In this document: piece after piece, positions 1 to 49,004 of the stretch
Layout of the letters: each line of letters begins with the position of its first letter
How positions within the stretch are numbered: position 1 is the stretch's first letter
Assembly: GCA_001797275.1 (NCBI GenBank)
Contig: MGOY01000045.1
Location: 1 to 49,004 of the forward strand
Direction: 5' to 3'
From: Clostridiales bacterium GWF2_38_85
GTDB taxonomy: Bacteria > Bacillota > Clostridia > Oscillospirales > CAG-382
Length of the DNA: 49,004 nucleotides
Position numbers and translations under genes: made by a program
The notes under the pieces: model-generated
What the model was told of the DNA's origin: nothing
Database searches by the model: none
Seen by the model: the letters and a program-made list of their open reading frames with translations, nothing else

Positions 1-40
1 CAGACCAATTACACTCTTATTATTGGCTTAAACAACAAGC

Positions 41-76
41 ATGATACTTCAAATTTTCGCTACGCCGAAGTATCAT
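41..76. other. 10-bp inverted repeat upstream of the NYN gene
   Basis: ATGATACTTC and its exact reverse complement GAAGTATCAT face each other across a 16-base loop, just ahead of the ribosome binding site at 91-98. No T-run follows the second arm, so a terminator is unlikely. It could be an operator or the end of a repeat; function unknown. Confidence 0.4.
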
Positions 77-106
77 AATCTTATAGTAGCAAAGGAGGAG
101 TAGTGT

Positions 107-895
107 ATCAGTTTATTTAAAAAAGATAAGAATCCGTTATCAGGGAAACCGAAAAGAGCGGTTGCATTTGTTGATTATGAGCATTGGTATATTTCGTTAT
201 ACAGAAACTATGGAATTCGGCCAAATATCGGACTTTGGTTTGATGAAATGAAAAAGCGGGTAAATCTAACCGAAGCCATATTCTTTGCAGATTTCTCACA
301 TCAGAGCCTGGCTGATGAAATAAGACGAATCAGACTATTTTCTAATAAAATCGTCGATACAAGAAGCACAAGCGGCAATGTTAAAAAAGACTTTACAGAC
401 TTTATTATACTTGACCATATTTATCAAAAAGCATTGTCATCCGACGATATTGATGTATTTATATTATTGACCGGTGACGGACATTTCAGTTCAGTTGTAT
501 CATTCCTAAAAAACATTTATTCAAAAGAAGTCGGTATATATGGAGTAACAAATTCATTTTCAAGACAGCTGCGTGAAACCGCAAGCTGGAGCATAGAGCT
601 TCCGTTTGCAGATGAAATAACCGACAGATATAACAAGCTGGTGTTCGACAGCATTATAGAATATGAAAAGAAAGCACCGGGACAGGTAGCAACGCTTACA
701 AAGATAACCGAAATAGCAAACAGCAAACAAAATGTATCAAACAATGAACTTAATAATACAATTAATAAGCTGACGGAAAGCGGTTATTTAACCTTAAGAC
801 GGATCGGTATGAAAATGAAAAACCAGGAAAACGCTTTGTTTGTTGATTGGAACAAATTAGAGAAGGATGAAATTTATTCGAAAGGAAAGGCATAG
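107..895 (+). CDS. NYN-domain (LabA/DUF88-like) putative ribonuclease, apparent ATC start
   Basis: Predicted 262-residue protein of the NYN family, PIN-like metal-dependent nucleases or RNA-binding proteins. The fold's acidic residues are visible: D23 in VDYEHW, D95 and D98 in KDFTDF, and D124 in TGDGHF. About residues 190-240 look like a winged-helix tail. The first ATG in frame is at 248, but starting there would remove the first strand and D23. Upstream the frame stays open to a TAG at 101, and it contains no ATG, GTG or TTG. A strong ribosome binding site, AAAGGAGG (91-98), sits 8 bases before ATC (107), which opens the sequence [M]SLFKKDKNPL. I infer that ATC replaces an ancestral ATG, by mutation, read error or genuine weak initiation. 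The gene runs toward a small lipoprotein gene 12 bases downstream. Domain call firm; substrate unknown. Confidence 0.82.
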   Translation: MSLFKKDKNPLSGKPKRAVAFVDYEHWYISLYRNYGIRPNIGLWFDEMKKRVNLTEAIFFADFSHQSLADEIRRIRLFSNKIVDTRSTSGNVKKDFTDFIILDHIYQKALSSDDIDVFILLTGDGHFSSVVSFLKNIYSKEVGIYGVTNSFSRQLRETASWSIELPFADEITDRYNKLVFDSIIEYEKKAPGQVATLTKITEIANSKQNVSNNELNNTINKLTESGYLTLRRIGMKMKNQENALFVDWNKLEKDEIYSKGKA

Positions 896-907
896 GAACA
901 TAATTAT

Positions 908-1303
908 ATGAGAAAAGCATCGGTTATATTTATTGTAATATCAATTGTTCTGTTGCTTGCTTCCTGCAGCAGCTCTGCACCTGTTGCAAAAATTTACGGA
1001 TACGAAAATGGCGAATTAACGACGTTATATAGAAATGTTACTGCTGAAAATGAAGAATTTGTTATAGAATTGATTAATAATAAAACTCCACAGGGTTATG
1101 CATCAGGTCAGGAAAAACCAAATTTTGCGATAGTATATAACAGCGGTACTGAAGGCGAGTACACATATTTGATTATGGCTGACCTTGAAACTGATGTAAT
1201 TACTTATATAACCGATTCTTATGATGAAACAATAGCAGCCATGTTATACAGTTCCTATACTACAGCATTGGATTTTTACGATTTTATTTCAACAGATAAG
1301 TAA
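908..1303 (+). CDS. Small lipoprotein of unknown function
   Basis: 131 residues. A hydrophobic signal segment (residues 5-18) ends in a lipobox-like LLASC with the cysteine at about 20, so the product should be exported and lipid-anchored. The rest is acidic, with no motif I recognise. It follows the NYN gene by 12 bases and the pair ends at a strong terminator (1307-1343), so the two are probably co-transcribed. No function is proposed. Confidence 0.72.
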   Translation: MRKASVIFIVISIVLLLASCSSSAPVAKIYGYENGELTTLYRNVTAENEEFVIELINNKTPQGYASGQEKPNFAIVYNSGTEGEYTYLIMADLETDVITYITDSYDETIAAMLYSSYTTALDFYDFISTDK

Positions 1304-1306
1304 ATC

Positions 1307-1343
1307 AATTCCGGAATGATTCAGTTCATTCCGGAATTTTTTT
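1307..1343 (+). terminator. Rho-independent terminator after the NYN/lipoprotein pair
   Basis: A perfect 13-bp stem (AATTCCGGAATGA at 1307-1319 with TCATTCCGGAATT at 1326-1338) closes a 6-base loop and runs into seven T residues. It starts just after the lipoprotein stop codon. Confidence 0.9.
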
Positions 1344-1353
1344 GAACATATAA

Positions 1354-1809
1354 CTATTCGACATAAAGTTTGTAATTAGACAAAATATCTTGAAGCTTTT
1401 CAAATCCTGATTTTATTCGATAATCTACTGCTCGTTTTGTAATCCCGAGTATTTTAGAAATATCCTTCGAAGAATAATTTGAATAATACTTAAGAATAAT
1501 AGGAAGACATTCAGATTTAGGTAATTTATTTAATGCTTTATAAATATCATTTTCTATTTGCTTTGCAATATAAACATTTTCGGGATTACCTTCGTCAGTT
1601 ATAAATTCTTCAAAATATTCAATATTTCCATCATCAGCTCCGATTAATGAACTGAACTGTATTTCATGTTAAAAAAACTTTTTATCTCTATCCGCTATAT
1701 TCCATTCTGTTCTTCTGTATGTATTATAAACATTTTCTGTAACTTCAATATTTATATAACTATTAGTTAATGTATTGAAAATATTTAGTATGTATATATT
1801 TTTATCTAT
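1354..1809 (-). pseudogene. Sigma-70-family factor, inactivated (ATA start, internal TAA)
   Basis: Read on the minus strand, one 152-codon frame shows an RNA polymerase sigma factor of about 150 residues. Its C-terminal part (about residues 107-147) is a region-4 helix-turn-helix, with the stretch SSKDISKILGITKRAVDYRI. Two lesions stop it being a working gene. The codon at the proper distance (7 bases) from a perfect GGAGG (1817-1821) is ATA (1807-1809). Codon 47 is an in-frame TAA (1669-1671). The rest of the frame is intact, so both could be single-base changes. No usable internal start follows the stop codon in frame. The promoter specificity of the parent factor is unknown. The neighbouring phage-type lysis genes suggest an accessory origin. 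Confidence 0.75.
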
Positions 1810-1930
1810 TTGTTTTCCTCCAATATTTTAATTTTCTAAATTAAAATAAAAAGAATTATGGATATTCAGCACTATAATAAAACCATATAAGCATATAACA
1901 TCCTTTCAATTTTGTAAAAACAAAAAGAAA

Positions 1931-2014
1931 GGGAAAATATAGGCTCTATGTGAAGAAAAACACGTAGGAATTAAGAATACTTACGCATTCAAATCACCAG
2001 ACTATATTTTTCCC
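1931..2014 (-). other. Candidate structured RNA or attenuator upstream of the sigma pseudogene
   Basis: GGGAAAATATAG (1931-1942) pairs with CTATATTTTTCCC (2002-2014) apart from one extra T. Inside lie two smaller helices, GTG/CAC (1950-1963) and a 9-bp imperfect stem (about 1964-1984). Read on the minus strand the closing stem is followed by T-rich sequence, as in an attenuator. I cannot match it to a known riboswitch class. The remainder of the 1830-2180 gap is AT-rich, with nothing else I can name. Confidence 0.35.
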
Positions 2015-2180
2015 ATTTCCACCCATATCAATAAACTTCAACATGCTAAGACTAGTCATGCTACAAATCGGAATTATTCGACATATGTAACCAATTATAT
2101 ATAGTAAATATTAATATATAAACTTTATATCAATATATAATAAGTTAATAATACAAATATTTCTTTGATGTGTAATAATA

Positions 2181-2216
2181 AAGGAGAGAGTCGGTTATTT
2201 AAAGGACTCTCTCCTT
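2181..2216 (-). terminator. Terminator hairpin after the lysis cassette
   Basis: AAGGAGAGAGTC (2181-2192) pairs perfectly with GACTCTCTCCTT (2205-2216). On the minus strand it lies 22 bases past the amidase stop codon and runs into TTTATTATTA, a weak but plausible T tract. Confidence 0.7.
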
Positions 2217-2237
2217 AAATGTGTTTATAAATTTCTT

Positions 2238-3035
2238 TTAAACATTATAAGGGAAGATATATGTTCCATTAACTATATTTTGCGCCATTGCTTGATCCGA
2301 ATAATCCACATAGCCATCAAAGGTCATATCAGCAGTCATACGCTGATCGTCTGGTTCACCATATAACAAGTTTTCTGTCATAATCATGATTTCATTGACA
2401 TCACTTTGATCAACCATACCATTTCCATTTATATCACCTTTTTTATGCTTTCGACCGGCATATTGACCGATTGTATAAGCTTCAATCCTTGCAAGTTTTT
2501 GAAGGTGTTCATCACTCAAAAGCCATGTGGATACACCATAATTAGTATGAAAACCATGCTCTAAAATATAATATAAGGGACAACCTGCAGCTCTTGCACC
2601 ACGCAATTCTAAATATGCTTCATAATTTCCATACTCACTTTTTAATGAATACAACTGGTATTCGCCAGGTATATCCATACCTCGAGATATATTTTTACAA
2701 AGTTTTGTGCCTAAAACTGATGAATTATTAAAATTATCATATGAATGTATAACTACAACTCTCCTTGTTGAAGGACTGTTATCAATAGCATTACTATGTA
2801 ATGATATATATAGGTCATAATCACCAGCGGAATAACCTCTATCATAAGGAGCTGGATTAGTGTTTATATCGGTTCTTGTAGTGTCAACTTCAAACCCATA
2901 ACGTTCAAGCTCGGTTTTAAGAAATCCTTGTAATTTCCATGCCATTGCACTTTCATAATAAGCTGTATTAGCTCCTTGATTGTAATAATTAGAGTAGTGA
3001 CCAGCATTAAGCATGATTCTGTTAATAGTTGGCAT
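2238..3035 (-). CDS. N-acetylmuramoyl-L-alanine amidase (Amidase_3) with C-terminal dockerin
   Basis: 265 residues. Residues 5-193 form an Amidase_3 zinc amidase, which cuts the bond between N-acetylmuramic acid and the stem peptide. Zinc ligands H13 (NAGH), E28 and H80 (SLHSNA) and the catalytic E159 (ILEHGFHTN) are present. Residues 200-258 are a type I dockerin with two calcium loops: D201/N203/N205/D212, and a second one reading DMTFDGYVDYSD. There is no signal peptide. The ribosome binding site AAAGGAA precedes ATG. The gene is last in a three-gene block with a holin-like and a phage-type membrane protein, so I read it as an endolysin that needs a holin to leave the cell. The dockerin sits where a cell-wall-binding domain would be expected. 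Enzyme class firm; phage origin inferred from order. Confidence 0.9.
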   Translation of the reverse strand: MPTINRIMLNAGHYSNYYNQGANTAYYESAMAWKLQGFLKTELERYGFEVDTTRTDINTNPAPYDRGYSAGDYDLYISLHSNAIDNSPSTRRVVVIHSYDNFNNSSVLGTKLCKNISRGMDIPGEYQLYSLKSEYGNYEAYLELRGARAAGCPLYYILEHGFHTNYGVSTWLLSDEHLQKLARIEAYTIGQYAGRKHKKGDINGNGMVDQSDVNEIMIMTENLLYGEPDDQRMTADMTFDGYVDYSDQAMAQNIVNGTYIFPYNV

Positions 3036-3078
3036 AATATTAATTCCTTTCTTTATAAAACATAAATGATAAATGAAT

Positions 3079-3339
3079 CTATTTATTTATAGTATTGATA
3101 TAATTATTTGTACTCTCAGTCTGAGAAAGTATAGAAGTTGATATTCTTGTAGAAGCAAAATCAACCGCTCCTTCAGTAAGAATATAAGCAACAGCAGCTA
3201 CAACAGTAAGTACTAAGCTCCATATATTAACATCACCTATTCCTATACTGATAAAATATGAAGTAAGACCTGATATAATTGTAATTACAGTTATCCAAAA
3301 TTTTCTGCTTGATAATTTTGTTTTCAAATTAAATTGCAT
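3079..3339 (-). CDS. Holin-like small membrane protein
   Basis: 86 residues with a short basic N-terminus and two hydrophobic segments (about residues 14-34 and 38-58), then a polar tail. Size, topology and the place between a one-helix phage protein and an endolysin match phage holins, which form inner-membrane lesions that release the lysin. A good ribosome binding site (AAAGGTAA) precedes ATG. It lies 43 bases upstream of the amidase and 6 bases downstream of the previous gene, so the three are surely one transcript. The exact holin family cannot be named by eye. Confidence 0.72.
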   Translation of the reverse strand: MQFNLKTKLSSRKFWITVITIISGLTSYFISIGIGDVNIWSLVLTVVAAVAYILTEGAVDFASTRISTSILSQTESTNNYINTINK

Positions 3340-3345
3340 AATAAA

Positions 3346-3669
3346 TTACCTTTCCTTTGAATACAAATTTTCAATTCCTAACTCTGCTAGAAAATTAATT
3401 TGAATGTCTTTTATTTTCTGAGAATAAGAAAGAGCTGATGTAAGTTTTCCATTATGTTTGCCAGTTTGGATAGCTTCTGCAGCAGCTTCGCTTAAAGCAA
3501 ACGCAGCTCCCAATCCTTGAATAATATACAATTCATTTTTTATTCGAGCATTTTCACGTTCTTGACTATCTTTTTCAACTTTATCTATACTTCTTTTTAG
3601 TATCCAACAAAAAAAGCCTGTCAGTGATGTTGGAATGCCCATTATTAAAATGAGTTGCAAAAACGACAT
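3346..3669 (-). CDS. Phage lysis-cassette membrane protein of unknown function
   Basis: 107 residues. One N-terminal transmembrane segment (residues 4-24) is followed by a charged helix and a conserved-looking stretch around GLGAAFALSEAAAEAIQTGK. From memory, proteins of this shape often stand directly upstream of holin and amidase genes in clostridial prophages and are sometimes mislabelled as kinases. No kinase motif is present here. It is the first gene of the cassette, with GAAAGGAAA ahead of ATG. A role as antiholin or lysis accessory is only a guess. Confidence 0.68.
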   Translation of the reverse strand: MSFLQLILIMGIPTSLTGFFCWILKRSIDKVEKDSQERENARIKNELYIIQGLGAAFALSEAAAEAIQTGKHNGKLTSALSYSQKIKDIQINFLAELGIENLYSKER

Positions 3670-3807
3670 TTCAAATTTTCCTTTCGATAAAATAGATTTA
3701 TATTATCTCATTAGTATAAGGGAAGATAAAATTAAAATGGGAAATATATATATCCTTGACAAAATATAATATATAATAAAGGCAATTAAGCAGAAAGGAT
3801 ATAATTT

Positions 3808-4419
3808 ATGAAAAAGATTATTATTTTTCTTATTACACTAAGCATGGTTATTATAATGTTTGGATGTGAAACAACACAAAATGAAAATTCAAAAACTGAT
3901 TTATCTGATAACAGTAAGGAGCAATCAGATATTTCTAGTAACACAGAAAGCAATGAACAGAGTATAATAGACGATTCGTCTATAAACGAGAATAGTGATA
4001 TGGAAACTTCAGTTGACGAATCACTACCTGAAGATGCTCCTATAGCAAACTTCTACATTCCAAATTCAGAAGATTATGACAGTTATGATATAATAAGTGA
4101 TAAATATGATGGCACAATAGAAGGATTAATTTCAAAGCTGATAAAACTTAAGGGACTACCTGAAAATATAAAAACAATTTCATTTGAAATAAAGGATGAC
4201 AATATTGCCTATATTGATTTATCTAAAGAGTTTAGTGAATCAATGACAGGCTCAATGAGAGAAAGGCAATTAGTTATAGCTTTGGTCAACACAATAATAG
4301 ATTGTTATGATGTAGAAGCAGTAAGTTATACTGTGGAGGGGAATATTATTGAAGATGGTCAGTTAGAACATGATAAACCGGTGCCCTTCATTAATGATAG
4401 CGGTAATGTATATAATTAA
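3808..4419 (+). CDS. GerMN-domain lipoprotein
   Basis: 203 residues: signal peptide with lipobox IMFGC (cysteine 20), a Ser/Asn/Asp/Glu-rich linker (about 21-78), then a GerMN domain (about 85-190). The domain is recognised from AYIDLSKEF, the GSMRERQLVIALVNTI helix and the final strand ending VEGNIIEDGQLE. GerMN domains occur in the germination/sporulation protein GerM and in peptidoglycan-associated lipoproteins of Gram-positives, and probably bind other proteins or cell wall. The product should sit on the outer face of the membrane. The gene stands alone, with an AGAAAGGA site before ATG and a terminator at 4496-4522. Family moderately sure; exact role open. Confidence 0.78.
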   Translation: MKKIIIFLITLSMVIIMFGCETTQNENSKTDLSDNSKEQSDISSNTESNEQSIIDDSSINENSDMETSVDESLPEDAPIANFYIPNSEDYDSYDIISDKYDGTIEGLISKLIKLKGLPENIKTISFEIKDDNIAYIDLSKEFSESMTGSMRERQLVIALVNTIIDCYDVEAVSYTVEGNIIEDGQLEHDKPVPFINDSGNVYN

Positions 4420-4495
4420 TGGTGAAGCTGAAGATACAGGGCAAAATGTTTATAATATTGCAAATAAAAGAATATTATAAGTAACTAAAGTTAAT

Positions 4496-4522
4496 CCCAG
4501 AACTAAATGTTCTGGGCTTTTT
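4496..4522 (+). terminator. Rho-independent terminator
   Basis: CCCAGAAC (4496-4503) and GTTCTGGG (4509-4516) form a perfect 8-bp stem with a 5-base loop. C and five T residues follow. It closes the GerMN lipoprotein transcript and insulates the pst operon. Confidence 0.9.
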
Positions 4523-4532
4523 ATAAGCAATT

Positions 4533-4596
4533 TTTAACTTTACCTCGATTTAACATAACTCTGCTTTTTCAATTTACATATCTGTTGTATTATGAT
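4533..4596 (+). promoter_or_regulatory. Candidate Pho-box promoter of the pst operon
   Basis: TTTAAC (4533), TTTACC (4539), TTTAAC (4549) and TTTACA (4573) resemble the TTAACA-type half-sites used by PhoP in Firmicutes, although the spacing is not a regular 11 bases. A -10-like TATGAT lies at 4591-4596, with no good -35, as expected for an activated promoter. The call rests mostly on the downstream genes being a phosphate operon. Confidence 0.35.
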
Positions 4597-4644
4597 ATTG
4601 TCAATTGGAAATAATAAATAATAAACAAACAGGAGATTAATAAC

Positions 4645-5586
4645 ATGAAGAAACTAATTACATTGTTTTTATCAATGATTATGGCAGCAACAATGCTGTT
4701 CGGCTGTTCAGAAAATTACGGCAAAAATGAATCCGCAGCATCCGGCGTTTCAGAAGCTTCGACTACATCAACGACATCAACAGCTTCAGATTTCAAAAAT
4801 GACACAGAAATAGCTGTTATCTCACGCGAAGAAGGTTCGGGAACACGCGGTGCGTTTATCGAATTATTCGGCATTGAGAAGAAAGACGACAACGGCGAAA
4901 AAGTTGACTACACAACCGTCGAAGCGGATATAACAAACAACACAAATGTTATGATGACAACTGTCGCAGGTAACAAATATGCAATCGGTTACATCTCACT
5001 CGGTTCGCTCAACAATACTGTAAAAGCAGTTAAAATTAATGGAATTGCAGCAACTGTTGAAAACATAAAGAACGGAACATATGAAATTTCCAGACCGTTC
5101 AATATCGCAACCAAAGAAGGACTCAGCGATGCAGCACAGGATTTTATCGATTATATCCTTAGCAGTAACGGACAGACTGTAATTGAAGCTGCCGGTTATA
5201 TCAGTGCATCAGATAGTGCTGCTTATGCAGGAAGCAAGCCCAGCGGAACAATTAAAATAGCAGGCTCCTCCTCAGTAACTCCGGTTATGGAAAAGCTTAA
5301 GGAAGCTTATTTGAAAATCAACACAAATGCAACAATTGAAATCCAACAGAGCGACTCCACTACAGGTATGAACTCAGCAAAAGACGGTATTTGCGATATC
5401 GGAATGGCATCAAGAGAGCTGAAGGACAGCGAAATAGCTGCAGGACTTACACCTCAGGTTATAGCAATGGACGGCATCGCAGTTATAGTTAATAATGACA
5501 ATCCGGTAAACGATTTAACAAAAGAACAGGTTGAAAAAATATTCACAGGCGAAACCACAGAATGGTTTGATGTTATTACTGAATAA
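4645..5586 (+). CDS. pstS: Phosphate ABC transporter substrate-binding lipoprotein PstS, domain order permuted
   Basis: 313 residues with a lipobox (LFGC, cysteine 21), so exported and membrane-tethered; it captures phosphate for PstCAB. All PstS landmarks occur, but in swapped order. The segment that is usually C-terminal comes first: SREEGSGTRGAF, then AIGYISLGSL and GTYEISRPF. The segment that is usually N-terminal comes second: GTIKIAGSSSVTPVMEKL, QSDSTTGM, IGMASRELKDSE, AIVNNDNP-like sequence and EKIFTGETTEWFDV at the very end. Both phosphate-loop motifs are intact, so binding should be preserved. A Ser/Thr-rich linker (residues 30-50) follows the lipobox. Good ribosome binding site (AGGAGA) before ATG; first gene of the operon. 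Confidence 0.93.
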   Translation: MKKLITLFLSMIMAATMLFGCSENYGKNESAASGVSEASTTSTTSTASDFKNDTEIAVISREEGSGTRGAFIELFGIEKKDDNGEKVDYTTVEADITNNTNVMMTTVAGNKYAIGYISLGSLNNTVKAVKINGIAATVENIKNGTYEISRPFNIATKEGLSDAAQDFIDYILSSNGQTVIEAAGYISASDSAAYAGSKPSGTIKIAGSSSVTPVMEKLKEAYLKINTNATIEIQQSDSTTGMNSAKDGICDIGMASRELKDSEIAAGLTPQVIAMDGIAVIVNNDNPVNDLTKEQVEKIFTGETTEWFDVITE

Positions 5587-5648
5587 AACTACTTTCCATA
5601 CAACAAATTCTCCGAAATTAATGTATGTACTTTGATAACCCGCATGGG

Positions 5649-5666
5649 AAGCCGCAATAGCGGCTT
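5649..5666 (+). terminator. Intercistronic hairpin between pstS and pstC
   Basis: AAGCCGC (5649-5655) and GCGGCTT (5660-5666) form a perfect 7-bp GC-rich stem with a 4-base loop. It is followed by TCTGTGTCTGTT rather than a clean T-run. It probably acts as a partial terminator or RNA stabiliser that makes binding protein more abundant than permease, a common pst arrangement. Confidence 0.55.
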
Positions 5667-5706
5667 TCTGTGTCTGTTCGAAATGAAAAGGATAATTAAT
5701 TGATAT

Positions 5707-6558
5707 ATGAAGCTTAATAAAGAAAAAATCATGAGAGTTGTATTTCTTGTTGCCGCAAGCGTTAATATACTTGCGGTGGCTCTCATTTGTATATTTTTAT
5801 TTGTTAACGGTGTTCCGGCAATGTTCAAAATCGGAATCTGGAATTTTTTCAGCGGAACAACATGGAGACCGAGTAATGATATATATGGAATCCTTCCGAT
5901 GATTCTCGGCAGCCTTTATGTTACAGCAGGAGCGATTATACTTGGTGTTCCGATCGGGTTGCTTACAGCAGTTTATATGGCTAAATTTTGCCCGAAAAGA
6001 ATTTATAAGCCTTTGAAAAGAGCAGTTGAATTATTAGCTGGTATACCGTCTGTTGTGTACGGCTTTTTTGGGATGATCATTATTGTTCCCTTTATACGCA
6101 ATACCTTCGGCGGCAACGGAAGCAGTATGCTTGCTGCATCTATTATTCTTGCGATTATGATTTTACCTACTATAATCAATGTATCCGAATCATCAATCAG
6201 AGCAGTTCCCGCAAGCTATTACGAGGGCAGCCTTGCTCTCGGCTCAAGCCATGAAAGAAGCGTATTTTTTGCTGTTATACCTGCAGCAAAATCAGGCATA
6301 ATGACCGGTGTCATTCTCGGAATCGGCAGAGCAATCGGTGAAACTATGGCGGTGATAATGGTTGCGGGGAACCAGCCGAGATTACCTGACGGTATTCTAA
6401 AGGGACTGCGCACATTAACTGCAAATATTGTAATTGAGATGGGGTATGCCGCAGATCTGCACCGTGAGGCATTGATTGCAACAGCAGTTGTATTATTCGT
6501 CTTTATTCTCCTGATAAATCTGCTCTTCTCAATAATCAAAAGGAGAAATGCGACATGA
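5707..6558 (+). CDS. pstC: Phosphate ABC transporter permease PstC
   Basis: 283 residues with about six transmembrane helices, forming half of the phosphate channel. The cytoplasmic EAA loop that docks on PstB is visible around EGSLALGSSHERSVFFAVIP (residues 173-192), followed by the AIGETMAVIMVAGN permease signature. An in-frame TGA directly upstream fixes the ATG as start. Its ribosome binding site (AAAGGA, 5687-5692) is unusually far away at 14 bases, so translation may be modest. Its stop codon overlaps the pstA start (ATGA at 6555-6558), which implies coupled translation. Confidence 0.95.
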   Translation: MKLNKEKIMRVVFLVAASVNILAVALICIFLFVNGVPAMFKIGIWNFFSGTTWRPSNDIYGILPMILGSLYVTAGAIILGVPIGLLTAVYMAKFCPKRIYKPLKRAVELLAGIPSVVYGFFGMIIIVPFIRNTFGGNGSSMLAASIILAIMILPTIINVSESSIRAVPASYYEGSLALGSSHERSVFFAVIPAAKSGIMTGVILGIGRAIGETMAVIMVAGNQPRLPDGILKGLRTLTANIVIEMGYAADLHREALIATAVVLFVFILLINLLFSIIKRRNAT

Positions 6559-7430
6559 AAAATACAAATACAATAAATAAAATGCATTTCAATCAGAAGT
6601 TGAGAATGTACAAAAAGAATCCATTATCATTTTTCCTGCTTACGATTACAAATTTAGCTGCTGCTATAACCGCTGCGGCAATCGTTTTTATTGTTGGCTA
6701 TATATTGATAAAAGGAATACCGAATATCAAGCTTTCTTTGTTCGAGTGGAAATACAACACAACCAATGTTTCACTGATGCCGGCACTTATCAATACGCTG
6801 ATCATGACTTTTATGTCGTTGTTTATAGCAGCACCTATCGGTATTTTCGCAGCAATTTTTCTTGTTGAGTACACACGGAAGGGTGGCCGTTTTGTCCGGA
6901 TAATCAGGACAACCTCCGAAACGCTTGCCGGAATTCCTTCAATTGTGTACGGGCTTTTCGGGCTTCTGCTGTTTGTAACCGCTTTGGGGTGGGGATATTC
7001 GCTTCTTGCCGGTGCATTTACTCTGGCTATAATGATTCTGCCGCTTATAATGCGAACAACCGAAGAAGCATTGATGGCTGTTCCTGATACGTACAGAGAG
7101 GGTAGCTTCGGACTCGGTGCAGGCAAGCTGCGTACAGTATTCAAAATAGTACTTCCTTCAGCAATCCCTGGTATGCTTGCAGGTATTATTCTGTCAATCG
7201 GGCGAATTGTAGGAGAAACAGCCGCATTAATTTATACGGCAGGCACTGTCGCAGATGTGCCCGACAATCTTATGTCGTCGGGCAGAACATTGTCGGTTCA
7301 TATGTATGCGTTAACTAATGAGGGGTTATACACGAATCAGGCTTATGCAACAGCGGTCGCGCTTCTGGTTATTGTTATAACAATAAATTCGTTATCAGCC
7401 TATATTGCGAAAAAATTAATGAAAGCCTGA
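6555..7430 (+). CDS. pstA: Phosphate ABC transporter permease PstA
   Basis: 291 residues with about six membrane helices, the partner permease of PstC. Typical sequences include [17 protein letters not shown], the EAA loop near [20 protein letters not shown] (about residues 182-201) and [15 protein letters not shown]. The start overlaps the pstC stop by four bases, and pstB follows after 16 bases with its own AAAGGGG site. This is the transporter PstA, not the c-di-AMP receptor sometimes given the same name, which is at 13116. Confidence 0.95.
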
Positions 7431-7446
7431 AATTGAAAGGGGAAAT

Positions 7447-8196
7447 ATGGATAAATTTCAAAGCAACAACCTGAATTTGTTTTACGGCGATTTTCAGGCA
7501 CTAAAAAATATAAATTTTGTAATAAGCACAAATGAAATAACAGCTTGTATCGGACCTTCGGGCTGCGGCAAGTCCACTTTTTTGAAGACCTTGAACAGAA
7601 TGAACGATCTGGTTGAAGGTTGCAGGATAACCGGCGAAGTTTTGCTCGACGGCGAACAAATTTACGGTGATATGGATGTTAACCTGCTTAGAAAAAGAGT
7701 AGGTATGGTATTTCAAAAACCGAATCCGTTTCCGATGAGCGTTTACGACAACGTTGCTTATGGTCCAAGAACACACGGGGTTCATTCCAAAGTGCAGCTT
7801 GATGATGTAGTTGAAAAATCACTGCGAGATTCAGCAATGTGGGATGAGGTCAAGGACAGATTAAAAAAGAGTGCACTCGGTCTGTCAGGAGGTCAACAGC
7901 AAAGGCTTTGCATTGCACGCGCATTAGCGGTTAAGCCTGATGTTTTACTTATGGATGAGCCAACAAGCGCATTGGATCCGATTTCAACTTCTAAAATAGA
8001 AGATCTTGCACTTGAATTAAAAAAAGAGTATACTATAGTTATAGTTACACATAATATGCAGCAGGCTGTACGTATTTCGGATAAAACTGCATTTTTTCTG
8101 CTTGGTGACTTAATCGAAAGCGGAGAAACCGAACGCATTTTTTCATTCCCCAAAGATAAACGCACCGAAGATTATATTACCGGGAGGTTTGGATAA
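7447..8196 (+). CDS. pstB: Phosphate ABC transporter ATP-binding protein PstB
   Basis: 249 residues, the usual PstB length. Walker A is GPSGCGKST (residues 36-44), the Q-loop lies in [11 protein letters not shown], the signature is LSGGQQQR, Walker B is VLLMDEP, and the H-loop histidine is in VTHNMQQA. It hydrolyses ATP to drive phosphate import through PstCA at the inner face of the membrane. The ribosome binding site GAAAGGGG precedes ATG, and the stop codon shares one base with the phoU start (TAATG). Confidence 0.97.
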
Positions 8197-8849
8197 TGAG
8201 AAATAAATTTGATGAACAGCTTGAAAAGCTAAATAATGAATTGATTGCAATGGGTATGCTCTGCGAAAGCGCTATTGCGAATGCAGCAAAGAGTATAAGT
8301 ACCGGTAATCCCGAATACTTTAAAGCAATTAAATTAATGGAAACAGACATAGATCAGAAAGAACACGACATCGAATCACTTTGTATGAAGCTTCTTATGC
8401 AGCAACAACCTGTAGCAAAAGATTTGAGATTTATTTCCGCAGCTATGAAAATGATTACCGACATGGAAAGAATCGGTGACCAGGCAGTGGATATTGCAGA
8501 AATCATCGCAATGGGATATGTCAATGTCCACGATGACACTGTGCATATCGAGGATATGGCAAGAGCTACAATTAAAATGGTTACTGAGAGTATAGATGCA
8601 TTTGTAAAGCGTGATTTATTAATAGCACAGGCTGTTATAGAATACGATGATATTGTTGATGGACTTTTCAATAAGGTTAAGGGCGAGCTTGTCCAATATA
8701 TAAAATCCGAACACAATCACGGCGAGTTTGCGATTGATCTGTTGATGATTGCAAAATATTTTGAAAGAATCGGTGATCATGCCGTTAATATTGCTGAGTG
8801 GGTGCAGTTTGCAATCACAGGAAAGCATAAAGGAGAGGATGTACTTTGA
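8196..8849 (+). CDS. phoU: Phosphate signalling regulator PhoU
   Basis: 217 residues, all helical, made of two related three-helix repeats. The metal-binding-type motifs typical of PhoU are seen as MITDMERIGDQAVDIAE in the first repeat and KYFERIGDHAVNIAEWV in the second. PhoU links the transporter's state to the PhoR kinase and represses the regulon when phosphate is plentiful. It overlaps pstB by one base, and the TTG start of the response regulator lies within its last codons, so stoichiometry is probably coupled. Confidence 0.95.
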   Translation: MRNKFDEQLEKLNNELIAMGMLCESAIANAAKSISTGNPEYFKAIKLMETDIDQKEHDIESLCMKLLMQQQPVAKDLRFISAAMKMITDMERIGDQAVDIAEIIAMGYVNVHDDTVHIEDMARATIKMVTESIDAFVKRDLLIAQAVIEYDDIVDGLFNKVKGELVQYIKSEHNHGEFAIDLLMIAKYFERIGDHAVNIAEWVQFAITGKHKGEDVL

Positions 8850-9520
8850 TTTATTATCTTGAAGATGACAAAAACATCAGAGAACTTGTTGTTTACACTC
8901 TTAAGATGGCAGGCTTGGACGTAATCGGATATCCTAATGCCAATGTTTTTTGGAAAGCAGTCAAAGAGTCAATCCCTGAGTTGATTTTATTGGACATCAT
9001 GCTGCCCGATGCGGATGGGATCGATATACTCAAAAGATTGAGACAGAATCAAACATATGTAAATATACCGGTTATAATGGTTACAGCAAAGGGCGCTGAA
9101 TATGATAAGGTTGTCGGTCTTGACCTTGGAGCGGATGATTATATATCAAAACCTTTTGCAATGATGGAATTTGTTTCACGCGTCAAAGCAGTACTTAGAA
9201 GGACAGGAGCAAAAGCAAATATAACACAGCTTATCGCAAGCGGTGTATATTTAGATGCCGAGAAACATACGGTAACTGCAAACGGTGATGAAGTAATATT
9301 AACTTTAAAAGAATTTGAGCTTTTAAAAATGCTGATTGAAAATCAAGGGTTTGTTTTAACCAGAGATAAACTGTTGAACCAAATTTGGGGATATGATTTT
9401 GATGGTGAAACCAGAACTGTTGATGTACATATAAGATCGCTTAGATTGAAGCTGGGCAGCTGCGGAGATATAATTGAAACAATCCGTGGTGTCGGATATA
9501 AAGTATCAACAGGTAAATAA
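8846..9520 (+). CDS. phoP: OmpR/PhoB-type response regulator (PhoP-like), TTG start
   Basis: 224 residues. The receiver domain (1-115) has the acidic pair D7/D8, phosphoacceptor D50 (LLDIMLP), T80 (VMVTAK) and K102 (SKPF). A winged-helix DNA-binding domain (about 128-222) contains LTLKEFELLKML and TRDKLLNQIWGYDFDGETR. It should activate pst and other phosphate-starvation genes when phosphorylated. The start is TTG at 8846, four bases inside phoU, with AGGAGAGG upstream. The usual directly adjacent kinase gene is pushed 244 bases away by a structured island. Confidence 0.93.
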   Translation: MIYYLEDDKNIRELVVYTLKMAGLDVIGYPNANVFWKAVKESIPELILLDIMLPDADGIDILKRLRQNQTYVNIPVIMVTAKGAEYDKVVGLDLGADDYISKPFAMMEFVSRVKAVLRRTGAKANITQLIASGVYLDAEKHTVTANGDEVILTLKEFELLKMLIENQGFVLTRDKLLNQIWGYDFDGETRTVDVHIRSLRLKLGSCGDIIETIRGVGYKVSTGK

Positions 9521-9532
9521 GATATTAATAAT

Positions 9533-9691
9533 CGATTGTGAAACTATAGTTTCACAATCGGAACCGCCCAATAGGCGGAGTTTTCATTCGGTTCTAAAAC
9601 CTAACGAGGTTCCCGAACCGAATGTGCTCCCTTTGGTCGCTTTGAAGGTGTCTTTTCGATCGGGAAACCCGCCCGAGCGACGCAATTTTTT
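9533..9691. repeat. Structured GC-rich island between phoP and phoR
   Basis: Consecutive pairings fill this gap. (1) A 28-base perfect palindrome (9533-9560), as RNA a 12-bp stem CGATTGTGAAAC/GTTTCACAATCG with a TATA loop. (2) CCGCC/GGCGG (9564-9578). (3) CATTCGGTTC (9585-9594) with GAACCGAATG (9615-9624), enclosing AACC/GGTT. (4) GTCGC (9636-9640) with GCGAC (9677-9681), enclosing TCGGG/CCCGA, followed by six T residues. The island is richer in G and C than its neighbours and has no convincing coding content. It may be an inserted palindromic repeat or a transcription attenuator that lowers kinase output. Confidence 0.6.
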
Positions 9692-9764
9692 ATAATTTAA
9701 ACTTTTTCATGATAAAGCTTGAGTTTTGTAATTGTCTAAAGATATTAAGGGAAGGAACTTATAA

Positions 9765-11429
9765 ATGAAACGACGGATTTTTATTGGGATGAGTGTTTTA
9801 GCATTTATAACAGTTCTTATAACCTCGGTATTGATTATTACTGTCATGCTTAACCGACTTTTTGATTCGGTAAAAAAGGAAATCAAGAATGAGGCAGAAT
9901 ACATCAGTATAGCAATAAATGAATCAGAAATGGATTATCTGAATATCCTTGAACAATACGGGGAAGATAACAGAATATCTGTTATTGCACCTGACGGTAT
10001 TGTCATATATGATAACAAGGCTGACATAACGCTTTTAGAGAACCATAAAAATCGGAAGGAAGTTATTGAAGCACTGGCAGACGGGCAGGGCGATGCTGTC
10101 AGAATATCTGATTCGCTTGGCGAACAATCATATTATTATGCCGTGAAGCTCAATGACGGCAATGTGTTGCGTATTGCCAATACATCAAACAGTGCGATTA
10201 TTGTAATAACATCAATGATACCTTATTTTATGCTTGTTACATTGATCGGAACTATACTTGCCATGATTTTTACCCGACATTATACAAATTGGATTATTGT
10301 TCCGATAAACAATTTTAACCTTGAAAATCCGATGTCAAATGAAATATACGATGAATTGTCTCCCTTTATACGAAGGATAGAAAAACAGAATACTCAGATT
10401 GAACGTCATATTTCAACTCTTAAAGAGAAGCAGATTGAGATGTCACTTATAACAGGTAGTATGCGTGAAGGCTTGATTGTCTTGAATACAAAGCTGAGCG
10501 TTACTTTTATCAACGAGAGTGCAGCAAGATTGTTCTCAATAGATGCAGAAAGCGTAATAGGATTAAATATTCTCAATGTCTACAGATGCCTGGCATTAAA
10601 CACTGTTTCAGCTTCGGCATTAAATGGGATACATTCTGAGAATATTGTTGAAATTGAAAACAGACAATATCGGTTCATGGCAAGTCCGCTTCAATATGAT
10701 ACAGTAATCCGCGGTGTCGTTATACTTATTGTTGACGAGACAGATATAAGACTTGCAGAACAGCAAAGACGAGAATTTTCTGCAAATGTCTCGCATGAAC
10801 TAAAGACACCGCTAACATCAATTTCGGGCTATACTGAATTGCTCAGAAACAGGATGGTAAAAACAGAAGACATTCCTGAATTCGCAGATAGAATATACAA
10901 AGAATCTACAAGACTTATTTCATTGATCGAGGATATTATAAAACTGTCAAAGCTCGATGAAGGTATTGTCGGCGTACCTCATGAACCGGTTGATTTGCAT
11001 GAGCTTGCAATCGATATTGCAAACAGATTAAAAAGCCAGGCCGAAGCACGAGGTGTTTCTGTTGAAGTCAACGGTGACAGTGCTATAATTGTCGGCTCAA
11101 AACAAATTTTTGATGAAATTTTATATAACCTTTGTGATAATGCTATTAAATATAATATTAATAACGGTAAGGTTGAAATTAAAACAGAAAAAACTCAAAA
11201 AGGCATGGTACTGACAATATCAGATACCGGGATAGGTATTAGTAAAGAGGACCGAGAGCGGGTATTTGAACGCTTTTACAGGGTTGATAAAAGTCATTCC
11301 AAAAATATATCTGGGACTGGACTCGGACTGTCAATTGTCAAGCATGGAGTCAAATATCATAATGGTAGTATTGAGCTTGAAAGTGAAAAAGGGAAAGGTA
11401 CTAAGGTTATAATAACATTCCCCGAATAA
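9765..11429 (+). CDS. phoR: PhoR-type sensor histidine kinase
   Basis: 554 residues. Two membrane helices (about 7-29 and 146-169) bracket an extracytoplasmic domain of about 115 residues. A PAS-like region lies at about 225-325. The HisKA domain has phosphoacceptor H344 (ANVSHELKTPLTS). The ATPase domain has N-box NLCDNAIKYN (about 455), G1 DTGIGI (about 487) and G2 GTGLGLSIVKH (about 516). No clear HAMP domain is seen after the second helix. It should phosphorylate the PhoP-type regulator encoded upstream and be held in check by PhoU and the transporter. The AAGGGAAGGAA site gives strong independent initiation despite the island before it. The operon ends at 11438-11466. Confidence 0.92.
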   Translation: MKRRIFIGMSVLAFITVLITSVLIITVMLNRLFDSVKKEIKNEAEYISIAINESEMDYLNILEQYGEDNRISVIAPDGIVIYDNKADITLLENHKNRKEVIEALADGQGDAVRISDSLGEQSYYYAVKLNDGNVLRIANTSNSAIIVITSMIPYFMLVTLIGTILAMIFTRHYTNWIIVPINNFNLENPMSNEIYDELSPFIRRIEKQNTQIERHISTLKEKQIEMSLITGSMREGLIVLNTKLSVTFINESAARLFSIDAESVIGLNILNVYRCLALNTVSASALNGIHSENIVEIENRQYRFMASPLQYDTVIRGVVILIVDETDIRLAEQQRREFSANVSHELKTPLTSISGYTELLRNRMVKTEDIPEFADRIYKESTRLISLIEDIIKLSKLDEGIVGVPHEPVDLHELAIDIANRLKSQAEARGVSVEVNGDSAIIVGSKQIFDEILYNLCDNAIKYNINNGKVEIKTEKTQKGMVLTISDTGIGISKEDRERVFERFYRVDKSHSKNISGTGLGLSIVKHGVKYHNGSIELESEKGKGTKVIITFPE

Positions 11430-11437
11430 AAAATAAG

Positions 11438-11466
11438 AACCGGAGATTAGAGTCTCCGGTTTTTTT
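11438..11466. terminator. Bidirectional terminator between phoR and the GGDEF gene
   Basis: AACCGGAGA (11438-11446) pairs with TCTCCGGTT (11453-11461) around a 6-base loop. T-runs follow on both strands (11460-11466 on plus, TTCTTATTTTTT on minus). It lies between two convergent genes and should serve both; the minus-strand stop codon falls on its edge. Confidence 0.85.
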
Positions 11467-12634
11467 AGTATAATATTGTTGTAAATTGCGGTGTTGATGT
11501 TTCGTTGAATATCCGGTGTCCCATTTTACCGTTATGCTTAACTTCATAAAGCGCAGCATCGGCGTTTGATATTGCCTTGTCTATTGTAATAACAGTACCT
11601 TTTTCATTGATATAAATACCGGCACTTATTGTAACGAAATTATTTTCTTCATGGGCGTTGAATATGATTTTGGCATCATTTACGGCATTTATCAATGCTT
11701 CGGTTATGGAAGTGGTTTCATATGTAGTTTTATCAGGTAATATTACAAGAAATTCTTCTCCGCCGTATCTGCCTGTCATACCATTAACCGACTCAACCAT
11801 ATCATATAATATATTTGCGATCCGTTTCAGGCAGTAATCACCCATGACATGCCCGTTTGTATCATTATATTGTTTGAAGTTGTCGATATCTACAAAAATA
11901 CAGGATAAGTTTTGATTCTTATTTTTCAAATGCTCTTCGAAAAACTCCATTATCTTTTTTCTGTTTGGTATATTAGTCAAAAAGTCTTTATTTGCATAAT
12001 ATTCAAGAATCTTCTTTTGTTCTTCAGCTTTTGTATATACAATAAATTTTTTGTAACTTGAAACATTGTTTATAATTATGATTATTATTGATATTATTAC
12101 TGCATAAAGAGGAATTAAAGCAGTATGAAAAATATTGATACTTGATGGTGCATAATAATTACAGGTAAAAATATAAATACAATAACCGAAGATACAAAAA
12201 GAGCTGTGTAGCCACATATTCAGTCTCAGACACGTTGCGGAAAGCAGAGTATAAAACATAAATATGTATGGTGGCAGACCTATACTCATATCAACAGCAG
12301 AAAAAATCGATGCCCATATTAATAAAACAATGACAATTATAAGCTGAAAGCACTTACGATATTTTGGGTGTTTCAAATTGATATGTATAATAACGGTGTG
12401 GGCAATAAATATAAATATAAAAATTGAAGTAAGAATACTGTATATGTTAATTACGGGAGGATATGTTTTAAGCTTTACAGTATAATAATATGAAAAGGTA
12501 ATCCATATCAAGAATAGAAAATTAATCATAAAAATGAAAGCCTGATTTCTTTTTACTTTCCTATCCCAATAGCTTGCATTGCCGCATACTGACTTTGCAT
12601 AGGCTAACATATTATTTATTTTTTCCCTGGGCAA
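11465..12634 (-). CDS. Membrane-bound diguanylate cyclase (GGDEF domain)
   Basis: 389 residues. About six transmembrane helices fill residues 30-190 and a GGDEF domain follows (about 215-375). It makes c-di-GMP from two GTP. The active-site loop reads GRYGGEEF, a catalytically competent variant, with the metal aspartate in FVDIDNFKQYND. The RxxD product-inhibition site expected five residues before GGEEF is absent (VNGM there), so feedback by c-di-GMP is unlikely. The start is TTG at 12634, behind a strong AGGAGGTGA site. It stands alone between convergent phoR and the divergent darA block. The signal sensed by the membrane part is unknown. Confidence 0.9.
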   Translation of the reverse strand: MPREKINNMLAYAKSVCGNASYWDRKVKRNQAFIFMINFLFLIWITFSYYYTVKLKTYPPVINIYSILTSIFIFIFIAHTVIIHINLKHPKYRKCFQLIIVIVLLIWASIFSAVDMSIGLPPYIFMFYTLLSATCLRLNMWLHSSFCIFGYCIYIFTCNYYAPSSINIFHTALIPLYAVIISIIIIIINNVSSYKKFIVYTKAEEQKKILEYYANKDFLTNIPNRKKIMEFFEEHLKNKNQNLSCIFVDIDNFKQYNDTNGHVMGDYCLKRIANILYDMVESVNGMTGRYGGEEFLVILPDKTTYETTSITEALINAVNDAKIIFNAHEENNFVTISAGIYINEKGTVITIDKAISNADAALYEVKHNGKMGHRIFNETSTPQFTTILY

Positions 12635-12665
12635 TGTATCTCACCTCCTGTACAATAGTAAAGGT

Positions 12666-12694
12666 ATTATAGTAATATATAGAATCTTAACCAA
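12666..12694 (-). promoter_or_regulatory. Probable promoter of the GGDEF gene
   Basis: On the minus strand TTGGTT (12689-12694) and TATAAT (12666-12671) are 17 bases apart. The -10 is perfect and the -35 weak. It lies just upstream of the AGGAGGTGA site of the GGDEF gene. Confidence 0.5.
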
Positions 12695-12802
12695 TATTGA
12701 ACAAATGACATTATATCATACTGATTATTCTAAGTCAATATAAAATATGCAATTTTATTTGATTTTTATGGTAAGAAAAATAATTATGTTTGTTCTATAT
12801 TA

Positions 12803-12892
12803 AACAAACAAATGAATATTGATTTGATCATTCGATAAACCCAAAAATCATAGAGTTTTCATCGAATGGCTGATGTAATTCATTTGTTTGTT
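12803..12892. repeat. Structured repeat element, copy 1
   Basis: Outer arms AACAAACAAATGAAT (12803-12817) and ATTCATTTGTTTGTT (12878-12892) are perfect 15-base inverted repeats. Inside, CATTCGAT (12829-12836) pairs with ATCGAATG (12861-12868), and the loop carries CATAGAG. A related element with the same arms, different inner stem and similar loop lies at 40500-40592, so this is a repeat family. It has no coding content and could be a MITE-like element or a structured RNA. Confidence 0.7.
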
Positions 12893-12940
12893 ACTTATAA
12901 CGATATTTTTATATAAAGTATTATTAATCACTTATTTTTA

Positions 12941-12969
12941 TTGACTGACAAAAAAAATAATGTTATAAT
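12941..12969 (+). promoter_or_regulatory. Promoter P1 of the darA block
   Basis: TTGACT (12941-12946) and TATAAT (12964-12969) with exactly 17 bases between them. This is the upstream member of a tandem pair driving darA-holB-ricT. Confidence 0.75.
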
Positions 12970-12983
12970 AAATTAAGTTTATC

Positions 12984-13012
12984 TTGACTTCATCAAATAA
13001 TTGAGCTATTAT
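12984..13012 (+). promoter_or_regulatory. Promoter P2 of the darA block
   Basis: TTGACT (12984-12989) and TATTAT (13007-13012), again 17 bases apart, 43 bases downstream of P1. A transcript from here would begin near 13019 and have a leader of about 97 bases. Confidence 0.6.
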
Positions 13013-13078
13013 ATATTTCGTCTTGAAACCATTAAAATAAACAAAATTATATATTTTTCTTGAATGAAGGGAGGATGC

Positions 13079-13102
13079 ATGTTTTGCTGTTACAAACAGT
13101 AG
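13079..13102 (+). CDS. Candidate seven-residue leader peptide upstream of darA
   Basis: The only strong ribosome binding site in the darA leader, GGGAGG (13069-13074), points at ATG 13079. That opens a seven-codon frame (MFCCYKQ) ending in TAG at 13100-13102, 13 bases before the darA ATG. A small CTGTT/AACAG hairpin overlaps its end. darA lacks a good site of its own, so translation may be coupled to or controlled through this short frame. Sequence pattern only. Confidence 0.35.
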   Translation: MFCCYKQ

Positions 13103-13115
13103 CATGTGATGAAAA

Positions 13116-13439
13116 ATGAAACTGATATTTGCGATTGTAAACAATGATGACAGTTCAATAGTTACCTCAAAGCTTACCAAGAATAAATTCAACGTTACAA
13201 AAATTGCTTCGACAGGCGGGTTTTTATCTGCTGGAAACACAACATTTCTATGCGGCGTCGAAGACGATAGAGTGAATGAGGTTATTGAGATAATTGCCAA
13301 ATACTCAAGAAAACGTGTTGAATCGGTGCCAACCGGCTTCTCCAACGAGCTTATACCTATGACAGTGGGTGTACAGCAGATTGTTGTTGGTGGTGCAACC
13401 ATATTTGTTATAAATGTTGAGCGACATGAACGGGTATAA
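13116..13439 (+). CDS. darA: Cyclic-di-AMP receptor DarA (P-II-like, YaaQ family)
   Basis: 107 residues, the normal length of this P-II-like trimer that binds cyclic-di-AMP in Firmicutes. Recognisable segments are MKLIFAIVNNDD at the start, the ligand-loop region KIASTGGFLSAGNTTFLCGV (about 30-49), and the C-terminal part with GGATIFVINVERHERV. It is cytosolic, and its output partner is not well defined even in model species. An in-frame TGA at 13110 fixes the ATG at 13116, although no good ribosome binding site lies directly before it. Its 3' end overlaps holB. Synteny with holB and ricT matches the yaaQ-holB-yaaT arrangement of Bacillus, without yaaR and tmk. Confidence 0.93.
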   Translation: MKLIFAIVNNDDSSIVTSKLTKNKFNVTKIASTGGFLSAGNTTFLCGVEDDRVNEVIEIIAKYSRKRVESVPTGFSNELIPMTVGVQQIVVGGATIFVINVERHERV

Positions 13440-14304
13440 CATAAACGAAATATCTCTTAATAAAACAAAAGCGAATGATTTTGTTGACATAATTGAAGCA
13501 GACAATGTTTCGCATGCTTATATATTCGAATGTACGGATATGCCGACAGCGAGAGAATTTGCTGTCTTTATCGCAAAACTGCTTTTATGCGAAGTCGAAA
13601 GCAGTTCAAAACCCTGCGGTAGCTGTTCTTCCTGCCTCAAGCTTTCTGAATTATGTCATCCGGATGTAGTTTTGCTTTCATCATCAGGCGGAAGATTCTC
13701 ATTCCATATTGAGGATATACGCTTTATACGAAGTGATGCATATGTTATGCCAAATGATAGCGATAAAAAAATCTACATTCTTGAGAATGCACAGGATATG
13801 ACTGTTCAAGCTCAGAATGCTTTGTTAAAAATACTTGAGGAACCGCCAAAAAATGTATATTTTTTTATATTAACAATAAGACGAGAGCTTCTTTTGCCAA
13901 CAGTATTATCACGTGGGCAAATCATAAAGCTTGAGTCACCTGAGGACAAGCAGAGGGAAGTAAACGAAAATGCTGCTTTAACTTTAAAAGCTCTGTTATC
14001 ACCACTAAATAATCGTTTTGATTTTTTTGCATTTTTTCTAAGCTTGAAGCTGAAGCGTGACAAGGCACTCGAATTATTTAATGATATTGTTGAATTACTC
14101 AGAGATTTGATTATATATAAAGAATCAGGCAATAGTACAATATACGACCAGACTGAAAAACTTTCGGTGCTTGTGTCAGCAAAAGCTATTATCAAGATGA
14201 TGGATTCATTAAGAGAAGCTATATTGAAAATTGAGAATAATGCAAACATAAATGCGGTTTTCACTTTGCTGGCATACGAATTATGGTCGAGTAAATCAAT
14301 ATAA
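13414..14304 (+). CDS. holB: DNA polymerase III delta' subunit
   Basis: 296 residues, clamp-loader delta' family. The zinc-binding cysteines lie in CGSCSSCLKLSELC (about residues 67-80). The AAA+ core shows DIRFIRSDAY, then KIYILENAQDMTVQAQNALLK and ILEEPPKN. The P-loop region is degenerate (IFECTDMPTAREF), as is usual for this non-ATPase subunit. The SRC arginine-finger motif reads SRG here (VLSRGQ). The start is uncertain: ATG 13414 overlaps darA by 26 bases and ATG 13426 by 14. The clamp loader places the sliding clamp on primed DNA. Translation is probably coupled to darA. Confidence 0.9.
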   Translation: MLSDMNGYNINEISLNKTKANDFVDIIEADNVSHAYIFECTDMPTAREFAVFIAKLLLCEVESSSKPCGSCSSCLKLSELCHPDVVLLSSSGGRFSFHIEDIRFIRSDAYVMPNDSDKKIYILENAQDMTVQAQNALLKILEEPPKNVYFFILTIRRELLLPTVLSRGQIIKLESPEDKQREVNENAALTLKALLSPLNNRFDFFAFFLSLKLKRDKALELFNDIVELLRDLIIYKESGNSTIYDQTEKLSVLVSAKAIIKMMDSLREAILKIENNANINAVFTLLAYELWSSKSI

Positions 14305-14373
14305 ATTGAGAAATGATCCGCCAACGGAGACATTTTTCAACTAACGCAAACAGTTAGAGAAACGGAAAAACAA

Positions 14374-15297
14374 ATGGCAAACGAAAACAATAATTTTGTT
14401 ATTTTTGAAAATAATGAACCTGTAGAAGTCGCACAAACTGAGATAGTTGGTATACGATTTAAGAATGCAGGGAAAATATATTATTTTGCACCGAATGGAC
14501 TTGTATTATTGGAAGGCTCAAATGTTATAGTCGAAACAGTCAGGGGCATTGAATTTGGTTTTATAGCAATAACTAACAGGATGGTTTCGACCAGTGATAT
14601 CATATCGCCTTTGAAACCTATACTGAGAGCAGCAACAGAAGAGGATACCAAGCACCACGAACAGAATGTTGCTGCAGAAGAGCATGCCAAAAAAATCTGG
14701 GAAGAAAAAATTAAGACACACGAGCTTGAAATGCAATTAGTTGACGTAGAATATACATTTGATAATGCAAAGCTGATATTTTATTTCACTGCAGATGGGC
14801 GTGTCGATTTCCGTGATCTTGTAAAAGATCTTGCCTCGGTATTCCATACAAGGATAGAATTGCGTCAGATCGGAGTACGTGATGTTGCCAAGCTTATCGG
14901 CGGTATAGGTGTTTGCGGACGACCATTCTGCTGCAAAACTTTCCTTAATGATTTTGCCCAGGTTTCCATCAAGATGGCGAAGGAACAGAACCTGTCGCTG
15001 TCCTCTTCAAAGATATCAGGTACATGCGGCAGACTTATGTGTTGCTTGCGTTTTGAACATGATATTTATGAAAGAGAATATGCTACCTTCCCGAAAGTTG
15101 ATTCGATAATTGAGACTCCTGACGGCAGAGCAGTCGTTATCGAAGGGAATTTTCTGACGGGTAAGGTAAAAGCAACACTTGTCGGTGATAATTCCGGAGC
15201 AGTTAAGACCTTTATGGGCAGGGATGTCAAGGTTGTCGGTTATATCAAGAAAAAAGAAGTACTTGATGCCGAGCTTGCAGACCTTGAAAAGAATTAA
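14374..15297 (+). CDS. ricT: RicT (YaaT), PSP1-domain iron-sulphur protein
   Basis: 307 residues. A PSP1 C-terminal domain lies in the second half, with the two diagnostic cysteine clusters GVCGRPFCC and GTCGRLMCC (about residues 180-230). RicT forms a complex with RicA and RicF that binds Fe-S clusters. In Bacillus subtilis that complex directs RNase Y to specific transcripts and assists sporulation and competence phosphorelays. A lysine/glutamate-rich helical segment (about 90-120) precedes the conserved part. It follows holB by 69 bases, as in many Firmicutes. The ribosome binding site is weak. Identity is clear; partners RicA and RicF are not in this window. Confidence 0.93.
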   Translation: MANENNNFVIFENNEPVEVAQTEIVGIRFKNAGKIYYFAPNGLVLLEGSNVIVETVRGIEFGFIAITNRMVSTSDIISPLKPILRAATEEDTKHHEQNVAAEEHAKKIWEEKIKTHELEMQLVDVEYTFDNAKLIFYFTADGRVDFRDLVKDLASVFHTRIELRQIGVRDVAKLIGGIGVCGRPFCCKTFLNDFAQVSIKMAKEQNLSLSSSKISGTCGRLMCCLRFEHDIYEREYATFPKVDSIIETPDGRAVVIEGNFLTGKVKATLVGDNSGAVKTFMGRDVKVVGYIKKKEVLDAELADLEKN

Positions 15298-15349
15298 GAG
15301 TGATAAATTGAAAGGATTCGGAAAGCGTATTGCTTTTAAATAATATATT

Positions 15350-16759
15350 ATGGTTTTTTCATCGCTTATTTTCTTATTTTTATACCTCGCGGTAACAATC
15401 ACACTTTACTATATTGTACCGTTTAAGTTCAGAAACCTTGTACTTCTTATAGTAAGCCTTCTCTTTTACGGTTGGGGCGAACCCTTATATATCATAATTA
15501 TGATATATTCGATCGTTGTCGCTTATGTTTTTGGATTTTATATAGATAAATATCGTGATACTGACGAGAAGAAAGCGAAAATGTTTCTTGTGATTTCGCT
15601 TGTTTTAAATCTTCTCGCTCTTTTTGTGTTTAAATATACAAATTTTATATTCGACAACCTCAGAGTGATTCCTCTCATGAGCTGGTTACCTGATACCAAT
15701 ATAAAGCTTCCGATCGGCATATCATTCTATACCTTTCAGATTATGTCCTACTCAATCGACTTATACCGCCGTCAAGCAAAAAGAGCAGCAAATATTATAT
15801 CCTTCGGTACATATGTATCGCTGTTCCCACAGCTGATAGCAGGTCCCATCGTCAGGTATAAGGATGTCGATGACCAACTTCGCAAACGTGAAACCAACAT
15901 TACAAAGTTTGCATCCGGTGTGCAGACTTTTTCAGCCGGACTTTTCAAGAAAATAATTATTGCCGATTCTATGGCAGCAATCTGCGAATATATGAAAAAT
16001 ACAGCTATGTATGAGACAACTGTTGTCGGGGCATGGATGGTTGTAATATTCTTTACCTTCCAGATATATTTTGATTTTTCCGGTTATTCGGACATGGCAA
16101 TCGGGCTTGGCAGAATGTTCGGATTTGAATTTCTGGAGAATTTTAATTATCCGTATATCTCGAAATCAATAACCGAATTTTGGCGTCGCTGGCATATGTC
16201 ACTTTCGACCTGGTTCAAGGAATATGTCTATATCCCGCTTGGCGGCAACAGAAAAGGACTTTTAATTCAATTCCGTAATATTGCAATTGTTTGGTTTATA
16301 ACAGGCTTCTGGCATGGAGCAAGCTGGAACTATATCCTTTGGGGTGTTTATTTCGGTATAATCCTTATTATCGAGAAGATATTTCTTTTGAAATTCCTTG
16401 AAAAAATACCAAAGGTGTTTGCACATATTTACGCTTTATTCTTCATAGTTATGGGCTGGTGGATTTTCTACTTTAGAGATTTGAATAAAGGAGTGGATTT
16501 TCTGAAAATGATGTTCGGATTCAGCAACTCCACATTTATTACCGGTGGTATTTTATATGATATAATAAGATTTTTACCCTTAGTTATTATTGCTATAATT
16601 GGTTCGACCCCATTTCCGAAGAAGCAGTTCAAGATGTTGACTGAAAAATATTCAGTTGCAAGATATGTGGTGCCGGTTGGAGTTGCTGTTGTTCTGTTTG
16701 TATGCACTGCTTATATGGTTAACTCGACCTTCAGCCCGTTTCTTTACTATATCTTTTAG
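15350..16759 (+). CDS. MBOAT-family O-acyltransferase (AlgI/DltB-like)
   Basis: 469 residues with about ten membrane helices. MBOAT hallmarks are PIGISFYTFQIMSYSIDLYR, the WRRWHMSLSTWFKEYVYIPLGG loop, and the catalytic histidine H322 in TGFWHGASWNY. These enzymes move acyl groups (often acetyl) across the membrane onto extracellular polymers such as exopolysaccharide, peptidoglycan or teichoic acid. The DHHW partner 15 bases downstream matches the AlgI-AlgJ/X pairing, so acetylation of an exported glycan is the best inference. It is not DltB, since no dltA or dltC genes are near. The ribosome binding site is poor. Confidence 0.92.
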   Translation: MVFSSLIFLFLYLAVTITLYYIVPFKFRNLVLLIVSLLFYGWGEPLYIIIMIYSIVVAYVFGFYIDKYRDTDEKKAKMFLVISLVLNLLALFVFKYTNFIFDNLRVIPLMSWLPDTNIKLPIGISFYTFQIMSYSIDLYRRQAKRAANIISFGTYVSLFPQLIAGPIVRYKDVDDQLRKRETNITKFASGVQTFSAGLFKKIIIADSMAAICEYMKNTAMYETTVVGAWMVVIFFTFQIYFDFSGYSDMAIGLGRMFGFEFLENFNYPYISKSITEFWRRWHMSLSTWFKEYVYIPLGGNRKGLLIQFRNIAIVWFITGFWHGASWNYILWGVYFGIILIIEKIFLLKFLEKIPKVFAHIYALFFIVMGWWIFYFRDLNKGVDFLKMMFGFSNSTFITGGILYDIIRFLPLVIIAIIGSTPFPKKQFKMLTEKYSVARYVVPVGVAVVLFVCTAYMVNSTFSPFLYYIF

Positions 16760-16774
16760 AAAGGTGAAAATATT

Positions 16775-17986
16775 TTGAAGAATAAATTCGATAAGATATT
16801 AACAACAGCAGTTTTTATAATAATGATTTTTGGATTCACTATTCTTTTCTGGGTACAGAAAGATAATAATATTTCTGAGGATGAAAACAGAGTGCTTCAA
16901 ACCTTGCCTGAATTTTCATTTGACAGACTGATTTCAGGTGATTATTCAACAGACATGAACGATTATTTTGCAGATCAATTTCCATTCAGAAACTTTTTTA
17001 TAAATGCCAAAAGCCGTATTGAGCTGGCACTCCTCAAAAAAGAAAACAACGGTGTTGTACTTGGCGACGATGGTCAGCTCGCTGTCCGCAGTTCCTTGAA
17101 CAGAGATTTTGATGAGATTGAAATACAGAATATTGACCAGTTTGATAAAACAAGGTTGAGTATATTATTGGACATAGAAAAGCAGTTCGACAGCAAACTT
17201 ACTGCCGCAGGTATTGATTATTGCTTTGTTATGCCTATGAGAAGTGTTGATATAGCCCAAAGCGCAATGCCGGCAGGGTTCCCGAATTACCGTTCCGATG
17301 AATTGCTTTCATTTGTCAGAGAAGAATTAAGAGACACACATTTTCTTGATATGTACGATATGTTCAGAGAGAAATACGATGCCGGTGAATATGTTTATTA
17401 CCGTACCGATCACCACTGGACAACACTTGGAGCATATTATTGCTATGTAGAAATAATGAAATCCTTCGGCATGGAGCCATACCCGCTTGAAGCCTTCACT
17501 CAGGAAAAGATTTCGGACAGCTTTTATGGAACAACATGGTCAAAATCAGGCTTCAGATTTGTCGGTTCTGACGAAATATATTATTTTCATAATAACGAAA
17601 TATCCGATGATAAATTTACAAGTATTGTAAAATCAAATTTCGCGGAAATAAATAGCTTTACAGGCTTTTATAACCATGAAAAATTAAAAGAAAAAGATAA
17701 ATACGGTTCATTCATGTCCGGTAGCTCAACTCATATAAGTATCACGATGAATAACACTGAAGGTCGTGAAAAAATCCTTCTTCTCAAAGACTCTTTCGGT
17801 CATTCAGTCGCACCCTTCCTTGCGCTTCATTTCGATATTGAAATGGTTGATCTTGATTACCTGGATAAAGGAATACAAATATATTTCAACAACTATAATT
17901 TTGATAAGGTTGTTGTCATTTATAATCTTGATAATGTAATATCCAATGACAACCTTCAACGTTTGAAGGTGAATTTTGAGAAATGA
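16775..17986 (+). CDS. DHHW-motif membrane protein (AlgJ/AlgX-like acetylation partner)
   Basis: 403 residues: one N-terminal signal anchor (residues 8-28), then an extracytoplasmic SGNH-hydrolase-like domain. The family's DHHW signature is at D212-W215 (YRTDHHWTTLGAYY), the serine block is near LLLKDSFGHSVAP (about residues 330-342), and the region GVVLGDDGQL is also typical. In the alginate system such proteins take the acyl group from the MBOAT enzyme and pass it to the polymer. The start is TTG at 16775 with AAAGGTGA upstream. It overlaps the next gene by four bases. Role inferred from family and pairing. Confidence 0.88.
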   Translation: MKNKFDKILTTAVFIIMIFGFTILFWVQKDNNISEDENRVLQTLPEFSFDRLISGDYSTDMNDYFADQFPFRNFFINAKSRIELALLKKENNGVVLGDDGQLAVRSSLNRDFDEIEIQNIDQFDKTRLSILLDIEKQFDSKLTAAGIDYCFVMPMRSVDIAQSAMPAGFPNYRSDELLSFVREELRDTHFLDMYDMFREKYDAGEYVYYRTDHHWTTLGAYYCYVEIMKSFGMEPYPLEAFTQEKISDSFYGTTWSKSGFRFVGSDEIYYFHNNEISDDKFTSIVKSNFAEINSFTGFYNHEKLKEKDKYGSFMSGSSTHISITMNNTEGREKILLLKDSFGHSVAPFLALHFDIEMVDLDYLDKGIQIYFNNYNFDKVVVIYNLDNVISNDNLQRLKVNFEK

Positions 17987-18477
17987 AACGCCTGAGAACA
18001 ATAATTATACTACTGCTGACGCTTGTGATGCTCAACAGCTGCAATATACAGACACCCGAGGGCTATTATGGAGATGATCTCGGAAGTCTATACGAGGGCT
18101 GTAAGAGCGTTTACGTGAGCATCAACTGCGAAGAGATATTAAGCAATATGGATTTGCTCAGTGATGGATTAGCGGAATATGTTCCCGAGAATGGTATTAT
18201 ACTTAAAAAAAAAGAATATCTCCTTGTTAAAGGAGATACCGTTCTTGATCTTTTAATTAAGGTTACAAAGTATTATCAAATACATATGGATGTGCTTGAA
18301 GCAACTACACTCGGTTCATCATATGTTAAAGGAATTAATCATTTATATGAGTTTGACTGTGGACCTATGAGCGGCTGGACTTATTATGTGAATGGTGAAA
18401 TGCCGGGTGTAGGCTGCGACAGCTATAAGCTGTCTGACGGGGATATAGTTGAGTGGCGATATTCGGTGGAAGAATAA
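17983..18477 (+). CDS. DUF4430-domain lipoprotein
   Basis: 164 residues with a signal peptide and lipobox (MLNSC, cysteine about 20). The C-terminal half matches DUF4430, a small fold related to the end of cobalamin-binding proteins: TVLDLLIKVTKYY, GPMSGWTYYVNGEMPGVGCDSY and DGDIVEWRYS. Such domains are common on clostridial surface proteins; binding to the wall or a corrinoid has been suggested for relatives but is unproved here. ATG overlaps the DHHW stop by four bases, so this lipoprotein is translated with the acyltransferase pair. Only 5 bases separate it from the convergent minus-strand gene, and no terminator is seen. Confidence 0.82.
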   Translation: MKRLRTIIILLLTLVMLNSCNIQTPEGYYGDDLGSLYEGCKSVYVSINCEEILSNMDLLSDGLAEYVPENGIILKKKEYLLVKGDTVLDLLIKVTKYYQIHMDVLEATTLGSSYVKGINHLYEFDCGPMSGWTYYVNGEMPGVGCDSYKLSDGDIVEWRYSVEE

Positions 18478-18482
18478 ATTAA

Positions 18483-19451
18483 CTATGATAAAATACGGCT
18501 GTATTCATCAATTTCGGGATACTTACCGTATAATTTATAATAATCTTCACCAAGAAAGCAACCGAATGAGGTTATACTGCCAAAACCGCAGTTTTTATAA
18601 AATTCAACATCGGCTTTCATAACCTCTTGATTCAACTTGAATTTCCGCGGAGGTCTTTTCCAACCTGAGTGCATAGAGTTGTCCATCCAATACTCAAGCA
18701 CCTGTGCATTTTGTTTACCGAAGAATTGCAACAGCTCACTGAGCGAATGCAGTTCTTTTTTATTTTTATCACTGCTGACACTGTTTATCGACATATGAAA
18801 ATCACGTTGCATAGGAGCAAATTCGAGAAATATACCGTCTTCGGGAACAACATTTTTAGGCAGTTCATTGGTATCATGATAAGCGAGATAACATTGTGTC
18901 GAAAGTGAATTATGCTTCTTTAATCCTCGTTGAATAGCATTATAGATAGTTAAAGCAGAATCTGTTGCAGTCCTTTTACGGCATTCATTGCAAAAACATC
19001 GGGTTTCGGCAACATCATCAATCCAGAAATTATATCTGTTACTCCCGGGTGTATACAGCTTTGCGAGAGCTGTTGCATTATCTGATACGAATTCAAGTGC
19101 ATCCTTGTTTGAAGCACACATATTAAAATCAGGGGTCCTTCTACCGTTTTTATCCATACGAAACCATTCGGGATGAGCTGTAAACTGTGAACGGGGAAGT
19201 AGTGCTGATAAGGCATGCATTTCAATTTCAACAGAAATGCCCAAGGTCTGAAGTCGAATAATACTATCCTTATATTTATTTAGAAAGTCAGTGTAAACGG
19301 TAAGGATATCGCGGTTTTGTGTATTGCCGACTACAGCATTGTCTGCGACCGGATGTATTCCTAACACATTAAGGTTAGTGCTTTGTATAAGCTTATTCCA
19401 ATATTGATCGAATTCGTCGGCATATATTACAATTCCTCTGCGATTCAACAT
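18483..19451 (-). CDS. DUF4838-like putative glycoside-hydrolase-fold protein
   Basis: 322 residues from ATG 19451, which has AGGTGA at the right distance; a GTG three codons earlier would use up that site. The product looks like the catalytic-barrel part of DUF4838/alpha-glucuronidase-like proteins. NFWIDDVAETRCFCNECRKR (about residues 145-165) combines an acidic pair with a CxC..C cluster, and HPEWFRMDKNGRR and YCFGSITSFG-type strands occur. There is no signal peptide, so it should be cytosolic, unlike many relatives. Substrate unknown; the family call is moderate and depends on the aspartate/cysteine block. Confidence 0.62.
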   Translation of the reverse strand: MLNRRGIVIYADEFDQYWNKLIQSTNLNVLGIHPVADNAVVGNTQNRDILTVYTDFLNKYKDSIIRLQTLGISVEIEMHALSALLPRSQFTAHPEWFRMDKNGRRTPDFNMCASNKDALEFVSDNATALAKLYTPGSNRYNFWIDDVAETRCFCNECRKRTATDSALTIYNAIQRGLKKHNSLSTQCYLAYHDTNELPKNVVPEDGIFLEFAPMQRDFHMSINSVSSDKNKKELHSLSELLQFFGKQNAQVLEYWMDNSMHSGWKRPPRKFKLNQEVMKADVEFYKNCGFGSITSFGCFLGEDYYKLYGKYPEIDEYSRILS

Positions 19452-19489
19452 TTTTTTCACCTATCTGCTTTATGTTTTATTATATGAAA

Positions 19490-19513
19490 AAGGAATGCTG
19501 TAAAAGCATTCCT
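19490..19513 (-). terminator. Terminator of the rpmH-jag operon
   Basis: AGGAATGCT (19491-19499) pairs perfectly with AGCATTCCT (19505-19513) across 5 bases. On the minus strand it ends in TTTTTC, 9 bases past the jag stop codon. Confidence 0.88.
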
Positions 19514-19521
19514 AAATGTAT

Positions 19522-20169
19522 TCATTGAGCTTTATCAACTTTAGAGGCTCTGTCGATTGCAACTACGATTTTACGTTCGTCGTCCTGACCGATTGAATAG
19601 GTTGTTACACCTTTAAAATTCTGAATCTCGGAGTGAATGATTCTGCGTTCGTATGGTGACATAGGTTCGAGAGTAAAATTTTTACGGTAGCGAAGTACCT
19701 TATCTGCCATTCGCTTCGCAAGAACTTTTAACGCTTCAACGCGTTTCTCACGATAGTTCTCGATATCTACGTTTATACGGTAGAATCCTTTGCCTTCTTT
19801 ATTGGCAGCAAGCATAGTCAGATATTGTATCGAATCAAGTACATCCCCATGACGGCCTATCAGAATACCGAGATTTTCACCCGAACCCTTCAAGGTTACT
19901 TCTTCATCACTGATATCAATTCTTTCCAGCCTAACATTAAGATTCATGTTCTTGAAAAGAGTTTTTAAAAAGTCTTCCGCAAGATCTGCCGGTGTCAGCT
20001 CATAAAATACACGAACCTTAGCATTTGCTGCACCGATACCGAGTATGCCTTTTTTCGGTTCTTCTATTATTTCGAATTTAACTTTTTCTTTCGGAAGTCC
20101 AAGCTGAACCGCACCTTCGTCAACTGCCATATCGGTAGTTTTAGCGGTAATTACTACTTCTTTAATCAT
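19522..20169 (-). CDS. jag: RNA-binding protein Jag (KhpB/SpoIIIJ-associated)
   Basis: 215 residues: Jag_N domain (about 1-50, EVVITAKTTDMAVDEG and GILGIG), a type II KH domain with its GxxG loop (LIGRHGDVLDSIQYL, about 100-114) and an R3H domain (ERRIIHSEIQNF, about 175-186). I chose the ATG at 20169 because AAAGGAAAT lies 9 bases before it; another ATG nine codons upstream has no site. Jag/KhpB binds RNA with KhpA and affects cell elongation and division in Gram-positives. It is placed, as usual, directly after yidC and ends the operon. Confidence 0.93.
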   Translation of the reverse strand: MIKEVVITAKTTDMAVDEGAVQLGLPKEKVKFEIIEEPKKGILGIGAANAKVRVFYELTPADLAEDFLKTLFKNMNLNVRLERIDISDEEVTLKGSGENLGILIGRHGDVLDSIQYLTMLAANKEGKGFYRINVDIENYREKRVEALKVLAKRMADKVLRYRKNFTLEPMSPYERRIIHSEIQNFKGVTTYSIGQDDERKIVVAIDRASKVDKAQ

Positions 20170-20197
20170 TATTTGATTTCCTTTCACAGTCATCAAT

Positions 20198-20247
20198 AAG
20201 TTTTGTGTAAAAGTTATAGGGATAATTGAAATATAAACACAAAACTT
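20198..20247 (-). other. 11-bp inverted repeat in the yidC-jag gap
   Basis: AAGTTTTGTGT (20198-20208) and ACACAAAACTT (20237-20247) are exact complements with a 28-base loop. In the transcript the hairpin would sit between the yidC stop codon and the jag ribosome binding site. No T-run follows, so RNA processing or stability control is more likely than termination. Confidence 0.45.
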
Positions 20248-20268
20248 TTTGTATTAATTCTTTACTCC

Positions 20269-21738
20269 CTATTTCTTTTTGTTCTTTTTATCGTCGTGAG
20301 AAATATCATCTTTCATCTGAGGGTAATTGTCATTTTTCTTTGTTTTTTCTTTAGCGGCAAGCTCTGCAGCTTTTGCATTAAGCTCATCATCAAGTGCTTT
20401 TGCTTTAGCTAATGCTTCAGCTTCGACTTGATCCTGGCGTTTTGATTTCTTTTCAGCTATTTCAGGAGCTATTGCCATCTTGTCATATGAATTGTCATCC
20501 TCATCAACTTCAATCATTATGACCTTTTTCTTTTTCTTGCTTTTATTGTACTCTCTTTCCGCATCTCTAAGCTCTTCAGGTGTCCAACGCTTAAGCGGGA
20601 AGAGTTTTGACATTATATAGCTCTGACCGACTCTCAGAACGTTACCGTAAATCCAGTATAGACCGATTGCGGCATTGAAGGTCATTGAGAATACCGCACT
20701 CATCAGCGGCATACCCCATTTCATAACTGCGCCGCCGGGCATTGTTGTTTCTTTGCCATCAGGTCCGATTTGTGAAGGTGTTTGCCATTTGGCCATGATC
20801 ATTTGCGCAAGAACACTGGTTATGAAAACAAGTATTGGTATAAAAAGAAGCTGCCAGTTTTTTGTTGATGGCTGTTCAAGCAAACTTATACCGGCGATCA
20901 AATCGAAGTCCAACTGATCTTTATCGAAGGTAGCGGTATCAATTCCTACTGCTTTAAGCTGTTCATCAGTAAAGGTGTTATCCTTGTTCTGAAGAACCTT
21001 GATAAGTTCAATTTGCCCTTTAGTTGATACGGATTTGTATAAATCCTTAAAGGATTTCGTGCTTGTACCAGAAGCACTCTCGTTGGTTGACACATCAGAT
21101 ACTGCGGATGAGTTTTCAAGTGAAGTATCATCGGAGTTTGTTTCGTCAATGCTATTATTGCTGTCAGAATTGTCAATGCTGTCAGTGCTTTCGGTATTAT
21201 CAATGCTGTTATCAGCAGTTACGCTTGATACATCATTTGCTGCACCTGTAGTTTCGTCCAGTTGCAGGAATAACGAGTCGATATCAACTTCGAAAATTTT
21301 GATTTTTTGTTCGTCGGCTTTAGCAACAATACCGTATAAACGGTTAATCTGTAAACTTTCGATGCTAGAGATATAAGTCAACGGATTTCTTATGGCACCG
21401 TAAAGTGGGAATATCAATAATAAAGTAAGAATCATCGGTAAACATCCGGCCATGGGATTAAAACCATTTTTCTGATTCATCTCATTAATTTCGGCTTGCA
21501 TCTTCTGCTGGGTTTCCATGTCTTTTTTACCGGTATACTTTTTACGGATAGCAAGCTCCTGCGGACGCAATAACATTTGCTTTTGAGAGTTCTTTTGTTG
21601 CTTTATACCAAATGGGAAGAGTATGAGCTGTGCAAAAACAGCAAACAGCAAAAGTGCCAAAGCGTAGCTATTGGTAATGTTGTAACAAAACTTCATTATC
21701 CAACCAATAGGCACATTAATAAAATCAAAATTGAACAT
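20269..21738 (-). CDS. yidC: Membrane insertase YidC/OxaA with an expanded acidic loop
   Basis: 489 residues, much longer than the 250-300 typical of Gram-positive YidC. The core is clear: first helix plus FPFGIKQQKNSQKQML, the coiled region IRKKYTGKKDMETQQKMQ, NPMAGCLPMILTLLLIFPLY, and the last helices around MKWGMPLMSAVFSMTFNAAIGLYWIYGN. Two additions stand out. A Ser/Asp/Asn/Thr-rich stretch of about 55 residues (roughly 172-228) lies in the loop after the second conserved helix and should face outside. A Lys/Glu-rich cytosolic tail (about 400-489) is probably coiled coil and basic at its end. It inserts membrane proteins and cooperates with YidD and Jag, encoded beside it. AGGAG precedes ATG. 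Confidence 0.95.
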   Translation of the reverse strand: MFNFDFINVPIGWIMKFCYNITNSYALALLLFAVFAQLILFPFGIKQQKNSQKQMLLRPQELAIRKKYTGKKDMETQQKMQAEINEMNQKNGFNPMAGCLPMILTLLLIFPLYGAIRNPLTYISSIESLQINRLYGIVAKADEQKIKIFEVDIDSLFLQLDETTGAANDVSSVTADNSIDNTESTDSIDNSDSNNSIDETNSDDTSLENSSAVSDVSTNESASGTSTKSFKDLYKSVSTKGQIELIKVLQNKDNTFTDEQLKAVGIDTATFDKDQLDFDLIAGISLLEQPSTKNWQLLFIPILVFITSVLAQMIMAKWQTPSQIGPDGKETTMPGGAVMKWGMPLMSAVFSMTFNAAIGLYWIYGNVLRVGQSYIMSKLFPLKRWTPEELRDAEREYNKSKKKKKVIMIEVDEDDNSYDKMAIAPEIAEKKSKRQDQVEAEALAKAKALDDELNAKAAELAAKEKTKKNDNYPQMKDDISHDDKKNKKK

Positions 21739-21755
21739 TTATATACTCCTATTTC

Positions 21756-21995
21756 TTACTTTTTCTTAAAAAAATGATATGGTTTTTCTGGCACGGGATC
21801 GTAACCGCCCTTAAAAAAAGGATTGCATCTGAGTACTCTTATGACGGCAAGCCATAAACCAATAAAAACGCCATGCTTATCCAATGCTTCAAGAGCATAT
21901 TGCGAACAGCTTGGTGTAAATCGACAACTTGGTGGTGTGTATGGTGAAATAAATTTTCGATAAAATTTTATTGGAAGCATAAAAAGATATTTCAT
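21756..21995 (-). CDS. yidD: Membrane protein insertion efficiency factor YidD
   Basis: 79 residues from ATG 21995, one base after the rnpA stop codon, with AAAGGAAGA upstream. A longer open frame exists upstream but only overlaps rnpA. The conserved YidD core is complete: [20 protein letters not shown] (about residues 10-29), then SQYALEAL, a run ending [17 protein letters not shown], and three cysteines. It is an amphipathic, membrane-associated helper of YidC. Confidence 0.95.
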
Positions 21996-21996
21996 C

Positions 21997-22404
21997 TTAA
22001 TCTTCCTTTTTGATTTTATATGCAATATCAATATTACCGGTATTTTCGTTGTTTTGCTCAAAGAGCAGCTCGCTCTTTTTGAACAGCTGCTCAAGCTCTG
22101 ATTTTATTTTACCGGATTTCTGACCGATACACCCTTGTCTTGCAACAATAATGATGATATAACCGCGCCGTATTCGCGGATATAACTCCCTGTATGCAGC
22201 ACGAATAATTCGTCTGAGACGGTTGCGAACAACCGCATTCCCTCTGTCTTTTGATACGGTTATTCCGTATTTAACATCAGATGACCTTTTATTTTTCAAT
22301 ATATATACGGCAATGCTTTTTGATACAGCACATTTTCCTTTTGAATATGCGCGCAAGAACAAGTGGTTTTCTTTAACGGTCAGCAGCTTTTTGCTTCTGT
22401 TCAT
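21997..22404 (-). CDS. rnpA: Ribonuclease P protein component
   Basis: 135 residues; the basic protein subunit that helps the RNase P RNA cleave 5' leaders from pre-tRNA. The family signature [14 protein letters not shown] (about residues 60-73) is present, along with [17 protein letters not shown]. The C-terminal 25 residues are an acidic/Asn-rich extension beyond the usual end. It begins 5 bases after the rpmH stop codon without a strong site of its own, so it is likely translated by coupling. Order rpmH-rnpA-yidD-yidC-jag is the classical origin-region cluster. Confidence 0.95.
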
Positions 22405-22409
22405 TAGTA

Positions 22410-22544
22410 TTAATATGAGAGTCTGATTCTGCCCTTTGCGCGTCTTCTTTTAAGCACTTTTCTGCCGTTTGCAGTTTCCATTCTTTTCCTGAAACCATGC
22501 TCCATCTTTCTGTGACGCTTCTTGGGTTGATATGTTCTAAGCAC
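22410..22544 (-). CDS. rpmH: Ribosomal protein bL34 (GTG start)
   Basis: 44 residues. Minus-strand translation reads [M][17 protein letters not shown], then [20 protein letters not shown] and RIRLSY, the standard L34 sequence from end to end. The start is GTG at 22544, seven bases after AGGAGGTG; the stop is TAA at 22410-22412. It is the first gene of the operon, behind a near-perfect promoter at 22616-22644. It is a small basic protein of the large ribosomal subunit. Confidence 0.97.
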
Positions 22545-22615
22545 CTCGTGCACCTCCTGTCAATTGAATCCGATATACTGTACGATACCATAAATCGCAC
22601 AATAAAGCAAGCTAT

Positions 22616-22644
22616 ATTATAACTCGGATAGCCTTTCTTGTCAA
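22616..22644 (-). promoter_or_regulatory. Consensus promoter of rpmH
   Basis: On the minus strand TTGACA (22639-22644) and TATAAT (22616-22621) are perfect hexamers exactly 17 bases apart, about 70 bases before the rpmH start. Confidence 0.92.
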
Positions 22645-22691
22645 GTCATTTTACAAAATTAAATATTGCACATAAGTAAAAACAATAATAC

Positions 22692-22720
22692 TTGAATTAA
22701 TATTTACAATATAGTATAAT
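22692..22720 (+). promoter_or_regulatory. Probable promoter of the hydroxyacid dehydrogenase gene
   Basis: TTGAAT (22692-22697) and TATAAT (22715-22720), 17 bases apart on the plus strand. The transcript would carry a leader of about 135 bases; in it I see only a short CTAC/GTAG hairpin near 22838. The rest of 22545-22862 is AT-rich, and no DnaA-box cluster was seen. Confidence 0.65.
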
Positions 22721-22862
22721 TATTTAAATTTAAAATTCTGAGTGAGAAAAGTTTGAAAAAATTATAAATATGTTATTCTGCCCTTTCCCATAATAGTATA
22801 ACGGGAATTCGGTATCGTCGAATCATTCAAAACTTCCTACTCGGTAGAAAAGATAGTTATAT

Positions 22863-23816
22863 ATGATGAATATAGTAGTTTTAGATCGCAACACTGTAAC
22901 CAACGGTGATATATTACTTGGAAAGCTTGATACTCTCGGTAATGTAAAGTATTATGGGTTACTTACAAAGCCGGAAATTATAGCTGCTGCTTGTGATGCA
23001 GAAGCAATAATATGCAATAAGGCAATTATAAACCGTGAGGCTGTAGAAGCTTGCTCAAAGCTCAGATATATTGGACTGTTTGCTACAGGTTACAATAATA
23101 TTAATCTTCAGGCTTGTTCTGAACACGGTATAATGGTTGCGAACGCACCGAATTATTCTACAAACTCTGTTGCACAGCAAACCTTTGCGCTTATCCTACA
23201 ACTTGCAACACACATATGTGAGTATAATACTTCTGTACATGATGGTGATTGGGTTAAAAGCAAACAATTTTCATACTTTCCATTTCCAATACATGAGATT
23301 AATGGGAAGACACTTGGAATTTACGGTTTCGGCAACATAGGGAAAGCTGTCGCAAACATCGCTGATGCTTTCGGAATGAAGGTTTTGATTTCAACACGAA
23401 CAAAACCCGAAAACTGCAAATATGAGTTTGTTGGCAGGGAAGAACTATTTTTACGTTCGGATTACCTGACCATACACAGTCCTTTGACACCCGAAACAAA
23501 AGAAATGGTAAACAGCAAAACCATTGGGCTGATGAAGAAAACCGCATTTCTGATAAATACTTCAAGAGGCGGAGTTATCAATGAAGGAGATCTTGCCGAC
23601 GCTCTGAATAACAACAGAATCGCCGGAGTAGGTCTTGATGTACTTACTGTCGAACCGATGGTTGAAAGAAATCCACTGCTTACAGCAAAGAACTGCGTCA
23701 TAACTCCACATATTGCCTGGGCATCATACGAGGCGCGGACTCGTCTTATCACTCTGGTTGCTGATAACCTTCGTGCATTCCAAAATGGTCAACCTCAAAA
23801 CATTGTCAATGTGTAA
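22863..23816 (+). CDS. D-2-hydroxyacid dehydrogenase (glycerate/hydroxypyruvate reductase type)
   Basis: 317 residues, NAD(P)-dependent. The Rossmann motif is GIYGFGNIGKAVA (about 147-159). The catalytic arginine is in NTSRGGVI, the glutamate in GLDVLTVEP and the histidine in TPHIAWASYEAR. Substrate-side landmarks LFATGYNNI and the AQQTFALILQLA helix fit the glycerate dehydrogenase branch more than formate or phosphoglycerate enzymes. It reversibly reduces a 2-keto acid such as hydroxypyruvate. It stands alone behind its own promoter and faces thiN tail to tail. Substrate not certain. Confidence 0.9.
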   Translation: MMNIVVLDRNTVTNGDILLGKLDTLGNVKYYGLLTKPEIIAAACDAEAIICNKAIINREAVEACSKLRYIGLFATGYNNINLQACSEHGIMVANAPNYSTNSVAQQTFALILQLATHICEYNTSVHDGDWVKSKQFSYFPFPIHEINGKTLGIYGFGNIGKAVANIADAFGMKVLISTRTKPENCKYEFVGREELFLRSDYLTIHSPLTPETKEMVNSKTIGLMKKTAFLINTSRGGVINEGDLADALNNNRIAGVGLDVLTVEPMVERNPLLTAKNCVITPHIAWASYEARTRLITLVADNLRAFQNGQPQNIVNV

Positions 23817-23844
23817 GGCGAGGATTTGTTGATACATTTTTGTG

Positions 23845-24474
23845 TTATAATATCTTCGATTGTATAACCAACAACTGACCTTCGTTGACACTGATGTTAG
23901 CAGAGTCTTCAACAATCTCATTACTAACGCCAAGTGGAAAAGCATTGTTCAGAATAGCATTTTTCAATGGGTATTTTACACCGCTTATACAAACACCCTT
24001 GCATTGACGTGAATATGCGAGCAGTGATAATGTCCATCCATCTTTTCGTTGCAGAGTAACTTTATCATTTTCAAGCATAAAAATAATATTATTACCATTT
24101 GTCAATGTACATTTTATTCCATAATTATGAATAAAAGCAACGGCTTGAATATTCGCTAACGAATGATCAAGGCGACCGCCGATGCCCCCGACTATAATTA
24201 TTTCATCACAGCAGATTGATGTAGCATATCTGACGCAGGACATTGTGTCGGTATCATCCTTCATCGATGGGAGTTCGATAATTTTGCAACCCGGAACAAC
24301 CGGCTTTGGCATTGAATCAAAATCACCGATAATTATATCCGGATTGACATTCTCAGCTTCCGCAAATAGATAGCCTCCATCAGCACAAATAATCGTATCA
24401 TTAGCTGACAATTCAACACAATCACGAATTTTATTACCGTTATATGCGGTTATTATTATACATCGTTTTTCCAA
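23845..24474 (-). CDS. thiN: Thiamine pyrophosphokinase
   Basis: 209 residues from a TTG at 24474 preceded by GGTGGTG; an ATG 30 codons further up lies inside the divergent PAP2 gene and adds nothing conserved. TPK motifs are intact: ADGGYLFAEAENVNPDIIIG followed by DFDSMPKP, DDTDTMSCVRYA, and GGIGGRLDHSLANIQ. It transfers pyrophosphate from ATP to thiamine, giving the cofactor TPP in the cytosol. In many Firmicutes it follows rpe and rsgA; here it is isolated. The exact start is the main doubt. Confidence 0.9.
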   Translation of the reverse strand: MEKRCIIITAYNGNKIRDCVELSANDTIICADGGYLFAEAENVNPDIIIGDFDSMPKPVVPGCKIIELPSMKDDTDTMSCVRYATSICCDEIIIVGGIGGRLDHSLANIQAVAFIHNYGIKCTLTNGNNIIFMLENDKVTLQRKDGWTLSLLAYSRQCKGVCISGVKYPLKNAILNNAFPLGVSNEIVEDSANISVNEGQLLVIQSKIL

Positions 24475-24511
24475 GCAAAGCACCACCAATATTTTATTTT
24501 CGGAGGAAGTA

Positions 24512-25444
24512 ATGGAACTGTTATATTTTTTTGAAAAGCTGCGGACACCGCTGTTAAATGACATAAATCAAGCATTCACATACTTTGGTGAAGAGTTGGT
24601 TACTCTCGCTGCAATTTTGATTATACTTTGGTGTGTGGATAAATATTTCGGAAGATATATGCTTTTTGTCGGTGTGATGGGAATAATGACAAACACACTT
24701 TTGAAATGTATTTTCAGGATTCCACGTCCATGGGCATTTGATTCAAACTTCACCATTGTTGAATCTGCGCGAGCGGCTGCAACCGGATATTCTTTCCCGA
24801 GCGGACATACTGCAAATGCAGCGGTTTTATTCTGGAGTTTGGCAGTTCTCGTAAAGAACAAAATATTGAAAACAGTATTTATTGCAATCCCATTTCTTGT
24901 TGCCATATCGAGAATGTACCTTGGCGTACATGCACTACTTGATATCAGTGTATCGCTTACACTCAGCGCAGTTCTGGTTGCGGGCGGACACTATATTTAT
25001 AAAAAGCTTAGCAACCGAACTTGGCTTTGTTTTATTACCGGTTCAGCAGTAGTGGTATTGGCACTGATCAGCGTTGTTATTATTTCAATAATCAACATTC
25101 AACTGTCTGAAGATATTCTGGTTCAAAGCGGACTTGAAGATGCATATAAGGTTTTGGGGCTTGCTGCAGCGCTTCCTGCGGTTTGTATTTTGGACGACAA
25201 ATACATTAAGTATCCGACAACAGGAAAATGGGGATACCAGATAGCTAAGCTTTTAGTCGGTACACTGCTTGTTGTTGCAGTCAAGGAGCTGTTAAAAATA
25301 CCGTTTTGTGCAATTATACCTGGCAACCCGATTGCTGAATTTATCAGATATTTTGCAGTTGCAATGACAGGTGGATTGATTGTTCCGTGGATGTTTACGC
25401 TTGTGTTGAAAAAGCTTAATAGCAATACTACTGTTTCTTCTTGA
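24512..25444 (+). CDS. PAP2-family membrane phosphatase
   Basis: 310 residues with about seven hydrophobic segments. The three phosphatase motifs are complete: KCIFRIPRP (KxxxxxxRP), SFPSGHTAN (PSGH) and SRMYLGVHALLDIS (SRxxxxxHxxxD), at about residues 70-155. Family members dephosphorylate lipid phosphates such as undecaprenyl pyrophosphate or phosphatidic acid at the outer membrane face. The C-terminal half adds four more helices not needed for PAP2 activity. A GGAGG site precedes ATG. Its last 17 bases overlap the end of rqcH on the other strand. Substrate unknown. Confidence 0.9.
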   Translation: MELLYFFEKLRTPLLNDINQAFTYFGEELVTLAAILIILWCVDKYFGRYMLFVGVMGIMTNTLLKCIFRIPRPWAFDSNFTIVESARAAATGYSFPSGHTANAAVLFWSLAVLVKNKILKTVFIAIPFLVAISRMYLGVHALLDISVSLTLSAVLVAGGHYIYKKLSNRTWLCFITGSAVVVLALISVVIISIINIQLSEDILVQSGLEDAYKVLGLAAALPAVCILDDKYIKYPTTGKWGYQIAKLLVGTLLVVAVKELLKIPFCAIIPGNPIAEFIRYFAVAMTGGLIVPWMFTLVLKKLNSNTTVSS

Positions 25445-27182
25445 TTTTCATTGCTTCAATTCTGTCTGCCGATGGACTGACAACAGCAGTGAAATACTTG
25501 TCATAAGTTACATACCCGGGCTTTGAACCGCTTGGCTTTTTTACAAACCTGCGTTTTGTGTAATCTACGGCAGTATTTTCCGCACCATTTGACTTTGAAT
25601 AGAAGGCCGCAAGCTCAGATGCTTCGGTATAATCCTTTTCAGTTGGTTCGGTTCCTTCTGTATATAGAATAACATGAGAACCGGACATATTTCTGACATG
25701 AAACCAGATATCGTTTTTGTCGGCTGAGAAGGTCAACATATCATTTTGAATATTATTTTTACCTACACGAATCGAGTAGCCGTTTGTCGTCCTGAACGAC
25801 AGCGGCTCGCTTTTTTTAGTTTTTTGGACGAGAGCAGTTTTTCGCTTCTGTATTGTATAATTATTTGCTGCAAGCTCATCACGAATATCTTCAAGCTCAC
25901 GTTCGGTTTCAGCTCTTGACAGTGCATCGAATATAGTGTCAAGGTAGTCGATCTCGACTTTTGTCTGAGCAATCATTTCCTTCTGAACTTTCTCTGCATG
26001 CCGGAGTTTTTGGTAGCGTTTATAATACTTCTGTGCATTTGCAGCAGGTGAAAGCTTTGTATCAAGTGCAACTTTAATCGTTTCACCGGTTTCGTAGTCG
26101 GGAAGAGCGGCAACTGCCTGTCCTTGCTTTATCATATAGATGGAGTTTGTGATAAGATCGCCGTTTTTCTTGAACTCCTCCATCTTTACACATTCCGCCA
26201 GTTCATCAAGCTTTAATGCGAGTATCTTTCCAAGCTTTGAAGAACGGTTTGCAAGCAGCTTTAATATATCTTGTTTGCGGCTGTTCACATGCTCGGATTT
26301 GCTCTTCTTTTCAAAAAGAGCTGCCTGAAGCTCACATAAATCGGTGTATGATTTTCTGACAAGACTACCATATTGGTATAAATCAACGAAGGAGTATTCG
26401 GCTATCTTGTCATTCTTATCAAAGACTATGCAGGGAGAAGTCTGACCACCGGTTGCAGAATGCAGTATTTCGCTGAAGTGAAACCATAGCTTTTCAATAT
26501 CAATGAATGTTGCCTGTGTATCCGTAGCTTTTGAGGCACGGTAAACAATTTCACGGGAAATCAAAGGTGAAAAACCTGTAAAACTTTTCAGTAATAACGA
26601 ATCTGCCCTTTGCTCACGGTTTTGTAATATTGCAGCTTCAAATTGATCTTTTGTAACTTTCATTGGGTTGATCTTATCTTGTTCAGGCGCAATATAAGTC
26701 GCTCCTGTCAAGGTAAGGCGTTTGGATTCGGTTATATCCGCAGATTTTAAGCTTCCGAGAATCTTTTTATCCTGATCAAGAATAAAAGCATTTGAGTATT
26801 TGCCCATGATTTCAAGGCACAGGTATTTCTTTTCCTGATAACCAAGCTCGTTTTGCTTGAGAAATTCAAAGAACAAAATCCTGTCGTAGCTGTATTGCGT
26901 TATATCCGTAAGTATTGCTGATGTAAGGTGCTTGCGTAACAGCATGCAGAAAGCTGATGGAGTCGATGGGTTATCAGCATCCGCTTCACCAAGCCGTAGC
27001 TGTGGCAGCGACGGATTCAATGAAATAATCAATGTGCTGTGTTTTGTTATATATTTCGGTGAATAGATCGATAAATTTAATCGGTCTTTTTCCGGATTGT
27101 GTATTTTTTCTATTTTTGAACCGCTGATTTTTTCTTTTAGTTCGGAAACAATCGCAGCGCAAAAACTGCCGTCAAATGACAT
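25428..27182 (-). CDS. rqcH: Ribosome quality-control protein RqcH (NFACT family)
   Basis: 584 residues. An NFACT-N domain starts at MSFDGSFCAAIVSELKEKI, helix-hairpin-helix and long coiled-coil regions follow (about 260-430), and an NFACT-R domain (about 450-560) contains NDIWFHVRNMSGSHVILY. RqcH binds stalled 50S subunits and adds alanine tails to the stuck peptide; older databases call it fibronectin-binding protein. GAGAGGT precedes ATG. It is the last gene of the long minus-strand run and overlaps the PAP2 gene by 17 bases at its 3' end, so no separate terminator is present. Confidence 0.93.
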   Translation of the reverse strand: MSFDGSFCAAIVSELKEKISGSKIEKIHNPEKDRLNLSIYSPKYITKHSTLIISLNPSLPQLRLGEADADNPSTPSAFCMLLRKHLTSAILTDITQYSYDRILFFEFLKQNELGYQEKKYLCLEIMGKYSNAFILDQDKKILGSLKSADITESKRLTLTGATYIAPEQDKINPMKVTKDQFEAAILQNREQRADSLLLKSFTGFSPLISREIVYRASKATDTQATFIDIEKLWFHFSEILHSATGGQTSPCIVFDKNDKIAEYSFVDLYQYGSLVRKSYTDLCELQAALFEKKSKSEHVNSRKQDILKLLANRSSKLGKILALKLDELAECVKMEEFKKNGDLITNSIYMIKQGQAVAALPDYETGETIKVALDTKLSPAANAQKYYKRYQKLRHAEKVQKEMIAQTKVEIDYLDTIFDALSRAETERELEDIRDELAANNYTIQKRKTALVQKTKKSEPLSFRTTNGYSIRVGKNNIQNDMLTFSADKNDIWFHVRNMSGSHVILYTEGTEPTEKDYTEASELAAFYSKSNGAENTAVDYTKRRFVKKPSGSKPGYVTYDKYFTAVVSPSADRIEAMKIKKKQ

Positions 27183-27247
27183 ATATTAACCTCTCAATAC
27201 AATTAATAAATGGTAAGAGACAATCTTATTGCCATTCAGATGTTATT

Positions 27248-27694
27248 CTATATCTGTTTGAAAAAAGTAGTTGTCCAAAAATTAAAGTTTAATTTTTTGT
27301 TATAAAAGTTTTGAATTCTTTTATGGTCTTTTGTTGCTGTGCTGAGTAATATATATTTTATATTATTTTTCTTTAGCTCAGCTTCCACATAATTAAAAAA
27401 TAATTTTCCAAGTCCGTTATCTCTATATTCGGGTAAAATATAAAAATCATCAATCTCGAAATACAATAAATTATTTGGAATAGTGCATATCTCTTTCGAT
27501 ATTGCTGATTTTCCGTGTAAATATCCGACGATTTTATTTTCTTCGGTTGTTACCCATACATTACTTTTTTCTAAAGTTTCAATTGAACATGCAATATAAC
27601 CGTATGTTATATTTTCGCTTTCCCATTTCTTTGATAATTCGAGGATTGCTGAATTATCTGAGTTCAAGGATTCTCTGAAAAGAAAATTACTCAT
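27248..27694 (-). CDS. GNAT-family N-acetyltransferase
   Basis: 148 residues of the GNAT fold. The acetyl-CoA loop is YRDNGLGKLFFNYVEAEL (about residues 91-108), preceded by the strand FEIDDFYILPE and followed by ILLSTATKDHKRIQNFYNKK. It transfers an acetyl group from acetyl-CoA to an unknown amine. It lies between trmK (21 bases upstream) and rqcH in the same direction, so is likely co-transcribed, though nothing ties it to their functions. Confidence 0.85.
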   Translation of the reverse strand: MSNFLFRESLNSDNSAILELSKKWESENITYGYIACSIETLEKSNVWVTTEENKIVGYLHGKSAISKEICTIPNNLLYFEIDDFYILPEYRDNGLGKLFFNYVEAELKKNNIKYILLSTATKDHKRIQNFYNKKLNFNFWTTTFFKQI

Positions 27695-27715
27695 CTTATA
27701 TACCTCAGATTATTT

Positions 27716-28366
27716 TTAATGTATTTCATTAATCAAATATGAAATAAATTCTGTATCTTTTCCCGAAATTTTAAGTCCCTGTTTTTGTTTGAGCAGATTC
27801 CTTTTTAGGTTTTGCGTATATTTACTGTATGCTTCACCGTATTTTTCTGTTTCATCGGGAATTCCTATATACAAATCGGCTTCGTTGTAATCAATTTTAC
27901 TTTCTGCTTTTTTTGCAGAAATAACTACATAGCATTTATCACCCTCAAGGGTGTAGTTCTCAGTGAATTTGTAGCTGTTATCCCAGAGGTATTTGCGCAA
28001 AAAATCATGTTTTGTCATCGGTTGTAGTACAAGCAGACAATTTTCGAGAATAGTTGCCTTATCAATAATTTCTGCAATGAGCATACCGCCCATTCCGCAG
28101 ATTGATACCGTATCAAATTCACCGGTGTCAAAATCCAAACCATTGGCAAGAATAAACTTGATTTTATCCGCAACACCATATTGGATTGCGGTTTCTCTTG
28201 ATTTTTTGAGAGGACCTGTCCTTATATCGGTTACGATTGCAAAGCTTATAATGTTGTTAGCAAGCAAGATAACAGGCAGGTATGCGTGGTCGCTGCCGAC
28301 ATCGATATATTTTGCTTTTTTGGGTATTTTTTTATAAACCAGTTCAAGCCTTGGTGTCAGTGTCAT
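27716..28366 (-). CDS. trmK: tRNA (adenine-22-N1)-methyltransferase TrmK
   Basis: 216 residues. The SAM-binding site is IDVGSDHAYLPVIL (about residues 21-34), with TDIRTGPLKKSRE, the acidic FDTVSICGMGGMLIAEII segment and LQPMTKHDFLRKYLW typical of TrmK. It methylates N1 of A22 in certain tRNAs. Its ATG lies 23 bases inside the end of the preceding GHL10 gene, in a different frame, so translation may depend on readthrough of the upstream message. The ribosome binding site is poor. Confidence 0.9.
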   Translation of the reverse strand: MTLTPRLELVYKKIPKKAKYIDVGSDHAYLPVILLANNIISFAIVTDIRTGPLKKSRETAIQYGVADKIKFILANGLDFDTGEFDTVSICGMGGMLIAEIIDKATILENCLLVLQPMTKHDFLRKYLWDNSYKFTENYTLEGDKCYVVISAKKAESKIDYNEADLYIGIPDETEKYGEAYSKYTQNLKRNLLKQKQGLKISGKDTEFISYLINEIH

Positions 28367-30542
28367 CTTTTTTCTTTCGCTTTGTCAATACTATTACTAT
28401 CGCAGCTGCTATAATAACAACCGTTGCTATTATACCCATAGTTGCAAATGGGAAGTCGGATTTTTCTCCAGGTGTACTTTCAATTTCACTGACATCAGAA
28501 ATCTCAGTTTCTGACTCAGGAGTTGATTCCATTTGGCTCTCTTCGTCAACCGGTTCGGTTACGATTATTGGATTTTTTGCAATATATTCAGCTCTTGCAT
28601 TATCGTTTGAGAGGTAAGCGATCTTTTTAATGAAAGCGGTATCACTAAGTATAGTGGTTTTTGCAGCTTGATCGGTTGTCTCAAGGGTGTCTGCTTTTGC
28701 ATAAAGGCTGTCAGCAAGAGTGCTGCAGGCTGACAGTGTGCTTGTCTCAAGTGCCGCATCAAAGGCTGTAATAAGGTCTGTTAACTCATTTGCTTGTTCC
28801 TGGGTAATTCCTCCTGCGGGTAAAATGAGATCGTTTATCCTTGCTCTTGCTTCGGAAAGCAATGCGATAACAGCAGCTTTAGCATTATGAGAGGGAGTGA
28901 TTGCTTTGTTTTTGTACAGGGTTTCAGCGATATTCTGTAAGTAATTTTTGTACAGAGAGTAATCGAAGAATACCAGCCCTTCGATGTTTTTCTCACGGGT
29001 TTGTTTAATCTGATTTTGTAATATATTAAGTCCAAAATCGCCTGCACCCATGTAGATATATATATGATCTCCGGTAAAAGGGATTGTTTTTGCTATTGCT
29101 TGCTGAACTAAGTTTTCACCGTATGCCATAGGGAATATCATATCAAGATAACCTTCGGACATCCAGAGAGTTGAGTCCTGCTTCATTTTACGGGAGGAAT
29201 TCTCGTAGTCAGGTGAAACATCGGCTGAAAAATAGACATCAGGTCGTTTCTTATCTATCATAGCCTTGATATCAAGAACAAAATCGGTTACGAATTTTGC
29301 TCTGAATGCACACCATTCGTTCCAGTTAGCACCGCCAATTTCGATTGTGGAGGGATCAATTCCATATTCATCTTCAAACAAATTCATTGTATATTCGTCA
29401 TAACCGTAGTCGACACCGTCAACAAGATCGGGATAACGAATATAGTCAAGCTGAAATCCGTCAATAGCATAGTTATCAAGTATATATTCGTACACTGATA
29501 ATAAATATTTTCTGACTTCGGGAAGTGCAGGATTAAGATAATGACCTTTACCATACATATTTTCAACGTAGTTGATTCCAGTGTTAGAAACAATTCGCCA
29601 TTCGGGTTTTTTATTGGCAAGGCTTTTACTTGCATATGTACTGCTGTCATATCCGATCCTGAACACAACCATCCAGGCATAAAGCTCGACATCGTACTTT
29701 TCGCATGCTTCAACATATGCTTCCAAAACATCAAATCCATTTAATGATGGGTTCTGTTCAAGCAACGAACCTTCGGGCATAGGTATTATCATTGTGCTGT
29801 TGTACAATACTTCGATACAAAGTAGATTTATTCCTGCAATAGCGATTTTTTCAACAGTGTCAAAAACCTCGCGTTTTGTCTTTTCTTCCGGCCTGATCCA
29901 CAGTCCGCGAGTTTCAACTGCGGATGATTCGCTGCAAAGCAGCACAGCTTTGTTCAGCTTTGCTTCGATTTCAGTTTTTTTCTCTTCAAAGAGTTCAAAA
30001 TCACTTTCAATATATGGTTTAACACTTGCGAATGTGCTTTCTGCCGCACTGATCAGCGCTGTTACTGTTTTATTGTCGATCAGCTTATATGCTGCTGTGG
30101 CAGCCGCAAGTGTTGATTTTGCATCGTCAATCAGAGTTTGTACACCATGTATATGGCAATCTGCATCATATTTTATCGTGAGCTTTTTATTGTCATAATC
30201 TATTGTAACATATGCACCAAGTCTTGCATTTTCCTCGAGAAAAGTCTTGCCTGTTCCATGCCCCGAGACAATAAAACCACCTTCGGGAATTACGCTGTCG
30301 TTACCGCCTACGGCTATAATATATCCGGCTGCATCTACAGTTACCTCATAGCCCCAGATATTTGTACCTGATGTTTTTTTATCTTTATATATAATAATAG
30401 TATCTTGGCTTCTGGTTATATTCACACCGTTAACAGTATCATCAACAGTGTAATAAGGGGTATTTGTTTCTGCGAATGAGGCAATTGTTATCAATGGTAG
30501 AACTAAAGCACAGATTAAGAATGCTATAAATAGTTTTTTCAT
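28344..30542 (-). CDS. Exported GHL10 (DUF187) glycoside-hydrolase-like protein
   Basis: 732 residues from ATG 30542 (AAGGAAAAA upstream); an ATG ten codons earlier lacks a site. Signal peptide (1-25), a beta-rich N-terminal segment, then a GHL10/DUF187 barrel (about 210-530): ETRGLWIRPEEK, IEVLYNSTMIIP, LYAWMVVFRIGY, YAIDGFQLDYIRYPD and the MAYGE strand. Helical repeats of Ala/Asp-rich sequence follow (about 550-660). A transmembrane anchor and basic tail (about 700-732) tie it to the membrane. Relatives are proposed to act on peptidoglycan or other envelope glycans. The trmK start overlaps its end. Confidence 0.88.
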   Translation of the reverse strand: MKKLFIAFLICALVLPLITIASFAETNTPYYTVDDTVNGVNITRSQDTIIIYKDKKTSGTNIWGYEVTVDAAGYIIAVGGNDSVIPEGGFIVSGHGTGKTFLEENARLGAYVTIDYDNKKLTIKYDADCHIHGVQTLIDDAKSTLAAATAAYKLIDNKTVTALISAAESTFASVKPYIESDFELFEEKKTEIEAKLNKAVLLCSESSAVETRGLWIRPEEKTKREVFDTVEKIAIAGINLLCIEVLYNSTMIIPMPEGSLLEQNPSLNGFDVLEAYVEACEKYDVELYAWMVVFRIGYDSSTYASKSLANKKPEWRIVSNTGINYVENMYGKGHYLNPALPEVRKYLLSVYEYILDNYAIDGFQLDYIRYPDLVDGVDYGYDEYTMNLFEDEYGIDPSTIEIGGANWNEWCAFRAKFVTDFVLDIKAMIDKKRPDVYFSADVSPDYENSSRKMKQDSTLWMSEGYLDMIFPMAYGENLVQQAIAKTIPFTGDHIYIYMGAGDFGLNILQNQIKQTREKNIEGLVFFDYSLYKNYLQNIAETLYKNKAITPSHNAKAAVIALLSEARARINDLILPAGGITQEQANELTDLITAFDAALETSTLSACSTLADSLYAKADTLETTDQAAKTTILSDTAFIKKIAYLSNDNARAEYIAKNPIIVTEPVDEESQMESTPESETEISDVSEIESTPGEKSDFPFATMGIIATVVIIAAAIVIVLTKRKKKDDTDTKA

Positions 30543-30561
30543 AATAGTTTTTTCCTTATCA

Positions 30562-31110
30562 TTACGAAGCAATAATTTTTGTGGAATAGCCGTAAATACG
30601 CTTCAAGTCTCCGTTAAAAATTTCATGAAGCCCGAGTTTATAGAAATCATATGGAGTTATAAGTGAGGATTTTTTATTGAAATTCATTATACCGCTTTGT
30701 TTTAATACATACGCAACAAATTGAGAGCAGGTGAAGCGATATTTGCGTTCCCAGGCAATGCCGAATTTTATAGTTGCAAGTCCGATAAAGCTGTATTTAT
30801 ACTTTCGGTAGTTTTCAACAAATTCAGCAATAGTGTTTTTAATATGTAAATATTGCTCGTCTGTCACTGTCAGCTTGTAAACAGCACAGGTGGTTTCGGG
30901 TAATCTATCATAAAAGCCACCCTTTAGCTTTTCGACAACAAAACCACCAACAAGGGGATAGTTGAGTATTCGTCTGCCAAAGGAGTACATTTCTCTAAAC
31001 GGTTCGTCAATTACCAGCGAAACATGAGTATATTTAAATTTTGTCGCTTTGTATAGCATTGATGAAATATATGTACCGCTCTTGGATAATACAATATATA
31101 TATTCTGCAT
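30562..31110 (-). CDS. YiiX/NlpC-P60-like permuted cysteine peptidase
   Basis: 182 residues from ATG 31110, which has a GGAG 8 bases upstream; a possible ATG seven codons earlier is less well placed. It fits the permuted papain-fold group (YiiX/YebB, PF05708 type), where the histidine comes first and the cysteine late: THVSLVID (H about 30) and RFTCSQFVAYVL (C about 130). No signal peptide is seen. Relatives hydrolyse amide or ester bonds in lipids or cell wall. It sits between two exported envelope proteins, so wall turnover is a reasonable but unproved setting. Confidence 0.62.
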   Translation of the reverse strand: MQNIYIVLSKSGTYISSMLYKATKFKYTHVSLVIDEPFREMYSFGRRILNYPLVGGFVVEKLKGGFYDRLPETTCAVYKLTVTDEQYLHIKNTIAEFVENYRKYKYSFIGLATIKFGIAWERKYRFTCSQFVAYVLKQSGIMNFNKKSSLITPYDFYKLGLHEIFNGDLKRIYGYSTKIIAS

Positions 31111-31137
31111 AAAAAACACTCCAAACTTCAATTGTTA

Positions 31138-32223
31138 TTATGACTGCCCAGATTTAATTATATATTTGTGTAGTTGGAATATGTAATATGACACTGTTCG
31201 CATATCACCTTCTGTCCACCAGAGATTATCGCTCGGATAGCCTATCCAGTCGGTGAGTATTACAAGTATATAAGGTCTGTCTTCATATAAAACAAGTGCA
31301 GCATCGTTAGAAGCATGAACATCCATACCATATTTATGTGCGACCTCGACATCAAGCCTGTAATCAGAATCCCAGATGCCGTAGGATGTATCGGCAATAC
31401 CGTATTTAACAAAGGTGTTTTTATTAGCTTGTTTAAGAAGCTCAATCAGCCAGAGGTAGTTCTCTTCACCATCTTGTGCTTTTTCATATATCAATCTAAG
31501 CATCCTTGCAGTGCTTTTTGCAGTCATTGAATTCTGACCTACTTTTTCGCGGTTGATTGCAACATTGAATTTTGTACCATAATTGCTGTTTGCCCAGCTT
31601 GCAAATTTCCAGACAGACTGTACACGGCAGAACATAGCGAAAGCAGTATTGTCGCTGCCAATCATAAGGTATTCGATGAGCTGCTTTATTGTAAACTCAG
31701 TTCCGACAGCAAAACCTTCATCACGGATCGTGCTTGTTCCTTGTCTGAGATCGGCAGCGGTAAGTGCAATCTTGTCGTCAAGGCTCATATCACCTTCATC
31801 AATCAGATGCAATATGTAACACATATAAGGCATCTTAATGCAGCTTGCACTCTTGAAAACTCGGTCTTCATTATAAGACATTGTAAAGCCGGTTTCGATG
31901 TCATAATAGTAAAAGGATATTTCATAAAGTCGTTCATCACAAAGTTTTTCGAGTGCTTCCATAGTTTTTTCGGGAAGAGTTTCGGGTATGGCAAGCGAAG
32001 ACAGGTCGTTCTCTTTTATAAAGGTTTCAAGAGCTAACTGTGCTTCAGTCATTTTATTCGATACGATATCAGACGAAATAATTACATTTTCTTTTTCTGC
32101 CGGAAGTAATATTTCTTCGGATGTATATTCGCTTGCTGTTGTTAATAGTGTTGAAAATGCGGAACCGGTAATGATAATTGATGTTATCAACAGAGCAGCC
32201 GCATATTTTCTTGATTTTTTCAT
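31138..32223 (-). CDS. Exported serine hydrolase, class A beta-lactamase fold
   Basis: 361 residues with a signal peptide or anchor (8-30) and a linker of about 60 residues. The catalytic SxxK is S127-K130 (SASCIKMPY) and SDN is S190-N192 (GSDNTAF). The third motif, usually KTG, appears as HKYGMDV, which is unusual. This fold covers beta-lactamases and penicillin-binding-like peptidases. An intact SxxK and SDN suggest an active enzyme, but drug resistance cannot be claimed. It is co-directional with and 14 bases from apgM, and near other wall-active genes. Confidence 0.85.
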   Translation of the reverse strand: MKKSRKYAAALLITSIIITGSAFSTLLTTASEYTSEEILLPAEKENVIISSDIVSNKMTEAQLALETFIKENDLSSLAIPETLPEKTMEALEKLCDERLYEISFYYYDIETGFTMSYNEDRVFKSASCIKMPYMCYILHLIDEGDMSLDDKIALTAADLRQGTSTIRDEGFAVGTEFTIKQLIEYLMIGSDNTAFAMFCRVQSVWKFASWANSNYGTKFNVAINREKVGQNSMTAKSTARMLRLIYEKAQDGEENYLWLIELLKQANKNTFVKYGIADTSYGIWDSDYRLDVEVAHKYGMDVHASNDAALVLYEDRPYILVILTDWIGYPSDNLWWTEGDMRTVSYYIFQLHKYIIKSGQS

Positions 32224-32237
32224 AACGTTTTTGTTCC

Positions 32238-33431
32238 TTACTTTATCAACAAATTGATTAATGTTGAGCCGTCTTTGATATAAAGTCCGGTTCTTTTTGC
32301 TTGCTCTTCAGAATAATATAATCCGGTTTCGGTTTCATTATTACTCTGATATATGACAAAAGGTATTGGTTCGTGCGAATGAGTGCGAAGCTCTATCGGT
32401 GTCGGATGGTCACAGCAAAGCAGAATTTTGTAGTCCTGACCTGATTTTTTCATCTCGTCCATAAGAAACCCCAGCATTCCGTCAATATATTCTATTGATA
32501 GAACTTTATTTTCGGCTTCACCTCTGTGACCGCATTCGTCAGGTGCTTCTACATGGATGTATACAAGGTCATTTCGACCAAGCGCATCAATCGCAGCCTT
32601 AGCTTTACCGTGATAGTTTGTATTCAGTGTTCCGGTCGCTCCCTCGACATCAATCGATTCCATTCCGGCACAGATTGCAATGCCTTTTATGAGGTCAACA
32701 GCTGAGATAGCTGCTGCTTTTATATTGAACTTGTCGGAGAAAGGCGGAAGGGCAGGTTTTTTACCATTAGACCAGAGCCATATCGAGTTTGCGGGTGATT
32801 TGCCTTCTGAAACACGGCGAAGATTGGTTGGGTGGTTTTTCAGAATATCAAAGCTTTTCACCATAAGTCGTCTGTATTCGTCAGCTTCGGGCAAAAAGTT
32901 ACCTATTCTTTTACCGAGAATATCGTGCGGTCTTGTAAAGCTGCATACAGCAGGGCAGTCCTTCCAGATAAGGCAGTGCCTATAGCTGACGCCGGCATAA
33001 AATTTTCGGGTATCATTGCCAAGCTCTTTATCAATGGTTGCGATGATTTTGTGTGCATCTTTATCGTTTATCTCGCCTGCACTGTGGTCGAGTATAATTT
33101 TATTATCGTATGCTTCACATTTATCAGAAAGAGTTACAATATTACAACGGAAAGCAGTGTCTTCCGGTTGCATTTCAATACCCATGCTGACAGCCTCAAG
33201 CGGTGAGCGGCCTTTTGAGTATACTCTCGGATCGTAACCCATCAGTGCGAGGTTTGCCGTATCACTTTCGGGTACCATTTCGGGAGGAACTGTTTCAGCA
33301 AGCCCGACTATACCTTTACTTGCGAGATAATCCATATATGGTTTCTTTGCTTTTTCAAGCGGTGTTTTATTTCCTAATTTTTCGATCGGGTAATCACCCA
33401 TGCCATCTCCGACTAATACAATGTATTTCAT
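32238..33431 (-). CDS. apgM: Cofactor-independent phosphoglycerate mutase, archaeal type
   Basis: 397 residues of the alkaline-phosphatase superfamily. The opening KYIVLVGDGMGDYPIEKLG carries the metal aspartate, the nucleophile serine is S56 (PESDTANLALMGYDP), and later metal ligands are in HVEAPDECGHRGE and LLCCDHPTPIELRTHSHEP. It interconverts 3- and 2-phosphoglycerate in glycolysis and needs metal, not 2,3-bisphosphoglycerate. Related enzymes are sometimes annotated as phosphonopyruvate decarboxylase-like or homoserine kinase-like. AAGAAGGTAAG precedes ATG. Confidence 0.93.
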   Translation of the reverse strand: MKYIVLVGDGMGDYPIEKLGNKTPLEKAKKPYMDYLASKGIVGLAETVPPEMVPESDTANLALMGYDPRVYSKGRSPLEAVSMGIEMQPEDTAFRCNIVTLSDKCEAYDNKIILDHSAGEINDKDAHKIIATIDKELGNDTRKFYAGVSYRHCLIWKDCPAVCSFTRPHDILGKRIGNFLPEADEYRRLMVKSFDILKNHPTNLRRVSEGKSPANSIWLWSNGKKPALPPFSDKFNIKAAAISAVDLIKGIAICAGMESIDVEGATGTLNTNYHGKAKAAIDALGRNDLVYIHVEAPDECGHRGEAENKVLSIEYIDGMLGFLMDEMKKSGQDYKILLCCDHPTPIELRTHSHEPIPFVIYQSNNETETGLYYSEEQAKRTGLYIKDGSTLINLLIK

Positions 33432-33455
33432 ATTACACTTACCTTCTTTATTAAG

Positions 33456-34298
33456 TTATTGCTTATTATCTATTATTTGTTTATATATTTCACTTTTTGA
33501 AAGTCCACGATCCTTTGCTACTTGCTTACATGCTGACATTGTGTCAAGCGACAGCTTCTTATAATATTCGACATGCTCATCAACAGATATATCACACCAG
33601 AATTCGTCATTACTGGCGATATACCCGCTTATTATCAGAACAAATTCGCCTTTTGTTACAGGCGGATCATTCTGAACATTCTCAAGCGTAGTGCTTATGA
33701 TTGTTTCGTTAAGTTTTGTTATCTCTCGAGCGATAACAATGTCACGGTTTCCGAATGCCACATAAAGCTCTTTAAGCTGTTCTTCTATGTCATGAGGTGC
33801 GCAATAAAGTATTATTGTTCGCAGCTCTCGACTAAGGTTTTCAATTTGTTCAACTCGATCTGACTTTTTATCCTTCAGAAAGCCTTCAAATACAAATCTG
33901 CCCGACGGCAAACCCGATGCTGACAGTGCAGTTATAGCCGCATTTGCACCCGGAACAGGTATAACTTTAATTCCGTTATCACGGCAATGTTTTACAAGCT
34001 TTTCGCCGGGATCTGAGATCGCAGGAGTTCCTGCATCCGTGACAAGCGCTGCCGATTCACCCTGTCTTAACCGTTGTAATATAGCTTCATGGCGGCTTTC
34101 CTTATTGTGTTCATAATAGCTGATAAATGGTTTTTTTATACCAAGCAGCATCATCAGCTTGCCGGTTACTCTGGTGTCTTCGGCTGCAATAAAATCAACT
34201 TCAGCCAACACCTTCTTTGCTCGTTCGGTTATATCAAGCATATTGCCGATAGGTGTTGCAACAATATACAAAGCACCTTTTTCTATTTTATTATTCAT
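33456..34298 (-). CDS. rsmI: 16S rRNA (cytidine-1402-2'-O)-methyltransferase
   Basis: 280 residues, the usual RsmI size. Tetrapyrrole-methylase fold motifs: GALYIVATPIGNMLDITERA at the start, AAEDTRVTGKLM, SYYEHN, and LVTDAGTPAISDPGEKLV. It 2'-O-methylates C1402 in the decoding centre. The C-terminal RsmI-specific helix bundle (LSKSEIYKQIIDNK) is present. It lies 34 bases after polA and 24 before apgM in one direction. Confidence 0.95.
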   Translation of the reverse strand: MNNKIEKGALYIVATPIGNMLDITERAKKVLAEVDFIAAEDTRVTGKLMMLLGIKKPFISYYEHNKESRHEAILQRLRQGESAALVTDAGTPAISDPGEKLVKHCRDNGIKVIPVPGANAAITALSASGLPSGRFVFEGFLKDKKSDRVEQIENLSRELRTIILYCAPHDIEEQLKELYVAFGNRDIVIAREITKLNETIISTTLENVQNDPPVTKGEFVLIISGYIASNDEFWCDISVDEHVEYYKKLSLDTMSACKQVAKDRGLSKSEIYKQIIDNKQ

Positions 34299-34332
34299 AT
34301 ATTTTAAATAAACCTTTTTTTAATTAAATTGA

Positions 34333-36858
34333 TCAACCTTTTGCATCGTACCACGTCTTTCCTATGTGTGCATCGACTTCAAGCGGAACCGAAAGTTTGA
34401 ACGCATTCTCCATCTTTTTGATCAAGAGTCTGTAAACATTGTCTGCTTCAGCTTCAGGTGCTTCAATAAGCAGCTCGTCATGAACCTGCAATATCAGCTT
34501 TGATTCATATCCACCTTCAGCAAACGCATGGTAAACATCAAGCATGGCTTTTTTAATTATATCGGCTGCAGAACCCTGTATTGGTGTGTTCATTGCGATT
34601 CGTTCGCCAAAGTGCATCAGAGGTTTTTTTGGTGAGCTTAGTTCGGGTATATATCTGCGCCTGCCCATCAGGGTTGTAACATAGCCATCCTGTTTTGCCT
34701 GAGCGACGATATTATCCATGTATTCCTTAACCTTCGGATATTTTGCGAAATATCCTCTGATATAGTCACCGGCTTCTTTTCTGGATACACCGATATCAAC
34801 CGACAGTGAGTAATCTGAAATTCCGTAAACAATACCGAAATTAACCGCTTTTGCGCTTTTCCTCATCTGTGAGGTTACAGCTTCAGGCGGAACGCCGAAT
34901 ACCTGCGACGCTGTAATGGTGTGGATATCTTCACCGTCTTTAAATGCTTGAATCAATGCTTCGTCATTTGATATGTGTGCAAGTACACGAAGCTCAATTT
35001 GTGAGTAATCGGCATCAATCAGAACATTGCCATCTCCGGCAACAAAAAACTTTCTAAGCTCTCTGCCAATCTCTTGGCGTACGGGGATATTCTGAAGGTT
35101 GGGTTCAACTGAGGATAACCTGCCTGTCAGTGTAAGTGTCTGACGGAAGGTAGTGTGTATTCGGCCATCAAGCGGCGATATAACCTTTGCAAGACCATCT
35201 GTGTAGGTGCTTTTCAACTTCGAAATTTGACGGTATGATAAAATCATGTCGATAATTGGGTTAAATGGTCTCAGTCCTTCTAAAACATCGGCATTTGTGG
35301 AATAACCACTCTTGTTTTTCTTTGCGGTTGGAAGACCGAGCTTTTCAAATAATATTACTGCAAGCTGTTTGGGAGAATTTATATTAAATTCTTCACCTGC
35401 AAACTCATATATATCTTTTTCAGAGATTTTAAGTTGTTCTGAAAGGAACTGTGAATACTTATCAAGTCCTTCTTTATCAACCATGAAGCCTGTCTGTTCC
35501 ATACCTAACAATACTTCGCTAAGCTCAAGCTCGAAGAGATATAAATCCGTCTGACTGCTTTCATTTAATTGCTTTTTCAATTCTTCACGTAATAGTGCGA
35601 GCATGAGTGCATCTGGTTGGGATGTGTTCATCCCATATCTGAGTGCAAGTCTGGGCAGGTCATATCCGTTTTCGATAGGATTCAGTATATACCCCATCAG
35701 AGATATATCATCTTTACAGCTTTTAAAGTCTATGTTAAAATTATTTTTTAAGTAATTAGCGGTATCTTTGTGCGACCAGACACATATATTTCTTGTGTCT
35801 TCGGTAAACAACAGAGAAAGCTTTTCGCTGAAATCGCAGAAAATCAACTTTTCACCAACTGATGCTGTTATAATTTTTTCAGTTGTATTTATTGAAATGG
35901 CAATGCTGCCGTATTTGGTCAGCCTGAGAAAGGTGCTTTCGTCAACTGCTTCGACAGTAATTTTATTTTCGTTTATATTTTCTTGTTCTGAATCAGCTAT
36001 ATTCAGATTAAGCTTTTCAATGATTTTACTGAACTCAAGCTTTGTAAACAGCGCGAGCAGTTCTTTTTTCTTAATAGGTTGAATTTTATAATCGTCGACA
36101 TTCTCTGAGATAGGTACCTGCTTGTTTATCTCAGCAAGCATACGGCAGATGAATGCCATTTCCTTACCGCTTGTCAGCTTATCTGCAAGGCTGCTCTTGA
36201 TCTGGTCTATATTTTCATAAAGCTTTTCAAGAGAACCATAATCTTGTATTAACTTAACTGCAGTTTTTTCACCTACACCTGCAACCCCGGGAATATTGTC
36301 TGAACTGTCCCCCATCAAAGCTTTTACATCAATAAGCTGTAAAGGTTTAAGCTTATATTGGTTGTGTATTGCAGGCATATCATAGACTTTGGTTTCGTTT
36401 GTCGAAGCAAGCAAGACGGTTGTTGTATCGGAAACAAGCTGAAAGCTGTCACGGTCTCCGGTAACAACCGTACATTCAACATTATTTTTCTCAGCAATTG
36501 AAGCTATTGTGCCGAGAATATCATCCGCTTCGTATCCAGTGTATTCAAGCACCTTAATACCAAGAAGCGGAAGCATGTCCTTTGCATATGGCAATTGCAT
36601 CGCAAGCTCTTCGGGCATTCCTTTACGCGTTGCCTTATAACCGTCAAAAGCTTTGTTCCTGAAGGTAGGCTCGGGCAGATCGAAGGCTACTGCCGCAAAG
36701 TCAAATGGAATGTCACTTGCGGTAAGATGTTTATATATTATATTGAAGAATCCATATGTTGCATGAGTAAAAAGCCCGTCCCTGTTGGTTAGGGGGCGAA
36801 TTCCGTAATATGCACGGTTCAACAGACTGTTTCCGTCAAAAACAATAAAACGTTTCAA
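34333..36858 (-). CDS. polA: DNA polymerase I
   Basis: 841 residues. A 5'-3' exonuclease domain (about 1-280) has VFDGNSLLNRAYYG, TVVTGDRDSFQLV and VKALMGDSSDNIPGV. A middle region (about 300-450) has the position of a 3'-5' proofreading domain, but I cannot find its DEDD acidic residues. A family A polymerase domain (about 480-841) has DADYSQIELRVLAHIS, RKSAKAVNFGIVYGIS and QVHDELLIE. It fills gaps and removes RNA primers. The start is TTG at 36858 after GAGGGG. Loss of proofreading residues is common in Firmicute PolI. It heads the long minus-strand run behind its own promoter. Confidence 0.95.
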   Translation of the reverse strand: MKRFIVFDGNSLLNRAYYGIRPLTNRDGLFTHATYGFFNIIYKHLTASDIPFDFAAVAFDLPEPTFRNKAFDGYKATRKGMPEELAMQLPYAKDMLPLLGIKVLEYTGYEADDILGTIASIAEKNNVECTVVTGDRDSFQLVSDTTTVLLASTNETKVYDMPAIHNQYKLKPLQLIDVKALMGDSSDNIPGVAGVGEKTAVKLIQDYGSLEKLYENIDQIKSSLADKLTSGKEMAFICRMLAEINKQVPISENVDDYKIQPIKKKELLALFTKLEFSKIIEKLNLNIADSEQENINENKITVEAVDESTFLRLTKYGSIAISINTTEKIITASVGEKLIFCDFSEKLSLLFTEDTRNICVWSHKDTANYLKNNFNIDFKSCKDDISLMGYILNPIENGYDLPRLALRYGMNTSQPDALMLALLREELKKQLNESSQTDLYLFELELSEVLLGMEQTGFMVDKEGLDKYSQFLSEQLKISEKDIYEFAGEEFNINSPKQLAVILFEKLGLPTAKKNKSGYSTNADVLEGLRPFNPIIDMILSYRQISKLKSTYTDGLAKVISPLDGRIHTTFRQTLTLTGRLSSVEPNLQNIPVRQEIGRELRKFFVAGDGNVLIDADYSQIELRVLAHISNDEALIQAFKDGEDIHTITASQVFGVPPEAVTSQMRKSAKAVNFGIVYGISDYSLSVDIGVSRKEAGDYIRGYFAKYPKVKEYMDNIVAQAKQDGYVTTLMGRRRYIPELSSPKKPLMHFGERIAMNTPIQGSAADIIKKAMLDVYHAFAEGGYESKLILQVHDELLIEAPEAEADNVYRLLIKKMENAFKLSVPLEVDAHIGKTWYDAKG

Positions 36859-36889
36859 AATTAATCCCCTCGATATCTATATTTATATA

Positions 36890-36919
36890 ATTATATAACA
36901 TAACAACTCAATGTGTCAA
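36890..36919 (-). promoter_or_regulatory. Promoter of the polA run
   Basis: On the minus strand TTGACA (36914-36919) is followed after 18 bases by TATAAT (36890-36895), about 30 bases before the polA TTG start. Confidence 0.75.
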
Positions 36920-36993
36920 TACATTTAATTAAGTTTAGTCGTTTGGGCAATTATACAATAATATATAAAATCAAACAACTCTTCTGTTTCCTC

Positions 36994-37022
36994 TTGCAAA
37001 ACGAAAATAATTGCTGTATAAT
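36994..37022 (+). promoter_or_regulatory. Promoter of the surface-protein gene
   Basis: TTGCAA (36994-36999) and TATAAT (37017-37022) with a 17-base spacer, 45 bases before the GTG start at 37067. Divergent from the polA promoter. Confidence 0.75.
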
Positions 37023-37066
37023 GTCAATGTTATTAATCTAAGCATTTCCGGCAAAGGAGAATTTCT

Positions 37067-38587
37067 GTGGCAATTAAAAAAAATATAGCGGTTTTTGCTG
37101 TAGCAATTATATTATTATCGGCAATCTCACCGGTTTCACTTGCAGAAACATCAATTACAACATATACAATCGAATATAGAGGATTTGAAAGTGACTTTAC
37201 ACAATTTGGTTCATCCTTCGAATTTGTCAGTGGGTTACCATCAAAAAAATCGACTGTTGAAGCCGGCGGTTCATATACTATACTTGACATCGAACCAAAA
37301 TTTGATGATTTTAATTTTCGTGATTATACATTCGACGGCTGGAATCTGAAAAAAGTCGACGGTGTAATTGATAGGACAGTCGTTTATCATGCAGGCGATG
37401 TCATAGAGAACATCAACAACAGCATGCGGCTGATCGCAGTCTGGAAACGCAAGGAAACCGATATTGTTGTATACAGCATGCTATCATACTTGAGAGGTGG
37501 GAACGGCGATCCTACAATAATAGAAGGCAAAGCACCTGATGATAAACTCTTGGAATTGGAACAAGAAATAACACTAATAAATTGTCCCTATACATATGAC
37601 GGATATAAATTTCTCGGTTGGATAGATTCCAAGGGAAATTTATATGATCCGGGTGATAAATATACTGTTACATCATATAATTCAATATTTACCGCTGAAT
37701 GGTCATCAGATCCCAATGCCATCGTAAAGAACAGCGTCAGCTACAGCTCAGGCGCAAGCAGTGTAACAGGCAATGCACCGAACGGCTTTAAGCTGTACAA
37801 AAAGGACTACTTTATTGTTGCCGAGAATACATATAAATATGATGGTTATAAATTTATCTGTTGGACAGACAGCAAAAATAAAACATATATGCCGGGCGAT
37901 AAATATACTGTAGCATCGGCCGACGGTAATATAACCCTCACAGCAAAGTGGGAAAAGCTTCCCGATATTTTCACGATTAATATTACTGCCGGAGAGGGTG
38001 GTAGTGTTAGTCAGACAGGGCAGAGCGAGATACAACAGGGTGATGAAGTTAACCTGATCATCACACCTGACCAGAACTTTGTATTCAAAGCAGCAAAAAT
38101 AAACGGTTCAGAGGTTCAGTGCGACGGAGCAGTACTTAATATAAAAGATATTGAAGAAAATCTGAATATTGAGATAGAATTCGCTCTGAAGACCTTTAAT
38201 ATAACCCTTGACATCGGTGAAAACGGAAGTATTTCACCTTCGGATAAGACAACAGCCGAGATAGGCTCAAGTGTTTCTTACACAATAACTCCGGACAATA
38301 ATTATGAAATTGATCAGATAACGATTGATGGGGTTGCGGCAACAGCAGAAAACGGGATTTTGAATCTTGAAAATATTACAACGAATCATATCATTTCGGT
38401 TACCTTCAGACAAAAACCGGGTGCAAGCACTGGTGACGAGTCGGATACTATTGTGCCTCAGCCAAAAGATTACACCGGAATTGCAATCGCAATACTGTTG
38501 ATAATATTATCGGTATTTGCCCTAATAGCTTTGTATGCAGTCAATACGCAAAAAAAGAATAAGAAAATATATAGAAAACGCAGGTAA
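37067..38587 (+). CDS. Repeat-rich cell-surface protein, membrane-anchored
   Basis: 506 residues, GTG start with AAAGGAGA six bases upstream. Signal peptide (1-25). Three InlB/Flg_new-like beta repeats (about 30-300), each with a YDGYKFLGWIDSKGNLY-type core and ending in AEW or AKW. Then come two bacterial-surface repeats with GEGGSVSQTG and GENGSISPSD openings (about 305-450). A C-terminal transmembrane helix (about 470-492) and basic tail (KKNKKIYRKRR) hold it at the membrane. Such repeats usually act as spacers or adhesive modules; no catalytic domain is visible. Partner unknown. Confidence 0.85.
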   Translation: MAIKKNIAVFAVAIILLSAISPVSLAETSITTYTIEYRGFESDFTQFGSSFEFVSGLPSKKSTVEAGGSYTILDIEPKFDDFNFRDYTFDGWNLKKVDGVIDRTVVYHAGDVIENINNSMRLIAVWKRKETDIVVYSMLSYLRGGNGDPTIIEGKAPDDKLLELEQEITLINCPYTYDGYKFLGWIDSKGNLYDPGDKYTVTSYNSIFTAEWSSDPNAIVKNSVSYSSGASSVTGNAPNGFKLYKKDYFIVAENTYKYDGYKFICWTDSKNKTYMPGDKYTVASADGNITLTAKWEKLPDIFTINITAGEGGSVSQTGQSEIQQGDEVNLIITPDQNFVFKAAKINGSEVQCDGAVLNIKDIEENLNIEIEFALKTFNITLDIGENGSISPSDKTTAEIGSSVSYTITPDNNYEIDQITIDGVAATAENGILNLENITTNHIISVTFRQKPGASTGDESDTIVPQPKDYTGIAIAILLIILSVFALIALYAVNTQKKNKKIYRKRR

Positions 38588-38614
38588 TAAACTATCTGAT
38601 ACGGAGGGTTTGTT

Positions 38615-38833
38615 ATGTTTAAGAAACTGATAGCACCTATAATCATTACGGTAATTACAATAATTATTCTTATTTCATATTCGGTTGTTTGTTTTATGAT
38701 CGAATTCAATCTGCTTGTTAAAGTCTTCGGTTCAATTATTCCGCTTGCATTAGCAGGAGTAGCAATATTTGTTCTTGTTGAGAGAATTAAAGAAATTAAA
38801 GGAGGCGAAGAAGATGATCTTAGTAAATACTGA
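38615..38833 (+). CDS. Small two-helix membrane protein
   Basis: 72 residues with two hydrophobic helices (about 6-28 and 34-55) and an acidic C-terminus. Good GGAGGG site before ATG. The next gene, YbjQ-like, starts inside its last 20 bases, so the two are translated together; in many genomes a small membrane protein precedes a YbjQ gene. No function known. Confidence 0.75.
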   Translation: MFKKLIAPIIITVITIIILISYSVVCFMIEFNLLVKVFGSIIPLALAGVAIFVLVERIKEIKGGEEDDLSKY

Positions 38834-39125
38834 TTACATTGCAGGAAAAGAATTTGAGATGCTCGGACTTGTAAAGGGTAGCACTATTCAATCCAAAAAT
38901 ATCGCACGTGATATTACACAATCATTCAAAACACTTGTTGGTGGTGAGTTGAAGGCTTACACTCAGATGATGAATGAAGCACGCGCTATCGCAACCAAAA
39001 GAATGGTTGAAGATGCAGCTGCACTCGGTGCAGATGCGATCGTTAATATCAGATATTCATCAGCAGCTGTTATGGCAGGTGCAGCAGAAATTATGGCATA
39101 TGGAACAGCAGTAAAGTTTAAATAA
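38814..39125 (+). CDS. YbjQ-family (DUF74) heavy-metal-binding-domain-like protein
   Basis: 103 residues from ATG 38814, with GGAGG 8 bases upstream. A longer frame upstream is only the neighbouring gene's sequence. YbjQ landmarks: FEMLGLVKGSTIQSKNIARD, MMNEARAIATKRMVEDAAAL, GADAIVNIRY and the final AYGTAVKF. The family forms pentamers and is listed as heavy-metal-binding by structure, without proven biochemistry. Terminated by the hairpin at 39190-39223. Confidence 0.88.
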   Translation: MILVNTDYIAGKEFEMLGLVKGSTIQSKNIARDITQSFKTLVGGELKAYTQMMNEARAIATKRMVEDAAALGADAIVNIRYSSAAVMAGAAEIMAYGTAVKFK

Positions 39126-39189
39126 GAAAATAGTAAAAACGGCTCTGTGCCAATAGTTGGGGTGAAGAAACCCTGAAATAATTTTTGGA

Positions 39190-39223
39190 ATCCGGAGCAG
39201 CGATCAAGCTGCTTCGGATTTTT
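39190..39223 (+). terminator. Hairpin with T-run after the YbjQ gene / inside the IS end
   Basis: ATCCGGAGCAG (39191-39201) pairs with CTGCTTCGGAT (39209-39219, one G-T wobble) and runs into TTTTT on the plus strand. It lies within the IS end yet can terminate the YbjQ transcript. Confidence 0.7.
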
Positions 39224-40148
39224 ACGTTTCCGAATGTGTGTCGGATTGATTGAACATGTGAATGATGCGGTTCCTGAACCTTTTGAAATTGCGATAGCCA
39301 TAACCAATGCGTTTTAGCACCTTGATCTTATTGTTGCAGCCTTCGGTAAATCCGTTGGTGTACTCATGTAAAGTATACTATCAACTGTCGCTTTTTCTTC
39401 TGGAGATAGATATTCGTATTGCTTGGTAAGCAGTGTTTTTGAACGTTTGAACAACAGCCTGCTGTCTTTCCGGTATTTCTTCTGCTCTTCTTTCCGTACT
39501 GCTTCAAATGCCCAGAATACCTGCCTGATAAAGTGATATTTGTCAATAACATGATACGCATTTCTGAAGAATGTGTTTGATATGTTTGCATATGTGTCCC
39601 ACATATCACTGACAAAATGAGTTGTTTGGCTTCTGTCAAAACCCTCGAAATAGCTGACTAATTCGTGCTTATACCTTGTAGGCAGCACATCCAGAACTCT
39701 GCCGTTTTTAATGTCTGTTATGATACACTGGTACTTCTCTCCGCCTGTATCACCCTTGAATTCATCTATTCCTATTACCTCGGGCAATAGGCTGCGAGGG
39801 GTAATTTACAAGATCAAATATTCTGCTCACAGTGCTGTTCGAGAGGTTAACCTCTCGGCCGACTGACTTGAAGGTTCGTACCTCACGCAGCTTGTCGATG
39901 ACATAGGCTGACAGCCGATTCGTCATATGATGATAGTGGGGTAGCCATTCAATATGTTCAACAAAACGCTTGTTGCAGCTTGTACAATTGTATCGGCGTT
40001 TACGGAGTTTAATGACAACAAATTCACCGAATGCAGGTATATCCTTGATTTTCTGTGTACGGTAGTCATGGATAGTATTTGTCATACAGCCACAATGGGG
40101 ACATTTTTGCGCCTTTCGTTCAATCTCAGCGTGTATTACTTTCTTATA
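39222..40148 (-). pseudogene. ISL3-family transposase, truncated, frameshifted and internally deleted
   Basis: Three pieces of one DDE transposase are visible. Piece 1 (about 40148-39785) has the zinc finger CPHCGC followed by YNCTSCNKRF, and the DNA-binding part ending IFDLVNYP. Piece 2 (39784-about 39360), in another frame after a one-base shift near 39783, holds the catalytic core LPEVIGIDEFKG, VSDMWDTY and YHVIDKYHFIRQ. Piece 3 (about 39360-39222), again out of frame, carries the conserved end EYTNGFTEGCNNKIKVLKR and FRNRIIHMF. About 75 residues that normally separate pieces 2 and 3 are missing. The N-terminal 20 or so residues are also lost, and a TAG precedes them. It cannot make an active enzyme. 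Confidence 0.85.
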
Positions 40149-40180
40149 CTAATTCGATTTAGAAACAGTGATAAAATTCG

Positions 40181-40211
40181 AGAAAAAGTCCTTGCCTGAT
40201 GGACTTTTTCT
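40181..40211 (-). terminator. Terminator-like hairpin
   Basis: AGAAAAAGTCC (40181-40191) and GGACTTTTTCT (40201-40211) pair perfectly over 11 bp with a 9-base loop. The T-run lies in the second arm on either strand, so it could terminate the small minus-strand ORF at 40248-40487. Confidence 0.5.
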
Positions 40212-40247
40212 TAATTAATTTCATTGGAATTAGAATTGAATTATTTT

Positions 40248-40487
40248 CTATTGTTTCTTATGAGAAATAGTATTACCATCGATATTTTCAACATTTTTTA
40301 TGATTAGCTCTTGCAAATCTACGAGTTTTTCAAGCGAAAACTTTGTTTTCGTTATTATTAAGTGATAGAGCATAAACTCGATCTCCTTTAATAGTCTTAT
40401 AGTGATTTCCATTATACAGGATTTCTTCGTTTTATGCTCTACTTTTTTTATTTTTCTTTTCGTAAAGCTCTTACTCAACCCCAACAT
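40248..40487 (-). CDS. Small ORF, possibly Spo0E-like
   Basis: 79 residues if read from the first ATG, or 54 from the ATG at about 40412. No clear ribosome binding site supports either. The second half has the look of Spo0E-family aspartyl-phosphatase helices: IEFMLYHLI followed by SLEKLVDLQELIIKNV. The SQELD hallmark is only loosely matched (DLQEL). Spo0E proteins dephosphorylate Spo0A. The ORF lies in AT-rich sequence between an IS remnant and a structured repeat, so it may also be spurious. Confidence 0.35.
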   Translation of the reverse strand: MLGLSKSFTKRKIKKVEHKTKKSCIMEITIRLLKEIEFMLYHLIITKTKFSLEKLVDLQELIIKNVENIDGNTISHKKQ

Positions 40488-40499
40488 TTATTATATATT

Positions 40500-40592
40500 A
40501 AACTAACAAATGAATTGTGATTTTATTAATCATGAAAAAGCCATGGAGTATAGGCTTTTTCATGATTGCTGGGGTAATTCATTTATTAGTTT
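40500..40592. repeat. Structured repeat element, copy 2
   Basis: Outer arms AAACTAACAAATGAATT (40500-40516) and AATTCATTTATTAGTTT (40576-40592) pair at 16 of 17 positions. The inner stem ATCATGAAAAAGCC (40529-40542) with GGCTTTTTCATGAT (40553-40566) is a perfect 14 bp, closing a 10-base loop ATGGAGTATA. Ends, flanks (ATATTAAAC before, GTAATTCATTT after the stem) and loop resemble copy 1 at 12803-12892, while the inner stem sequence differs. Confidence 0.72.
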
Positions 40593-40610
40593 TATATAGA
40601 ACCAAAATAA

Positions 40611-40634
40611 TCCCGGCAGCTGAAGCTGTCGGGA
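40611..40634 (-). terminator. Terminator of the sigma/anti-sigma/serpin operon
   Basis: TCCCGGCAGC (40611-40620) and GCTGTCGGGA (40625-40634) form a 10-bp stem with one wobble and a 4-base loop. On the minus strand it lies 20 bases past the serpin stop codon and is followed by TTATTTT. Confidence 0.85.
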
Positions 40635-40654
40635 CTTTTGTTTGTTATAGAAGC

Positions 40655-41926
40655 TTATTTGAGATTTGTTACCGTACCGATGAATATCGGAAGATTGGTG
40701 GCATTGTCAATGATTGCATACACGAACGGGCGGTTCAGTATAACTGTTTCGCCCATAAAAGCACATTCATCCTGCATCTCAACCTTAGTTACGGCTCCAG
40801 CTTTAGTTCCACGCTCATCAACAGAGATGAAGGTCTTGTGCAGCACTTCAAAAATAAAGATGTTGCCGCGTGAAGATGTAGCCATCTTTGTGAAGTCGGC
40901 AGCCTCGGAATGGAATGCATTCGGCATACCCATATCTATAAGTGCTTCATTCATCTTGTAAGTGTAATCATAACTGAACTTCGGCATTGTTGCATTTACG
41001 CCGGTTGACTGTGCATTTGTAATAATATCAAGGAATGTTTCACCTGTAAGTGATGAAATGTAATCATAGACAGATATATCCTCGTTGGGAAGCAGTGCAA
41101 CAAAGCTGTAATCATCATTTGCATAAGGTTTAATGAATCCGGTTGCAGAGCGGTCCTTCAGAAATTTTGTTTCTTCTGAATTCATCATATCAATATTGAC
41201 TGTTGTTCCGTCCATATTGGTGAAATCACGTTTCGCTACCTGATCTTCTCTGTAAATTGTCTCCCATTCCGCATCAAATACAATTGCATTGATAAGGTAC
41301 ATTACCGCATCATCTGAAATTTGATCAAGGATTTTGTCTATCATACCGTCAGTGTTGTTTTTTACCCAGTTGTTGATGTCAGCAAGTGTCTGGTCGTCGA
41401 ATGCGGATTTGTACGCGGCTGCATTGTAATAATCAACGTTTTTTTGTAAGAAATCCGGCACAACCTGGAGCCTTTCTTCGTCGTCACGGAACCAGATCGA
41501 GTTTGCAATGCTGAACTTTGATTTATCTTTGCTTGGCAAGCTATTCGAATAGGTATAGAGATATTCGTTAAGCTGATCTATTGTTATATCACCACCCAAT
41601 ACCTGTTCCATCTGAGCGAGTGTTTCATTGTCGGCACCGTTTGCGGTCATTGACAAAGCAAGTATAACCGATAAAGGCGAGATCAGCGCATTTTCGTTTT
41701 CTTTAAGTGACCTTTTAAATAGCTCTATTGAAAAATCAGCAGTATTGTCGATAAATTTTTCATCGATCTGTTTTCCTGCAACGACATTTGCATCAATGCC
41801 CTCCATCAGATTTGCCGCTTTTGCTTCAATTGCGCAGGAAGCAAGATTAAACAGCATGGCACTTAATAATATAAGGCAGATTGCCATGGTAATAACTCTT
41901 TTGTTTGTTGTGTTTTTCATAATCAT
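40655..41926 (-). CDS. Serpin lipoprotein (serine protease inhibitor)
   Basis: 423 residues. A signal peptide with lipobox NLASC (cysteine about 31) predicts an outward-facing lipoprotein. A full serpin fold follows: LISPLSVILALSMTANGAD, SIANSIWFRDDE, YLINAIVFDAEWE, TMPKFSYDY and NRPFVYAIIDNATNLPIFIG. The hinge of the reactive loop, VDERGTKAGAVT, keeps the small residues needed for loop insertion, so it should be an inhibitory serpin. The scissile bond falls in about KVEMQDECAFMG, but P1 cannot be fixed by eye. It is third in an operon behind an ECF sigma factor and a membrane protein; AAAGGA precedes ATG. Confidence 0.93.
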   Translation of the reverse strand: MIMKNTTNKRVITMAICLILLSAMLFNLASCAIEAKAANLMEGIDANVVAGKQIDEKFIDNTADFSIELFKRSLKENENALISPLSVILALSMTANGADNETLAQMEQVLGGDITIDQLNEYLYTYSNSLPSKDKSKFSIANSIWFRDDEERLQVVPDFLQKNVDYYNAAAYKSAFDDQTLADINNWVKNNTDGMIDKILDQISDDAVMYLINAIVFDAEWETIYREDQVAKRDFTNMDGTTVNIDMMNSEETKFLKDRSATGFIKPYANDDYSFVALLPNEDISVYDYISSLTGETFLDIITNAQSTGVNATMPKFSYDYTYKMNEALIDMGMPNAFHSEAADFTKMATSSRGNIFIFEVLHKTFISVDERGTKAGAVTKVEMQDECAFMGETVILNRPFVYAIIDNATNLPIFIGTVTNLK

Positions 41927-41951
41927 CTAAATCCTTTCGTCAAACAGATTA

Positions 41952-42518
41952 TTAATCGCTTTCAAGACTTTCTATCAGCTGCTTCAGCCTGTCAGCCTGA
42001 GCTTTGCTGATGGTTTTCCAGTCTCCGCTTTCGTTTCTAAAAAGGGCATCATCTCTTAGGTAATAATTTTTTTCTGAATCGGGATAATTAACTGTGATTG
42101 TTATTACTGTACCATCATTTTCATCAACCATATCCTGCGATTCGAAAAATATCAAATCATCGATATAGCTTATAATGGAATTGATTTTCTCTGTAGTTCT
42201 AAACAAACGATAAATACCTTCATCCTCGGTGTTTGTATTAATTTCGATTGATAAAACCGGAATTGAGAAGTCGTCAATAACATCTGATGAAACTTCATCT
42301 GTTGGCAGCGAGGATTCAAGATGATTTTCAGGTGTTGCTTCATCAACCGGTATAAGCATATTTCTGAGCGGAGTCATAAATATAGTGAATGCAAGTATAA
42401 AGCAGGCAGCAACAGGGGTTGCGATTTTCATAAATTGCAAGCATTTGCGATGTTGTTCCGCATAATACAAATCGCGCTTTTTGTATATGCTGCTTTTGAA
42501 TTGTTCTTTGCTTTTCAC
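41952..42518 (-). CDS. Single-pass membrane protein, probable anti-sigma factor
   Basis: 188 residues, GTG start overlapping the sigma-factor stop codon by four bases (GTGA). A short basic cytosolic N-terminus of about 28 residues, one membrane helix (about 30-50), then an acidic extracytoplasmic part. I recognise no zinc anti-sigma motif (HxxxCxxC) in the short N-terminal part, so the family is not known. Position and topology are those of an anti-sigma partner. The outer domain may sense a signal or be a protease target. 25 bases precede serpin. Confidence 0.75.
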   Translation of the reverse strand: MKSKEQFKSSIYKKRDLYYAEQHRKCLQFMKIATPVAACFILAFTIFMTPLRNMLIPVDEATPENHLESSLPTDEVSSDVIDDFSIPVLSIEINTNTEDEGIYRLFRTTEKINSIISYIDDLIFFESQDMVDENDGTVITITVNYPDSEKNYYLRDDALFRNESGDWKTISKAQADRLKQLIESLESD

Positions 42519-43063
42519 AGCTCAAAACCCTCCTTTCCTAACAGGCTTCGGAGAGAGGCTTTCGCACGGTATATCAGATTTTCTACCTGCTTTTTGCTTT
42601 TCTTCATAACCTTCGCCGCATCCTCGTATGACAGCTCCTCAAAATAAACGAGATGAATCGCTGCTCTGTAGTCGCTGTTCAACCGGTTAATTGCAGCATT
42701 GACAAGCCTTTTGCGTTCGTCTGATAACAGCTTTGCTTCAACCGATATAAATTCGTTACTTTTTTCTGCAGCTTCGTCAAGGCTGATGGTGGGGAAGCGT
42801 GAATTGTGTCTGATGTAATCCAATGCTTTGTGTCGTCCGATAGCAAAAAGGTAGGTTTTCAGCGAGGTTTGAAAGTTGTATCGATTTTTGTGGATGAGAA
42901 GCTCGAGGAAGGTGTCCTCGGCAAGGTCCTCCGCAACCGTCAGATTATTTACATAACGGTTGATGAAAAAAATCAGGTTGTGCTGGTATAAATCCAATAT
43001 TTCGTCGAAGCCGCTTTCGTCACCTTCAAGGAAACGGTGATAGCTACTTGCACCGTTGTCCAT
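42515..43063 (-). CDS. ECF-type RNA polymerase sigma factor
   Basis: 182 residues with region 2 (about 20-90: LYQHNLIFFINRYV, AEDLAEDTFLELL, TYLFAIGRHKALDYIR) and region 4 (about 120-175: LNSDYRAAIHLVYFEELSYE, then DAAKVMKKSKKQVENLIYRAKASLR). It directs polymerase to a small set of promoters, probably including its own operon. GGAGG precedes ATG by 8 bases. No clear ECF-type promoter was found by eye in 43064-43130. The overlap with the membrane protein gene supports a sigma/anti-sigma pair. Confidence 0.92.
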   Translation of the reverse strand: MDNGASSYHRFLEGDESGFDEILDLYQHNLIFFINRYVNNLTVAEDLAEDTFLELLIHKNRYNFQTSLKTYLFAIGRHKALDYIRHNSRFPTISLDEAAEKSNEFISVEAKLLSDERKRLVNAAINRLNSDYRAAIHLVYFEELSYEDAAKVMKKSKKQVENLIYRAKASLRSLLGKEGFEL

Positions 43064-43130
43064 AATTCAATACCTCCGGGTTTACATCTATTATTCGTTT
43101 AAGTTTTTAAAAACACTCACTAAAAAATCA

Positions 43131-43164
43131 ATTGTCAACCTATATTAAATTTTAAGTTGACAAT
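43131..43164 (+). promoter_or_regulatory. BirA-type biotin operator overlapping the bioY promoter
   Basis: ATTGTCAAC (43131-43139) and GTTGACAAT (43156-43164) are perfect inverted repeats 16 bases apart. The Firmicute BirA operator is known as TTGTTAAC-N14 to 16-GTTAACAA, so this is a one-base variant in each arm. The right arm covers the bioY -35, so bound BirA would block the promoter when biotin is sufficient. Confidence 0.65.
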
Positions 43165-43185
43165 GCGAAATTTATATGCTATAAT
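43157..43185 (+). promoter_or_regulatory. Consensus promoter of bioY
   Basis: TTGACA (43157-43162) and TATAAT (43180-43185), both perfect, 17 bases apart. Transcription should start near 43192, giving a leader of about 146 bases that is mostly filled by the palindromic repeat at 43219-43318. Confidence 0.88.
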
Positions 43186-43218
43186 AAAATAAATCTTGTA
43201 TACAGAAAATGCAGAGCC

Positions 43219-43318
43219 TTGTAGGGGCGACCCTATGTGGTCGCTCGTCCTGTATATCAATGAACATCAATGGGCGACCACTCGAGGTAACTATCAGGTT
43301 GCCTGTGTGCCCCTGCAA
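43219..43318. repeat. Palindromic TGTAGGGG-type repeat in the bioY leader
   Basis: TTGTAGGGGC (43219-43228) and GCCCCTGCAA (43309-43318) are near-perfect inverted ends. Inside, GTGGTCGC (43237-43244) pairs with GCGACCAC (43274-43281). The unit looks like the widespread short palindromic repeats of clostridial genomes and is related to the shorter hairpins at 43910 and 44889. It ends 19 bases before the bioY ATG. Confidence 0.7.
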
Positions 43319-43337
43319 AAAAAGGAAAATTATATTT

Positions 43338-43880
43338 ATGAAATCAAGAAAAACAATTCTTTCACTCGTTTATATTGCACTTTTTGTCGCAATTATTGCT
43401 GTCTGTTCGTGGATTTCCATCCCGATAGTTATCCCGTTTACACTACAAACCTTTGCAGTTTTTGTTACCGCAGGACTTCTCGGAATCAAACGCGGAACAA
43501 CAGCAGTGGTCGTGTATATATTGCTCGGGCTGGTCGGAGTTCCGGTTTTCTCACAGTTCAGAAGCGGACTTGGTGCCTTGCTCGGGAACACCGGCGGCTA
43601 TATCATCGGTTTTCTTTTCACAGCGCTTGCGGTTGGCATTATAACAGAAATTTTCGGTAAAAAGCTGTATGTGCTGATAATTGCGATGATTATAGGTTTA
43701 GTTTTATGTTATGCTTTCGGAACCGCGTGGTTTATGTACATCTATACAAAAAATACAGGAACAATAGGATTATGGTCAGTTCTCTCGGTATGTATTGTTC
43801 CATATCTTATCCCCGATGTGATAAAAATCGTTGTCGCCGCTGTAATCGTAAACAGGGTTAATAAATATGTCAAGATATAA
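43338..43880 (+). CDS. bioY: Biotin transporter substrate-binding subunit BioY
   Basis: 180 residues from ATG 43338 with AAAAAGGAAAA upstream; the open frame before it lies in the palindromic repeat and should not be translated. Six hydrophobic segments. BioY landmarks: WISIPIVIPFTLQTFAVFV, GTTAVVVYILLGLVGVPVFS, and the biotin-site stretch GALLGNTGGYIIGF. It is the S component of an ECF transporter, using shared EcfAAT subunits encoded elsewhere, and imports biotin. The BirA-type operator at the promoter fits control by biotin. Stands alone. Confidence 0.95.
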   Translation: MKSRKTILSLVYIALFVAIIAVCSWISIPIVIPFTLQTFAVFVTAGLLGIKRGTTAVVVYILLGLVGVPVFSQFRSGLGALLGNTGGYIIGFLFTALAVGIITEIFGKKLYVLIIAMIIGLVLCYAFGTAWFMYIYTKNTGTIGLWSVLSVCIVPYLIPDVIKIVVAAVIVNRVNKYVKI

Positions 43881-43909
43881 TACAAGAATCATATAGCAAA
43901 GGATTAGTA

Positions 43910-43942
43910 TTTGTAGGGGAGCCCCTGTGTGGGCTACCGTTT
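43910..43942 (+). repeat. Short hairpin repeat, TGTAGGGGAGCCC type
   Basis: Begins TTTGTAGGGGAGCCCC and ends GGGCTACCGTTT, with AGCCC (43920-43924) pairing with GGGCT (43931-43935). It is a direct-orientation relative of 44889-44921, so the deoR-family gene lies between two copies. The rest of 43881-44111 holds only the promoter listed next. Confidence 0.7.
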
Positions 43943-44017
43943 GTTGCATTCAGTACATTATTTGCATCAAAACGTCAACATGAGTTAAAATAAGTTAATA
44001 ATAATTCCCGTTTAGTG

Positions 44018-44046
44018 TTGACAACCGTTATCAAGCGTGATATAAT
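44018..44046 (+). promoter_or_regulatory. Consensus promoter of the DeoR-family gene
   Basis: TTGACA (44018-44023) and TATAAT (44041-44046), both perfect, with a 17-base spacer, 65 bases before the ATG at 44112. Confidence 0.88.
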
Positions 44047-44111
44047 GTTAATGTCAAGAAACGTAAGCCGACATACACAACTTGAATAAATAATAGAAAT
44101 GGGGCTAAACG

Positions 44112-44888
44112 ATGTTTATTGAAGAAAGGCATCAGGCAATTCTAGACATTCTAACAGAAAAAGGCAGTATCAGTACAGCAGAAATACAAAGAAAATTTTA
44201 TGTAGGATATGACTCTGCGAAAAGAGATTTAAGAATTCTTGAAGAAAAAGGATTTCTAAAAAGAACTCACGGCGGAGCGATTCCTGTACAGCAAGTTGCC
44301 AGCGGAAAACCACCAAAAACAACCTGCAAGGATATTATAGAAGTAAAAGAAAATTATCATGCAATCGCATTAAAAGCGGTTTCTATTATAAAAGACAATG
44401 ATGTTGTTTTTATTACAGCAGCGACTGTAGGCTATTTCATGACGCAGAATTTACCGGACAATATTAAAATTCGTGTTGTTACCAATTCAATAATTATTGC
44501 CGAGGAGTTGCGAAAGAAAGATAATGTATCGGTAATATTATTGGGCGGAGAGATGGATAATAAAGGATGTTGTTATGATGCATTTGCTATTGATATGATT
44601 AAAAAGTTAAGGTTTGATAAATGCTTTATCACAGCTGCTTGTATATCCGCTAAATTCGGATTATCTATTCAAAAAACGCAGGTAATCAGTTTTTGGAATG
44701 CAGTGATTGACAGCTCAAAGAAAACTATCGGGCTGTTTCCCACTGAGAAAATCGGTTTTGAATCTGTTGTCAGCATTTGCCCTGCAAACAGACTAAATAT
44801 GCTTATAACTGATTGGGACGCTTCCGAAGATGATTTAAATGAATTTGACGAGCAAAACATTGAAGTCGTTATCGTGGAAAATAGTTAA
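44112..44888 (+). CDS. DeoR/GlpR-family transcriptional regulator
   Basis: 258 residues. An N-terminal DeoR helix-turn-helix (about 6-60) has GSISTAEIQRKFYVGYDSAK and ends with the signature LKRTHGGAIP. A DeoRC sugar-phosphate-sensing domain (about 80-235) contains RVVTNSIIIAEELRK, VILLGGEMDN and DKCFITAACIS, where the usual GAxGI sequence is altered. Such regulators commonly repress a sugar or nucleoside pathway until a phosphorylated sugar binds. No metabolic gene is adjacent in the same direction; the convergent nucleoside phosphorylase is a possible but unproved target. Confidence 0.92.
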   Translation: MFIEERHQAILDILTEKGSISTAEIQRKFYVGYDSAKRDLRILEEKGFLKRTHGGAIPVQQVASGKPPKTTCKDIIEVKENYHAIALKAVSIIKDNDVVFITAATVGYFMTQNLPDNIKIRVVTNSIIIAEELRKKDNVSVILLGGEMDNKGCCYDAFAIDMIKKLRFDKCFITAACISAKFGLSIQKTQVISFWNAVIDSSKKTIGLFPTEKIGFESVVSICPANRLNMLITDWDASEDDLNEFDEQNIEVVIVENS

Positions 44889-44921
44889 TTTGTAGAGGAG
44901 CCCCAGTGTGGGCTCCCGTTT
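44889..44921 (+). repeat. Short hairpin repeat, second copy, abutting the deoR stop codon
   Basis: Opens TTTGTAGAGGAGCCCC and closes GGGCTCCCGTTT. GGAGCCC (44897-44903) and GGGCTCC (44910-44916) form a perfect 7-bp stem with a 6-base loop. It starts on the very next base after the stop codon, in the same orientation as the copy at 43910. Confidence 0.72.
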
Positions 44922-44948
44922 CATATTATGATGTATATATCCATAAAA

Positions 44949-45722
44949 TTAAATTGCACAAACTGCATCCAATGCCAGCTCCAAAGCTATGGCATCCGAA
45001 TCTTTACCCCAACCTCTATCATCATGTATATCAAAATTAGCAAGGGTATCAGCTGTGTATAATATTTGACCAAAAATTGCGTTCCTGAATTCTGCACATG
45101 CAGCCAAGCCTGCACACTCCATTTCAACTACAGTACAACCTTCTTCTTTACGATAATTGACCATATCAATAGTTTCTCTATAGAAACCATCGGTTGTCCA
45201 TGTCTTACATAATTGATAGCTTATCCCTTTTTTATTTAGTACAGATTTTATTGAATTAACTGCTGTTTGATTAAGTGATACTGTTCTGCTGGGAGGTAAA
45301 TAATGATATGAAGTTCCTTCATCACGTAATGCTTCGGTAGGTATTAGGAACTCATTTTCGGGGATATCAATCAAAGAACCGCAACAACCAATCGTTATAA
45401 TTTCTTTTACGCCATAACTGATTAAGAAATCCAAAAACTGCACTGCTGCGGAAGAGCCTAAAGGTGCTTGACATAAACACAGATCGATACCATTATGTAT
45501 CGTTTTATATATTGGAAACACCTTGGTTATAGTAACGAATTCTCCGATTTGTTCGCAGTTATTTTCTTTTGAATATTGATAAATCTCATTATTTAAAAAA
45601 GGGAATACTGCTTTTTTAGGGAATGAATATAGATTTTTTCTGTTAGGCATTAGAATAGCCTTCTGTTTTGAATCATATTCAAGAATAGGGAAATCTTTTT
45701 TTGTTATTGACATATTTATCAT
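44949..45722 (-). CDS. Nucleoside phosphorylase (PNP/UDP family)
   Basis: 257 residues, PNP_UDP_1 fold. Landmarks: the ribose/phosphate strand CQAPLGSSAAVQFLDFLIS, TIGCCGSL (phosphate-loop region), the base/ribose motif VVEMECAGLAACAEF and the catalytic aspartate region ILYTADTL. It splits a nucleoside with phosphate into base and ribose-1-phosphate; the EMECA form resembles uridine phosphorylases, but base preference is not certain. Two ATGs, at 45722 and three codons later, are possible. Last gene of the minus-strand row, 6 bases after a methyltransferase gene and facing deoR tail to tail. Confidence 0.88.
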   Translation of the reverse strand: MINMSITKKDFPILEYDSKQKAILMPNRKNLYSFPKKAVFPFLNNEIYQYSKENNCEQIGEFVTITKVFPIYKTIHNGIDLCLCQAPLGSSAAVQFLDFLISYGVKEIITIGCCGSLIDIPENEFLIPTEALRDEGTSYHYLPPSRTVSLNQTAVNSIKSVLNKKGISYQLCKTWTTDGFYRETIDMVNYRKEEGCTVVEMECAGLAACAEFRNAIFGQILYTADTLANFDIHDDRGWGKDSDAIALELALDAVCAI

Positions 45723-45728
45723 CTCGTC

Positions 45729-46586
45729 TCATCTTTTTCGTTGTGCTTGAATTATGCAATAGCGTTGAGTATCACCGGCGACAGGAATTAAATCATAGGG
45801 ATTTTCTGCCCATACAGCCTCAGCAACAACAGTTGAAACGATGTTTTCAAAGCCTGCATTTTTTAAGTCCTCGATTAAATAATCTTCAACCAATCCTCTT
45901 TCGAGGTTGTGTTTCTTTGCAAGCTCAAAGCTTTTTGCGCCTTTTTGAATATAGCTTCCTTGGATAATAATTTTACCGTTTGGTTTGAGGAGCCTATATA
46001 ATTCCTTCGCAACCTTATCGCCTTCAGGAATATTCCCGAATCCCGCAAATGAAGTTATGTAGTCAAAGCTTTCGTCCTTAATTGACATGTATCTACCGTC
46101 AGTAGCAACATAAGAAACACGATTGTCGTCTGTCGGCTTAATTTTTCTTGTCCATGCCAGTATTCGGTCGCTTATGTCTGTACAAACAATATTGAAATCC
46201 TTATTAGATGAGTTTAATAACTTTTCAAGCATACCACCCATTCCGGTAGCAAGATCGCAAACATCACCGGACAAGTTGGTGATTAAATTGTTCATATATT
46301 CATGATGCAATTTTTCAGCGTCCTTTGTTTCTTGATTTTTTCTGTTATAATAATCTCTTGTCCAATTGTCCTCATTTGTTTCCTGTGTTTGCGCTTCAAT
46401 TTCATTCTCAAGAATTTCGTCTGTTATCTTCCAGTATATTGTTTGATTAACCGACAGCTTTGATGAAATAATGTTATATACACCATATTTAAAGCTGTAT
46501 TGATTGCCGCAAGCATTGCATTTTAAGTCACCTGATAATTTGCATTTGCATTCAGGGCAGATAAGTATGTCTAATACGTTTTCCAT
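45729..46586 (-). CDS. Class I SAM methyltransferase with N-terminal zinc ribbon
   Basis: 285 residues. A Trm112/YcaR-like zinc ribbon comes first (CPECKCKLSGDLKCNACG, about residues 10-27). A Rossmann methyltransferase domain follows (about 110-230): VCDLATGMGGMLEKLL (SAM loop), VCTDISDRILAW and a SFAGFGNIPEGDKVAKELYR segment. The layout resembles RlmA-like or ubiquinone-type enzymes with a leading ribbon, but the substrate is unknown. GGAGG precedes ATG; 20 bases separate it from the phosphoesterase gene. Confidence 0.85.
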   Translation of the reverse strand: MENVLDILICPECKCKLSGDLKCNACGNQYSFKYGVYNIISSKLSVNQTIYWKITDEILENEIEAQTQETNEDNWTRDYYNRKNQETKDAEKLHHEYMNNLITNLSGDVCDLATGMGGMLEKLLNSSNKDFNIVCTDISDRILAWTRKIKPTDDNRVSYVATDGRYMSIKDESFDYITSFAGFGNIPEGDKVAKELYRLLKPNGKIIIQGSYIQKGAKSFELAKKHNLERGLVEDYLIEDLKNAGFENIVSTVVAEAVWAENPYDLIPVAGDTQRYCIIQAQRKR

Positions 46587-46606
46587 TTGTAATCCTCCGG
46601 TATTGA

Positions 46607-47332
46607 CTATATTTTATCGTAAAAAACTCGTTTTATTAACAATGTATCGGGATAGTTTAAGCTATCGATCTCATTTATAACTTTTTCGACATCATATGTT
46701 ACTTCTATTGGTTCAATGGTGGCATTTCCATTACTGACAGTTAGAATACCCCCTCTTGCAATATTGTATTTTTTCGAGGGGCAACCAAGTGGACCGCAAT
46801 TTATAAATAACCTCTTATCATCTTTGTTTATTGCTCTGATATGATCATGACCGTAAATAATTACACCTGAATCTATATCGTAAAACATATTATAACAATC
46901 CTGGATGGTTGGGTTTTTTGTAATTTTCACGTATTTGTTTTGTTTGTTCATGCAATAATGCAGAATTGTGATTTTCACATTCTCAATAACTATATCTATT
47001 CTTAAAGGAAGCGATTTTAGAAAATCATATGATTGCTTTGATAGAAGCTTATGTTCCCATTTGTGATGTTCCATTTCGCCTAACTCCATATATTCATCAT
47101 TAGGAATGTCTGTCGGCATGCTTTCAACAAAGTACCTATCATGATTGCCCTTGACAGCAAGCAGCTCCGGGATTTCCATGATTTTTCTGACAGTTTGTTC
47201 GGGATATGGACCAATACCGATTATATCACCACAACATATAATTTTTTCGCAGTTTTCTGCATCGAATTTTTTTAGAATTTCAATTAAAGCAAGTACATTA
47301 TTATGTACATCTGTTATTATCCCTATCTTCAT
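46607..47332 (-). CDS. Calcineurin-like metallophosphoesterase
   Basis: 241 residues with all metal-binding motifs: D8 and H10 (TDVHNN), GDIIGIGPYP (D about 36), GNHDRY (about 63-68), LHYCMN and YGHDHIRA. It resembles the YfcE/YmdB-like group with a short C-terminal cap. Two-metal enzymes of this type cleave phosphomono- or diesters, including cyclic nucleotides. It could recycle a phosphorylated nucleoside with its neighbours, but no substrate is indicated. GGTGA precedes ATG. Confidence 0.88.
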   Translation of the reverse strand: MKIGIITDVHNNVLALIEILKKFDAENCEKIICCGDIIGIGPYPEQTVRKIMEIPELLAVKGNHDRYFVESMPTDIPNDEYMELGEMEHHKWEHKLLSKQSYDFLKSLPLRIDIVIENVKITILHYCMNKQNKYVKITKNPTIQDCYNMFYDIDSGVIIYGHDHIRAINKDDKRLFINCGPLGCPSKKYNIARGGILTVSNGNATIEPIEVTYDVEKVINEIDSLNYPDTLLIKRVFYDKI

Positions 47333-47353
47333 TTTTAATCACCTAATCTTAAA

Positions 47354-47986
47354 TTATCGTATATAAGAAAGATCGTTCAAACGCGATATAATACGGTTTT
47401 TATCCGAATCTTCATGCATAAATGATAATCCTCCTTTGCAACCGGACAAATTACATTTGTTAAACATATTAATATCTAAACCGAGCCACAACGCATAGAA
47501 TATACTTAAAGTGCCGTCATGCGAAACAATAATCAAGTTTTCATCAGGGCTTTCTAAAATCTGATTATAAAAACCTATAAGCCGATTCCATACATCTCTT
47601 TTAGATTCTGCTCCTATGAATGGTTTATCATCAACATTTTTTGCCCAATCAATGGTTTTTTGCCAGACTGAGCATTTTAAATTCTTTTGTACCCATTCTT
47701 TCGATTTCCCAATCGCTTCACCTAAATTAAATTCTCTTAAAACATCGGTAAATATCGGTTTAATGCCTAAAAAACTAGCTACAATTTCCGCTGTATGTTT
47801 TGCTCTTAACAAGTCTGAAGAATACATGATATATCGCTCATTTTTAATTTCTCTGGAAAGGTGCTCCCCAATTCGTTTAGCCTGCTCAATTCCAAGTTCA
47901 GTTAAGTCCCAATCAGCCCACGAACCAACCATTCCATTTGTATGTTGTATTGATTGTGTATGCTGAATAGTTATTATATTTTTCAT
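47354..47986 (-). CDS. Histidine phosphatase family protein with variant RHG motif
   Basis: 210 residues from ATG 47986, which has GAGAGGA just upstream; a GTG four codons earlier overlaps that site. Phosphoglycerate-mutase-like fold. The usual RHG motif reads QHT (IQHTQS), so the phosphoacceptor histidine stays while the flanking arginine and glycine are changed. Other active-site parts are present: SSDLLRAKHTAEI, REFNLGE and VSHDGTLS. Probably a phosphatase; activity with the altered motif is uncertain. Middle gene of the minus-strand enzyme row. Confidence 0.85.
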   Translation of the reverse strand: MKNIITIQHTQSIQHTNGMVGSWADWDLTELGIEQAKRIGEHLSREIKNERYIMYSSDLLRAKHTAEIVASFLGIKPIFTDVLREFNLGEAIGKSKEWVQKNLKCSVWQKTIDWAKNVDDKPFIGAESKRDVWNRLIGFYNQILESPDENLIIVSHDGTLSIFYALWLGLDINMFNKCNLSGCKGGLSFMHEDSDKNRIISRLNDLSYIR

Positions 47987-48141
47987 ATATCCTCTCACTT
48001 TTTATTGCCTAACCCTAACAGTTATCTCACCACTGCGGAGGGTTTCTTCGCTGCTCTCTGTGTTTCATAATTATAAATTCACAACTGGAATTATTGCATC
48101 TTTTTATTCGTATTACGTTCATATTGCGTAGTAAAGTTGCA

Positions 48142-48900
48142 TTACATCTTTTCGGAGCAAACCATTAATTGTAAATATTTTAAAGAGGCTTCTGTTCCGT
48201 TATAGTTTGAAAATGTTTTCATTATACGCATGTTTCGTTCTTGTAATATTTGATGCAGCTCATCTATTGAGTATAAACGAGTAGGATCCCCCGCAGGTAT
48301 CTCTGGCTTTTTTACAGGTTCTTCATAAGGGATATCGTAACCGCTGAATAACATTCGACGAGTTTCACAATTCCATTCAAATTGAGCTAAGGCTAATGCA
48401 TTTTCACCTATTTCCCAATTTGTCCTCGGGAAATAATGTGCTGCATGCTCCGCATTACATATATCCATAAAATGTTTCCCACCGACTTTTAAAGAACGGG
48501 AAATAACATCGAATATTTTCAAATTTTCTTCATCTGTTTCCAAATAACCAATAGCTCCATCTGCTAAGTTTAATACAACACCAAACTCATTTTCAAAATT
48601 TATATCACGGATATCAGCACAAATAAATTTGGCATTTATTTTTTGTTCAATTGCATTTTCTCTCGCATCATCAACGTAAACCTTTGTAATGTCAACGCCT
48701 GTTACATCATAACCCCTTTTTGCAAATGCTAATGAATGACGACCATAACCGCAAGCCAAATCCAATATTCTTTCATCACCTGTTAGTTCAAGAGTTTTAA
48801 TAATGAATTCAACTTGATTTTCAGTATCTTCCACCCACGATTGATTTTTAATATCCAGTGACCAACCCTGCTTATACCAATCAGACGATTTTGCTTTCAT
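48142..48900 (-). CDS. Class I SAM-dependent methyltransferase
   Basis: 252 residues. The Rossmann SAM loop ILDLACGYGRHSLAFAKRGY (about 42-61) and acidic VTGVDITKVYVDDAR are followed by the post-motif FICADIRDINFENEFGVVLN and LADGAIGYLETDEEN. Relatives are small-molecule methyltransferases with unassigned substrates. GGGGTAAATGT precedes ATG. It is separated from the histidine phosphatase gene by about 155 bases with no clear feature, so it may have its own transcript. Confidence 0.87.
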   Translation of the reverse strand: MKAKSSDWYKQGWSLDIKNQSWVEDTENQVEFIIKTLELTGDERILDLACGYGRHSLAFAKRGYDVTGVDITKVYVDDARENAIEQKINAKFICADIRDINFENEFGVVLNLADGAIGYLETDEENLKIFDVISRSLKVGGKHFMDICNAEHAAHYFPRTNWEIGENALALAQFEWNCETRRMLFSGYDIPYEEPVKKPEIPAGDPTRLYSIDELHQILQERNMRIMKTFSNYNGTEASLKYLQLMVCSEKM

Positions 48901-49004
48901 ACATTTACCCCATATTATATAAATAGCACTAAACTGCTACGCAGTGGTTTTTTTCGGCAGCCCAAGTGCTTTATTAAAACTGCTGGTTTTTCTTTATGAA
49001 ATCC

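Follow-up and report, generated by a model that had tools for sequence, protein, structure and literature searches.

Three adjacent genes on the minus strand of the window (the whole stretch of DNA that was analysed; 49,004 nucleotides, one complete contig of Clostridiales bacterium GWF2_38_85) encode a small membrane protein, a holin-like protein, and an amidase that ends in a dockerin (Table 1). The original prediction described them as a phage-type lysis cassette, and the reading frames and family matches agree with that description, the match of the holin being weak. A Shine-Dalgarno-like run stands upstream of the ATG of each ORF, and the G+C content of the cassette is 31.8%, against 36.9% for the window.

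Table 1. Features of the cassette and of the lysin that it encodes
Feature	Window positions	Strand	Basis
Membrane protein of phrog_9428, 107 aa	3346-3669	minus	ORF, PHROGs match
Holin-like protein, 86 aa	3079-3339	minus	ORF; weak family matches
Amidase_3 lysin with C-terminal dockerin, 265 aa	2238-3035	minus	ORF, Pfam, PHROGs, model
Amidase_3 catalytic domain, residues 7-183	2487-3017	minus	Pfam (E = 3e-12)
Dockerin domain, residues 199-253	2277-2441	minus	Dockerin_1 profile
Calcium loop 1, DINGNGMVDQSD, residues 201-212, canonical	2400-2435	minus	Direct reading
Calcium loop 2, DMTFDGYVDYSD, residues 236-247, Thr at loop position 3	2295-2330	minus	Direct reading
Likely terminator, inverted repeat (pair I11) with T-rich tail just past the lysin stop	2181-2216	minus	Repeat search, reading

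The left end of the contig lies 2.2 kb from the cassette, and an NYN-domain gene and two lipoprotein-like ORFs are found on that side. To the right the cassette adjoins a gene for a Germane-domain (sporulation and germination) protein, beyond which the ORFs read as an operon for phosphate transport and regulation. It had also been claimed that head, tail, and integrase genes are absent nearby, and none was recognised: the 48 window ORFs chosen for a PHROGs search (threshold 1e-5) matched 57 families, and among the 25 listed no name points to head, tail, packaging, or integrase functions (11 of these families lack a description, and the 32 weaker families stand outside the listing). A search of the source genome for one terminase family, phrog_15, returned no match. 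By this listing and this search, the cassette does not lie in a phage genome. The phosphate operon of a genome of the same genus (G001) lacks an adjoining cassette, and that genome shows no lysin match at 1e-8 and no cohesin.

Several further observations concern the surroundings. The NYN-domain gene (window region 100-895) is longer than its ORF (248-895); the frame that resembles the protein of G001 continues upstream as far as about base 110, but ATG, GTG, and TTG starts are all lacking before 248. One listed PHROGs transposase family fits an ISL3-type transposase ORF (39314-39787; 157 aa), which matches 144 of 240 family positions and is probably a fragment. In another genome (L062:1-6854; G013:C27) a tail-fibre-like gene, a phrog_9428 gene, a holin-like gene, and a gene for an amidase without a dockerin, arranged as in the window cassette, directly follow phoU-phoB-phoR-like genes; the window cassette adjoins its pst-pho operon (2238-11429 region) on the opposite side, and the resemblance may be chance. 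Direct repeats flanking the cassette (D1; 21 nt, 81%) look like chance and were rejected. The inverted repeat past the lysin stop is absent from the hits of a terminator scan, and a promoter scan stayed at shuffle level. There were no RNA families in window positions 1-12000 and no tRNA, and no defence-model match for the six proteins searched.

Proteins of the cassette

The lysin matches the phrog_435 endolysin family (3.5e-14). Direct reading finds His13, Glu28, His80, and Glu159, which we take to be the Amidase_3 catalytic residues from their known roles in the family; all four are invariant in the 18 rows of alignment A1 (window included). A structure model built from 24 aligned sequences (mean pLDDT 85) matches solved amidases in Foldseek, including the phage PSA endolysin (1xov) and CD27L (3qay); phmmer with the lysin found no solved chain at E <= 0.1. 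From its sequence, the protein is a putative peptidoglycan hydrolase with its catalytic residues in place. The N terminus, MPTINRIMLNAGH, reads as lacking a hydrophobic segment, which bears out the earlier statement that the lysin has no signal peptide.

The C-terminal domain had been called a complete type I dockerin. The calcium loops of such dockerins carry ligands at positions 1, 3, 5, 9, and 12; two loops with these ligand positions are found in the window lysin, the second deviating by the Thr at position 3, and the model places helices at residues 210-221 and 245-256. The description is slightly generous, since the domain is divergent; its score lies at the Pfam cut-off (Dockerin_1, 19.9 bits in the Pfam search and 23.0 bits in the genome search; gathering cut-off 22.9). 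When nine other lysin dockerins (A5, window excluded) were combined in a profile, it matched solved type I dockerins such as 2ccl, 1ohz, and 1daq; no dockerin chain occurs among 50 listed Foldseek matches of the lysin model, which are dominated by the amidase part. The domain resembles the type I dockerins of cellulosomes in having two 12-residue calcium loops with helices, and differs from them in its divergence and in that the enzyme which bears it is of phage type and has no signal peptide.

The matches of the holin-like protein to Phage_holin_1 (17.2 bits, below the cut-off of 22) and phrog_9987 (E = 0.0015) are both weak, and there is no NCBIfam match. By BLAST it is 31-40% identical (best E = 4e-9) to small ORFs that stand just before lysins in four viral contigs (L122, L125, L302, and L303), two of which are near-copies of each other. 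The 107-aa protein matches phrog_9428 at 1.6e-24, reads as having a hydrophobic N-terminal helix, and is modelled as helical at low confidence (pLDDT 68); its relatives adjoin lysis genes in L061, L062, and L256.

In PBSX the order of the lysis genes is xhlA-xhlB-xlyA. The window resembles such phage holin-endolysin cassettes in that a small membrane protein, a holin-like protein, and a signal-less amidase are encoded in one direction, and in the match of the lysin to phrog_435. It differs in that the Pfam results for the window include no XhlA family, no phage is recognised around the cassette, and a dockerin replaces the wall-binding domain that usually holds the C-terminal place of endolysins.

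A second comparison is with the wall hydrolases of ruminococcal cellulosomes, where a domain of peptidoglycan hydrolase type is likewise joined to a dockerin; PMC6403190 cites lysozyme activity for the R. champanellensis cellulosome as well as further dockerin hydrolases, and an NlpC/P60-XDoc protein, RflaF_05439, appears in PMC3573020. Eight Ruminococcus-type amidase-dockerin loci encode a hydrophobic, signal-peptide-like N-terminal segment, whereas the window lysin, by reading, lacks the signal peptide expected of a secreted cellulosomal wall hydrolase, and its gene adjoins a holin-like gene. Dockerin likeness in a phage is shared with gene 40 of Vibrio phage VvAW1, which is similar to a cellulosomal dockerin protein (PMC3558961), and with a dockerin-like tail protein of E. 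coli phage HSE2 (PMC5967307); the passages concerned in these two papers do not describe either as an endolysin.

Dockerin lysins in host genomes, prophages, and viral contigs

A lysin match at 1e-8 was obtained in 35 of 197 genomes, the source genome included. Within the family, 25 of 63 genomes combine Amidase_3 with a dockerin (17 of genus g10, six of genus g2, G025, and the window genome), and all of these except G061, which has one, carry both dockerin repeats. Among the best 80 of 238 relatives, the named contigs of the g10 group come from Oscillospiraceae and Clostridia assemblies, mostly of herbivore gut, and from Candidatus Coliplasma caballi. Gene names in the loci of these relatives are our reading of the sequences unless a family match is given.

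In genus g2 a holin stands directly beside the dockerin lysin in seven of seven loci, distributed over six genomes. All six genomes have this pair outside any prophage; the seventh locus is a prophage of G002. Of the six nonprophage loci, five have tepA-like genes within 5 kb and four have spoVFAB-like genes no more than 5.2 kb away; the cassette of G014 has gdhA in place of these neighbours. Host genes flank the cassette on both sides in G023, G031, G038, and G014, and in G042 the contig ends inside the holin. One or two further phage-type genes precede the holin in G002, G031, and G014, and in G036 phrog_19280, phrog_1009, and phrog_13256 precede the dockerin lysin, flanked by host-like genes. 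Of the 17 genomes of genus g10, 16 have aspartokinase- and/or yigZ-like genes in the vicinity of the lysin (within 2.2 kb in 13, at 3.4-7.8 kb in three), and none of five holin queries matches at these loci. The lysin of G025 and the second copy in G050 are near contig ends, with adjoining holin or hemolysin-type phage genes, and G059 has a partial extra copy.

The seven g2 lysins, the prophage copy included, are 63-73% identical in protein sequence (dN 0.19-0.34). Synonymous sites have reached saturation in 17 of 21 pairs, and dS is 1.1-3.1 in the remaining four; dN among the holins is 0.16-0.46. Saturated synonymous sites together with conserved proteins therefore indicate long maintenance and not decay, which argues for host use of the cassette in these relatives. 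For the window lysin itself there is no close relative outside a prophage.

Two side observations concern genomic position. In G002 (C35; L246 and L295) the stretch from the holin-lysin cassette to spoVFAB contains the prophage; sister species have only the cassette in this region, and the prophage may have used an existing cassette as a landing place. Genes like those for smpB, a thioesterase, and a recombinase occur near phage-type lysis genes in both G050 (g10; L057:3442-6323) and G014 (g2; L252:12334-14678), perhaps as a shared integration site.

The G002 prophage is apparently complete and of the contractile-tail type; PHROGs assigns to it genes for an integrase, terminase, portal, major head protein, sheath, tape measure, baseplate wedge, and tail fibre, and it ends in a holin and a dockerin lysin; the holins of this genome match Phage_holin_4_1 or TIGR01593. 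A 5.4-kb contig of a genome from another family (G153) encodes an Amidase_3-dockerin protein unlike the window lysin (137.2 and 50.6 bits), together with a phrog_9428 protein, a Hol44 holin, and the product of a phage-family gene without known function (phrog_13589). A viral contig (L312) encodes a CHAP endolysin with a dockerin; it is the only dockerin carrier among the 15 relatives examined from one scan with our own profile, the other 14 having none. The dockerins of this CHAP lysin and of the G002 prophage lysin score higher than that of the window lysin. From the G002 prophage, the phage-type module of G153, and the viral contig, it follows that phages carry dockerin lysins. The original prediction had taken the dockerin as a sign of recruitment by the host; the prophage around a holin and dockerin lysin in G002, and the dockerin endolysin on a viral contig, speak against this. 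Recruitment itself draws some support from the relatives, in the g2 cassettes outside prophages and the g10 lysins near the same host genes.

A further viral contig (L309) has an ORF whose product terminates in a dockerin (2.5e-14) immediately ahead of a holin gene (phrog_297, 1.1e-6); no family is matched by the catalytic part of that ORF. Our own profile detected no dockerin in any of the best 80 among 180 viral relatives of A1; the window lysin and a g10 lysin had no match in 50,697 phage records, and viral contigs yielded no match to the window lysin or to the g2 alignment. Two dockerin-only matches of the g2 prophage lysin in phage records were set aside as host DNA because the ORFs read as host secreted dockerin proteins near pyruvate kinase or tRNA nucleotidyltransferase. 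Two other candidates were left uncounted: a dockerin-like stretch (3e-8) near the N terminus of a 1080-aa viral-contig protein (L310:5833-9072), and an ORF on a 179-kb viral contig that reads as CHAP-like, after which comes a dockerin-like match in a different frame (L311:5503-6150), perhaps a frameshifted lysin.

The closest rows to the window lysin in the amidase trees are lysins without a dockerin; the nearest (L148) is 49% identical, has another C terminus, and by reading lies in a tail-gene-like context. A first tree of 160 rows, in which long branches came together, gave six dockerin changes, of which five were forced. For a second tree nine loci, mostly long-branched, were left out; its 84 rows (35 with a dockerin and 49 without, chosen from those available) gave five changes, only two of them forced. 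Since this tree rejects neither a single clade of the window with 15 g10 rows (p-AU 0.29) nor one of all 35 dockerin rows (p-AU 0.08), we dropped the claim that the window lysin gained its dockerin independently. The CHAP fusion is better evidence of repeated gain; repeated fusion is suggested by catalytic domains that are unlike, namely CHAP in L312 and the part without a family in L309.

Possible cohesin partners

Cohesin matches occur in 110 of the 197 genomes of the order that were searched. The source genome has one, scoring at the cut-off (24.1 bits; G000 C2:8551-8895), in an ORF of 497 aa, membrane-anchored by reading, that adjoins a dockerin gene, and three dockerin matches in total. 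At the usual recognition positions, the dockerin beside this cohesin differs from that of the window. The genome barely provides a candidate cohesin partner for the lysin, and the single candidate sits beside a different dockerin gene. Each g10 or g2 genome that carries the lysin shows 15-92 dockerin matches. For R. bromii, calcium-dependent binding of a dockerin to cells is described (PMC5814915).

Cohesin presence does not separate lysin-bearing from other genomes of the family, with matches in 23 of 25 genomes (24 of 25 in another search) and in 30 of 38, respectively (Fisher p = 0.29). When all 197 genomes are taken, with G153 added, the counts are 24 of 26 with the lysin and 86 of 171 without (p = 2.9e-5), an association that kinship may explain.

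Origin and possible role

We consider the unit in the window to be probably an orphan lysis cassette of phage origin whose lysin uses the dockerin as a surface-retention domain. On this reading dockerin-tipped lysins are a feature of the phages of this group, and the window would hold one orphan copy; this replaces the reading in which the host added the dockerin. In the mechanism that we propose, the holin, with help of the phrog_9428 membrane protein, would open the membrane; the amidase would leave the cytoplasm and cut peptidoglycan; and the dockerin would fold in the calcium-rich surroundings outside the cell. The folded domain is predicted to hold the enzyme on surface-displayed cohesins, in the role of the wall-binding domain of other endolysins. 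Endolysin binding domains are known to keep the enzyme on debris. In the window, the cassette may serve regulated lysis by the host or may be a remnant.

As a plain remnant, the cassette would be what is left of a prophage after decay or excision, namely its lysis end, without a host function and with a dockerin that came from the phage. This is rather unlikely, while still deserving serious weight: a prophage with a dockerin lysin is known in the relative G002, the G+C content of the cassette departs from that of the window, the same-genus genome has no lysin, and the phrog_15 terminase search of the source genome was negative. The intact state of all three ORFs, with their ribosome sites and likely terminator, tells against decay, as does the long maintenance of comparable cassettes in relatives. 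Bacillus CwlC, a signal-less mother-cell amidase released at the end of sporulation, offers another model, in which the window amidase would be freed at that stage with the holin aiding its exit. The adjoining Germane-domain gene and the proximity of four of six g2 cassettes to spoVFAB-like genes fit this idea, as does SpoIVA, present in 56 of 63 family genomes including that of the window; being nearly universal in the family, SpoIVA does not discriminate, and its presence shows only that the source organism may sporulate. With g10 copies lying near other genes, and as we know of no role for a dockerin in mother-cell lysis, we regard the idea as improbable.

Holin and lysin pairs also export protein cargo in type 10 secretion of the TcdE-like kind, and a holin and lysin outside a prophage are what such systems have; the dockerin would then guide the lysin or its cargo to the scaffold. 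The holin of the G002 prophage matches the NCBIfam family "toxin secretion/phage lysis holin," but this name also covers ordinary phage holins, and the window holin does not match it. No obvious gene for a signal-less cargo adjoins the window cassette, where the neighbouring NYN-domain and lipoprotein-like ORFs were looked at, and export seems to us very improbable. Slightly less credible still is a weapon against neighbours, in which lysed producers would release an amidase that docks on competitors displaying cohesins. A dockerin could give such an enzyme a choice of target, and cohesins are widespread in the order by the counts above; the producer cells would die, however, and no immunity gene was recognised beside the cassette.

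Beyond the window, the orphan-cassette reading extends to a broader proposal that we put forward tentatively, as possible and short of probable: dockerins would be a recurrent surface-binding domain of phage endolysins, fused to catalytic domains of unlike kinds in phages of cohesin-bearing bacteria, with the cellulosome scaffold of the host as anchor, and several hosts would have domesticated the unit for programmed lysis, perhaps releasing or re-anchoring scaffold-bound enzymes. Full-text searches, with subscription papers and preprints outside them, showed no dockerin-tipped endolysin in the literature covered. The cohesin-dockerin pairing is the known glue of cellulosomes. If phages do place their lysins by this pairing, it would be a new kind of endolysin targeting, would predict the hosts on which such enzymes act, and would provide a tight, calcium-switched pair that is directly usable; the cassettes outside prophages would represent controlled self-lysis in fibre-degrading bacteria.
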